Shown one piece after another: positions 1 to 37,168 of a stretch of 37,168 bases of DNA. The notes under the pieces were generated by a model, which saw only the letters and a program-made list of their open reading frames with translations, ran no database searches and was not told the origin of the DNA. Source of the DNA: an uncultured Ruminococcus sp. (GTDB lineage Bacteria > Bacillota > Clostridia > Oscillospirales > Ruminococcaceae). Numbering within the stretch: the stretch's first letter is position 1; each line of letters starts with the position of its first letter. The DNA is taken from positions 1 through 37,168 of the forward strand of contig ONAI01000028.1 of the NCBI GenBank assembly GCA_900315755.1, written 5' to 3'. A program made the translations under genes and the position numbers.

Positions 1-468
1 GTAGCATATTTTTCGGCAAGCGGCGTGACCGCTAAACTGGCAAAAAATCTCGCAGAAGCAGCAGAGGCAGACATTTACGAAATCAAGCCTGCCGTACCTT
101 ACACAAACGCAGACCTCAACTGGCAGAACAAGAACAGCAGAAGCTCTGTCGAGATGAACGATAAGTCTTTCCGTCCTGCTATCGCTGATACAAATGCAAA
201 TATCGCAGCCTATGATACTATCTTTGTTGGTTTCCCAATCTGGTGGTATGTTGCGCCTACTATTATAAACACATTCCTTGAAGCCTATGATTTTTCGGGA
301 AAGACTATCATTCTATTTGCAACATCCGGCGGAAGCGGTATGGGCAATTCTGCAAAGGAACTTCGCCCCAGCGTATCAGACAGTACAGTTATCAAGGACG
401 GAAAGCGTTTCAGCGCAAATGCTTCTGTAAGCGAACTGAAAGAATGGGTCAAGTCTCTTGGTATCTGA
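1..468 (+). CDS. Flavodoxin-family protein, 5'-truncated by the window edge
   Basis: The reading frame is open from base 1 and starts with VAYFSASG, the FMN-phosphate-binding loop region of short flavodoxins. Usually only a few residues (Met plus a hydrophobic strand) precede it, so the true start lies just outside the window; a GTG at 25 would cut into this loop and is not credible. Further flavodoxin features are the GFPIWWYVAP segment and the FATSGGSGMG segment, which in this family contact the isoalloxazine ring. About 155 residues are present, a normal length for flavodoxin_4-type proteins, which act as soluble electron carriers or FMN-dependent reductases. It ends 15 bp before an ABM monooxygenase gene on the same strand, so the two are probably co-transcribed. 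The physiological partner cannot be read from the sequence. Confidence 0.88.
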   Translation, partial: VAYFSASGVTAKLAKNLAEAAEADIYEIKPAVPYTNADLNWQNKNSRSSVEMNDKSFRPAIADTNANIAAYDTIFVGFPIWWYVAPTIINTFLEAYDFSGKTIILFATSGGSGMGNSAKELRPSVSDSTVIKDGKRFSANASVSELKEWVKSLGI

Positions 469-483
469 TAAAAGGAGCATACA

Positions 484-816
484 ATGAGTATTATCGTGAA
501 TCTCAGATACACTGGCAAAAGCGGCTCTGCGAGAGCCTTTGCAGAGGAGATGACTTCAAGCGGAACAGTTGATGTGATCAGAAATGAGAACGGCAATCTG
601 CGGTATGAATATTATCTTTCATTTGATGATCCGGAAACTGTTCTGCTGATAGACGAATGGACAGATCAGGCGGCTATCGACCGTCACCACGCATCGCCAA
701 TGATGCAAAAGATTGCCGAGCTTCGGGACAAATACGATCTTCACATGACGGTGGAGAGATATGTCAGCGATGAGGGCGGTTTACCCGACAAGGACGAACA
801 ATTCATAAGAAAGTAG
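484..816 (+). CDS. Antibiotic biosynthesis monooxygenase (ABM/YgiN-like) domain protein
   Basis: A 110-residue single-domain protein of dimeric alpha/beta ferredoxin-like fold type. The pattern is an N-terminal strand (SIIVNLRYT), a helix (SARAFAEEM), then NLRYEYYLSFDDPETVLLIDEWTDQAAIDRHHAS, which fits the ABM family core including the EW and HH positions. Members act as cofactor-free quinol monooxygenases or heme/aldehyde-handling proteins. The start is preceded by a GGAG ribosome-binding site. It sits between a flavodoxin gene and a CMD-cupin gene with gaps of 15 and 8 bp, so the three likely form one operon for redox or electrophile/quinone handling. The substrate is unknown; that role is inferred from context. 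Confidence 0.8.
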   Translation: MSIIVNLRYTGKSGSARAFAEEMTSSGTVDVIRNENGNLRYEYYLSFDDPETVLLIDEWTDQAAIDRHHASPMMQKIAELRDKYDLHMTVERYVSDEGGLPDKDEQFIRK

Positions 817-824
817 GTGCCACA

Positions 825-1580
825 ATGACTGAAAAGATAGTGCAGACAGCAGGCAAAGATCAGCTCGGTGAGTTTGCTCCCGACTTTGCCCATTTCAATG
901 ATGATATTCTTTTCGGAGAGAACTGGAACAACATTGATATTGACCTGAAAACACGCAGTATCATCACAGTAGTAGCCCTTATGTCTCAGGGCGTAACGGA
1001 CAACTCTATCCGTTATCATATCCAGAACGCTAAGAATCACGGCGTATCGCAGAGAGAAATGGCGGCGGTAATCACTCATGTCGCTTTTTATGCAGGCTGG
1101 CCGCACGCCTGGGCGGTATTCAATATCGCTAAAGAGGTTTATGCTGAGAACGCTCCTGCCGTTTCCGATAAGAACAAGTTCCAGAACGAGATCATGTTCC
1201 CCATAGGCGAGCCGAATCCCTATGGCGATTACTTTGTAGGTCAGAGTTATCTTGCGCCTGTTTCCACGGAACAAATACCGATCTACAACGTGACCTTTGA
1301 GCCTGCCTGCCGCAATAATTGGCATATCCACCACGCAAAAAGCGGTGGCGGTCAGATGCTGATCTGTGTCGGCGGTCGTGGCTGGTATCAAGAGTATGGC
1401 AAGGAAGCGAGAGAATTAAATCCGGGCGATATTGTGAATATCCCTGCCGAGGTCAAGCACTGGCATGGTGCGGCTAAGGACAGTTGGTTTGCACATCTTG
1501 CGGTTGAGATTCAGGGCGAGGATTGCAGTACGGAGTGGTGCGAAGCTGTATCCGATAAGGATTACAATAAACTGAAATAG
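825..1580 (+). CDS. Carboxymuconolactone decarboxylase-cupin fusion protein
   Basis: A 251-residue two-domain protein. Residues about 25-110 match the carboxymuconolactone decarboxylase/AhpD-like all-helical fold (DLKTRSIITVVALMSQG, then REMAAVITHVAFYAGWPHAWAVFNIAKEV). The usual AhpD CxxC is absent. Residues about 140-235 form a cupin_2 beta barrel with the metal-binding pattern NNWHIHHAKSGGGQMLICVGGRG and then LNPGDIVNIPAEVKHWHG. This fused arrangement is common in gut Firmicutes and Bacteroidetes and is generally annotated only as CMD family or cupin. The AGGTGCCACAATG start region overlaps nothing and lies 8 bp after the ABM gene, so it is probably the last gene of the flavodoxin operon. 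An oxidative-stress or aromatic-ring-modifying role is plausible but not demonstrated. Confidence 0.85.
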   Translation: MTEKIVQTAGKDQLGEFAPDFAHFNDDILFGENWNNIDIDLKTRSIITVVALMSQGVTDNSIRYHIQNAKNHGVSQREMAAVITHVAFYAGWPHAWAVFNIAKEVYAENAPAVSDKNKFQNEIMFPIGEPNPYGDYFVGQSYLAPVSTEQIPIYNVTFEPACRNNWHIHHAKSGGGQMLICVGGRGWYQEYGKEARELNPGDIVNIPAEVKHWHGAAKDSWFAHLAVEIQGEDCSTEWCEAVSDKDYNKLK

Positions 1581-1588
1581 AATAATTT

Positions 1589-1708
1589 AAAGGCAGCCGT
1601 ATTAGAGTGCTTCCCTTAGCGGAATTTGTGGACTACCGAGCCGTAAATTTACGGTACATATTCGGTATCCTGCGAAACCGCCAAAGGGGGCTCCCCTTGG
1701 CTGCCTTT
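1589..1708. repeat. 120-bp inverted-repeat element between convergent genes
   Basis: The interval begins with AAAGGCAGCC and ends with its exact reverse complement GGCTGCCTTT (1589-1598 and 1699-1708). Nested inside are a perfect 14-bp palindrome CCGTAAATTTACGG (1641-1654) within TACCGA/TCGGTA-type arms, and a strong GC hairpin at 1681-1700. A direct repeat ATTT flanks the ends (1585-1588 and 1709-1712), which could be a target duplication or chance in AT-rich DNA. It lies between convergent genes (CMD-cupin and the thioredoxin-fold gene), so it may work as a two-way terminator, a structured RNA or a small non-autonomous inverted-repeat element. No known riboswitch or ribozyme consensus was recognised. 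Confidence 0.55.
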
Positions 1709-1714
1709 ATTTTG

Positions 1715-2065
1715 TCATTTGCCTATAAGCTTTAATATCTCAGCAGGTTTCAGAGTTTTACCAGAAGAAACGAGTTTATCATTAACTACAAGTGCAGGCA
1801 TTGACATTGCTCCGTACTCCATGATCTTTTGCAGATCGGTGATGTACTCGACCTCGATGCCCATTCCCTCAACTGCCTTGACAGTGTTGTCGTAGAGCTG
1901 ATGGCAGGCTTTACAGCCCGAACCGAGAACCTTGATACAGCAGATACCGTCAACCTTTTCACCGCAGCAAGTAGATGCTGTTTTGCTTATAGTCTGCTCT
2001 CCGCCGCAACAGCAGCATGAAGTTTCCTCTTTCTTCTCTTCCTTTTTCTTACCAAATAATGCCAT
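1715..2065 (-). CDS. Thioredoxin-fold CxxC protein with Cys-rich N-terminus
   Basis: A 116-residue protein. The C-terminal 75 residues match the small thioredoxin_3 (redox-active disulfide protein 2) family: IKVLGSGCKACHQLYDN carries the CxxC active site, followed by MSMPALVVNDKLVSSGK with the cis-proline loop. The N-terminal 40 residues are unusual: a lysine/glutamate-rich start, then CCCC and a further CC, then ICC, giving a dense cysteine cluster suited to binding soft metals or metalloids. No signal peptide is seen, so it is probably cytosolic. It is the last gene of the ArsR-led cluster, 12 bp after the permease, with a clear GGAGG ribosome-binding site. This family often accompanies ArsP/DUF318 permeases, which suggests it delivers or reduces thiol-reactive substrates. 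That role is inferred. Confidence 0.85.
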   Translation of the reverse strand: MALFGKKKEEKKEETSCCCCGGEQTISKTASTCCGEKVDGICCIKVLGSGCKACHQLYDNTVKAVEGMGIEVEYITDLQKIMEYGAMSMPALVVNDKLVSSGKTLKPAEILKLIGK

Positions 2066-2077
2066 GGTATATTCCTC

Positions 2078-3073
2078 CTAAATGATGTAATTCTGAATGA
2101 GATTAAAGAAATATCCGACAAGGATAATTCCGACCGTACAGATAGCGATAAAAATGCAAAGCAGCTTAGGCTTTATTGCCTTTTTCAGCATTATCATTGA
2201 CGGCAGTGACAGCGTGATAACGCCCATCATAAATGCGAGAACTACGCCGAGCTTTGCACCCTTTGCGACCAGTGCTTCTGCAATGGGGATACAGCCGAAA
2301 ATGTCAGCATACATCGGTATTCCGCATATCGCAGCTATGATAACTCCGAAGGGATTTCCGGTACCAAGAACGTTTACTATCCATTCCTCAGGTATCCAGT
2401 TGTGGATGATCGCTCCGATACCTACGCCTGCTATAATATAGGGCAAGACCTTTTTCACTGTTCCCGTGACTTGTTTCCATGAGTATTTCAGCCTATCACG
2501 CTTTGTGAGTTCGTTCTGCGGAGTGTCAATGCTCTTTCCGTTACGGATAAACTCCTCCACCTGATCTTCAAGGTGCAGCTTTTCGATAAGCGTACCGCCT
2601 GCGACTGCAATTACAAGTCCAACTATCACATATATAACAGCGACCTTCCAGCCGAATATACTCATCAGCAAAACAAGCGAGCCTAAGTCAACCATTGGCG
2701 ATGAAATAAGGAATGAAAACGTCACGCCCAGCGGAAGCCCTGCACTTGTGAAGCCCATAAACAGCGGTATGGACGAGCATGAACAGAATGGTGTGACTGT
2801 GCCGAGCAAAGCAGCAACGCAGTTGGCACCAATACCGTGAAACCTGCCAAGTATCTCCTTCGTTCTTTCAGGAGGGAAATAGCTCTGTATATAGGTTATC
2901 ACGAAAATCAGAAAACCCAGCAGAACCATTATTTTTATCATGTCATAGATGAAGAATTGCAGACTGCCGCCCAGCTTGCCGCTCGTATCAAGACCGCAGG
3001 CGTTCAGCAAAGAGCCGATTAGCCTGTTCAGCCATTTCATGCCGAATACTTCCTCCTGTATGAAGTTCCACAC
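2078..3073 (-). CDS. ArsP/DUF318-type permease
   Basis: An integral membrane protein of up to 331 residues with about eight hydrophobic segments. The hallmark FCSCSSIPLFMGF followed by FSFLISSPMVDLGSL identifies the permease (DUF318/UPF0718) family, which includes ArsP exporters of trivalent organoarsenicals; the paired cysteines are the expected metalloid-binding residues. The longest frame starts at GTG 3073, coupled to the upstream gene and with GGAGGTG ahead of it. An ATG at 3040 (starting MKWLNRL) also has a good GGAGGAA site and would give a 320-residue protein. Placement between a C_GCAxxG_C_C protein and a CxxC thioredoxin-fold protein, under an ArsR regulator, supports export of a thiophilic metal or metalloid. 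The exact substrate is not known. Confidence 0.88.
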   Translation of the reverse strand: MWNFIQEEVFGMKWLNRLIGSLLNACGLDTSGKLGGSLQFFIYDMIKIMVLLGFLIFVITYIQSYFPPERTKEILGRFHGIGANCVAALLGTVTPFCSCSSIPLFMGFTSAGLPLGVTFSFLISSPMVDLGSLVLLMSIFGWKVAVIYVIVGLVIAVAGGTLIEKLHLEDQVEEFIRNGKSIDTPQNELTKRDRLKYSWKQVTGTVKKVLPYIIAGVGIGAIIHNWIPEEWIVNVLGTGNPFGVIIAAICGIPMYADIFGCIPIAEALVAKGAKLGVVLAFMMGVITLSLPSMIMLKKAIKPKLLCIFIAICTVGIILVGYFFNLIQNYII

Positions 3074-3075
3074 GC

Positions 3076-3519
3076 TTAACTTTCACCTCCGAGCATTTCG
3101 GTCAGTATCTCTGCTGCCGTCCTGACCATTTCGGGGCAGTACTTGCTGTACAGACCGTTTGACCGTGCGTAGTTCCTGCCTTCATCGGTAGAAATATCGC
3201 AGCCGAGTATCTCACGGCATATATATGAACCTTTGCGATTTTTGAACTTATCAAGGAACTCAGATGCTTTTGCACTCTGAGCAGCACGGCTTTCAAGATC
3301 GTTTTCATCAAACTGACCGTATTTCATACCAAGCACCATAAGTGCACCCGTACACGCACCGCATACCTCAGCCTTTCTCATACCACCGCCGAAACAAGCA
3401 CCTATCTGAAGTGCCTGCTTTTCCGTTATACCGAACTGTTCTGCAAACGACGCAAATACTGCCTGTGAACACATAAACCCTTTCTCAAAATACTGTACCG
3501 CTTTTGAAACATGATCCAT
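3076..3519 (-). CDS. C_GCAxxG_C_C family redox protein
   Basis: About 147 residues with the family signature: CSQAVFASFAEQFG, then GACFGGGMRKAEVCGACTGALMVLGMKYG, then CREILGCD, and a final YCPEMV cysteine. These spaced cysteines define the C_GCAxxG_C_C (redox-active/putative FeS or metal-binding) family, of unknown biochemical role. The frame is open to a TTG at 3534, but the ATG at 3519 lies eight bases after a GGAGG site and is the better start. It is the second gene of the ArsR-led cluster; its stop almost touches the permease start, which suggests translational coupling. A thiol or metalloid redox function is inferred from neighbours only. Confidence 0.85.
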   Translation of the reverse strand: MDHVSKAVQYFEKGFMCSQAVFASFAEQFGITEKQALQIGACFGGGMRKAEVCGACTGALMVLGMKYGQFDENDLESRAAQSAKASEFLDKFKNRKGSYICREILGCDISTDEGRNYARSNGLYSKYCPEMVRTAAEILTEMLGGES

Positions 3520-3572
3520 TTTCATTTCCTCCAATAGTCATATTTAGATATATCTATTTGTTGATATTGTTT

Positions 3573-3596
3573 TAAGCCGTATGGTCATACGGCTTA
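3573..3596. promoter_or_regulatory. Strong hairpin at the arsR-like gene stop
   Basis: A perfect 10-bp inverted repeat, TAAGCCGTAT/ATACGGCTTA, with a GGTC loop. It overlaps the stop codon of the ArsR-family gene and lies 55 bp before the next gene. Neither side has a long T tract, so it is not a convincing terminator. It could stabilise the regulator segment of the mRNA or partly attenuate transcription into the permease genes. Confidence 0.5.
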
Positions 3597-3902
3597 TTTA
3601 TTACAGCAATTACAATCGTTTTCATTTACTGCCGTGATCTCTTTCAGGCAGTCCATAGCTATCTTAGCACCTTTCTGCGAAATAGAGTAGTGCATCCACT
3701 TGCCCTCTTTTCTGCCGACCACAAGACCGCTGTCGCAGAGCACCTTCATATGATGGGAAAGCGTGGGCTGGCTCAGATGCAGATCCTCAAGAAGATGACA
3801 GGCACATAGCTCGCCGTTTTGCAGAAGCCTGAATATCTGCACTCTGTTTTCATCGCACAGGGCTTTGAATATCACAGTGATCTGCTTGTTTGATAATTCC
3901 AC
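3594..3902 (-). CDS. ArsR/SmtB-family metalloregulatory repressor
   Basis: A 102-residue winged-helix protein. KALCDENRVQIFRLLQNGELCACHLLEDLHLSQPTLSHHMKVLCDSGLVVGRKEGKWMHYSIS matches the ArsR DNA-binding core. The CxC in ELCACHLLEDL sits where type I ArsR proteins bind As(III)/Sb(III). A C-terminal cluster NDCNCCNK adds more thiols. The start is GTG at 3902 behind a GAGGTGAG site. It heads a four-gene minus-strand cluster (C_GCAxxG_C_C protein, ArsP-like permease, CxxC protein) and has its own strong promoter overlapping a dyad, so autorepression relieved by a thiophilic metal(loid) is expected from family knowledge. Confidence 0.9.
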   Translation of the reverse strand: MELSNKQITVIFKALCDENRVQIFRLLQNGELCACHLLEDLHLSQPTLSHHMKVLCDSGLVVGRKEGKWMHYSISQKGAKIAMDCLKEITAVNENDCNCCNK

Positions 3903-3922
3903 GTTCTCACCTCACATCGAAG

Positions 3923-3960
3923 ATTTTCTATATTATATCATACACATAGAAAAATGTCAA
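3923..3960 (-). promoter_or_regulatory. Promoter and putative ArsR operator
   Basis: On the minus strand a perfect TTGACA (3955-3960) and perfect TATAAT (3932-3937) are separated by 17 bp, just upstream of the ArsR-family gene. The -10 and spacer sit inside an imperfect inverted repeat with arms ATTTTCTAT (3923-3931) and ATAGAAAAAT (3946-3955). This placement is typical of an ArsR operator that blocks RNA polymerase. No terminator is visible between the CRISPR array and this promoter. Confidence 0.82.
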
Positions 3961-4008
3961 TATGTTTTCTAAATTATATTATAATCCCAGTCCGTATCCT
4001 GCGCCTAT

Positions 4009-4277
4009 CCCTATAAAATTACACTACTCTCAAACAGCTGTTGCAGACACCGGCATATCAGCGGAGTTTTACTACCCTATAAAATTACACTACTCTCAAA
4101 CTGCTCTTGGTTCTCTGTCTGTCAATAACTGGTTTTACTACCCTATAAAATTACACTACTCTCAAACCAACGTCCCGGAGGTAGACCGTGAAGCCCTGTT
4201 TTACTACCCTATAAAATTACACTACGCTCAAACGCTGATGACAGCAGGTGCAATAGCAATCTGGTTTTACTACCCTA
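4009..4277 (-). CRISPR. Leaderless type II-A CRISPR remnant: 3 full repeats, 2 partial, 4 spacers
   Basis: Full 36-bp repeats lie at 4066-4101, 4132-4167 and 4198-4233. A terminal repeat at 4009-4035 keeps only 27 bp, and a 14-bp fragment lies at 4264-4277. The four spacers (4036-4065, 4102-4131, 4168-4197, 4234-4263) are each exactly 30 bp. In the crRNA direction (minus strand) the repeat begins GTTTGAGAGTAGTG and ends GTAGTAAAAC, the GTTT...AAAC pattern of type II arrays. The degenerate repeat is therefore the trailer end, on the left. The repeat at 4198-4233 has one variant base (4226). The right end abuts the interrupted cas1 gene with no leader. Pairing to the tracrRNA at 9130-9249 confirms the orientation. 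Spacer targets are unknown. Confidence 0.97.
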
Positions 4278-4926
4278 AGATCACAGGAAAAATTGAAGTG
4301 ATTGAACATATTGCTGTGGAACAGCCCCAGCTGAGTAACATAACCGTGTGCCGTTATCTCTCTGTTAAAATAAGAGAGGATAATGCTGTAACCATAGTTA
4401 AGGGCTGCGTTTGTAACACATTCCTGACTACGAGTAAATTTCTTGCCAAATAAAGCGTTGAAATATACCTTCGCAGCATGACCTTCGCGGTTAGTAACAT
4501 CTCCAAGTTCAAGCTCTTCGATATACTTTTCAGCATAAAGGCTTCTTCACTTTTTCCAAGTTCTTCCAGAAACTCTGTCTGCTTGCGTATTTTCTCAGCA
4601 ATTATCTCCGACCATATATACGCCTTAACATCATCATCCCACTTTATCTGTTTTCTGAGCTTTGCAGATGTATCGTGACTTCCATATAGTGCGACCAACT
4701 CGCAGGTCGGGTCTCGCTTTTCATCGCAAAATATGACCTTGATCTTCTTATCCGTAAGAGCCGAAATAAGGCACCCAGTAATAGATACAGCAGTATTCTC
4801 GATAATGAGTACGGATATCTCATCGAGATTTATCCTGTGAGTTTCTTCCTCGCTTCTTACGACGAGATATCCTGTTTTCATATCAAGCTTAGCTCTTTTT
4901 GATATTACTACTGTTCTCCAGCTCAT
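4277..4926 (-). pseudogene. cas1: cas1 (type II-A), frameshifted and 3'-truncated
   Basis: The start ATG (4926) overlaps the cas9 stop as ATGA. The first ~132 codons match type II-A Cas1 (SWRTVVISKRAKLDM, VIFCDEKRDPTCELVALYGSHD). At an A4 tract (plus-strand TTTT 4527-4530) the frame shifts; one extra A would restore the downstream reading YIEELELGDVTNREGHAAK. In that frame the gene continues through NREGHAAK (catalytic Glu), LNYGYSIILSYFNRE, LGLFHSNMFNHFNFSCDL (catalytic His) and then stops matching at 4277, where 14 nt of a CRISPR repeat begin. The final ~75 residues, including the MEPFRP acidic active-site region, are gone, as are cas2 and csn2. The intact frame ends at 4354, giving at most a 190-aa aberrant product. 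The protein should be inactive. Confidence 0.95.
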
Positions 4927-7900
4927 AGCTCAAGGAGATTTACAGACTTTTTCTCGAAAAGTCCTGTTGGTGATTGATCGATTAAATAAACATGTTTATT
5001 CTTTTTTGAATCAAGCGTTGAATTAAATCTAACAGTATTATAATTAGCAACTCCTCCTGCAAAGCTCAGATCACAGTTACCAGAACGCCCTGTTTTTAGA
5101 ATCGCTAATATTTTTAGTAACGATAAAGTCTGAATTGTTATATCCTGATTAATAAAAAGCGCCTTACCATTTACTAATATTTCTCCAGCTTCTTTAAATT
5201 TCTGCCATTTATTAAACGGTTCACTTAAACATTTTTCAGCAAGATAATCATATAATTCTATGTTTTCAGTTTCAGATATACCACTGTATTTATTAACTTT
5301 ATAGTTCCGGTCGTTGTCATATTTTTTCTTGAAGGATTCTATTTTTTTGATATATATTTTTTTATCACTATCAAGTGTTAAAGGAACAGCGGATGAAACA
5401 GATATATATTTTCCCTTGCTGTCCTTGCTGCATATATTAATTCTAAATCCATCAATCTCAATCATAGTATTGATTTTTATAATGGTTCGTTTTAATGGAA
5501 AAACGATATCATTTTCAGTAATGCCCGACAACTTTTTGGGCGAATAAAACTCTTTTAGCGCTGTTAAAGCAATTTCTTTTGATTTTTTTATATCCTTCAA
5601 AAACTTAATAGAATCAATTAAATCAACGGGGATAAAAACAATATCATTTTTCACCTTAACTAACGAGAAATAAGAAGCTGTTTTATTATTATATCCGCCA
5701 TATTTTGATGTATCAAGTCCTTTTTTACGCGGAACAAGTCCATCTTTCTTTCGTTCCGGCATCTGGTTGAACAGTCCGCCCTTACGCTTATATGTATATC
5801 TCACATACCTGATACTATTCTTAGCCATCATAGCTCTGACAGTAGCAAACGAACGCGCATTATCCCATGCAACTTCACCATTGCGTTCTATTTTCTGTGA
5901 TAGAAGTGTAGTCAGTTTAATCGAATAATTATCAAGATGCTTATGTATAAAATTGCGTGGATCATTAGTGAATTTAGTATTATAAACATTCCCCATAACA
6001 ATATTCAGATAAGCATCCTTTGCATGATGGAGATCATTTATCTCTCGGCATTTCAGCACATCCATTTCCTGCCTGAATTCAGATACAAGACCTGCCTTTA
6101 CATAGACTATTTCACTCTCAGGGCAAAGCTCTTTCAAAAGCTCGGCAACAGCTTTTGTGGACTGTCTTGTTTCAACGAGCTGACGTGCAATGAAGCCTGC
6201 TAACTCGTCCTCTGTAAACGGAGTGCTTCGTATAAGTCGCTGATACTTCTTATCGCTAATAAGCTTTTTTTCGCGTAAGCTATACCAGAACCCCTTCATC
6301 TTATTGCGAATATTTTCGTCGATAGGATAAATATCTTTTTTTGCACCGTTAGCATTAGAATCAACAAGAACTTTATTATCAAGGCTGTCATCTTTTATTT
6401 TCGCCTGAGGCCAGATATGGTCGATATTCCATTTGCTGTTGTCTTCAAGCTCATCGAAACTTATAGATTTACCTGTATATGCACATTTGCCAAGCTGCAT
6501 GAAGTACAGGAAATACTTTTCGCTGCGAAGCTTACCGTCATCTGCTTTTCCGAGATTGCTTCTGAGCTCATCGATATTATCGGCTTCGGATTCATCCAAA
6601 AACTTCGTTATTTGATCTCGTCTTGACTCAGTTCGTTTACCTTTTGGAATTTCGCCCTCACCTCTTGCCATTTCTATAAATATCTTATCGGGAGCTTTTT
6701 TCAGTATCGTTTTAAGCTCCTTGACAATATCAAGAGTTCGTGTAACAGAACGCCTTACCGCAGGTGAAAGATACATATTTTCCATGCGCTTGCTGATAGT
6801 ATTTTCATATGCGTGCTGGTCATAATAGCCTCTATTTATCTTTTCGATAGCCTCGAAATAACGGTATTTTGAGCTTAAAAGCTGCATAATATTTTCATTT
6901 GTTTCCCATAAAGCTGTAATGATATTTCTATCGCTTTCAGCTTCACCCGTTTTTGTATCTATCGGAAGAACTTCTTCAAGGAAACGCCTTGAAAGCCTGC
7001 CGTAATCGTTGTATTTCAGCTTAGATATGTACTTTATATCATCTGATGTTAGTTTTCCGTATTTATCCTTTAGCCATTTTTTCAATCGATTTGTATCAGT
7101 AGTTACAGTTATATGTACAATTATATCCTCAACTTCATTTTCCGTAAGCTGATTGCTTTCCATAAGATGTCTAAAATCGTGATAGGACTTCAAAGATGAT
7201 TTTATATTATCGTCAATGCCTGAAATCTCAATATCGCCACTATCGATACCATTTGACTTAAAATAATCAGCGATACGCTTCTTCGTAACTTTTGCTTTAC
7301 AGTCAACAAATTTATCCTTATAAAGCCTTTGTTTAACATCAACTGATATCGGATTTCCATTTACTTTTATATTATTGATCTCATTAAGAACCATGAACTT
7401 GCTGTAAAGCAGTGAATACTTCGGAAGGACATCCGCACCTGCAATATAGGTACATTTGCATGTCATACGGCGTATAAACTCATTCTCAGAAGATTCTTCA
7501 TCGACCATATCTTTGAAGTTCCAGGGATATATTTTTCCTTCTGCTTTCCTCTTCATCCAAGCATTTTTACTCATGTCACTGCTTACAAGAGGGCCTGCAT
7601 AGTAAGGTATTCTGAACCCCATAATACTCAGTATTTTATCCGCAACTGTTCCGTATTCGTCCTTTTCGTTAAGAAAATCAAGGTATTTGCAGGCGTTTTC
7701 CAGTATCTTTTTCAGCTCAGCATAATAGAGCTGATAAGGGATAACACGGTTATCGGTAGTAACCTGTTTCGGGCAAAGCTCATTATCCTCGCATTTTTTC
7801 TTTAATTCTGCCAAACGCTCCTTATCTTCATCTTTAACTTCACTTTCTATTTTAACAAGATAAGGTTTCAAAAACTTGCAGAATGCTTCTTGACTCTTTC

Positions 7901-9092
7901 TATCATGTGATGCATCATTATGACTAAAGTTTGAATCAACTTTTTTGTCAATAACATTTTGCCTATTATAGACATATGAAGCATAATTAGCTTTATCGCC
8001 CGCAACTCTAAATATTTCATTATAATCTGCTTTGCTAAGATAGGTACTAACAAAGTATTTAAGTTCTTCAAGGTCTTTTTTATGCTTGTCGTAAATCTCA
8101 ACCTTAGACTCAGATATCATTGTGTGATCGTGAAGAATATCCACAAGCAGCGACCAGTCGTACATAGCCTTAACTCTTGTAAGCAGAGACAAATGCAATC
8201 CATCTATCTGACCTGTCAGTATTTCAAGAGTATCATCAAAGTCAGCATTTTTTACGCAAACTGAGTTCTTTTCAAGTTCTTTATAATCCTCTTTATAGAA
8301 AAGCTCAGAAAGTTTGACAGTACCGCCACTTATCAGTTTAATAAGCTTATCATAAGCTAAAGTTATGGCTCCATCATCTTTATCGTCAGATTCTTTTGTT
8401 TTAGGAATTCTTCCACCAAACAATCTTTGTTTTAACTCCCTTTCCTTGCTTGTAATCGCAATATGCTGTTTCAGTATATCCTCAATATCTTTTGCTTTAG
8501 CTTCTTTATCAAACAACGGGTTTTCATCTATATCCTGAAGCGCACTATAAAAATCATCATATATTGGTTTAAAATTTGTTATTTCTTCAATATTACCCTT
8601 TCCGACATTAAAAAGAAAATGTCCGCGATGAGCAAGCAAATATGCACAGGCATAATAGACCAATCTTACATCATGAGGTTCTTTATTGTTAATTAGTTCG
8701 ACTATAAGGTGGTGAATCGTCGGATATTCCTGGAAATACTCCTTATCGCCATAGCTATCATCATCAAAGAAGATGTTATTCTTTCTGTTCTCGGAATCCT
8801 CCGGCAGTAAAGCACTTTCTTTAAGCCTTAAAAAGAACTTCTCATCCTTTTTCAATATCTCAACAGCAAAAAAATCCTGTAGAAGCTTTATTCTTTGCTG
8901 ACGTCTGTCAAGTCTGCGACGAGCTGTTCTGAATGCTCTTCTGTCAGCAGATTGCTGGGCTTCGTCAAAAAGATGCACTCCCCACATAAGATTGCCTTTG
9001 AATTTTTTTAGCTTGTATTCTTCATCCGTAATTGCCCAGCCTACTGAATTTGAACCTATATCCAGTCCTAAATAATTTTTTTCATTTGCCAC
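4923..9092 (-). CDS. cas9: Cas9 endonuclease, type II-A
   Basis: A 1389-residue, apparently intact crRNA/tracrRNA-guided DNA endonuclease. Domains in order: RuvC-I with LGLDIGSNSVGWA (Asp about 11); Arg-rich bridge helix (RRAFRTARRRLDRRQQRIKLL, about 51-71); helical REC lobe; RuvC-II with IFIEMARGEG (Glu about 807); HNH with NIDHIWPQ (His about 892) and DDSLDNKVL (Asn about 906); RuvC-III with HHAKDAYLN (His about 1023, Asp about 1026); and a C-terminal PAM-interacting region ending DQSPTGLFEKK, like the end of SpCas9. All catalytic residues are visible. The start is GTG 9092, eight bases after AAAGGAGA. Its stop overlaps the cas1 start. The best promoter is far upstream at 9311-9339, beyond the divergent tracrRNA gene. 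The C-terminal coding region is visibly more AT-rich than the HNH region. Confidence 0.98.
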   Translation of the reverse strand: MANEKNYLGLDIGSNSVGWAITDEEYKLKKFKGNLMWGVHLFDEAQQSADRRAFRTARRRLDRRQQRIKLLQDFFAVEILKKDEKFFLRLKESALLPEDSENRKNNIFFDDDSYGDKEYFQEYPTIHHLIVELINNKEPHDVRLVYYACAYLLAHRGHFLFNVGKGNIEEITNFKPIYDDFYSALQDIDENPLFDKEAKAKDIEDILKQHIAITSKERELKQRLFGGRIPKTKESDDKDDGAITLAYDKLIKLISGGTVKLSELFYKEDYKELEKNSVCVKNADFDDTLEILTGQIDGLHLSLLTRVKAMYDWSLLVDILHDHTMISESKVEIYDKHKKDLEELKYFVSTYLSKADYNEIFRVAGDKANYASYVYNRQNVIDKKVDSNFSHNDASHDRKSQEAFCKFLKPYLVKIESEVKDEDKERLAELKKKCEDNELCPKQVTTDNRVIPYQLYYAELKKILENACKYLDFLNEKDEYGTVADKILSIMGFRIPYYAGPLVSSDMSKNAWMKRKAEGKIYPWNFKDMVDEESSENEFIRRMTCKCTYIAGADVLPKYSLLYSKFMVLNEINNIKVNGNPISVDVKQRLYKDKFVDCKAKVTKKRIADYFKSNGIDSGDIEISGIDDNIKSSLKSYHDFRHLMESNQLTENEVEDIIVHITVTTDTNRLKKWLKDKYGKLTSDDIKYISKLKYNDYGRLSRRFLEEVLPIDTKTGEAESDRNIITALWETNENIMQLLSSKYRYFEAIEKINRGYYDQHAYENTISKRMENMYLSPAVRRSVTRTLDIVKELKTILKKAPDKIFIEMARGEGEIPKGKRTESRRDQITKFLDESEADNIDELRSNLGKADDGKLRSEKYFLYFMQLGKCAYTGKSISFDELEDNSKWNIDHIWPQAKIKDDSLDNKVLVDSNANGAKKDIYPIDENIRNKMKGFWYSLREKKLISDKKYQRLIRSTPFTEDELAGFIARQLVETRQSTKAVAELLKELCPESEIVYVKAGLVSEFRQEMDVLKCREINDLHHAKDAYLNIVMGNVYNTKFTNDPRNFIHKHLDNYSIKLTTLLSQKIERNGEVAWDNARSFATVRAMMAKNSIRYVRYTYKRKGGLFNQMPERKKDGLVPRKKGLDTSKYGGYNNKTASYFSLVKVKNDIVFIPVDLIDSIKFLKDIKKSKEIALTALKEFYSPKKLSGITENDIVFPLKRTIIKINTMIEIDGFRINICSKDSKGKYISVSSAVPLTLDSDKKIYIKKIESFKKKYDNDRNYKVNKYSGISETENIELYDYLAEKCLSEPFNKWQKFKEAGEILVNGKALFINQDITIQTLSLLKILAILKTGRSGNCDLSFAGGVANYNTVRFNSTLDSKKNKHVYLIDQSPTGLFEKKSVNLLEL

Positions 9093-9121
9093 TTGACAAA
9101 TCTCCTTTAATATGATAATAT
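9093..9121 (+). promoter_or_regulatory. Promoter of tracrRNA
   Basis: On the plus strand TTGACA (9093-9098) is followed after 17 bp by TAATAT (9116-9121) with an upstream TG (9113-9114), an extended -10 form. The predicted start near 9128-9131 falls directly before the anti-repeat. The -35 box touches the cas9 GTG start codon on the opposite strand, and the element overlaps the cas9 ribosome-binding site. Confidence 0.75.
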
Positions 9122-9129
9122 ATAAATAT

Positions 9130-9249
9130 AGGATTTACTACCCTATAAAATTACACTACGAGTTCAAATAAAAATTATTTCAAATCGTTCGGTTTAGCCG
9201 TTCGCACAAGTGTTGTGCATTGATCCTTGCTTTATAGCAAGGATTTTTT
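9130..9249 (+). ncRNA. tracrRNA
   Basis: The 5' part (9134-9159) is complementary to 26 consecutive bases of the crRNA-sense repeat. An asymmetric bulge follows (GAGT 9160-9163 facing GA in the repeat), then TCAAAT (9164-9169) pairing with GTTTGA at the repeat 5' end. This is the lower-stem/bulge/upper-stem layout of Cas9 guide duplexes. Downstream come a nexus-like hairpin (AAATC GTTC GGTTT or CGG TTTAG CCG, about 9182-9200), a hairpin GCACAA-GTG-TTGTGC (9204-9218) and an intrinsic terminator ATCCTTGCT-TTAT-AGCAAGGAT plus T6 (9223-9249). Length is about 120 nt. It is transcribed opposite to cas9 and within the predicted cas9 leader, so the two transcripts are fully complementary here. Confidence 0.93.
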
Positions 9250-9310
9250 GTTTTGCTTTTAATCTTCATACGCCATCTGATATCAAGTTATTGTGATACT
9301 ATATAAAAAT

Positions 9311-9339
9311 ATTATACGCTACTCGCAATAATATGTCAA
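9311..9339 (-). promoter_or_regulatory. Predicted cas9 promoter
   Basis: Minus-strand TTGACA (9334-9339) and TATAAT (9311-9316) are separated by exactly 17 bp, a consensus sigma-A promoter facing cas9 with a start near 9304. No other gene lies between it and cas9 on that strand. The resulting leader would be about 210 nt and would include the entire complement of the tracrRNA gene. The rest of 9340-9448 is AT-rich with only a small GTTGC/GCAAC hairpin near 9413-9431. Confidence 0.78.
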
Positions 9340-9448
9340 TAGAAAATAAAGCACAATCACGATTATTATAGATATAGTTAAAGCAAAAAGCAAATTTCTA
9401 ATTAAAGCTACACTGTTGCCAGACTAGCAACATCTTCAATTCAGACAC

Positions 9449-9484
9449 AAAAAATCCCCCTGAACCATAGTAGTTCAGGGGGAC
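9449..9484 (-). terminator. Intrinsic terminator downstream of ppdK
   Basis: Read on the minus strand, TCCCCCTGAAC and GTTCAGGGGGA form a long GC-rich hairpin followed by TTTTTT. It lies about 150 bp after the ppdK stop and just after the possible small reading frame at 9500-9616, and it separates ppdK transcription from the cas9 promoter region. Confidence 0.88.
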
Positions 9485-9499
9485 TGTTATTAACATCAG

Positions 9500-9616
9500 T
9501 TATCCGCATATGCGAACTTCAACATTGATATCTTCCCATATTTTGGATTTTATCGTCTGTCCGTTCGTGGCTCTGAAAGCCTTTGCTTCTTCCAGTGTTA
9601 TATCGAATGTGCACAT
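9500..9616 (-). CDS. Possible 38-aa protein after ppdK
   Basis: Between the ppdK stop and its terminator an ATG at 9616 opens a 38-codon frame. It starts MCTFDITLEEAKAF, has a balanced composition and ends VEVRICG. No strong ribosome-binding site is present (GAG at a short distance), and I recognise no family. Its position inside the ppdK transcript and before the terminator is the only support; it could be chance. Comparison in related genomes for a conserved frame with synonymous changes would decide. Confidence 0.3.
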   Translation of the reverse strand: MCTFDITLEEAKAFRATNGQTIKSKIWEDINVEVRICG

Positions 9617-9635
9617 TAACTCTAATGAGTCGAAC

Positions 9636-12263
9636 TTACCTCTTATCTGCGATAGCAGCCTGAGCAGCAGCCAGACGAGCGATTGGGACGCGGAAAGGTG
9701 AGCAAGAAACGTAGTCAAGACCGATCTGGTGGCAGAATTCAACAGAAGAAGGATCGCCGCCGTGCTCGCCGCAGATACCGCAGTGGAGCTTAGGATTAGC
9801 AGGTCTGCCGAGTTCGAGAGCCATCTTCATGAGCTTGCCAACGCCGTCTCTGTCGAGCTTAGCGAATGGATCGTTCTCGAAGATCTTCTTGTCGTAGTAA
9901 GCACCGAGGAACTTACCAGCATCGTCACGAGAGAAGCCGTAAGTCATCTGAGTGAGGTCGTTAGTACCGAAGCAGAAGAAGTCAGCGTTCTTAGCGATCT
10001 CATCAGCTGTAAGAGCAGCTCTTGGGATCTCGATCATAGTACCAACTTCGTATTCGAGGTTAGCGCCAGCAGCCTTGATAGCTTCGTCAGCAGTTTCAAC
10101 AACAACCTTCTTAACGAACTTAAGCTCCTTAACATCGCCAACGAGTGGGATCATGATCTCAGGCTTAACGTTCCAGTCTGGGTGATTCTTCTTAACATTG
10201 ATAGCAGCCTTGATAACAGCCTTTGTCTGCATAGCAGCGATCTCAGGGTATGTTACAGCAAGACGGCATCCACGGTGACCCATCATCGGGTTGAATTCGT
10301 GGAGAGAAGCGATGATAGCCTTGATATCCTCAACGGACTTGCCCTGTGACTTAGCAAGAAGCTCGATATCAGCTTCCTCAGTAGGAACGAATTCGTGGAG
10401 AGGAGGATCGAGGAAACGGATAGTAACCGGGTTACCTTCAAGAGCCTCATAGAGAGCCTCGAAGTCAGCCTGCTGGATAGGCTCGATCTTAGCGAGAGCA
10501 GCCTCTCTGCCTTCAACAGTATCAGAGCAGATCATCTCACGGAAAGCAGCGATTCTGTCAGCCTCGAAGAACATATGCTCAGTACGGCAGAGACCGATAC
10601 CTTCAGCACCGAGTTCACGAGCCTTCTTAGCGTCAGCAGGTGTATCAGCGTTTGTTCTTACCTTAAGCTTTCTGTACTTATCAGCCCAAGCCATGATTCT
10701 TCCGAACTCACCAGCGATCTGAGCGTCAACAGTAGGAATGATACCATCGTAGATGTTACCAGTTGTACCATCGATAGAGATGCAGTCTCCCTCGTTGAAA
10801 GTCTTTCCGCCGAGTTCAAACTTCTTGTTAGCTTCATCCATCTTGATGTCGCCGCATCCTGAAACGCAGCACTCACCCATACCACGAGCAACAACAGCAG
10901 CGTGAGAAGTCATACCGCCACGTACTGTAAGGATACCCTGAGCAGCCTTCATACCTGTGATATCTTCAGGTGATGTTTCGAGACGAACGAGAACAACCTT
11001 CTCGCCCTTAGCAGCCCACTCAACAGCGTCGTCAGCTGTGAATACGATCTTACCGCAAGCAGCACCAGGTGAAGCACCGAGACCCTTGCCGATAGGAGTT
11101 GCAGCCTTGAGAGCCTTAGCATCGAACTGTGGGTGGAGAAGTGTATCGAGGTTTCTTGGATCGATCATTGCAACAGCTTCCTGCTCTGTCTTCATGCCTT
11201 CATCAACGAGGTCGCAAGCGATCTTGAGAGCAGCCTGTGCAGTTCTCTTACCGTTTCTTGTCTGGAGCATATAGAGCTTCTTGTTTTCAACAGTGAACTC
11301 CATATCCTGCATATCGTGGTAGTGATTTTCGAGAGTCTTGCAAACTTCCTGGAACTGAGCGAAAGCCTCAGGGAAAGTTTCAGCCATCTGCTGGATCGGC
11401 ATAGGAGTACGAACGCCGGCAACAACGTCTTCGCCCTGTGCGTTTGTGAGGAACTCACCCATGAGCTTCTTCTCGCCAGTAGCAGGATCACGTGTGAATG
11501 CAACACCTGTACCGCAGTCGTCACCCATGTTACCGAATGCCATTGACTGTACGTTTACAGCAGTACCCCATGAGAACGGGATATCGTTATCTCTTCTGTA
11601 AACGTTTGCTCTTGGGTTGTCCCATGAACGGAATACAGCCTTGATAGCGCCCATGAGCTGCTCCTTAGGATCATCAGGGAAGTCAACACCGATCTTAGAC
11701 TTATATTCAGCCTTGAACTGACCAGCGAGAGTCTTGAGATCATCAGCTGTGAGTTCAACGTCCTGAGTAACACCCTTTTCTTCCTTCATCTTGTCGATAA
11801 GCTCTTCAAAGTACTTCTTACCAACTTCCATAACAACGTCGGAATACATCTGGATGAATCTTCTGTAACAGTCCCAAGCCCATCTTGGATTGTTGGACTT
11901 TTCTGCGATTGTATTAACAACAGTCTCGTTGAGGCCGAGGTTGAGGATAGTATCCATCATACCTGGCATTGAAGCACGAGCGCCTGAACGAACGGAAACG
12001 AGGAGCGGATTCTCCTTATCACCGAACTTCTTGCCTGTGATTCCTTCCATCTTAACGATATACTCGTTGATTTCAGCCTGGATCTCAGGTGAGATACCGC
12101 CGTCCTCATAGTACTGAGTACAAGCTTCAGTTGTGATCGTGAAACCCTGAGGAACAGGGAGACCGATGTTAGTCATCTCAGCGAGGTTAGCGCCCTTACC
12201 GCCGAGAAGTTCTCTCATGTTAGCATTACCTTCAGAGAAAAGGTAGCAATATTTGTTTGCCAT
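9636..12263 (-). CDS. ppdK: Pyruvate, phosphate dikinase
   Basis: An 875-residue enzyme of typical length that interconverts pyruvate + ATP + Pi and PEP + AMP + PPi, central to PPi-linked glycolysis in anaerobes. The N-terminal nucleotide-binding domain begins YCYLFSEGNANMRELLGGKGANLAEM and contains SVRSGARASMPGMMDTILNLG. The phosphohistidine domain carries GGMTSHAAVVARGMG (His near residue 455). The C-terminal PEP-binding TIM barrel contains GAEGIGLCRTEHMFF, GHRGCRLAVTYPEI and LHCGICGEHGGDP with the catalytic cysteine. The start follows GGAGG. It appears monocistronic apart from the small possible frame after it, with a promoter and hairpin leader upstream and a terminator downstream. Codon use looks strongly biased, as in highly expressed genes. 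Confidence 0.98.
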   Translation of the reverse strand: MANKYCYLFSEGNANMRELLGGKGANLAEMTNIGLPVPQGFTITTEACTQYYEDGGISPEIQAEINEYIVKMEGITGKKFGDKENPLLVSVRSGARASMPGMMDTILNLGLNETVVNTIAEKSNNPRWAWDCYRRFIQMYSDVVMEVGKKYFEELIDKMKEEKGVTQDVELTADDLKTLAGQFKAEYKSKIGVDFPDDPKEQLMGAIKAVFRSWDNPRANVYRRDNDIPFSWGTAVNVQSMAFGNMGDDCGTGVAFTRDPATGEKKLMGEFLTNAQGEDVVAGVRTPMPIQQMAETFPEAFAQFQEVCKTLENHYHDMQDMEFTVENKKLYMLQTRNGKRTAQAALKIACDLVDEGMKTEQEAVAMIDPRNLDTLLHPQFDAKALKAATPIGKGLGASPGAACGKIVFTADDAVEWAAKGEKVVLVRLETSPEDITGMKAAQGILTVRGGMTSHAAVVARGMGECCVSGCGDIKMDEANKKFELGGKTFNEGDCISIDGTTGNIYDGIIPTVDAQIAGEFGRIMAWADKYRKLKVRTNADTPADAKKARELGAEGIGLCRTEHMFFEADRIAAFREMICSDTVEGREAALAKIEPIQQADFEALYEALEGNPVTIRFLDPPLHEFVPTEEADIELLAKSQGKSVEDIKAIIASLHEFNPMMGHRGCRLAVTYPEIAAMQTKAVIKAAINVKKNHPDWNVKPEIMIPLVGDVKELKFVKKVVVETADEAIKAAGANLEYEVGTMIEIPRAALTADEIAKNADFFCFGTNDLTQMTYGFSRDDAGKFLGAYYDKKIFENDPFAKLDRDGVGKLMKMALELGRPANPKLHCGICGEHGGDPSSVEFCHQIGLDYVSCSPFRVPIARLAAAQAAIADKR

Positions 12264-12359
12264 TGGTATATACCTCCAGTTTTAAACATTACCGGACGAT
12301 TGGACATAGTTCACCGTCCGACTTATAATTATTATAGCATACATCAGAAAAAATTACCA
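12264..12359 (-). promoter_or_regulatory. ppdK promoter and hairpin leader
   Basis: On the minus strand an extended -10 TGCTATAAT has its TATAAT at 12331-12336; the -35 match 17 bp upstream is weak (TGGTAA at 12354-12359). The short leader contains CGGACG...CGTCCG arms with a 16-nt loop, and a GGAGG site precedes the start. The hairpin could tune mRNA stability; no known riboswitch was recognised. Confidence 0.6.
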
Positions 12360-12498
12360 TATATATAATGGCAAAAAATCGCCGTTAGTTTTACAGCATT
12401 TTATACAAAATTTTAAGTGCTGAAATAAAATTGAAAAAAAGGTCTTGAATTTATTGTTAAAGTATGTAAAAATAAGAGTTACAGAATGGGGGAGTAGT

Positions 12499-13194
12499 AT
12501 GAAAAAATCGGCTGCAATTGCTGCGATTTGCATTTTGACGGCGGGAGTGCTTGTTTCCTGCAAAAGCGACAGCGGAAGTTCGTCCGTGAAGCCTTCGGCA
12601 GGTACTTCTGAGGCGGTTTCTGTCTCTGAAACCGAAACATCCCAAATGCAGGGACAGCTGGCATCTTTAAACCCGGAAGCACTTGATAAAGCAAGAGAAA
12701 AGGCTTCGGAATATGCCCAAAAGAATAATCTTGACACGGGTGGATTCATACCGCCGGAAAAAGAAGCAGAGGATGCGCTGAAAAGCTGCATTACAGCTAT
12801 GTATACTGAAGGTGTGAACGAAACACTGAAATATTTTTATCCGGAAAAGCTCTATGATGCAATAATCAGCGGAAAAGCAAAAGAATATTTCAACGGGCAG
12901 GAGGATACGGATGCTGAGGTGACTGAATTCCACATAACCAAGAGCGTTCGTCTTGCACCGAATACAGGATACGGTCTTGCAGAAAAGTATTTCTCTGTTA
13001 ATGCTGAAAAGAACGGAGTAAGCGATCTGGCAATTAAAGTTGTCAACGGATACAGCGTTGAAGCAGAGTTTGAAGTGAAAACCAGCAAGGGAGTTGACTC
13101 TGATAAAGAGGAAATGGTGCTTGTTGAGCTTGAAGAGGATGGCTGGAAGGTCATACCGCTCAGCGTTGAACAATTAAAGCAAATACTCGAATAA
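12499..13194 (+). CDS. Hypothetical lipoprotein
   Basis: A 231-residue protein. The chosen start (ATG 12499) follows GGGGGAG; a longer frame from 12445 would place 18 residues before the signal peptide and is less likely. The N-terminus MKKSAAIAAICILTAGVLVSC is a lipoprotein signal peptide with a lipobox ending in Cys, followed by a Ser/Thr/Glu-rich linker. The mature part (from about residue 80) alternates helices and strands (EDALKSCITAMYTEGVNETLKYFYPEKLYDAI, then FEVKTSKG, then VLVELEEDGWKVIPL). It resembles the NTF2-like or DUF4878-like modules found in Firmicute lipoproteins, but I cannot assign a family. It sits 12 bp before glmU and is probably co-transcribed. Expected location is the outer face of the membrane. 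Confidence 0.82.
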   Translation: MKKSAAIAAICILTAGVLVSCKSDSGSSSVKPSAGTSEAVSVSETETSQMQGQLASLNPEALDKAREKASEYAQKNNLDTGGFIPPEKEAEDALKSCITAMYTEGVNETLKYFYPEKLYDAIISGKAKEYFNGQEDTDAEVTEFHITKSVRLAPNTGYGLAEKYFSVNAEKNGVSDLAIKVVNGYSVEAEFEVKTSKGVDSDKEEMVLVELEEDGWKVIPLSVEQLKQILE

Positions 13195-13206
13195 GGAGGA
13201 GTTTAT

Positions 13207-14583
13207 ATGAATAAAGCAATTATACTGGCAGGCGGACAGGGTAAACGTATGAAGGCAGATATGCCTAAGCCGCTGTTCAAAGTCCTTGGCGAGCCGATGC
13301 TCGAATGGGTGATCTCTGCGTGTGAGAGCGCGGGAGTATCGGATATATGCGTAATAAAGGGCTTTAAGGGCGAGATGATAGACGATTATCTCGGCGGCAG
13401 ATATACTACTGCGCTTCAGTCGGAAAGACTTGGTACAGGCCACGCTGTTATGCAGGGAATACCGTTTCTGAAGAATGATGAGTCGGGCAATACTCTCGTT
13501 CTTTGCGGTGATGCTCCGTTTATCGACGAGGCAACGATCAGAGATGCGCTTGCTCTGCATCAGGAGCAGAATAATGCCGTTACTGTTATTACTTCCGAGC
13601 TCGAAGAGCCTAAGGGCTATGGAAGGATTATCCGTACAGACAAGGGCATAAGCGGCATCGTTGAGGAAAAGGATGCTACTCCGGAGCAGAAGAAGATAAA
13701 AGAAGTCAATTCCGGTACATACTGGTTCAGAACAGCTGATCTTATAGAGCTTCTTGGCAAGATAACAAACAATAACGCTCAGAGCGAGTATTATCTCACT
13801 GATACTATATTCCTTGCTCTTGCAAACGGCAAGAACGCAGGCGCTTACAAGTCACCTAATCCTGACATAATCAAGGGTGCTAATGACCGTAAGGAGCTTC
13901 TTGAATTCAACGAGTATGCCCGCAGACAGGTCATCGACAAGCATCTTGAAAACGGTGTGGAATTCACCTGCCTTGACGGCGTTATCATCGAGAGAGAGGT
14001 CGAGATAGGCAAGGATACCGAGATACTTCCGGGAACTATCCTCCGCGGCAAGACTAAAATAGGCGCTCGCTGCAAGATAGGTCCGAATGTTGTGATCGAG
14101 AATAGTACGGTAGGGGACGAGACCATTGTTAATACCGCTCAGATATATGATTCTGATATTGCCGAGGGTGTAAATGTAGGTCCGTTCGTACATATCAGAC
14201 CTGATTGTCATATCGGAAAGAATGCTAAAATAGGCGATTTCGTTGAGGTCAAGAATTCGTCAGTCGGCGAAAAGACCGCTATTGCTCACCTTGCTTATAT
14301 CGGTGACAGCGACATCGGCAGAAAGGTCAATATCGGCTGCGGAACTGTTACCGTAAACTATGACGGTATAACCAAGAACCGCTGCGTTATCGGCGATAAC
14401 AGCTTTGTCGGCTGCAATACGAACCTGATCGCGCCTGTAAAGCTCGGAAAGGCTGTTTACACTGCTGCCGGAACTACCGTAACAAGAGACATCCCCGACT
14501 ATGCTCTCGCTATCGAGCGCGGTGTTATGAAAATAAATGAAGGCTATACTATCCGCAAGCTGAAAACAAAACAGGGCAAATGA
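13207..14583 (+). CDS. glmU: Bifunctional UDP-GlcNAc pyrophosphorylase/GlcN-1-P acetyltransferase
   Basis: A 458-residue protein, the usual GlmU length, making UDP-GlcNAc for peptidoglycan and wall polymers. The N-terminal Rossmann-like uridyltransferase domain contains LAGGQGKRMKADMPKPL, LQSERLGTGHAVMQG and LCGDAPF. A linker leads at about residue 250 to a left-handed beta-helix of hexapeptide repeats (VEIGKDTEILPGTILRG to VNIGCGTVTVNYDG), with acetyltransferase residues in HIRPDCHIGKNAKIGDFVEVKNSSVG and the C-terminal YALAIERG segment. The start follows AAGGAGG. The lipoprotein gene immediately upstream is probably in the same transcript. Its product would feed wall glycan synthesis, possibly including the polysaccharide operon at 23574-30816, though that link is only inference. 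Confidence 0.97.
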   Translation: MNKAIILAGGQGKRMKADMPKPLFKVLGEPMLEWVISACESAGVSDICVIKGFKGEMIDDYLGGRYTTALQSERLGTGHAVMQGIPFLKNDESGNTLVLCGDAPFIDEATIRDALALHQEQNNAVTVITSELEEPKGYGRIIRTDKGISGIVEEKDATPEQKKIKEVNSGTYWFRTADLIELLGKITNNNAQSEYYLTDTIFLALANGKNAGAYKSPNPDIIKGANDRKELLEFNEYARRQVIDKHLENGVEFTCLDGVIIEREVEIGKDTEILPGTILRGKTKIGARCKIGPNVVIENSTVGDETIVNTAQIYDSDIAEGVNVGPFVHIRPDCHIGKNAKIGDFVEVKNSSVGEKTAIAHLAYIGDSDIGRKVNIGCGTVTVNYDGITKNRCVIGDNSFVGCNTNLIAPVKLGKAVYTAAGTTVTRDIPDYALAIERGVMKINEGYTIRKLKTKQGK

Positions 14584-14613
14584 TTTTATCTCCGGAAAAT
14601 TATCGGAAAGCCC

Positions 14614-14684
14614 TTGAAAATTCTACGGATTAATGTTATAATCAGTATATCTTTATTTTGAGAGGACAAGCACTTCCTCAAAAC
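14614..14684 (+). promoter_or_regulatory. Promoter and leader hairpin of the cellobiose phosphorylase gene
   Basis: TTGAAA (14614-14619) and TATAAT (14637-14642) are 17 bp apart, placing the start near 14649. The leader contains an inverted repeat TTTTGAGAGGA...TCCTCAAAA (about 14656-14684). The gene is then preceded by AAAGGAGA. No cre-like operator was recognised with confidence. Confidence 0.75.
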
Positions 14685-14718
14685 ATGAAAAACATTGTTT
14701 TATTAAAGGAGAAATCTT

Positions 14719-17136
14719 ATGCAGTATGGACATTTCGACCTTGAAAACAAGGAATATGTTATTACTAATCCAGCTACACCTGCCCCTTGGGCAAACTATC
14801 TCGGTGATCCTGAATACGGCGCTATGATCTCTAATAACGCTGCTGGTTACAGCTTCGTTAAATCCGGTGCTAATGGACGTATCTCACGTTTCCGTTTCAA
14901 CTCAGAAATGGCTCTTCCGGGACGCTATGTATATATCCGCGATAACGATACTGCCGATTACTGGTCGGCTTCATGGCAGCCTGTCGGCAAGCCTCTTGAC
15001 AAGTACAAGAGCGAGTGCCGCCACGGTACTGCATATACTGTCATCTCAGCCGAATATGAGGGCATTAAGTCCGAGGTGACTTACTATGTTCCTTATGGCA
15101 AGACCTATGAGGTATGGAGAGCTAAAGTCACAAATGCTTCCGCTAAGGAAAGAAAGCTTTCTGTTTACGGTATGGTCGAGTTCACAAACGAGCCTAACTA
15201 TGAGCAGGATCAGGTGAATCTCCAGTACACCCTCTTCATTACACGTACAAGCTTTGAGGGCGGCAATAAGATCATTCAGCATATGAATGAGAATACCGGC
15301 TTCGATGAGACAGGTTCAAATCATGAGGAGCGCTTCTTCGGTATGGTCGGTCAGCCTGTTACAGCTTACAACGGTTCACTCAGCGACTTTATCGGACCTT
15401 ACAGAACTTTCTCAAATCCTATTGCAGTTGAGTCCGGAAAGTGCAATAACGCTATGAACTATAACTCGAATTCATGCGGTGCGCTTCAGAGCGACATCAC
15501 TCTTGCTCCAGGCGAGACAAAGGAATTCATCTTTATTATGGGTAAGCGCAATGACGCTGAGGCTACTGTTATTCTTGATGAATACAAGGCTGCCGGCAAG
15601 GTCGATGCTGAGATCAAGCAGCTCAAGGATTACTGGCATGGTCAGCTTGAGAACTTCCAGGTTGAAACTCCTTCCGATGAGTTCAACAATATGATAAATG
15701 TATGGAATGCTTACCAGTGCTTCATGACCTTTATCTGGTCAAGAGCAGCTTCGTTCATCTACTGCGGTCTCAGAAACGGTTACGGCTATCGCGATACAGT
15801 TCAGGATATTCAGGGCATCATACACCTCGATCCTGAAATGGCTGCTGATAAGATTCGCTTCATGCTCTCTGCTCAGGTAAGCAACGGCGGCGGACTTCCG
15901 CTTGTTAAGTTCGATCACAATGCAGGTCATGAGACCTGTCCTGATGAGAACGATGAGCACAGCGTTTACGCTAAGGAGACCGGACATCCGTCCTATCGTG
16001 CTGATGACGCTCTCTGGCTCTTCCCGACTATCGTAAAGTACCTCGGTGAGAGCGGAAATAAAGGCTTCCTCGACGAAGTTATCACATATGCAGAAGAAGG
16101 CGGCGGCGAAGATACTGTTTATGAGCATCTCAAAAATGCTATCCGCTTCTCACTTGAAAGACTGGGCAGTCACGATATGCCTGCCGGTCTCCACGCTGAC
16201 TGGAATGACTGTCTCCGTCTTGGCAAGCAGGGCGAGTCTACATTCGTTGCGTTCCAGCTTTATTACGCTATGAACGTTATGGAGGACTTCGCTTCTCAGC
16301 GCGGCGATAACGAGTATCTTACCGTTCTCAAAGGCGCTAAGGCTAAGCTTGCAGATGCACTTGAAAAGTGCTGGGACGAGGATCGCTTCATCCGCGGAAT
16401 CCGCGATAACGGCGTGGTCGTTGGTGCTAAGAAGGATCCTGAGGCTAATATGTGGCTCAATCCGCAGAGCTGGTCTGTAATTTCAAAATTTGCTTCTGAG
16501 GAGCAGGCTGAAAAGGCTATGAACAGCGTTCACGACATCCTCAATACACCTTACGGCGCTAAGCTTCTTGAGCCGCCTTATAAGTATCACCACTTCGAGG
16601 GTGCGCTCATGCAGGTATTCAACCTCGATACAAAAGAAAACGGCGGTATCTTCTCACAGTCACAGGGCTGGCTCATTCTTGCCGAGGCTCTTCTCGGTCA
16701 CGGCGACCGTGCATTTGAGTACTTCCTTGAGAGCTCACCTGCTGCAATGAACGACAAGGCTGAGATACGTGTTATGGAGCCTTATGTTCACGGTCAGTTC
16801 ACTGAGTCGAAGGCTTCTCCGTTCGAGGGACGTTCACACGTTCACTGGCTCACAGGTACTGCTTCAACAGTCATGGTAGGCTGCGTTGAGGGTATCTGCG
16901 GCATGAGACCTGACCTCGGCGGACTTCGTGTTGATCCTTCGATTCCGTCTGAATGGGCAAGCTTTAAGATAAAGAAGAATTTCCGCGGCAAGAAGCTCAA
17001 TATGTCCTTCGATAACTCTGCTCACGTTCAGAGCGGCGTTAAGGAGATCATACTCAACGGTGAAAAGCTTGAGGGTAACTACATTCCTGCCGACAAGCTT
17101 GCTGACACAAACGACATTAAGATCGTTCTCGGTTAA
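14719..17136 (+). CDS. Cellobiose phosphorylase (GH94)
   Basis: An 805-residue cytosolic enzyme that cleaves cellobiose with phosphate to alpha-glucose-1-phosphate and glucose. The N-terminus (MQYGHFDLENKEYVITNPATP, then PWANYLG) is the classic start of GH94 cellobiose phosphorylases. The alpha/alpha-barrel contains NGYGYRDTVQDIQG and HADWNDCLRLGKQGES, where DWND carries the catalytic acid Asp, and later phosphate-site elements near PYVHGQF and GRSHVHWLTGTAS. Length favours cellobiose phosphorylase over the roughly 980-residue cellodextrin enzymes. It has its own promoter, an AAAGGAGA site and a downstream terminator, so it is monocistronic. It fits a cellulolytic or cellodextrin-feeding lifestyle, as does the dockerin protein at 34404-35783. 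Confidence 0.96.
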   Translation: MQYGHFDLENKEYVITNPATPAPWANYLGDPEYGAMISNNAAGYSFVKSGANGRISRFRFNSEMALPGRYVYIRDNDTADYWSASWQPVGKPLDKYKSECRHGTAYTVISAEYEGIKSEVTYYVPYGKTYEVWRAKVTNASAKERKLSVYGMVEFTNEPNYEQDQVNLQYTLFITRTSFEGGNKIIQHMNENTGFDETGSNHEERFFGMVGQPVTAYNGSLSDFIGPYRTFSNPIAVESGKCNNAMNYNSNSCGALQSDITLAPGETKEFIFIMGKRNDAEATVILDEYKAAGKVDAEIKQLKDYWHGQLENFQVETPSDEFNNMINVWNAYQCFMTFIWSRAASFIYCGLRNGYGYRDTVQDIQGIIHLDPEMAADKIRFMLSAQVSNGGGLPLVKFDHNAGHETCPDENDEHSVYAKETGHPSYRADDALWLFPTIVKYLGESGNKGFLDEVITYAEEGGGEDTVYEHLKNAIRFSLERLGSHDMPAGLHADWNDCLRLGKQGESTFVAFQLYYAMNVMEDFASQRGDNEYLTVLKGAKAKLADALEKCWDEDRFIRGIRDNGVVVGAKKDPEANMWLNPQSWSVISKFASEEQAEKAMNSVHDILNTPYGAKLLEPPYKYHHFEGALMQVFNLDTKENGGIFSQSQGWLILAEALLGHGDRAFEYFLESSPAAMNDKAEIRVMEPYVHGQFTESKASPFEGRSHVHWLTGTASTVMVGCVEGICGMRPDLGGLRVDPSIPSEWASFKIKKNFRGKKLNMSFDNSAHVQSGVKEIILNGEKLEGNYIPADKLADTNDIKIVLG

Positions 17137-17151
17137 GCATATAAGAATAAT

Positions 17152-17181
17152 GGACGGTTCGTACAGTGAGCCGTCCTTTTT
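17152..17181 (+). terminator. Intrinsic terminator after the cellobiose phosphorylase gene
   Basis: GGACGGTTC (17152-17160) pairs with GAGCCGTCC (17168-17176), including one G-T pair, around a GTACAGT loop, followed by TTTTTG. Confidence 0.88.
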
Positions 17182-17213
17182 GTTTACTTGCAAAAAGTTA
17201 AATGATAAATATA

Positions 17214-17277
17214 TGTAAAGTACCCTTGACAAATAATGTAAAGCTTGCTATACTATTATTGTAAAGTTAACTTTACA
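17214..17277 (+). promoter_or_regulatory. Promoter with triple TGTAAAG operator array for the XRE gene
   Basis: A strong promoter, TTGACA (17226-17231) and TATACT (17249-17254) with 17-bp spacing, is interleaved with three TGTAAAG motifs starting at 17214, 17237 and 17260, exactly 23 bp apart. The third lies in a perfect 18-bp palindrome, TGTAAAGTTAACTTTACA (17260-17277), covering the predicted transcription start. This suits autorepression by the HTH protein encoded just downstream. Confidence 0.8.
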
Positions 17278-17295
17278 CGAATGGAGAGTGATGAT

Positions 17296-17502
17296 TTGAA
17301 AAACAGAATTCAGGAAATGCGTAAAGCACGGAAGGTCACACAACAGGAGCTTGCGGACGCCCTTTCTGTTACGCGGCAGACCATAATCTCACTCGAGAAC
17401 GGCAAGTATAATGCGTCCCTCACGCTCGCTCATAAGGCGGCGCAGTTCTTCGGCACTACTATCGAGGAGCTGTTCATTTTCGAGGGCGATGAGAACATTT
17501 AA
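17296..17502 (+). CDS. XRE-family HTH regulator
   Basis: A 68-residue DNA-binding protein consisting almost only of a Cro/CI helix-turn-helix: NRIQEMRKARKVTQQELADALSVTRQTIISLENGKYNASLTLAHKAAQFFGTTIEELFIFE. It is the short 'HTH plus membrane protein' type of regulator. The TTG at 17296 is chosen as start because the ATGGAGAGTG sequence upstream supplies the ribosome-binding site at proper spacing and homologues begin MKNRI; an ATG at 17281 in the same frame is the alternative. The gene lies 12 bp before a small membrane-protein gene, a conserved pairing in Firmicutes. The palindromic operator over its promoter points to autoregulation. Confidence 0.9.
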   Translation: MKNRIQEMRKARKVTQQELADALSVTRQTIISLENGKYNASLTLAHKAAQFFGTTIEELFIFEGDENI

Positions 17503-17514
17503 AGGAGGATAACT

Positions 17515-17952
17515 ATGGAAGAATTCAGAAACAAACTTCAGAAAGACATAAAAACCTACTGGCTGCTGACTGCTGTATCAGCCGTTGGTATCATAGCGGT
17601 AGTATGTATTTCTTTTATAACAGATGGCGTATGGAACAGCAATAGTACTATCACCGCCTTTTTCGCAGTCTTACTCGGAATGTCGCTTTTTTATATCAGG
17701 CGTAACAAGACAGCACTCAACGACGAGCACCTTTTCAAGCACCTTTATATCCAGAATTCCGATGAACGCAATGTCCAGATAATGATGAAAGCTTCCAAAA
17801 CTTCGTTCATCATCTCTGTTTTGGGATTTTCACTTGGTTCAATCATTTTCACCTACATCAATGAGACTATAAGCTCTGTGCTGTCTTGCTGCATGGCATT
17901 CATTATGATAGTATATCTCAGCGTTACATTCTATTACAACAAAAAAATGTAA
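17515..17952 (+). CDS. Small four-helix membrane protein (DUF2178-like)
   Basis: A 145-residue protein with about four hydrophobic helices: WLLTAVSAVGIIAVVCISFI, TITAFFAVLLGMSLFYI, TSFIISVLGFSLGSIIF and LSCCMAFIMIVYLSVTFYY. A charged loop contains HLYIQNSDERNVQIMMKAS, and the DERN/ERE-type motif is typical of small membrane proteins paired with short XRE regulators. It has an AAAGGAGGAT ribosome-binding site and a terminator at the end, so it forms a two-gene operon with the HTH gene. The function is unknown; stress sensing or control of the partner regulator is only a guess. Confidence 0.78.
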   Translation: MEEFRNKLQKDIKTYWLLTAVSAVGIIAVVCISFITDGVWNSNSTITAFFAVLLGMSLFYIRRNKTALNDEHLFKHLYIQNSDERNVQIMMKASKTSFIISVLGFSLGSIIFTYINETISSVLSCCMAFIMIVYLSVTFYYNKKM

Positions 17953-17957
17953 AAAAT

Positions 17958-17992
17958 CTCCCCGATACTTGTTCGTATCGGGGAGTAATTTT
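17958..17992 (+). terminator. Intrinsic terminator of the XRE operon
   Basis: CTCCCCGATAC (17958-17968) and GTATCGGGGAG (17975-17985) form an 11-bp hairpin with a TTGTTC loop, followed by TAATTTTAT. An A-rich tract precedes it, so it may also act on minus-strand transcripts leaving nifJ. Confidence 0.88.
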
Positions 17993-18108
17993 ATATTCGT
18001 ATGTGCATATTACACGTTAAACTTCCGTAAGCGAAAGCAGACTATCCGTTTTGCAGAGAGTTAGCGAGTTTACGAGCGTCAACGTGGACGGGGGCAGTGT
18101 CACGCTGC

Positions 18109-21100
18109 TTACTTCTCAGCGAGCTTTGTGAGGTACTCGTAACGATTAGCAGCAGTCTTCTCTGCCTTCTCGAAGAGCTCCTTAGCACGGTCTGGGAATG
18201 AACGTGTGAGTGCGCTGTAACGAGCCTCGTTCATGATGAAGTCCTGATATGATTCTGTTGGAGCCTTGGAATCGAGCTGGAATGGGTTCTTGCCCTCAGC
18301 AGCAAGACGAGGATCATAACGGAAGTTATTCCAGTAACCGCACTTAACAGCCTTTTCCATCTCAGCCTGACAGTTTGTCATACCGCCCTTGATAGAGTGC
18401 ATCTCACAAGGTGCATAACCGATGATGAGTGACGGTCCCGGATAAGCCTCAGCTTCCTTGATTGCCTTGAGTGTCTGGTTCATGTCAGCACCCATAGCGA
18501 TCTGTGCAACATAGATGTAACCGTAGCTCATAGCAATATCAGCAAGGCGCTTCTTAGCGATTGCCTTACCTGCTGATGCGAACTGTGCAACCTGACCAAT
18601 GTTAGAGGACTTGGAAGCCTGTCCGCCTGTATTTGAGTAAACCTCGGTATCGAATACCATGATGTTTACATCTTCGCCAGTAGCGAGAACGTGATCAAGA
18701 CCGCCGAAACCGATATCATAAGCCCAGCCGTCACCGCCGAAGATCCATACGGACTTCTTGGAGAGGTAGTTCTTGTTTTCAAGGATATCAGCCTTCTTAT
18801 CGCACTTGCAGTCGCACTTTTCGAGCTCAGCAACGAGTGCAGCAGTTGCAGCTGTATTCTTAGCACCGTCGTTTACTGTTGCGAGGTACTCATCAGCAGC
18901 TGCCTTGATCTCAGCAGATGCCTTGTCGCTTGCAGCGATTTCCTTTACTTCCTCGATGAGTCTCTCACGGATAGCCTTCTGACCGAGATACATACCGAGA
19001 CCGTGCTCAGCGTTGTCCTCGAACAGTGAGTTAGCCCATGCAGGACCGTGGCCGTTTGCGTCAACAGTGTAAGGTGATGTAGCAGCAGGACCGCCCCAGA
19101 TTGAAGAACATCCTGTTGCGTTGGAGATGTACATTCTTGAACCGAAGAGCTGTGTGATGAGTCTTGCATAAGAAGTCTCTGCACAGCCTGCGCATGAACC
19201 TGAGAATTCGAGGAGAGGCTTCTTGTACTGGCTGGAGATAACAGTTGCATCTGTTGCAACATCTGTCTTCTCTGTAACCTTAGCAACACAGTAATCGAAT
19301 ACTGCCTGCTGTGGCTCCTGAGACTCTCTTGGAACCATCTTGAGAGACTTAGTCGGGCAGACACCGATACATACGCCGCATCCCATACAATCCATAGCTG
19401 AAATAGCGAGAGTGTACTTGTACTCGCTCTTTACGATCGGCTTAGGAGCGATCTTGATGTTCTCAGGAGCAGCAGCAACCTCAGCGTCTGTAAGAGCGAA
19501 CGGACGGATAGTTGCGTGTGGGCAGACAAACGAACACTTGTTACACTTTGCACAAGTATCCTGATTCCACTCAGGAACCATAACAGCAACGCCGCGCTTT
19601 TCGTATGCAGAAGCACCCTGCTCGAATGTACCGTCAACGTGATCTGAGAATGCAGAAACAGGAAGAGTATCACCGAGCATCTTGCCAACAGGGTTCATGA
19701 TGCCTTCAACCATCTTAACGAGCTTCTCTGAGCCCTCAAGCTTTGCAGGTGTGGAATTATCAACGGCATTTGCCCACTCAGCAGGAACGTCAACCTTGAC
19801 ATAAGCGTTTGCGCCTGCATCAATAGCCTTCTCGTTCATCTGAACGATCTCGATACCCTTCTTCATGAACTTCTGAGCCTTTTCCTTCATGTAGCCGATT
19901 GCCTCAGCCTCAGGAAGAACCTTGGAAAGTGAGAAGAATGCAGACTGGAGAATTGTATTTGTACGCTTGCCAAGACCGATCTCCTGTGCAAGGTCGATTG
20001 CGTTAACCAGATAGAGCTGGATGTTGTTCTTTGCGATATACTGCTTTGTATCAGCAGAGAGGTGCTGGTCGAGCTCCTCAGGCTTCCACTGGCAGTTGAT
20101 AAGGAATACACCGCCCGGCTTTACATCGTTGACCATCTTGTAGCCCTTGAGGATGTATGAAGGGTTGTGACATGCAACGAAGTCAGCCTTGTTGATGTAG
20201 TAAGGGCTCTTGATAGGCTTATCACCGAAACGGAGATGTGAGATAGTGATACCGCCGGTCTTCTTTGAGTCATACTGGAAGTAAGCCTGAACGTACTTGT
20301 CAGTATGATCGCCGATGATCTTGATAGAGTCCTTGTTAGCACCAACAGTACCGTCACCGCCGAGACCCCAGAACTTACACTCAATTGTGCCTTCTGCTGC
20401 TGTGTTAGGAGCATCTTCCTCAGCAAGTGAGAGGTTTGTAACATCATCAACGATACCGAGTGTGAACTGCGGCTTAGGATCAGCTTTTGCGAGTTCTGCA
20501 TATACAGCAAATACAGATGCAGGAGGAGTATCCTTTGAACCGAGACCGTAACGACCGCCGATTACCTTGATACCAGTTCTGCCGGTAGCATTAAGAGCAG
20601 CAACGACATCGAGGTAGAGAGGCTCACCGAGAGAGCCAGGCTCCTTGGTTCTGTCGAGAACAGCGATTGTCTTTGCAGTTGCAGGAATTGCCTCAACGAG
20701 CTTTTCAGCTGAGAACGGACGGAACAGGCGAACCTTAACGATACCGACCTTCTCACCCTTCTTGTTAAGGTAGTCAATAACTTCCTCAGCAACGTCGCAG
20801 ATAGAACCCATTGCAACGATAACACGATCTGCATCAGGAGCACCATAGTAATTGAAGAGCTTGTAGTCTGTGCCGAGCTTTGCGTTTACCTTGCCCATGT
20901 ACTCCTCAACGATAGCAGGAACAGCATTGTAGTAGGAGTTGCAAGCCTCACGGTGCTGGAAGAAGATATCACCGTTCTCGTGAGAACCACGCATTGTCGG
21001 ATTTTCAGGATTAAGAGCACGATCACGGAATGCCTTGACAGCGTCCATATCGCACATTTCCTTGAGATCCTCGTAATCCCATACGGCGATCTTCTGGATC

Positions 21101-21642
21101 TCGTGGGATGTACGGAAACCATCGAAGAAGTTGATGAAAGGAACGCGGCTCTTGATAGAAGCGAGATGAGCAACAGCAGCGAGATCCATAACTTCCTGCG
21201 GGTTTGTCTCAGCGAGCATTGCAAAACCAGTCTGACGGCAAGCATATACGTCAGAGTGGTCACCGAAAATGTTAAGTGCGTGAGAAGCAACGCAGCGTGC
21301 AGAAACATGGAACACGCAAGGGAGAAGCTCACCAGCGATCTTGTACATATTCGGGATCATGAGGAGAAGACCTTGAGAAGCAGTATATGTTGTGGTAAGA
21401 GCACCAGCGTTCAGAGAACCGTGAACTGTACCAGCTGCACCAGCCTCAGACTGCATCTCCTCAACCTTAACGGTAGTGCCGAAAATGTTCTTTACACCCT
21501 GAGCAGACCACTGATCAACATAGTCTGCCATCGGGCTGGAAGGTGTGATCGGGTAGATACCGGCAACTTCCGTGAAGGCGTAAGAAACATATGCAGCGGC
21601 ATTATTACCGTCCATTGTTTTCATTTTTCTTTTGATAGCCAT
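18109..21642 (-). CDS. nifJ: Pyruvate:ferredoxin (flavodoxin) oxidoreductase
   Basis: A single-chain 1177-residue PFOR that oxidatively decarboxylates pyruvate to acetyl-CoA, reducing ferredoxin or flavodoxin. Domains in order: N-terminal pyrimidine-binding domain (MDGNNAAAYVSYAFTEVAGIYPITPSSPMAD); transketolase C-like domain around residues 260-400; gamma domain with GGDGTVGANKDSIKIIG; two [4Fe-4S] clusters in CAKCNKCSFVCPHA and CMGCGVCIGVCPTKS; a further cluster cysteine at SCAGCAETSYARL; and a TPP-binding domain with NATGCSSIWGG and GGDGWAYDIGFGG. The start follows AGGAGG. It appears monocistronic with its own promoter. Together with ppdK it indicates a fermentative, ferredoxin-based central metabolism. 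Confidence 0.98.
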   Translation of the reverse strand: MAIKRKMKTMDGNNAAAYVSYAFTEVAGIYPITPSSPMADYVDQWSAQGVKNIFGTTVKVEEMQSEAGAAGTVHGSLNAGALTTTYTASQGLLLMIPNMYKIAGELLPCVFHVSARCVASHALNIFGDHSDVYACRQTGFAMLAETNPQEVMDLAAVAHLASIKSRVPFINFFDGFRTSHEIQKIAVWDYEDLKEMCDMDAVKAFRDRALNPENPTMRGSHENGDIFFQHREACNSYYNAVPAIVEEYMGKVNAKLGTDYKLFNYYGAPDADRVIVAMGSICDVAEEVIDYLNKKGEKVGIVKVRLFRPFSAEKLVEAIPATAKTIAVLDRTKEPGSLGEPLYLDVVAALNATGRTGIKVIGGRYGLGSKDTPPASVFAVYAELAKADPKPQFTLGIVDDVTNLSLAEEDAPNTAAEGTIECKFWGLGGDGTVGANKDSIKIIGDHTDKYVQAYFQYDSKKTGGITISHLRFGDKPIKSPYYINKADFVACHNPSYILKGYKMVNDVKPGGVFLINCQWKPEELDQHLSADTKQYIAKNNIQLYLVNAIDLAQEIGLGKRTNTILQSAFFSLSKVLPEAEAIGYMKEKAQKFMKKGIEIVQMNEKAIDAGANAYVKVDVPAEWANAVDNSTPAKLEGSEKLVKMVEGIMNPVGKMLGDTLPVSAFSDHVDGTFEQGASAYEKRGVAVMVPEWNQDTCAKCNKCSFVCPHATIRPFALTDAEVAAAPENIKIAPKPIVKSEYKYTLAISAMDCMGCGVCIGVCPTKSLKMVPRESQEPQQAVFDYCVAKVTEKTDVATDATVISSQYKKPLLEFSGSCAGCAETSYARLITQLFGSRMYISNATGCSSIWGGPAATSPYTVDANGHGPAWANSLFEDNAEHGLGMYLGQKAIRERLIEEVKEIAASDKASAEIKAAADEYLATVNDGAKNTAATAALVAELEKCDCKCDKKADILENKNYLSKKSVWIFGGDGWAYDIGFGGLDHVLATGEDVNIMVFDTEVYSNTGGQASKSSNIGQVAQFASAGKAIAKKRLADIAMSYGYIYVAQIAMGADMNQTLKAIKEAEAYPGPSLIIGYAPCEMHSIKGGMTNCQAEMEKAVKCGYWNNFRYDPRLAAEGKNPFQLDSKAPTESYQDFIMNEARYSALTRSFPDRAKELFEKAEKTAANRYEYLTKLAEK

Positions 21643-21727
21643 AGGAATGACCTCCTAAAGTGAAATTAAGTTAGGTGTTATACCTGGAAGCTTGTGAAAA
21701 AGTTAACCATGTATAACTACTTCTTAC

Positions 21728-21756
21728 ATTATAACACAGAATTTGAAGTTTGTAAA
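21728..21756 (-). promoter_or_regulatory. nifJ promoter
   Basis: On the minus strand TTTACA (21751-21756) and TATAAT (21728-21733) are separated by 17 bp, about 90 bp upstream of the nifJ start. Transcription coming from the right is stopped by the terminator at 21841-21870, so nifJ is independently expressed. Confidence 0.78.
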
Positions 21757-21840
21757 CACCTTTTTATTCGCAAAGCTAATGATTTATGTATAAAATTAAG
21801 CATCCATATTATAGCAATTTGAACATAAATAGCTGAACAC

Positions 21841-21870
21841 AAAAAAATCAGAGGTTTTTTCCTCTGATTT
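21841..21870 (-). terminator. Intrinsic terminator insulating nifJ
   Basis: AAATCAGAGG/CCTCTGATTT (21845-21854 and 21861-21870) form a 10-bp hairpin. Read on the minus strand it is followed by a run of Ts (plus-strand A run 21841-21847). It would stop transcripts from spoVAC before the nifJ promoter. Confidence 0.78.
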
Positions 21871-21986
21871 TGGGCTGTTAAAGGCAATAAATACGACTTT
21901 TTGTGGTTTTTGCAATAGAATGATACAGGATAATTGTGCAAAACAACAGAAATTTCGGCGGCTAAGTAATTTTTTTCGGTTTTCTA

Positions 21987-22015
21987 TTGACGAAAGCCCG
22001 AAAATAAGTTATAAT
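21987..22015 (+). promoter_or_regulatory. Promoter of a predicted small RNA
   Basis: TTGACG (21987-21992) and a perfect TATAAT (22010-22015) are separated by exactly 17 bp on the plus strand. No plus-strand protein gene follows until 35933, but a strong terminator lies about 120 bp downstream, which defines a small transcription unit. Confidence 0.8.
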
Positions 22016-22021
22016 ATCCAT

Positions 22022-22140
22022 AGTGTTAAATAATCTTTAATTATTAACACTCGTTTTGTTGTCTCCTTTCTTTTGTTCTACACATATTTATTTTGATTTA
22101 TTTGTGTCAAAGCAGGGCTTAATGCCCTGCTTATTTTTTT
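22022..22140 (+). ncRNA. Predicted small RNA with CU-rich anti-Shine-Dalgarno segment
   Basis: The unit is bounded by a consensus promoter (21987-22015) and an intrinsic terminator: AAGCAGGGC (22110-22118), loop TTAAT, GCCCTGCTT (22124-22132), then ATTTTTTT. A 5' hairpin AGTGTTAA(A)TAAT...ATTATTAACACT covers about 22022-22051. Between the hairpins is a mostly pyrimidine, probably single-stranded stretch, with TCTCCTTT at 22062-22069. This is exactly complementary to AAAGGAGA, the ribosome-binding sequence of cas9, the cellobiose phosphorylase gene and spoVAC in this window. The architecture is that of a trans-acting regulatory sRNA. No known RNA family was recognised, and the targets are inferred. 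The terminator overlaps the stop codon of convergent spoVAC. Confidence 0.7.
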
Positions 22141-22586
22141 CAGAAAATATACTTTACAGCATAGTAAATGATGCCGAATGCGACCGATGCAGCACTTCCA
22201 TAGAGGATAACAGGTCCGGCTATTGTAAATATTTTCGCACCTACTCCGAGGATGAATCCTTCGGATTTCGCTTCGATAGCCGATGAGCTGACCGCATTTG
22301 AGAATCCGGTTATCGGAACAAGAGTGCCTGCGCCAGCGTGTTTTGCAAGTTTTGGGTATATTCCAAGACCTGTCATGAGTACACTTGTGCCGATGAGGAT
22401 TATGGATGTCCATGTGCCGGCGGTAGTTTTGTCGAGACCGCTTTTTATTAAGATCTCTGTCAGTATCTGTCCTATGGCGCAGATGCCGCCTCCGACTGCG
22501 AAGGCTATTGGCACATTGACTGAACTGCGTGATTTTGGCGATACTTTCTGGCTCATTTTGCTGTAAGATTCTGGCGTGATGTTCAT
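22140..22586 (-). CDS. spoVAC: Stage V sporulation protein AC
   Basis: A 148-residue membrane protein from the ATG at 22586, which follows AAAGGAG; 17 further codons upstream are in frame but lack a ribosome-binding site. MNITPESYSKM, FAVGGGICAIGQILTEILIK, the middle GAGTLVPITGFSNAVSSSAIEAKSEGFILGVGAKIFTIAGPVILYG and a final hydrophobic helix match SpoVAC, part of the inner spore membrane channel for Ca-dipicolinic acid uptake and release. spoVAD and spoVAE are not adjacent, unlike in Bacillus. Presence suggests sporulation ancestry or ability, but one gene does not prove that the organism forms spores. No convincing sigma-G promoter was identified. Confidence 0.92.
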   Translation of the reverse strand: MNITPESYSKMSQKVSPKSRSSVNVPIAFAVGGGICAIGQILTEILIKSGLDKTTAGTWTSIILIGTSVLMTGLGIYPKLAKHAGAGTLVPITGFSNAVSSSAIEAKSEGFILGVGAKIFTIAGPVILYGSAASVAFGIIYYAVKYIF

Positions 22587-22642
22587 ACGTTCATCTCCTT
22601 TAGCGTTATTGTTGCCGGAAATGAACGCGTTATTCAATAATA

Positions 22643-23182
22643 TTATATCTGATCCGTGATTTTTTCGCAGGTCGAAACAACGTATTCTCCGCCGCGGATG
22701 AGGTATTGTCTGAAGCGATAGCCGGAAATATCGGTGATTATCCTGCCGTTCTCAAATGTGAATCCGGCGCTGCTGAGAGGGTAGGAGATACCAACGCCAA
22801 GCGCTTTGACGTATGCTTCTTTGAGAGTCCACATCCGGAAAAAAAGAAGATCGCGGTTTTCTTCCGGATTACTGTAAATGAGTTCCTTCTCGCGTTCGCT
22901 GAAGGCTCTTTTTACGACGTTTTCGCGGAAGGAACGCACTTTTTCACAGTCAATGCCGCATTCGCTTCCGGAAACTATGCAGGCGGCGATACCGTTTGCG
23001 TGGGAGAGGTTGAAGTGTATCTCCGGATGTCCGGCAAGAGAAGGCTTTCCCATGTCGCTCTTTATCAGAGGAGTATCCTCATTGTAAGCTATCCCATACG
23101 GTTTAAGACATTCCCTCAGAAGTGCATGAGCGTGACTGTGATGTGAGCTGCGGTCAATATCCATAATTGAAATGAGTAACAT
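22643..23182 (-). CDS. Sfp-type 4'-phosphopantetheinyl transferase
   Basis: A 179-residue enzyme that transfers the phosphopantetheine arm from CoA to carrier proteins. The Mg/CoA-binding motif GIDCEKVR and the second motif FFRMWTLKEAYVKALGVGISYPL are clear; upstream MGKPSLAGHPEIHFNLSHANGIAACIVS matches the family N-terminal half. It is a little shorter than Bacillus Sfp (about 220), as many clostridial members are. Upstream of the start (ATG 23182) only a weak GGTGG site is seen. It ends 56 bp before spoVAC. No polyketide or NRPS genes are present in the window, so the carrier target is unknown; it may be the main fatty-acid ACP. Confidence 0.9.
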   Translation of the reverse strand: MLLISIMDIDRSSHHSHAHALLRECLKPYGIAYNEDTPLIKSDMGKPSLAGHPEIHFNLSHANGIAACIVSGSECGIDCEKVRSFRENVVKRAFSEREKELIYSNPEENRDLLFFRMWTLKEAYVKALGVGISYPLSSAGFTFENGRIITDISGYRFRQYLIRGGEYVVSTCEKITDQI

Positions 23183-23254
23183 AATACCACCATACTATTA
23201 AATAAAGGGCGGCACTTATGCGTAATACCCATATAGAAGTTTATCGGTAGATTA

Positions 23255-23348
23255 TTGAGGGAAACCCTTTTGAAAAAGGGTTCCGCCAACAGCGGCGGTC
23301 CCCTTTGTCCTTCGGACATCTCCCCGCACTGCGGGGAGTCACCCTCAA
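23255..23348. repeat. Multi-hairpin intergenic repeat-like element
   Basis: Outer arms TTGAGGG (23255-23261) and CCCTCAA (23342-23348) enclose four hairpins: AACCCTTTT/AAAAGGGTT (23263-23282), CCGC/GCGG (from 23283), TGTCC-TTC-GGACA (23306-23318) and CTCCCCGC-ACT-GCGGGGAG (23320-23338). The local GC content and dense folding are unlike the AT-rich flanks. It looks like a dispersed intergenic element or structured RNA. It is the first of three inverted-repeat units in the 390-bp gene-free stretch 23183-23573. Confidence 0.6.
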
Positions 23349-23373
23349 ACTCCCTTCCTAAAACTTTCGTCTG

Positions 23374-23453
23374 TTCGCAATGGTATAAGAACTAACATAA
23401 AAATGAAAAAACAGAAGTCTATTTGACTTCCGAAATTTTTATACCATTGCGAA
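23374..23453. repeat. 80-bp hairpin element with 15-bp terminal inverted repeats
   Basis: TTCGCAATGGTATAA begins at 23374 and its exact reverse complement ends at 23453; an inner GAAGTC/GACTTC stem lies in the centre (about 23413-23430). The AT-rich, fully palindromic layout with no coding capacity is MITE-like. No clear target-site duplication is visible, so a structural intergenic repeat is equally possible. Confidence 0.6.
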
Positions 23454-23486
23454 AAAAACGAAATAAAAGTCTTTGGAAAGGGGTTC

Positions 23487-23519
23487 GGGGAAGAACCTTT
23501 CCTCAGAAAGGTTTGCCCC
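23487..23519 (-). terminator. GC hairpin downstream of the glycosyltransferase operon
   Basis: GGGG (23487-23490) and CCCC (23516-23519) enclose AACCTTTC-CTCA-GAAAGGTT (23494-23513). It lies about 55 bp beyond the last glycosyltransferase stop in the transcription direction. The T-rich tract in that direction only comes about 25 nt later, so terminator function is uncertain; it may be part of the same repeat family as its neighbours. Confidence 0.4.
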
Positions 23520-23573
23520 GGTAAGCTGCGGATAAAGCTGCTGTATGAATACAACACATATGTGCCGCTGTTT

Positions 23574-24752
23574 TTATATACTGTCTATTACCTCCCGGAA
23601 GTTACGCATGATAACCTCCCAGCGGTAGTTATTGTCGATGTAAAGACGTGCGTTTGAGCGCATAGCTTCGTATTCTTTATCATGTGAGAAGATATAATCG
23701 AGAATGCCCTCAAATTCAAAATAGTTCATATAGTAGAGACCGCCGTTGCTTTTCAGGCAGTGACCTTTAAGAACCTCACAGATACCGTTTACGATGACAG
23801 GTACTGAAAGTGTCATAGCTTCAAGTACAGAGATAGACAGGCTCTCAAACTTTGAAGGAAGAACAAGGGCTTTTGCGCCGGATATACCACTGAATTTGTC
23901 CTCTTCGCTGACGAATCCGAGACTGAGGATGTCTTTATGCTTGGGTATCTCGCAGACTGGTTTGCCCATGAGGACGAGCTTGAGACCGCTTTCAGGACGG
24001 CGTTTCTTATATTCCATGAAGTACTTGAACATCATCGGACAATCCTTGCCTTCGTCGATACGTCCTACATATATGATGTAGTTGCCATGAATATTGTATT
24101 TCTCGCGGAAAGCCTTTTCGTCCGGTTCGCAAGGTATCTCAACTCCGGTGCCCATTACCTTGCAGGGGATATTTCCGCAATTGAAAAGTCCTTGAACAAG
24201 GGCTTTTTCCTCGTCTGTAAGGAACACATAAGCCTTAGGGAGAGTGAATATTTTCTCGAAGCTTCTGAAGTGGATGAAAGGCTCTTCATGTGCTGTCGGG
24301 ATGAAAATTGCTTTCTCAGCGACTTCGGGTATTCCCATTACACTGAGGTAATAAAGATATGTCACGAAGATAAAAGCATCGTAATTGTCCTTATTTGCCT
24401 TGATATACTCGATAGCATCAGGACAATAAGGTCCTTGTTTCTGGAACCATGTCTTTTCGGCATCCTCATCGAAATCGCCGGCGCCGATCCTTGCAAGGTA
24501 CTTTCCGTTATACTCATTGAAGTCTTTAGCGCGGCACTCTTTTACGGAAAAACGTCTCACATGAACGCCGTTTATATCCTCTTCATCAGCAGTGTAGCTG
24601 TTTTCCCATGTAGTGTAGTCAACAGCCTTTGTAGTGATAACATCTACCTGATAATGGTCGACGAGCCTTTCTGCGATAAGGCGTGTATAATACTCCGAAC
24701 CGCCGTTTACTTCAAGTCCGTAGCGCTGATTAACCAATGCTATCCTTTTCAT
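23574..24752 (-). CDS. GT4-family glycosyltransferase
   Basis: A 392-residue GT-B enzyme. The N-terminal acceptor domain starts MKRIALVNQRYGLEVNGGSEYYTRLIAERL, with the glycine-rich NGG loop of family GT4. The donor-binding half contains IIYVGRIDEGKDCPMMFKYF and the EX7E-like SKFESLSISVLEAM near residue 315. It ends with a helical segment crossing back to the N-domain. It is the last gene of the exporter operon and overlaps the preceding glycosyltransferase gene by 4 bp (ATGA). It is close in layout to that neighbour (shared YFEFEG and NGGLYY elements), which suggests old duplication. It probably adds a sugar to the exported surface glycan on the cytosolic side; donor and linkage are unknown. 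Confidence 0.9.
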   Translation of the reverse strand: MKRIALVNQRYGLEVNGGSEYYTRLIAERLVDHYQVDVITTKAVDYTTWENSYTADEEDINGVHVRRFSVKECRAKDFNEYNGKYLARIGAGDFDEDAEKTWFQKQGPYCPDAIEYIKANKDNYDAFIFVTYLYYLSVMGIPEVAEKAIFIPTAHEEPFIHFRSFEKIFTLPKAYVFLTDEEKALVQGLFNCGNIPCKVMGTGVEIPCEPDEKAFREKYNIHGNYIIYVGRIDEGKDCPMMFKYFMEYKKRRPESGLKLVLMGKPVCEIPKHKDILSLGFVSEEDKFSGISGAKALVLPSKFESLSISVLEAMTLSVPVIVNGICEVLKGHCLKSNGGLYYMNYFEFEGILDYIFSHDKEYEAMRSNARLYIDNNYRWEVIMRNFREVIDSI

Positions 24753-25960
24753 TTTTCACTCTCTCCGGTTATGTCTGCGAAAAATCGCTTATATTTATCG
24801 ACTATAACGTCCCAGTCGAAATTCTTCATAACATAGTTTTTGCCGTTGCTGCCCATCATCCATGCCTCGTTTTTATGTTCGAGGATGTAATCGGTGCAGC
24901 CTTCAAACTCGAAATAGTTTCCGAAATACAGACCTCCGTTGGATTCAGAAGCAAAGTTTCTTGTAACAGCGCAGTCTGCATGAACGAGAACAGGTCTGCC
25001 GCAAAGCCAGCTTTCCATGATAACGAGCGAGAAGCTTTCGTTTTTTGAGGGCTGGCACAGGAACTCTGCTGCTCCCTGAGCGTTGTATTTATCCTGTCTG
25101 TCAACGAATCCGAGATCGAGGATCCTTCCGCTCTTAACGAGCTCTTCCGGAAGCTCTATCTGACCTCCGCCGATAAGGATAAGTCTGAGATCAGTCTCGC
25201 GGCGTTTGATATATTCCGCATAATATTTCACGAGCGTGTGAACGTTCTTGCCCTCGTCCTTACGTCCTGCATAGAGGATGAAAGGCTCTTTGACCTTGAA
25301 TTTTTCGCGGAAAGCAGCAGGATCCGGAACTATATCCGTATCCATTCCTATGCCCATGACAATAGTTTTTGTACCGCTCTGCGAGAAGCCATAAAGTCTC
25401 TCAGCGAGTTCTGCTTCGGGACGTGCATTGAATACCATACCGGCTGTTTTCGGGAACAGTTCCTTGAATTTTCCGATATATGCATATGCTTCATCGTGGA
25501 AGCAGGGGATGAGCACAGACTTGTAAGGGCACACCTGAGCGCCGTAATACGTAGTTCCGAACATATATGGTATGAATACGAACAGCGAATAATCGTCAAC
25601 GTGTTCGCTCATATAGGCGTAAAGGTCGGGGCTGTTTACCATTTCACGAAGAAAAGTTTCTTCTTCTTCGGGGGGTATCGGCGTTTTAGCCATAAGCTTT
25701 GCATTAACTGCATCGAAAGCGGCGTTATCGCGTTTTCTTACCTTGAATCGGCGGATAGTTATACCGTTAGCGGTAGAATCCTCGCCTTCTTTATAATAGT
25801 TCACGCTCCAGTCAGAGCCGAATTCCTTAACACAGGTAGTAAGTATCTCAACCGCAACACCAGCGTAGTGCAGATGTGATGAGACCTCGCGCAGTTCCAT
25901 TTCTGCGCCCCCCGGTATAGCGTCAGCATACCACGGGATAACAAAGCCAATCTTCTTCAT
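24749..25960 (-). CDS. GT4-family glycosyltransferase
   Basis: A 403-residue GT-B enzyme. It starts MKKIGFVIPWYADAIPGGAEMELREVSSHL with the GGAE loop common in GT4 proteins. The C-terminal domain has FILYAGRKDEGKNVHTLVKYY and SKNESFSLVIMESW as the EX7E-type motif, then SNGGLYFGNYFEFEG shared with the neighbouring glycosyltransferase (23574-24752). Start codon 25960 follows AAGGATGA. It is 16 bp after the third glycosyltransferase and overlaps the next by 4 bp. A role in assembling the polysaccharide exported by the ABC transporter at 28760-30816 is inferred from the operon. Confidence 0.9.
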   Translation of the reverse strand: MKKIGFVIPWYADAIPGGAEMELREVSSHLHYAGVAVEILTTCVKEFGSDWSVNYYKEGEDSTANGITIRRFKVRKRDNAAFDAVNAKLMAKTPIPPEEEETFLREMVNSPDLYAYMSEHVDDYSLFVFIPYMFGTTYYGAQVCPYKSVLIPCFHDEAYAYIGKFKELFPKTAGMVFNARPEAELAERLYGFSQSGTKTIVMGIGMDTDIVPDPAAFREKFKVKEPFILYAGRKDEGKNVHTLVKYYAEYIKRRETDLRLILIGGGQIELPEELVKSGRILDLGFVDRQDKYNAQGAAEFLCQPSKNESFSLVIMESWLCGRPVLVHADCAVTRNFASESNGGLYFGNYFEFEGCTDYILEHKNEAWMMGSNGKNYVMKNFDWDVIVDKYKRFFADITGESEK

Positions 25961-25976
25961 TATGTTATATCATCCT

Positions 25977-27050
25977 TTATTTTGCAGCGATAAAATTTTT
26001 CAGCTGTTCAGTGAAAGTGTCTTTTATCTTCTCATAAGAGAAGTCCTTGAGACGGCGGCGCTGTCCGGAAATAAGTTCATTCCGCAGAGCCTCATCATTC
26101 AGAACGCGGTCGATGACTCTTGATACGAATACGGGATCATTATCGTCAACAAGGAAGCCGCTTCCTCCGAGAGTATCAGAAATAGCACTTGTATCGAGCG
26201 CTACTATCGGAACATCGAAGAACATTGCTTCAGCCAGCGGAACACAGAAGCCTTCGTGAGCGCTCATACATACGAAAACGTCTGCGATACGGTAGAATGC
26301 AAGTATAGCACTGAACTTTATATGACCTGTGAATACAACATCTTCTTTAAGACCAAGTGCAGCGGCGTACTTGACCAGTCTGTTATAATAATTCTCCATT
26401 CCGGAATAGGAACCGACAAGAATAAGACGTGATTCCGGATTGAGCTTCTTATAGTGATAGAAAGCGCGGATAACGTCCTCCTGCTTTTTATTCGGAGCGA
26501 TCCTTCCGACGAAGATGAGGTTCTTTTTGCCGTCGCTGTATTTGCGGATAGTTTCTTCATCAGGAGTTTGTTTGTAATCCTCAAAGCGTATGAGGATAGG
26601 TCTTATGTCGATAGGACAGGTATAGCCCATCCTGAGAAGATCAGAACGGTTATAGCTTGAAACAGCAAGACAGTAATCTATCTTATCCTTGAGATACTCG
26701 ACTCCCTTATAGCCATATTCCGTAAGAGCCGTAGCCGCAGGGCTGTAAGGACGGAAGAACTCAGGCGGAGTTATATTATGGTATATCATTATCCTGCGGC
26801 ATTTGAATTCATCTATCCTGAATGTAAGATCAGTGCCGGTAGATTTATGATAGAGTATGATGTCATCTTTTTTCAGACCGCTGAGCTTGGAAATATCCAG
26901 ACCGGATCCGGCAGGCAGGCGCTTGTCGATATTTTCGGCGTAGACCTCGGTCTCATATCCCATATCACGGATCGCACCTTTAAGTGCGAGCGTATCGTTT
27001 CCGATAGCATCTCCGAATGAAAGTGTAGGAAGTATCTGGATTATTCTCAT
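25977..27050 (-). CDS. GT4-family glycosyltransferase
   Basis: A 357-residue GT-B enzyme. It begins MRIIQILPTLSFGDAIGNDTLALKGAIRDMGYETEVYAE; the middle has SSYNRSDLLRMGY. The donor domain carries LIFVGRIAPNKKQEDVIRAFYHYKKLNPESRLILVGS and the EX7E motif HEGFCVPLAEAMFFDVPIVALD. These features are typical of mannosyl- or rhamnosyltransferase-like GT4 enzymes, but specificity cannot be read. It overlaps the preceding coiled-coil gene by 4 bp (ATGA), a sign of translational coupling within the surface polysaccharide operon. Confidence 0.9.
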   Translation of the reverse strand: MRIIQILPTLSFGDAIGNDTLALKGAIRDMGYETEVYAENIDKRLPAGSGLDISKLSGLKKDDIILYHKSTGTDLTFRIDEFKCRRIMIYHNITPPEFFRPYSPAATALTEYGYKGVEYLKDKIDYCLAVSSYNRSDLLRMGYTCPIDIRPILIRFEDYKQTPDEETIRKYSDGKKNLIFVGRIAPNKKQEDVIRAFYHYKKLNPESRLILVGSYSGMENYYNRLVKYAAALGLKEDVVFTGHIKFSAILAFYRIADVFVCMSAHEGFCVPLAEAMFFDVPIVALDTSAISDTLGGSGFLVDDNDPVFVSRVIDRVLNDEALRNELISGQRRRLKDFSYEKIKDTFTEQLKNFIAAK

Positions 27051-27535
27051 TCTGTCCTCTGCTTTCCCAGTTCTTCACGGAGAGCAGCATTCTCACGTTC
27101 GAGGCTGTCGATACGTTTTGTGAGTTCCTTCTGAGCGAGTTCAAGCACTTGAAGCCTGTCGTTCATATCACTGCTTTCCGAACCGGTATTTACAGCGCTT
27201 CTGAGTGAGTTAAGAGCCTTTGTGGTATTTGCGTTGAAATCGTTCTGGTCGAAAACCACCGGCTCAACATAGAACTTTGTAAGCTTTCTAATGACCTTTT
27301 TGAAGAATACCTTCAGCGGATTGCCCTGAAGTTCCTTATAAGGCTGGATGTAGTAGTGTGTATTCAGGTATGTGAGAGCAGAATCGCAGTCCTCAAGAGA
27401 GCTGCCGGAGCTCATATCGGTTGGTTTTTCGTAAGGTACATCCTCAAAGCTGAGCATATCAGCAGTAAGATTCTTTTCCTTTATCTCTCGCTTGATCTGA
27501 GACATTATTTCTTCGATATTGATGTTATTATCCAT
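27047..27535 (-). CDS. Small coiled-coil protein of the polysaccharide operon
   Basis: A 162-residue protein with no recognised catalytic motif. It begins MDNNINIEEIMSQIKREIKEKN, a form also seen at the N-terminus of polysaccharide methyltransferase or glycosyltransferase proteins in rumen Firmicutes. The middle has a conserved-looking YYIQPYKEL segment and a basic stretch KVFFKKVIRKLTKFYVEPV that could be amphipathic and membrane-associated. The C-terminal 45 residues (NDRLQVLELAQKELTKRIDSLERENAALREEL) form a leucine-heptad coiled coil. It sits between the coiled-coil methyltransferase and a glycosyltransferase and overlaps the latter. A scaffold or length-control partner role is plausible but inferred. 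Confidence 0.75.
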   Translation of the reverse strand: MDNNINIEEIMSQIKREIKEKNLTADMLSFEDVPYEKPTDMSSGSSLEDCDSALTYLNTHYYIQPYKELQGNPLKVFFKKVIRKLTKFYVEPVVFDQNDFNANTTKALNSLRSAVNTGSESSDMNDRLQVLELAQKELTKRIDSLERENAALREELGKQRTE

Positions 27536-27555
27536 TTTTTACCTTTCCTATCCTA

Positions 27556-28749
27556 TTATTTTACGGCAACTACCGCGTAGTCCTGACTGCCATAGAGTGC
27601 ATCTGATACACGTTTCATGGCAGAATTGAATTCTTCGCTTCCGCCTGATAATTCCGGGATGCTGTAAGGCAGACGGCTGTTTTCGGTAAAGATCACTTCG
27701 ATGTTCCTGAATCCGGCTTTTTCGAGGTAATACTTCATGGTCAGCGGATGAACAGGTTTTATATGTGAAGGATCAATATAGAATGCATGGGTATATATTG
27801 CAAGAGAGGTCGGATTCGGAGTTTCGATTATAATGCAGCCGCCCTCTTTGAGTTTTTCATAGGCTGTGTTGCAAAGACGTATTATTTCATGAGTCTGGAG
27901 ATGTTCGACTACCTGACCGACGAAGATACCGTCAACGCTTTCAAGGCCGGCAAGGAATGCAGTACCATCGCCGCATGAAGCCTTCAAGCCCTTCATATTA
28001 CAGTAATCGGTATAAGGCTCGTATATGTCAACACCCTGTGCATTGATACCGTTATCTTTCATGAGAGAGAGGAATTCTCCTCTTCCGCAGCCGATGTCGA
28101 GAACGTTCTTCTTTCCGTTGAAATATGGCAGGTAAGCTGACTGTGCTTTCTTTATGCTTTCGATAGAGCCGCGGAAATGGTTCTCGAAATCGAAATAGTC
28201 GATGCTTTCGTAATCAGAGGATGACTCCTGTACCTGTACCGGAGCAGGCGAAGCTGCGCCTGTATCGGTGCTTGCAGCAGGTGCTGCCACAACAGCAGTG
28301 CCGACGTTTTGGAGCTTCTTTTCAAGCGATGCGATCTTGACTTTAGCAAATTCCGAATCGCTTCCGAGATTTTCGAGCATGGCGTTATTGTTTCTGAGGT
28401 TCTCGCAGGCGTTTTCAAGATCACGGTGCAAGCAAGGGATAAGTTCGTTATAGTATTTAACACTCTGTTCCACGCTTCCCAAATTACGTTCCAAAGTGGC
28501 TTTTATTTCGTTTACGGAATTTTCGCAGGTCTGGAGTCTGCTGAGGATATTCTGGATATTGGCGATAACTGAATCGTTGTTCTGCTTTATAGCCTCAGCG
28601 TTTTCGTTTATTCTGCTGTTGATTGAATCTATCTCTTTATCGGTCATTTCAAAGCACTGTATCATGCTTCCGAGAAGCTTTTTCCTGATACTTGCCTTGA
28701 ATCCCTTTTGTGCATTGAAATTGCTGATAAATTGTGAAATGCTACTCAT
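27556..28749 (-). CDS. Coiled-coil SAM-dependent methyltransferase
   Basis: A 397-residue protein. Residues about 30-148 are predicted coiled coil (DKEIDSINSRINENAEAIKQN through KVKIASLEKKLQNV). Residues 151-178 are an Ala/Pro/Ser-rich linker. Residues about 195-350 form a class I methyltransferase with motif I NVLDIGCGRGEFLSLM (215-230), an acidic residue after the second strand (QGVDIYEP), GIFVGQVVEHL and IIIETPNP. No kinase domain is present. The order coiled coil plus methyltransferase next to a Wzt with a C-terminal domain recalls the Gram-negative chain-terminating WbdD system, with domains in another arrangement. It may methylate the non-reducing end of the glycan; this is inference. 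The start has GAGGAG. Confidence 0.85.
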   Translation of the reverse strand: MSSISQFISNFNAQKGFKASIRKKLLGSMIQCFEMTDKEIDSINSRINENAEAIKQNNDSVIANIQNILSRLQTCENSVNEIKATLERNLGSVEQSVKYYNELIPCLHRDLENACENLRNNNAMLENLGSDSEFAKVKIASLEKKLQNVGTAVVAAPAASTDTGAASPAPVQVQESSSDYESIDYFDFENHFRGSIESIKKAQSAYLPYFNGKKNVLDIGCGRGEFLSLMKDNGINAQGVDIYEPYTDYCNMKGLKASCGDGTAFLAGLESVDGIFVGQVVEHLQTHEIIRLCNTAYEKLKEGGCIIIETPNPTSLAIYTHAFYIDPSHIKPVHPLTMKYYLEKAGFRNIEVIFTENSRLPYSIPELSGGSEEFNSAMKRVSDALYGSQDYAVVAVK

Positions 28750-28759
28750 AGTTCACTCC

Positions 28760-30037
28760 TCAGATGTTCCAGTTGTGGTCTATTCTTGCTATACCGACAT
28801 CGCCTGTCGGAGTTATCATTTCTATTTTATATGCCTGACGGTAATAATCTACCGGTATACCGTCGCCTGTCTCGATAGCGAAGTCGAGCAGATACTCTCC
28901 GGCGAGCAGATGGACATCGCTGAGAGTGATCTCTGCTGTACCGCTTTTTGTGAGTTCAAATTCCGGAAGCTTGTCAATACGTGTGTTCGTACCGTAGCAC
29001 TGAGTGCCGGAAAGATTGAAAACACCAATGCCGATCACAGCATCGCTGACTTTTTCTTTGACAGTGTAGTCGATTTTGAATATAATGTCCTCTCCTGTAC
29101 GGAAAACACGCTGTTCAGCGCCGTCGGATGTGTAAGCGGTAATTTTCTTTATTCTTGCTTTGCCGCTGCCCCAGCGTTTTGCAGCTTCAGGATCTTCGGG
29201 TTCTTCATGCTGTTCGCTGCTGCTGTCCTCAGCCGGTTTTTCCGCAGCTTTTTCAGCGGCTTTTTTAGCGAGTTCCTTACGGGTATTCTCCTGAAGCTTC
29301 TGTCCCATGAAATCGAGGTATTCGAGATCAGTTTCCTTCGGAGGTCCCTCTGCGCGGATAAGACCTTCATGTATCCATATTGATCTGTCGCATATCTGCT
29401 CGATCTGACCGAGAGAATGTGATACTATAACGATAGTAGTGCCGTTTGCCTTGATCTCTTTGAGTTTGTTGAAGCACTTTGCCTGAAAATTGGCATCTCC
29501 GACTGCGAGTATCTCATCAATAAGGAGGATGTCTGCATCAACGTTGATAGCAACCGAAAATGCCAGACGCATATACATACCCGAAGAGTAGGTTCTTACG
29601 GGGTTATCAATGAATTCTTCGAGTTCGGAGAATTCGACTATATCATTCAGACGGGCATCGATCTCTTTCTTTGTAAGGCCGAAAATAGCTGCATTGGTAT
29701 AAATATTTTCTCTTCCGCTCATATCCGGATGGAATCCGGCACCAAGTTCGATAAGGCTTGAAACTCTGCCGTTCATTTTTATCGTGCCCGTATCCGGATA
29801 CATTATCCTTGTAAGGAGTTTGAGAGTTGTACTTTTACCGCAGCCGTTATGTCCGATAAGACCGATCGCCTCGCCCTTTTTTACGGTGAAGCTGATGCCT
29901 TTAAGAACCTGACGCAGCTCATATTTGTTTCTTTTGCGGAAAAGGAGTCTTTCTTTAAGCTGAGCGCCCTTATCAAGATAGACCTTGAAATTCTTGGTTA
30001 TATTATTTACTTCTATTGCTGTTTCGTTCTGGATCAT
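28760..30037 (-). CDS. Polysaccharide ABC exporter ATPase with Wzt-type C-terminal domain
   Basis: A 425-residue protein. The ATPase (about 1-245) has Walker A GHNGCGKST (62-70), SLIELGAGFHPDMSGRENIY as in Wzt/TagH proteins, signature YSSGMYMRLAFS, Walker B ILLIDE (170-175) and the switch His in IVSHS. A charged linker follows (KKAAEKAAEKPAEDSSSEQ). The C-terminal region (about 290-425; KKITAYTSDGAEQRVFRTGEDIIFKIDY through GIARIDHNWNI) matches the Wzt carbohydrate-binding beta-sandwich that in Gram-negatives recognises the modified chain end. Start 30037 follows GGAGGA and it lies 2 bp after the permease gene. It powers export of the glycan built by the downstream glycosyltransferases. Confidence 0.94.
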   Translation of the reverse strand: MIQNETAIEVNNITKNFKVYLDKGAQLKERLLFRKRNKYELRQVLKGISFTVKKGEAIGLIGHNGCGKSTTLKLLTRIMYPDTGTIKMNGRVSSLIELGAGFHPDMSGRENIYTNAAIFGLTKKEIDARLNDIVEFSELEEFIDNPVRTYSSGMYMRLAFSVAINVDADILLIDEILAVGDANFQAKCFNKLKEIKANGTTIVIVSHSLGQIEQICDRSIWIHEGLIRAEGPPKETDLEYLDFMGQKLQENTRKELAKKAAEKAAEKPAEDSSSEQHEEPEDPEAAKRWGSGKARIKKITAYTSDGAEQRVFRTGEDIIFKIDYTVKEKVSDAVIGIGVFNLSGTQCYGTNTRIDKLPEFELTKSGTAEITLSDVHLLAGEYLLDFAIETGDGIPVDYYRQAYKIEMITPTGDVGIARIDHNWNI

Positions 30038-30039
30038 TA

Positions 30040-30816
30040 TTATAATTCCTCCGCAAAGTGTTTCTGGAGCTTATTGAATACAAGGCAGCCGATCAGCAGG
30101 AACAGTATTCCAAGACCTAAGGCAGAAAGAAGTGACGAAAGATCCGGCAGTGCCTTATTGTAGAGCACGGTCCTGTAACACTCGATAACATGAGTCATCG
30201 GGTTGATATTGAAGACCGGCTGGAGTTTTTCAGGAATTATGGATTTATCGTACATGATCGGTGTCATATACATCCAAGCCATAGCTATGATGCCCAGAAT
30301 ATGTTCGAGGTCTCTGAAATATACTGTAACAGCGGAAGTAAGCAGTGCCATTCCGAGTGCGAGGATGTATTCCACTATCATAATTATAGGCAGAGTCAGC
30401 AGCGCGACGAAGTTCACGCCTACACCGGTGATGACTATTACCGCGAATATTACTATGAAGCACAGCAGCATATTTACAAAGCAGCTTGTTACATACGATA
30501 TAGGGATGACCATTCGCGGAAAGTATATCTTTTTAACAAGATCCTTCTGTGCGACGACCGAAGCTGCGCCTACGGTTATTGAAGACGAAAAGAATATCCA
30601 TGGGATAAGTGCCACGAAAAGATAGAGGTAATAGCGCTCGATATTTGACTTGAGAATGAATGAGAAAACCATTGTGTAAACAATGAGCTGGAACAGAGGA
30701 TTGATGAATGTCCACAGGAATCCTAACACCGAGCCCTTGTAGCGTCCTCGCAGATCTTTCTTTACGAGACTGAATATCATTTGTCTGTATGCATACAATT
30801 CTTTTATTGTATTCAT
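30040..30816 (-). CDS. Polysaccharide ABC exporter permease (Wzm/TagG-type)
   Basis: A 258-residue ABC-2 permease from ATG 30816, which follows GAAGGAGATACAA; an in-frame ATG 11 codons earlier has no such site. It starts MNTIKELYAYRQMIFSLVKKDLRGRYKGSVLGFLWTFINPLFQLIVY, the hallmark of Wzm/TagG permeases, followed by about six transmembrane helices and NPMTHVIECYRTVLY near the C-terminus. It is the first gene of the minus-strand polysaccharide operon and pairs with the Wzt-like ATPase. Two copies of its promoter lie directly upstream. Confidence 0.94.
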   Translation of the reverse strand: MNTIKELYAYRQMIFSLVKKDLRGRYKGSVLGFLWTFINPLFQLIVYTMVFSFILKSNIERYYLYLFVALIPWIFFSSSITVGAASVVAQKDLVKKIYFPRMVIPISYVTSCFVNMLLCFIVIFAVIVITGVGVNFVALLTLPIIMIVEYILALGMALLTSAVTVYFRDLEHILGIIAMAWMYMTPIMYDKSIIPEKLQPVFNINPMTHVIECYRTVLYNKALPDLSSLLSALGLGILFLLIGCLVFNKLQKHFAEEL

Positions 30817-30848
30817 TTGTATCTCCTTCAACAAAACATAATTTTCCA

Positions 30849-30938
30849 TTGTATCATTTAATTATATCACGCATATTCGGTATCTGTCAACAGTTGTATC
30901 ATTTAATTATATCACGCATATTCGGTATCTGTCAACAG
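30849..30938 (-). promoter_or_regulatory. Exactly duplicated promoter of the polysaccharide operon
   Basis: Two identical 45-bp units (30849-30893 and 30894-30938) stand head to tail. Each contains, on the minus strand, TTGACA (30885-30890; 30930-30935) and TATAAT (30861-30866; 30906-30911) with an 18-bp spacer. Both promoters face the permease gene. The perfect identity suggests recent tandem duplication, and such a repeat can change copy number by slippage or recombination. Confidence 0.9.
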
Positions 30939-30991
30939 TTATATTGCCGAAATAACACGACATTCCGGCAAAAATATGGTATTATATGCAG

Positions 30992-31020
30992 AAACGGCAT
31001 CCCGCCGGAATGCCGTTTTA
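30992..31020. terminator. Hairpin terminator after rlmH
   Basis: AAACGGCAT (30992-31000) and ATGCCGTTT (31010-31018) form a 9-bp stem around a GC-rich loop. It lies immediately after the rlmH stop on the minus strand, where a short TTT follows; the plus strand has a longer TTTTATTTT tract. It separates the rlmH/cysS transcript from the polysaccharide operon promoters. Confidence 0.65.
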
Positions 31021-31022
31021 TT

Positions 31023-31496
31023 TTACTTATGATATTTTCCGCCCGATGAGATCTGGAAAGCGCGGTAGATCTGTTCAAGGAGCATAACTCTTGCGAGCTG
31101 ATGCGGAAAGGTCATTTTAGACATTGAAAGCTTCAATGTCCCCATGCTTTTTATTTCAGGATCGAGACCGAATGAACTTCCGATGATGAAAGTCACGGTG
31201 CTGAAACCGTTTACTCCGGCTTCACAGAGCTTTTCTGAAAGCTCCGGACTGCTCAGCTGTTTGCCTTCGATGCACATAGGTATTATCATTCCCGAAGCAC
31301 AGCGCTTTATCTGTTCGCCTTCCTTTTTCAGTGCAGCCGTGATCTCCTTTTCAGACGGTGAATCGCTGAGGCGGTATTCTTCCAGTTCGTGGAGTTCAAA
31401 ATTGCAGAAACGTCCTAAACGCTTGATATATTCCGCACAGGCGTTTTTCAGGTAATCCTCTTTGAGTTTCCCTATTACAATTAGTTTTACAGTCAT
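31023..31496 (-). CDS. rlmH: 23S rRNA (pseudouridine1915-N3)-methyltransferase
   Basis: A 157-residue SPOUT methyltransferase that modifies helix 69 of 23S rRNA. MTVKLIVIGKLKEDYLKNACAEYIKRL, IPMCIEGKQLSSPELSEKL, TFIIGSSFGLDPEIK and the C-terminal knot region SMSKMTFPHQLARVMLLEQIYRAFQISSGGKYHK are diagnostic, and the length is exactly that of the family. The ATG shares one base with the stop of the MBL hydrolase gene (TGATG), so the two are translationally coupled. A hairpin terminator follows. Confidence 0.97.
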   Translation of the reverse strand: MTVKLIVIGKLKEDYLKNACAEYIKRLGRFCNFELHELEEYRLSDSPSEKEITAALKKEGEQIKRCASGMIIPMCIEGKQLSSPELSEKLCEAGVNGFSTVTFIIGSSFGLDPEIKSMGTLKLSMSKMTFPHQLARVMLLEQIYRAFQISSGGKYHK

Positions 31497-32281
31497 CAGA
31501 ATATCACCGCTCCGCCTTTAGTTTCAACGGGTGCAACGCCCATGAGATAGTCCTTTCCGCGGACAAGTCCTGACATACCCCGTTCAACTGTGGAATCAGC
31601 AGTCTGCGGAGTGTTATTGTCCTGACTAAGATGTCCCAGAAGTATGTGAGTTGTACCTCTTTTAACAAGGCTTTCTGCCTGTTCGGCGCAGTCATCGTTT
31701 GAGAGATGTCCGTAAGGCGAAAGGATACGTTCCTTCAGGTACATAGGGTACGGACCTGTTCTCAGCATATTCTCGTCGTAATTGGCTTCGAGAAGCACAA
31801 GACGGCATCCGACAAGAGCCTGATCGACCTCTGGCGTAACGTGTCCGAGATCGGTGCAGACGGCGCAAAGCTTATCATCGGCTGTACGTATTCTGTAACC
31901 GCAGCTTTGTATCGCATCATGAGGCGTATTGAAGCAGTTTATCTCCATTCCGGCGCAAGCGATAGAAATACTGCTGATGTCCACGACTGTTGAGGTCGGC
32001 GAAATCTTGCCTGTATCGCAAAGGCGCTGGAGAGTGCGCTTCTGACCGTAGACCGGCAGACCGGTCTTTTTGCTGAGCATGGCAAGTCCTGCAACGTGAT
32101 CCGAATGCTCATGGGTTATAAATACTGCCATTACTGCCGAAAGAGGTATATTATTCAGTTCAAGCGCTGCGGAAAGCCTTTTAAGGCTCACACCGCAGTC
32201 TATAAGTATACCGCCCTTTTCAGTTCCGATGAAAGTTGAATTACCCTTGCTTGAACTGAAAAGAGGATAGATACGTGCCAT
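31496..32281 (-). CDS. MBL-fold metallo-hydrolase (WalJ/YycJ-like)
   Basis: A 261-residue metallo-beta-lactamase-fold protein. It starts MARIYPLFSSSKGNSTFIGTEKGGILIDCGVSLKRL, as in YycJ/WalJ proteins. The metal-binding motif is THEHSDHVAGL (HxHxDH), with later ligands near CTDLGHVTP and LLEANYDE, and GHLSQDNNT at the end. In Bacillus, WalJ is an exonuclease-like protein linked to DNA replication and repair and to the WalK-WalR locus; here it sits between cysS and rlmH. In several Firmicutes WalJ and RlmH are close neighbours, which supports the assignment. The start follows ACGGAGA. Its exact nuclease activity is not established from sequence. Confidence 0.9.
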   Translation of the reverse strand: MARIYPLFSSSKGNSTFIGTEKGGILIDCGVSLKRLSAALELNNIPLSAVMAVFITHEHSDHVAGLAMLSKKTGLPVYGQKRTLQRLCDTGKISPTSTVVDISSISIACAGMEINCFNTPHDAIQSCGYRIRTADDKLCAVCTDLGHVTPEVDQALVGCRLVLLEANYDENMLRTGPYPMYLKERILSPYGHLSNDDCAEQAESLVKRGTTHILLGHLSQDNNTPQTADSTVERGMSGLVRGKDYLMGVAPVETKGGAVIF

Positions 32282-32305
32282 TATGATTCTCCGTTCCGTA
32301 AAAGA

Positions 32306-33724
32306 TCAGAGCTTATTGATCTCGGTGCCCTGACGTGTTTCCTTGACTTCATAGCCGAGTGCAGCGATCTTGTCACGGAGTTCGTCAGCGAGTGCGAAAT
32401 TCTTATCCTTACGTGCAGCCTTACGCTGCTCAACGAGTTCGAGGACTTCGGCAGGAATGTCCGCAGCATTTCCAGCCCCCTGAGAAGCCTTTTGCTCAGC
32501 CTTCTTTATGAGGTCGAGACCAAGCACCTTGTCGAACTCAGCAATAAGTGCAAGCTTGGTAGCAGCATTTGCGCCTGATTTCAGAACATCGTATACAGCT
32601 GTGAGGGCGAGTGATGTATTGAGGTCGTTATCAAGAGCACTTGTGAATCCGTTCATGAGGCGGTCGTACTCAGCCTTGTCGATCTCACCGGACTTCTCCT
32701 GAGTAAGCGGAGCGATCTTTGCGATAAGCTTATTGAATGTAACGACAGCATTATCGAGGTTCTCCCAAGAGAATACAAGTGATTTGCGGTAGTGTGAAAG
32801 CAGACAGAAATACCTGTAAACCAGCGGATCATAGCCTTTTTCTTCGAGAAGGGAAACTGTGAGGAATTCGCCCTTGGATTTACTCATTTTTCCGTTTGTT
32901 GTGTTGAGGTGGTGTACATGGAACCAGTAGTTGCACCACTTATGTCCGAGATAAGCCTCAGACTGCGCGATCTCGTTGGTATGATGCGGGAAAGCGTTGT
33001 CGATACCGCCGCAGTGAAGATCGAGGTATTCGCCGAGGTTTTTCATGCTTATGCAGCTGCATTCGATATGCCAGCCCGGGTAGCCAACGCCCCATGGGCT
33101 GTCCCATTTGAGTTCCTGATCGTCGAACTTGGATTTTGTGAACCAGAGCACGAAATCTGCTTTATTCTTTTTGTTTCCGTCAGCTTCAACGCCCTCGCGT
33201 ACTCCGACTTCGAGGTCTTCCTCGTTGAAATCACCGAAAACGTAGTATTTATCGAGCTTGGAGGTATCGAAGTAAATATTTCCGCCGGCTTCGTAAGCAT
33301 ATCCTTTATCCATGAGAGAGCTTATAACGCGGATGAATTCGTCTATATAAGTAGTAGCCGGAACAACTACATCCGGAGTTTTAATGCTCAGCTTAGCGCA
33401 GTCTGCGAAGAAAGCGTCTGTGTAGAACTTAGCTATTTCCATGACTGTTTTATGCTCACGCTTTGCGCCCTTGAGCATTTTGTCATCGCCGGTATCACCG
33501 TCGCTTGTGAGGTGTCCGACATCGGTTATGTTCATGACACGCTTTACATCAAGACCTGTGAAGCGGAGATACTTTTCAAGAACATCCTCCATGATATAGC
33601 TTCTGAGGTTTCCGATATGAGCGAAATGATACACGGTAGGACCGCAGGTATACATACTCACCCTGCCAGCCTCATTCGGGATGAATTCCTCTTTTTTGTG
33701 TGATAAAGAATTATACAGTAACAT
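32306..33724 (-). CDS. cysS: Cysteinyl-tRNA synthetase
   Basis: A 472-residue class I synthetase charging tRNA-Cys. The N-terminus YNSLSHKKEEFIPNEAGRVSMYTCGPTVYHFAHIGNLRSYI contains the CGPTVY zinc-ligand segment and the HIGN variant of the HIGH motif. WHIECSCISMKNLGEYLDLHCGGIDNAFPHHTNEIAQSEA supplies the remaining zinc-site and Cys-recognition residues. KMSKSKGEFLTV is the KMSKS loop. A helical anticodon-binding C-terminus follows. It has AACGGAGG upstream and lies 13 bp after a hypothetical gene, both placed behind a T-box leader whose features fit tRNA-Cys. Expression is thus expected to rise when uncharged tRNA-Cys accumulates. Confidence 0.98.
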   Translation of the reverse strand: MLLYNSLSHKKEEFIPNEAGRVSMYTCGPTVYHFAHIGNLRSYIMEDVLEKYLRFTGLDVKRVMNITDVGHLTSDGDTGDDKMLKGAKREHKTVMEIAKFYTDAFFADCAKLSIKTPDVVVPATTYIDEFIRVISSLMDKGYAYEAGGNIYFDTSKLDKYYVFGDFNEEDLEVGVREGVEADGNKKNKADFVLWFTKSKFDDQELKWDSPWGVGYPGWHIECSCISMKNLGEYLDLHCGGIDNAFPHHTNEIAQSEAYLGHKWCNYWFHVHHLNTTNGKMSKSKGEFLTVSLLEEKGYDPLVYRYFCLLSHYRKSLVFSWENLDNAVVTFNKLIAKIAPLTQEKSGEIDKAEYDRLMNGFTSALDNDLNTSLALTAVYDVLKSGANAATKLALIAEFDKVLGLDLIKKAEQKASQGAGNAADIPAEVLELVEQRKAARKDKNFALADELRDKIAALGYEVKETRQGTEINKL

Positions 33725-33737
33725 AAATATACCTCCG

Positions 33738-34121
33738 TTAGAATTCCCATATTTCAGGGGGTGCGTTTTTGATCTTGAGTTTTGAGAAATAGCCGAACAT
33801 CACAAGAAATTCGGGGATAGTCCGCAGACCGTCGCTGTAATACCCGGAAAGTCTCGCCGAAAGATCGGGGATATCGTTATAATGCGGCGGACAATCGAAT
33901 TCCCAGTCTGCCGAATTGCTGTTGAAGCGTATCCGGAAGAAGCTCTCGGCATATTCTCCGAAAAATCCGCAGCTTTCAAGGAGTATCCTGTGATCCGGCA
34001 GTTCCTCTGCGGGGCAGACAACAGCGGTTGTGCCGTCGCTTTCTATTGCCGCTATGAGAGGTCTGTCCTCGGCAACGGCATTATTGATTTTTTCCGCATC
34101 GGGGAATTTTATAATGTTCAT
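33738..34121 (-). CDS. Hypothetical protein first in the cysteine T-box operon
   Basis: A 127-residue soluble protein without transmembrane segments. It starts MNIIKFPDAEKINNAVAEDRPLIAAIESDG; the middle has PDHRILLESCGFFGEYAESFFRIRFNS and the C-terminus has FLVMFGYFSKLKIKNAPPEIWEF. I recognise no family or catalytic motif. The gene has AGAGAGGTG before the start and is the first reading frame after the T-box terminator, 13 bp before cysS, so its production should respond to uncharged tRNA-Cys. That regulation makes a link to cysteine supply or CysRS possible but unproven. Confidence 0.72.
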   Translation of the reverse strand: MNIIKFPDAEKINNAVAEDRPLIAAIESDGTTAVVCPAEELPDHRILLESCGFFGEYAESFFRIRFNSNSADWEFDCPPHYNDIPDLSARLSGYYSDGLRTIPEFLVMFGYFSKLKIKNAPPEIWEF

Positions 34122-34137
34122 AAAGCACCTCTCTTAA

Positions 34138-34373
34138 CAAAAAAAGCCTCCGAGAGACAAGCCTGCTGCTTATCCTCGGAGGCGTGACAACGCGGTTCCA
34201 CTCCGTTTTATTGCTTTTATCCTTAACGCGGAAAACGCCGGCAGATACTATTATTTCCCTGCCGGGGCTGACAGCCGCACTTCACATATCCGGTCTGCGG
34301 ACTCGCACCTTCCGTCCGCTCTCTGAAAGCACTAAATAAGCTACTCTGACTGCTACGCCTTTAGAATATCCGA
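34138..34373 (-). ncRNA. T-box riboswitch, probably tRNA-Cys specific
   Basis: On the minus strand the leader contains the T-box sequence GGAGTGGAACCGCG (complement of 34191-34204) followed by an intrinsic terminator with arms GCCTCCGAG/CTCGGAGGC (34146-34154 and 34175-34183) and seven Ts. Stem I can be closed by GCAGTC with GGCTGT, and the specifier-loop strand GAAGTGC before the closing arm offers TGC, a Cys codon. The TGGA of the T-box would pair with a tRNA end having U73, as in tRNA-Cys. The operon downstream contains cysS. Specifier assignment is my manual folding. No terminator separates it from the LRR-dockerin gene upstream, so it may also terminate that transcript. Confidence 0.93.
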
Positions 34374-34378
34374 TACAT

Positions 34379-34407
34379 ATTATATGCTATTATACCGGAT
34401 TTGTCAA
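34379..34407 (-). promoter_or_regulatory. Promoter of the cysS T-box operon
   Basis: On the minus strand TTGACA (34402-34407) and TATAAT (34379-34384) are separated by 17 bp, giving a start near 34372. The -35 box overlaps the stop codon of the upstream LRR-dockerin gene (34404-34406). Confidence 0.88.
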
Positions 34408-35783
34408 GAGTTTGCGGCAGGTTCATCAAAACTGTCTATAAGTTTAAGCGAGAATCGCTGTATAACGAGGGCATCGTTTGCAGTTAGACCTGCCTTGCCG
34501 TCGACATCTCCGGCTTTTTCACCTTCTGCGGTTATGCGGTCAGGACTTGTGCCGTTAACTCCGTACTTCTTAGGGTTCAGATACGCCTGCATTACCATTA
34601 CAACGTCCGACATATCAATGCCGCCGTCGCCGTTGGCATCACCTTTTTTGAGTTCTTTTCCGGATGTCGGACCTTCGTTAAGCGACTTAAAGGGTATGCC
34701 GTTATTCTTTGCAAAGGTTTCAGCGTATGATCCCGAATTTGCCCTGATGATCAGATCATCACATCCCTTAAATGAATCATCATCAATACTTGTTACGCTG
34801 TCCGGAATTGTAATTTCTTTCAGACTGGTGCAGTTACGGAATGCTCCGCTTCCGATACTTGTCACGCTGTCCGGAATTGAGATTTCTGCAAGACTGGTGC
34901 AGTTATAGAATGTACTGCCTTTGATATCTGTCACGTTGTTTGGGATCGTAATTTTTGTCAGGCTGGTGCAGCCTTCAAATGCCCAGATGCCGATATTTGA
35001 CAAGCTTTCCGGAAGCGTGATGCTGGTCAGATTATGGCATCCACTAAACGCTTCTCTACTGATACTTGATACGCTGTTTGGGAGCCTGACGCTGGTCAGA
35101 CTGGTACAACCGTAAAATGCACTGTTATCAATGTATGACATTGTGTCTGGTAAATAAATGTCGGTCAGATTATCGCATCCGCTAAATGCACTATCACCGA
35201 TGCTTGATACACCTTCTTCGAGCATAACTTTGCTCAGATTCTTGCAGTTGGAAAATATTTCGATGCCAATATCTGTAACGCTGTTCGGCGAAATATAGAG
35301 CTCGGTCAGTCCACAGTTTGAAAAAGCATAATCTTTGATAACTGTAACGCTGGGCGGGATTACAACACTCTCCAGACTGGTGCAGTTGCAAAATGTACTT
35401 TCATTGATCGTAGTAATATTGTCCGGAATCTCAATACTTCTTAGATTTTCGCAGTTGTAAAAAGCATTAGAACCGATGCTCATAATGCTGTCCGGGAGCG
35501 TGATCTCTTGCAGGTTTTCGCAGCCGTAAAATGCATTATCTTCGATGCTTGTTACAGGTATACCATCGACTTTATCAGGTATCTCAAGCTTGGCAGATAT
35601 ACTATCCGAAAAGCCCTCAACGCTTAGTTCGCTGCCATTTAACGCATACCTTATCCCCTGATTGGCTGCCTTATAATTCGCAGTGCTTGCCGTTATAACG
35701 CACTCAGGCGCAACGCTGTAAACCGCCGGGAGAGAACCTCCCACGATACAAAGAGCCATAATTGCTGCAATGATCTTTTTCAT
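34404..35783 (-). CDS. Secreted leucine-rich repeat (BspA/LRR_5) protein with C-terminal dockerin
   Basis: A 459-residue exported protein. Residues 1-24 (MKKIIAAIMALCIVGGSLPA) are a Sec signal peptide. Residues about 60-350 contain 12 LRR_5 repeats marked by AFxxC/TFxxC (for example TSIGSGAFRNCTSLKEI). The C-terminal ~75 residues hold a dockerin with two Ca-binding loops, DANGDGGIDMSD and DVDGKAGLTAND, each followed by a helix (VVMVMQAYL; ALVIQRFSL). The dockerin would attach it to a cohesin on a cellulosome scaffold. LRR_5 domains mediate protein or surface binding; no catalytic domain is present. The repeats are close to each other in DNA, so copy-number change is possible. It has its own promoter, and its stop abuts the T-box promoter. 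Confidence 0.94.
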   Translation of the reverse strand: MKKIIAAIMALCIVGGSLPAVYSVAPECVITASTANYKAANQGIRYALNGSELSVEGFSDSISAKLEIPDKVDGIPVTSIEDNAFYGCENLQEITLPDSIMSIGSNAFYNCENLRSIEIPDNITTINESTFCNCTSLESVVIPPSVTVIKDYAFSNCGLTELYISPNSVTDIGIEIFSNCKNLSKVMLEEGVSSIGDSAFSGCDNLTDIYLPDTMSYIDNSAFYGCTSLTSVRLPNSVSSISREAFSGCHNLTSITLPESLSNIGIWAFEGCTSLTKITIPNNVTDIKGSTFYNCTSLAEISIPDSVTSIGSGAFRNCTSLKEITIPDSVTSIDDDSFKGCDDLIIRANSGSYAETFAKNNGIPFKSLNEGPTSGKELKKGDANGDGGIDMSDVVMVMQAYLNPKKYGVNGTSPDRITAEGEKAGDVDGKAGLTANDALVIQRFSLKLIDSFDEPAANS

Positions 35784-35817
35784 ATTCCCACCTCGAAACG
35801 CAAAATTTCATAAACAT

Positions 35818-35846
35818 ATTATACGCCTTTTTCACACAAGCGTCAA
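35818..35846 (-). promoter_or_regulatory. Promoter of the LRR-dockerin gene
   Basis: On the minus strand TTGACG (35841-35846) and TATAAT (35818-35823) are 17 bp apart, about 35 bp before the start codon, which has GAGGTGG. It diverges from the promoter at 35868-35896. Confidence 0.83.
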
Positions 35847-35867
35847 TAGTCGCAGCAAAAATCGCAG

Positions 35868-35896
35868 TTGAAAACTTTCGCGGAACGTGCTATAAT
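35868..35896 (+). promoter_or_regulatory. Promoter of the PHP phosphatase operon
   Basis: TTGAAA (35868-35873) and TATAAT (35891-35896) are 17 bp apart, placing the start near 35903, about 30 bp before the first codon. Confidence 0.8.
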
Positions 35897-35932
35897 ATAA
35901 TGTAAAGCTAAGTTATTTTATGGGGGAAAACT

Positions 35933-36697
35933 ATGTTTGCCAATTATCATACACATACTTTCCGCTGTCATCACGCTTACGGCGAGGACAGAGAATACGT
36001 CGAGGCGGCTATAACAGCCGGAATGAAAGTCCTTGGCTTTTCCGACCACTGCCCGTGGATATTCCCGAACGGCTTCGTTTCGGATATAAGAATGACTCCG
36101 GCTCAGACCGAGGACTATTTCAGATCACTGACCGACCTAAAAAGCGAATATGCCTCCGATATTAAGATATATATAGGCTTCGAGGCGGAATATGTTCCGG
36201 AGCTTATGGAGGCTCAGGATCGTTTTCTTGCCGATTATCCTGTTGACTATATGATACTCGGTCAGCATTCATATGCGCCGGAATATGAAAGTCCATATAC
36301 TGGTGAAGCTACCTCTGATGTGTCAATGCTTGAACGCTACACCGACCTCGTTATCGAGGGAATGAAGTCCGGACGCTATAAGTACCTCGCACACCCCGAT
36401 CTTATCAATTTCACGGGAAGCATTGAGGATTACGACAGACAGCTTTCGCGCATATGTGATTATCTTAAAGAAGCTGATTCACCTGTTGAGATCAACCTCT
36501 TCGGACTTAAAGACGGCAGAAATTATCCCTCCGAGCGATTCCTCAAACTTGCCGGAGAACGTGGCTGCAAGGCTATTCTCGGCTGCGATGCTCATGTAAA
36601 GGATATGCTTACAGACTATGAACTCGCAGAACGCGGCAGAAAACTCGCTGAAAAATTCGGACTTACGGTCATTGACCGCCTGAAAGGAATGGAGTGA
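35933..36697 (+). CDS. PHP-family histidinol-phosphatase-like phosphoesterase
   Basis: A 254-residue PHP-domain protein. The metal-binding motifs are NYHTHTFRCHHAYG (HTHT plus His), FSDHCPW, GFEAEYVPE, LGQHSY, LAHPDL and GCDAHVKD, in the order of HisK-type histidinol-phosphate phosphatases. The length matches that family (about 250-270). Such proteins dephosphorylate L-histidinol phosphate, but PHP members outside his operons can act on other small phosphate esters, and no other his genes are present here. The start follows TGGGGGAAA. It is 4 bp before a GNAT gene and likely co-transcribed with it. Confidence 0.88.
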   Translation: MFANYHTHTFRCHHAYGEDREYVEAAITAGMKVLGFSDHCPWIFPNGFVSDIRMTPAQTEDYFRSLTDLKSEYASDIKIYIGFEAEYVPELMEAQDRFLADYPVDYMILGQHSYAPEYESPYTGEATSDVSMLERYTDLVIEGMKSGRYKYLAHPDLINFTGSIEDYDRQLSRICDYLKEADSPVEINLFGLKDGRNYPSERFLKLAGERGCKAILGCDAHVKDMLTDYELAERGRKLAEKFGLTVIDRLKGME

Positions 36698-36701
36698 CGT
36701 T

Positions 36702-37107
36702 ATGATAACAAGAAAAGCTGCTCTAAACGACATAGATTCACTGACTGAGCTGCGTATAGCCTATATAAAAGAGGATAACGGAGCACTTCCGCCGGAAGAC
36801 GAAAAGACCATCCGCAGACAGCTTCCGGACTATTTCAAACGCCGTCTCGGCAAGGAGCTTATTGCTTATATCGCGGAAGAAAACGGCGAGGCTGTTAGCA
36901 GCTGCTTTCTGCTCATAACTGAAAAGCCGGCTGGTCCGCAGGCACGGACTTGCAGGAACGCTCATGAAAATGCTGCTTTCAGACGCAAAGGCTCTCGGTC
37001 TCGACTACGTTGAGCTCAAAGCCACAAAGGACGCTGTAAAGCTGTATAAGTCGCTCGGCTTTGAAGAAGCTTTTTCTAAATATACAGATATGAAATTTGA
37101 ACTTTAA
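36702..37107 (+). pseudogene. GNAT acetyltransferase gene with an internal frameshifting deletion
   Basis: From ATG 36702 the frame encodes a normal GNAT N-terminus (MITRKAALNDIDSLTELRIAYI to GEAVSSCFLLITEKPAGP). From about 36938 the continuing frame loses similarity and stops at 37013. In another frame the GNAT C-terminus resumes as RRHGLAGTLMKMLLSDAKALGLDYVELKATKDAVKLYKSLGF and ends FEL at 37107. The acetyl-CoA motif RxxGxA is in this second part. The expected linking strand, usually 25-30 residues (often containing LNVYT and a Pro), is missing, so the defect is a deletion rather than a single-base slip. A sequencing or assembly error in the source is possible. The intact 103-aa fragment is probably nonfunctional. 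Confidence 0.8.
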
Positions 37108-37117
37108 GGAGAATTAT

Positions 37118-37168
37118 ATGAGTATTTTTGATGTGTTCGACCGTATTTCCTCAAATTCGCCCTCGGCA
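37118..37168 (+). CDS. Start of an unidentified gene, cut by the window end
   Basis: ATG 37118 follows AAGGAGAATTAT, a strong ribosome-binding site, and lies 10 bp after the GNAT gene. Seventeen codons are visible (MSIFDVFDRISSNSPSA). Too little remains to assign a function. Confidence 0.6.
   Translation, partial: MSIFDVFDRISSNSPSA

Follow-up and report, generated by a model that had tools for sequence, protein, structure and literature searches.

Probable recent deletion of the adaptation module from a type II-A CRISPR-Cas9 locus of an uncultured Ruminococcus, apparently one of many independent losses in related Clostridia

The surviving locus and its junction

The window, a 37,168-nt stretch of DNA from an uncultured Ruminococcus sp. 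(contig ONAI01000028.1), contains a type II-A locus with cas9, a predicted tracrRNA gene on the opposite strand, a cas1 remnant and a short CRISPR array (Table 1). The Cas9 protein carries the RuvC, HNH, REC and PAM-interacting domains and is 78% identical to that of Ruminococcus flavefaciens ATCC 19208 (L047/G019) and 68% identical to that of SAb67 (L049/G088). Both relatives hold complete II-A loci with the same repeat and the same gene order as the window up to cas1; compared with them, the window lacks the 3´ end of cas1, cas2, csn2 and the leader. In the Cas9 tree, the window protein adjoins G019/L047 and L048, which, together with the 83% DNA identity of the cas1 remnant to G019 and G088, argues for descent from a complete II-A locus. 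The dN/dS of cas9 is 0.10 between the window and G019, and all 18 pairs with a value, amputated or complete, lie between 0.10 and 0.16. The anti-repeat of the putative tracrRNA is predicted to form a duplex of −43.1 kcal/mol with the repeat, compared with an average of −11.9 over 200 shuffled repeats. An Rfam search gave no tracrRNA match and two sub-threshold matches that are due to chance.

Table 1. Positions of the CRISPR-Cas features in the window.
Feature	Position	Strand	Evidence
Degenerate terminal repeat, first 27 nt intact	4000..4035	minus	Sequence read; pairing computation
Spacer 4	4036..4065	minus	Sequence read
Repeat, perfect	4066..4101	minus	Repeat search
Spacer 3	4102..4131	minus	Sequence read
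Repeat, perfect	4132..4167	minus	Repeat search
Spacer 2	4168..4197	minus	Sequence read
Repeat with one substitution	4198..4233	minus	Repeat search
Spacer 1	4234..4263	minus	Sequence read
CRISPR repeat, last 14 nt	4264..4277	minus	Sequence read
Deletion junction	4276..4279	minus	Comparison with relatives; TA at 4276-4277 fits both parents
cas1 remnant, 217 of 294 codons, frameshifted	4278..4926	minus	Two Cas1 pieces in two frames; codon count
Frameshift in cas1, one nt missing from an A run	4527..4530	minus	Compared with G019 and G088
cas9, type II-A, 1389 aa, open frame	4923..9092	minus	Pfam Cas9_REC, Cas9_PI, HNH_4, Cas9_RuvC, Cas9-BH; PADLOC Cas9
Promoter-like site of tracrRNA	9093..9121	plus	10/12 consensus, TG ahead of second hexamer
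tracrRNA gene, anti-repeat from 9132, terminator hairpin 9222-9245, predicted ends	9128..9250	plus	Repeat pairing; terminator-like site
Sigma-70-like promoter TTGACA-17-TATAAT, ahead of cas9, putative function	9311..9339	minus	12/12 consensus

The array is a regular repeat-spacer array on the cas strand, composed of four 30-nt spacers, three full repeats, a degenerate last repeat and a 14-nt repeat end at the front. A mature type II crRNA combines the 3´ part of a spacer with the 5´ half of the downstream repeat. This tracrRNA-pairing half is present for all four spacers, the terminal repeat still pairs with the tracrRNA at a predicted −35.3 kcal/mol, and the truncated repeat would be dispensable because it lies upstream of spacer 1. 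The remaining Cas9, tracrRNA and downstream repeat halves could in principle still make guides. The single substitution in the leader-proximal full repeat (4198-4233) improves the predicted pairing with the tracrRNA to −45.8 kcal/mol, compared with −43.1 kcal/mol. The 3´ 20-mers of the four spacers gave no exact match in viral_contigs. Downstream of the array, an ArsR-type regulator, a C_GCAxxG_C_C redox protein and an ArsP-type permease are encoded on the minus strand (2078-3902), and a second 12/12 promoter-like site (3960-3932) is located ahead of them.

On the minus strand, the window reads ...CACTTCAATTTTTCCTGTGATCT-TA-GGGTAGTAAAAC-spacer, with cas1 joined directly to part of a repeat. 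In a BLAST comparison with the complete loci of G019 and G088, the cas1 side of the window stays 83% identical as far as the cas1 motif GATCTTA; beyond this point, the window sequence is GGGTAGTAAAAC of the repeat. Both complete relatives carry GATCTTATGGAGCC as the cas1 sequence at the junction position, which leaves TA (2 bp) as the bases compatible with either parent. Compared with G019, approximately 1.33 kb is missing, plus any spacers formerly ahead of the break; the lost segment comprises the last 77 of the 294 cas1 codons, cas2, csn2, the leader and the first 22 nt of one repeat. Assembly collapse is unlikely because the longest word common to the two 300-nt junction flanks is 7 nt. 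The junction is real: the alignment with complete same-repeat Ruminococcus loci that an earlier note on this DNA had proposed confirms the scar with both G019 and G088. That note, made from the window alone, had described cas1 as joined to the terminal 14 nt of a repeat, about 2 bp (TA) common at the junction, one deletion that took the leader and the adaptation genes, and the survival of Cas9, tracrRNA and four spacers. The minus-strand read and the relatives bear out the first two, the size of the gap supports the third, and all of the surviving elements are found at the locus.

The note had also taken the cas1 frame to run unbroken to NHFNFSCDL. The frame does end in this way but is interrupted: its N-terminal part reaches a stop at 4354, and the frame ending NHFNFSCDL starts after the single-nucleotide loss. 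The dN/dS of the remnant against G019 is 0.03 for the first 132 codons and 0.01 for the 82 codons past the frameshift, compared with 0.045-0.059 between cas1 pairs from complete loci (first 132 codons). The values of the remnant are not above those of the complete pairs, indicating from sequence divergence that the adaptation loss of the window is recent.

The window genome is a draft of 2.45 Mb in 123 contigs and is 92% complete. The repeat matches (≤3 mismatches) lie only at 4066, 4132 and 4198, and the Cas1-family matches are only the two pieces of the truncated and frameshifted remnant, with neither a whole cas1 nor a cas2. No relative of Cas2 or Csn2 was found in this 92% complete genome, in a search run without a positive control; csn2, which the same-repeat relatives have, gave no match. 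The earlier note had named cas2/csn2/leader with the same repeat elsewhere in the genome as evidence against its reading, and no such set is found in this draft. The locus retains effector and array in a genome where adaptation genes were not found, which places it among adaptation-less loci as far as a genome 92% complete permits, an assignment that is not final.

In the 160 nt ahead of the half-repeat, the best promoter-like score is 7 of 12. The best scores in the leaders of 18 chosen complete loci are 7 to 12 of 12, and amputated loci that kept the leader score 10-12 of 12 in 10 of 13 cases, the other three scoring 5, 8 and 9. Among leaderless loci, the scores ahead of the array are 8 (G035), 8 (L081), 5 (L094) and 9 (L097). 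The lost leader likely carried the array promoter, and the cas9 promoter is likely now also the main array promoter; the stretch from that promoter to the array yielded no terminator-like site on the minus strand. With the leader promoter gone, pre-crRNA would stem from read-through of the cas9 transcript, and the window array may now depend on the cas9 promoter or on a weak internal one. The promoter argument is a weak one, with the lowest of the 18 complete loci also at 7 and two leader-kept loci at 5 and 8. Leaderless loci are natural examples of arrays whose transcription would have to start at the cas9 promoter.

Adaptation loss in related loci

Related loci were collected by a Cas9-anchored scan with one genome per species, from which the best 80 of 213 loci by Cas9 similarity were retained; two of these (L057 and L119) were excluded, as their contigs end at cas9, leaving 78 assessable loci. 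The adaptation module is partly lost in 19 of the 78 (L048, L050, L051, L052, L054, L059, L063, L070, L081, L093, L094, L095, L097, L098, L101, L105, L116, L122 and L126), with L063 counted as amputated though no array was found behind it. Six further amputations derive from other searches (the window, G035, G032, G368, G437 and G102). In all 25 amputated loci found, cas1 is cut, no two scars are alike, and cas9 is whole in 22. An exact scar had been called unusual in the earlier note; 25 different amputations, the one in the window included, contradict this view.

Excluded from the counts were G307, whose contig ends inside cas9, G347, which holds Cas9 fragments, distant Cas9 or Cas1 matches, and G158 (L194), a Cas9 relative for which cas1, cas2, csn2 and an array were not found in the next 5.6 kb; a repeat-like copy approximately 280 nt past this cas9 was seen by eye. 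Same-repeat arrays also lie at contig ends in G042 (L043) and G046 (L044), and no Cas9 match was found in either genome.

In the 68 complete-type loci (59 of the best 80 of 213 and nine others), cas1, cas2 and csn2 each run uninterrupted in a single frame, the one exception being L072, where the contig breaks off in cas2. None of the 68 combines a whole cas1 with a broken cas2 or csn2. In the complete loci of the same genus with the same repeat (G019, G088 and G482), the order is cas1-cas2-csn2-leader-array, and the array starts approximately 1960 nt past cas9. The right ends of the deletions lie ahead of the array in 18 of the 25 amputated loci and inside it in seven. Four of these seven end inside a repeat (window, G035, G032 and L081), two where the first full repeat begins (L094 and L097), and one at an apparent spacer remnant (G437). 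A preference for ending inside a repeat was rejected, with 4/7 observed and approximately 55% expected (the repeat occupies 36 of 66 nt). Only cas1 is cut in L070 and L101, where cas2, csn2, the leader and the array remain.

On a tree of 92 Cas9 proteins with 24 amputated tips (G032 left out), at least 19 changes are needed, which points to recurrent, independent losses of adaptation in the type II-A loci of related Clostridia, located at the tree tips. The open-licence literature yielded no report that these bacteria repeatedly lose the type II-A adaptation module, which is not proof of absence.

Asymmetry between cas1 and cas9 and the length of the arrays

Of the 19 amputated loci in the similarity-chosen set (the best 80 of 213), 17 have an open cas9; the exceptions are L050, which has a stop, and L116, in which the match lacks a start. 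Among the 59 others, a stop in cas9 with whole adaptation genes occurs in two (L088 and L110). This asymmetry of 17 versus 2 (p=7e-4) applies to a set chosen by Cas9 similarity, which favours whole cas9.

A Cas1-anchored control, which requires a whole Cas1 at ≥49% identity, avoids this bias. Within 394 genomes of the order, 16 whole Cas1 were found, of which 14 are evaluable (two are split by contig ends); cas9 is open in all 14, and a whole cas9 with a broken cas1 occurs in five genomes (G000, G368, G446, G437 and G102). Within 125 genomes of the genus, cas1 is whole in three, all with a whole cas9; cas1 is broken and cas9 whole in another three (G000, G035 and G083), and both are broken in G032. 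G446 is the same contig as L098, and the window is counted in both the order and the genus sets. A whole cas1 with a broken cas9 was found in none of the 17 evaluable loci of the Cas1-anchored searches. Some loci do appear to decay as a whole: three of the 25 amputations have a damaged cas9 in addition to the cut cas1, with a stop in L050, a missing start in L116 and fragmentation with stops in G032.

Amputated arrays contain a median of 10 repeats (n=21), compared with 17.5 in complete loci (n=42; p=1.6e-4, uncorrected for kinship). Only arrays clear of contig ends were compared, which left out two amputated and 19 complete loci; L063, G032, L049 and complete loci lacking a visible array were also omitted. 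In amputated loci that kept the leader (n=15), the median is 7 repeats (p=2.4e-4); in this subset the deletion itself took no spacers. The shorter arrays fit a loss of spacers with none gained; alternatively, the amputated arrays may already have been short when adaptation was lost. Together with the asymmetry between cas1 (broken in 25/25) and cas9 (whole in 22), the shorter arrays suggest that adaptation rather than interference is costly in these hosts, and selection against adaptation may be the reason for its loss.

Interpretation and alternatives

The locus is, with considerable confidence, a type II-A locus that has recently undergone an illegitimate deletion of its adaptation module and has become interference-only with a frozen memory, as one of many independent losses. 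The deletion, with 2 bp of shared ends, removed the 3´ end of cas1, cas2, csn2 and the leader in one event. It is visible in the sequence itself, as are the open cas9 frame, the cas1 frameshift, the repeat-tracrRNA pairing and, across the related loci, the recurrence, the shorter arrays and the cas1-cas9 asymmetry. Pre-crRNA would then be produced by read-through of the cas9 transcript, which may sustain interference, and no new spacers would enter via the locus itself; with adaptation genes not found elsewhere in the genome, the memory would be frozen. Against this explanation, the 3´ 20-mers of the spacers lack exact matches in viral_contigs, and the array has only four spacers and one substituted repeat, which also fit a locus on its way out.

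A tentative and less probable alternative is a dead locus: loss of the array promoter in the deletion would have stopped guide production, with too little time since then for Cas9 to decay. The score of 7/12 ahead of the half-repeat, compared with 7-12 in the 18 complete loci, the few spacers with their lack of viral_contigs matches, and G032 as a decayed locus of the same genus are consistent with such a state, whereas the 12/12 promoter-like site ahead of cas9 and the lack of a minus-strand terminator-like site before the array argue against it. The whole cas9 frame, with a dN/dS like that of complete loci, also speaks for a living locus, though the same pattern would be expected soon after a loss. 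A further point against a dead locus is G035, also leaderless, which retains 13 repeats, 12 of them perfect. That the cas1-repeat joint is an artefact of assembly or binning is very unlikely. The genome is a draft of 123 contigs and likely a metagenome bin, and CRISPR repeats do break assemblies, but the junction flanks share no word longer than 7 nt and only 2 bp at the junction, and other amputated modules come from the record of R. albus KH2T6 (L050) and from a 3-contig genome (G035). Feeding of the array in trans by other CRISPR adaptation machinery is nearly refuted for the 92% complete window genome, in which, as in G035, G083 and G446, another Cas1 was not found, and in which the leader, the insertion site, is lost. 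Acquisition by type VI-B in trans through II-C has been reported (PMC8092290), and a second whole Cas1 occurs in 3/8 amputated genomes (G032, G437 and G102) compared with 2/16 complete ones (G088 and G120), a difference that is not significant (Fisher p 0.29). A second Cas1-family gene is also present in the amputated genome G368, where it is broken into two frames.

As for the cause of the deletion, Cas9 cutting of its own locus after uptake of a self-derived spacer would explain why deletions from cas1 to csn2 spare cas9. It is nevertheless improbable, since none of 1045 spacers matches a cas operon beyond 20/30 letters, except in duplicate records of one contig, the four spacers of the window match nothing else in the window (≤6 substitutions), and the breakpoints are scattered; the spacers were taken automatically, and the parser undercounted some arrays (L116, L122, L190 and L192). 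The leader-repeat boundary is where Cas1-Cas2 works. In L094 and L097, cas1 is joined at or one base ahead of the first full repeat, that is, at this boundary, as a misdirected Cas1-Cas2 integration might leave it. Such an integration is highly improbable as the cause, because the window breaks 22 nt inside the repeat and the 25 right ends are spread from cas1 to a spacer. Strong microhomology was rejected as a general rule: the overlaps, read by eye for six loci with relatives in place of the true parents, are 2 (window), 1-3 (G035), 3 (G032), 2-4 (G083), 2 (L070) and 0 (L116) bp. End joining by Ku was likewise rejected, as no Ku was found in 24/24 genomes (the control was positive in Bacillus subtilis). 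For the same reason, the idea that loss of csn2 frees NHEJ (PMC5727150) is unsupported here.

The reading of the window as a recent illegitimate deletion places it in a known kind of locus, and the interest lies in the surrounding pattern. Loci without adaptation genes are reported for several CRISPR types (PMC8616872, PMC8092290 and PMC8730458), and degraded type II loci for Mollicutes (PMC6882279). Campylobacter coli clade 3, as reported in PMC4607530, resembles the window in having a Cas9 locus without adaptation genes and no other cas genes elsewhere, but its system is type II-C and the state is clade-wide, whereas the window is type II-A and bears a scar and a cas1 remnant. Mycoplasma gallisepticum CRISPR-Cas9, as reported in PMC11893278, shares with the window a recent and repeated loss in a csn2-bearing type II locus; there, cas9 was inactivated first or all cas genes were lost, whereas in the window cas9 was kept and adaptation lost.

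On balance, we lean slightly towards a broader pattern in which type II-A systems of related Clostridia selectively and repeatedly shed acquisition while keeping Cas9 and memory. About a quarter of the species-level loci (among the best 80 of 213) would be locked, each through its own recent deletion and always with cas1 broken; their arrays would then shrink, and the lineages would be too short-lived to share a scar. A single scar is ordinary; 25 different ones make it testable how often, and under what pressure, bacteria drop learning and keep immunity. Closest in form to the window are G035, G032, L081, L094, L097 and G437, in which cas1 is cut, the array or part of it is kept, the leader is lost and cas9 is whole except in G032; their breakpoints all differ from that of the window.
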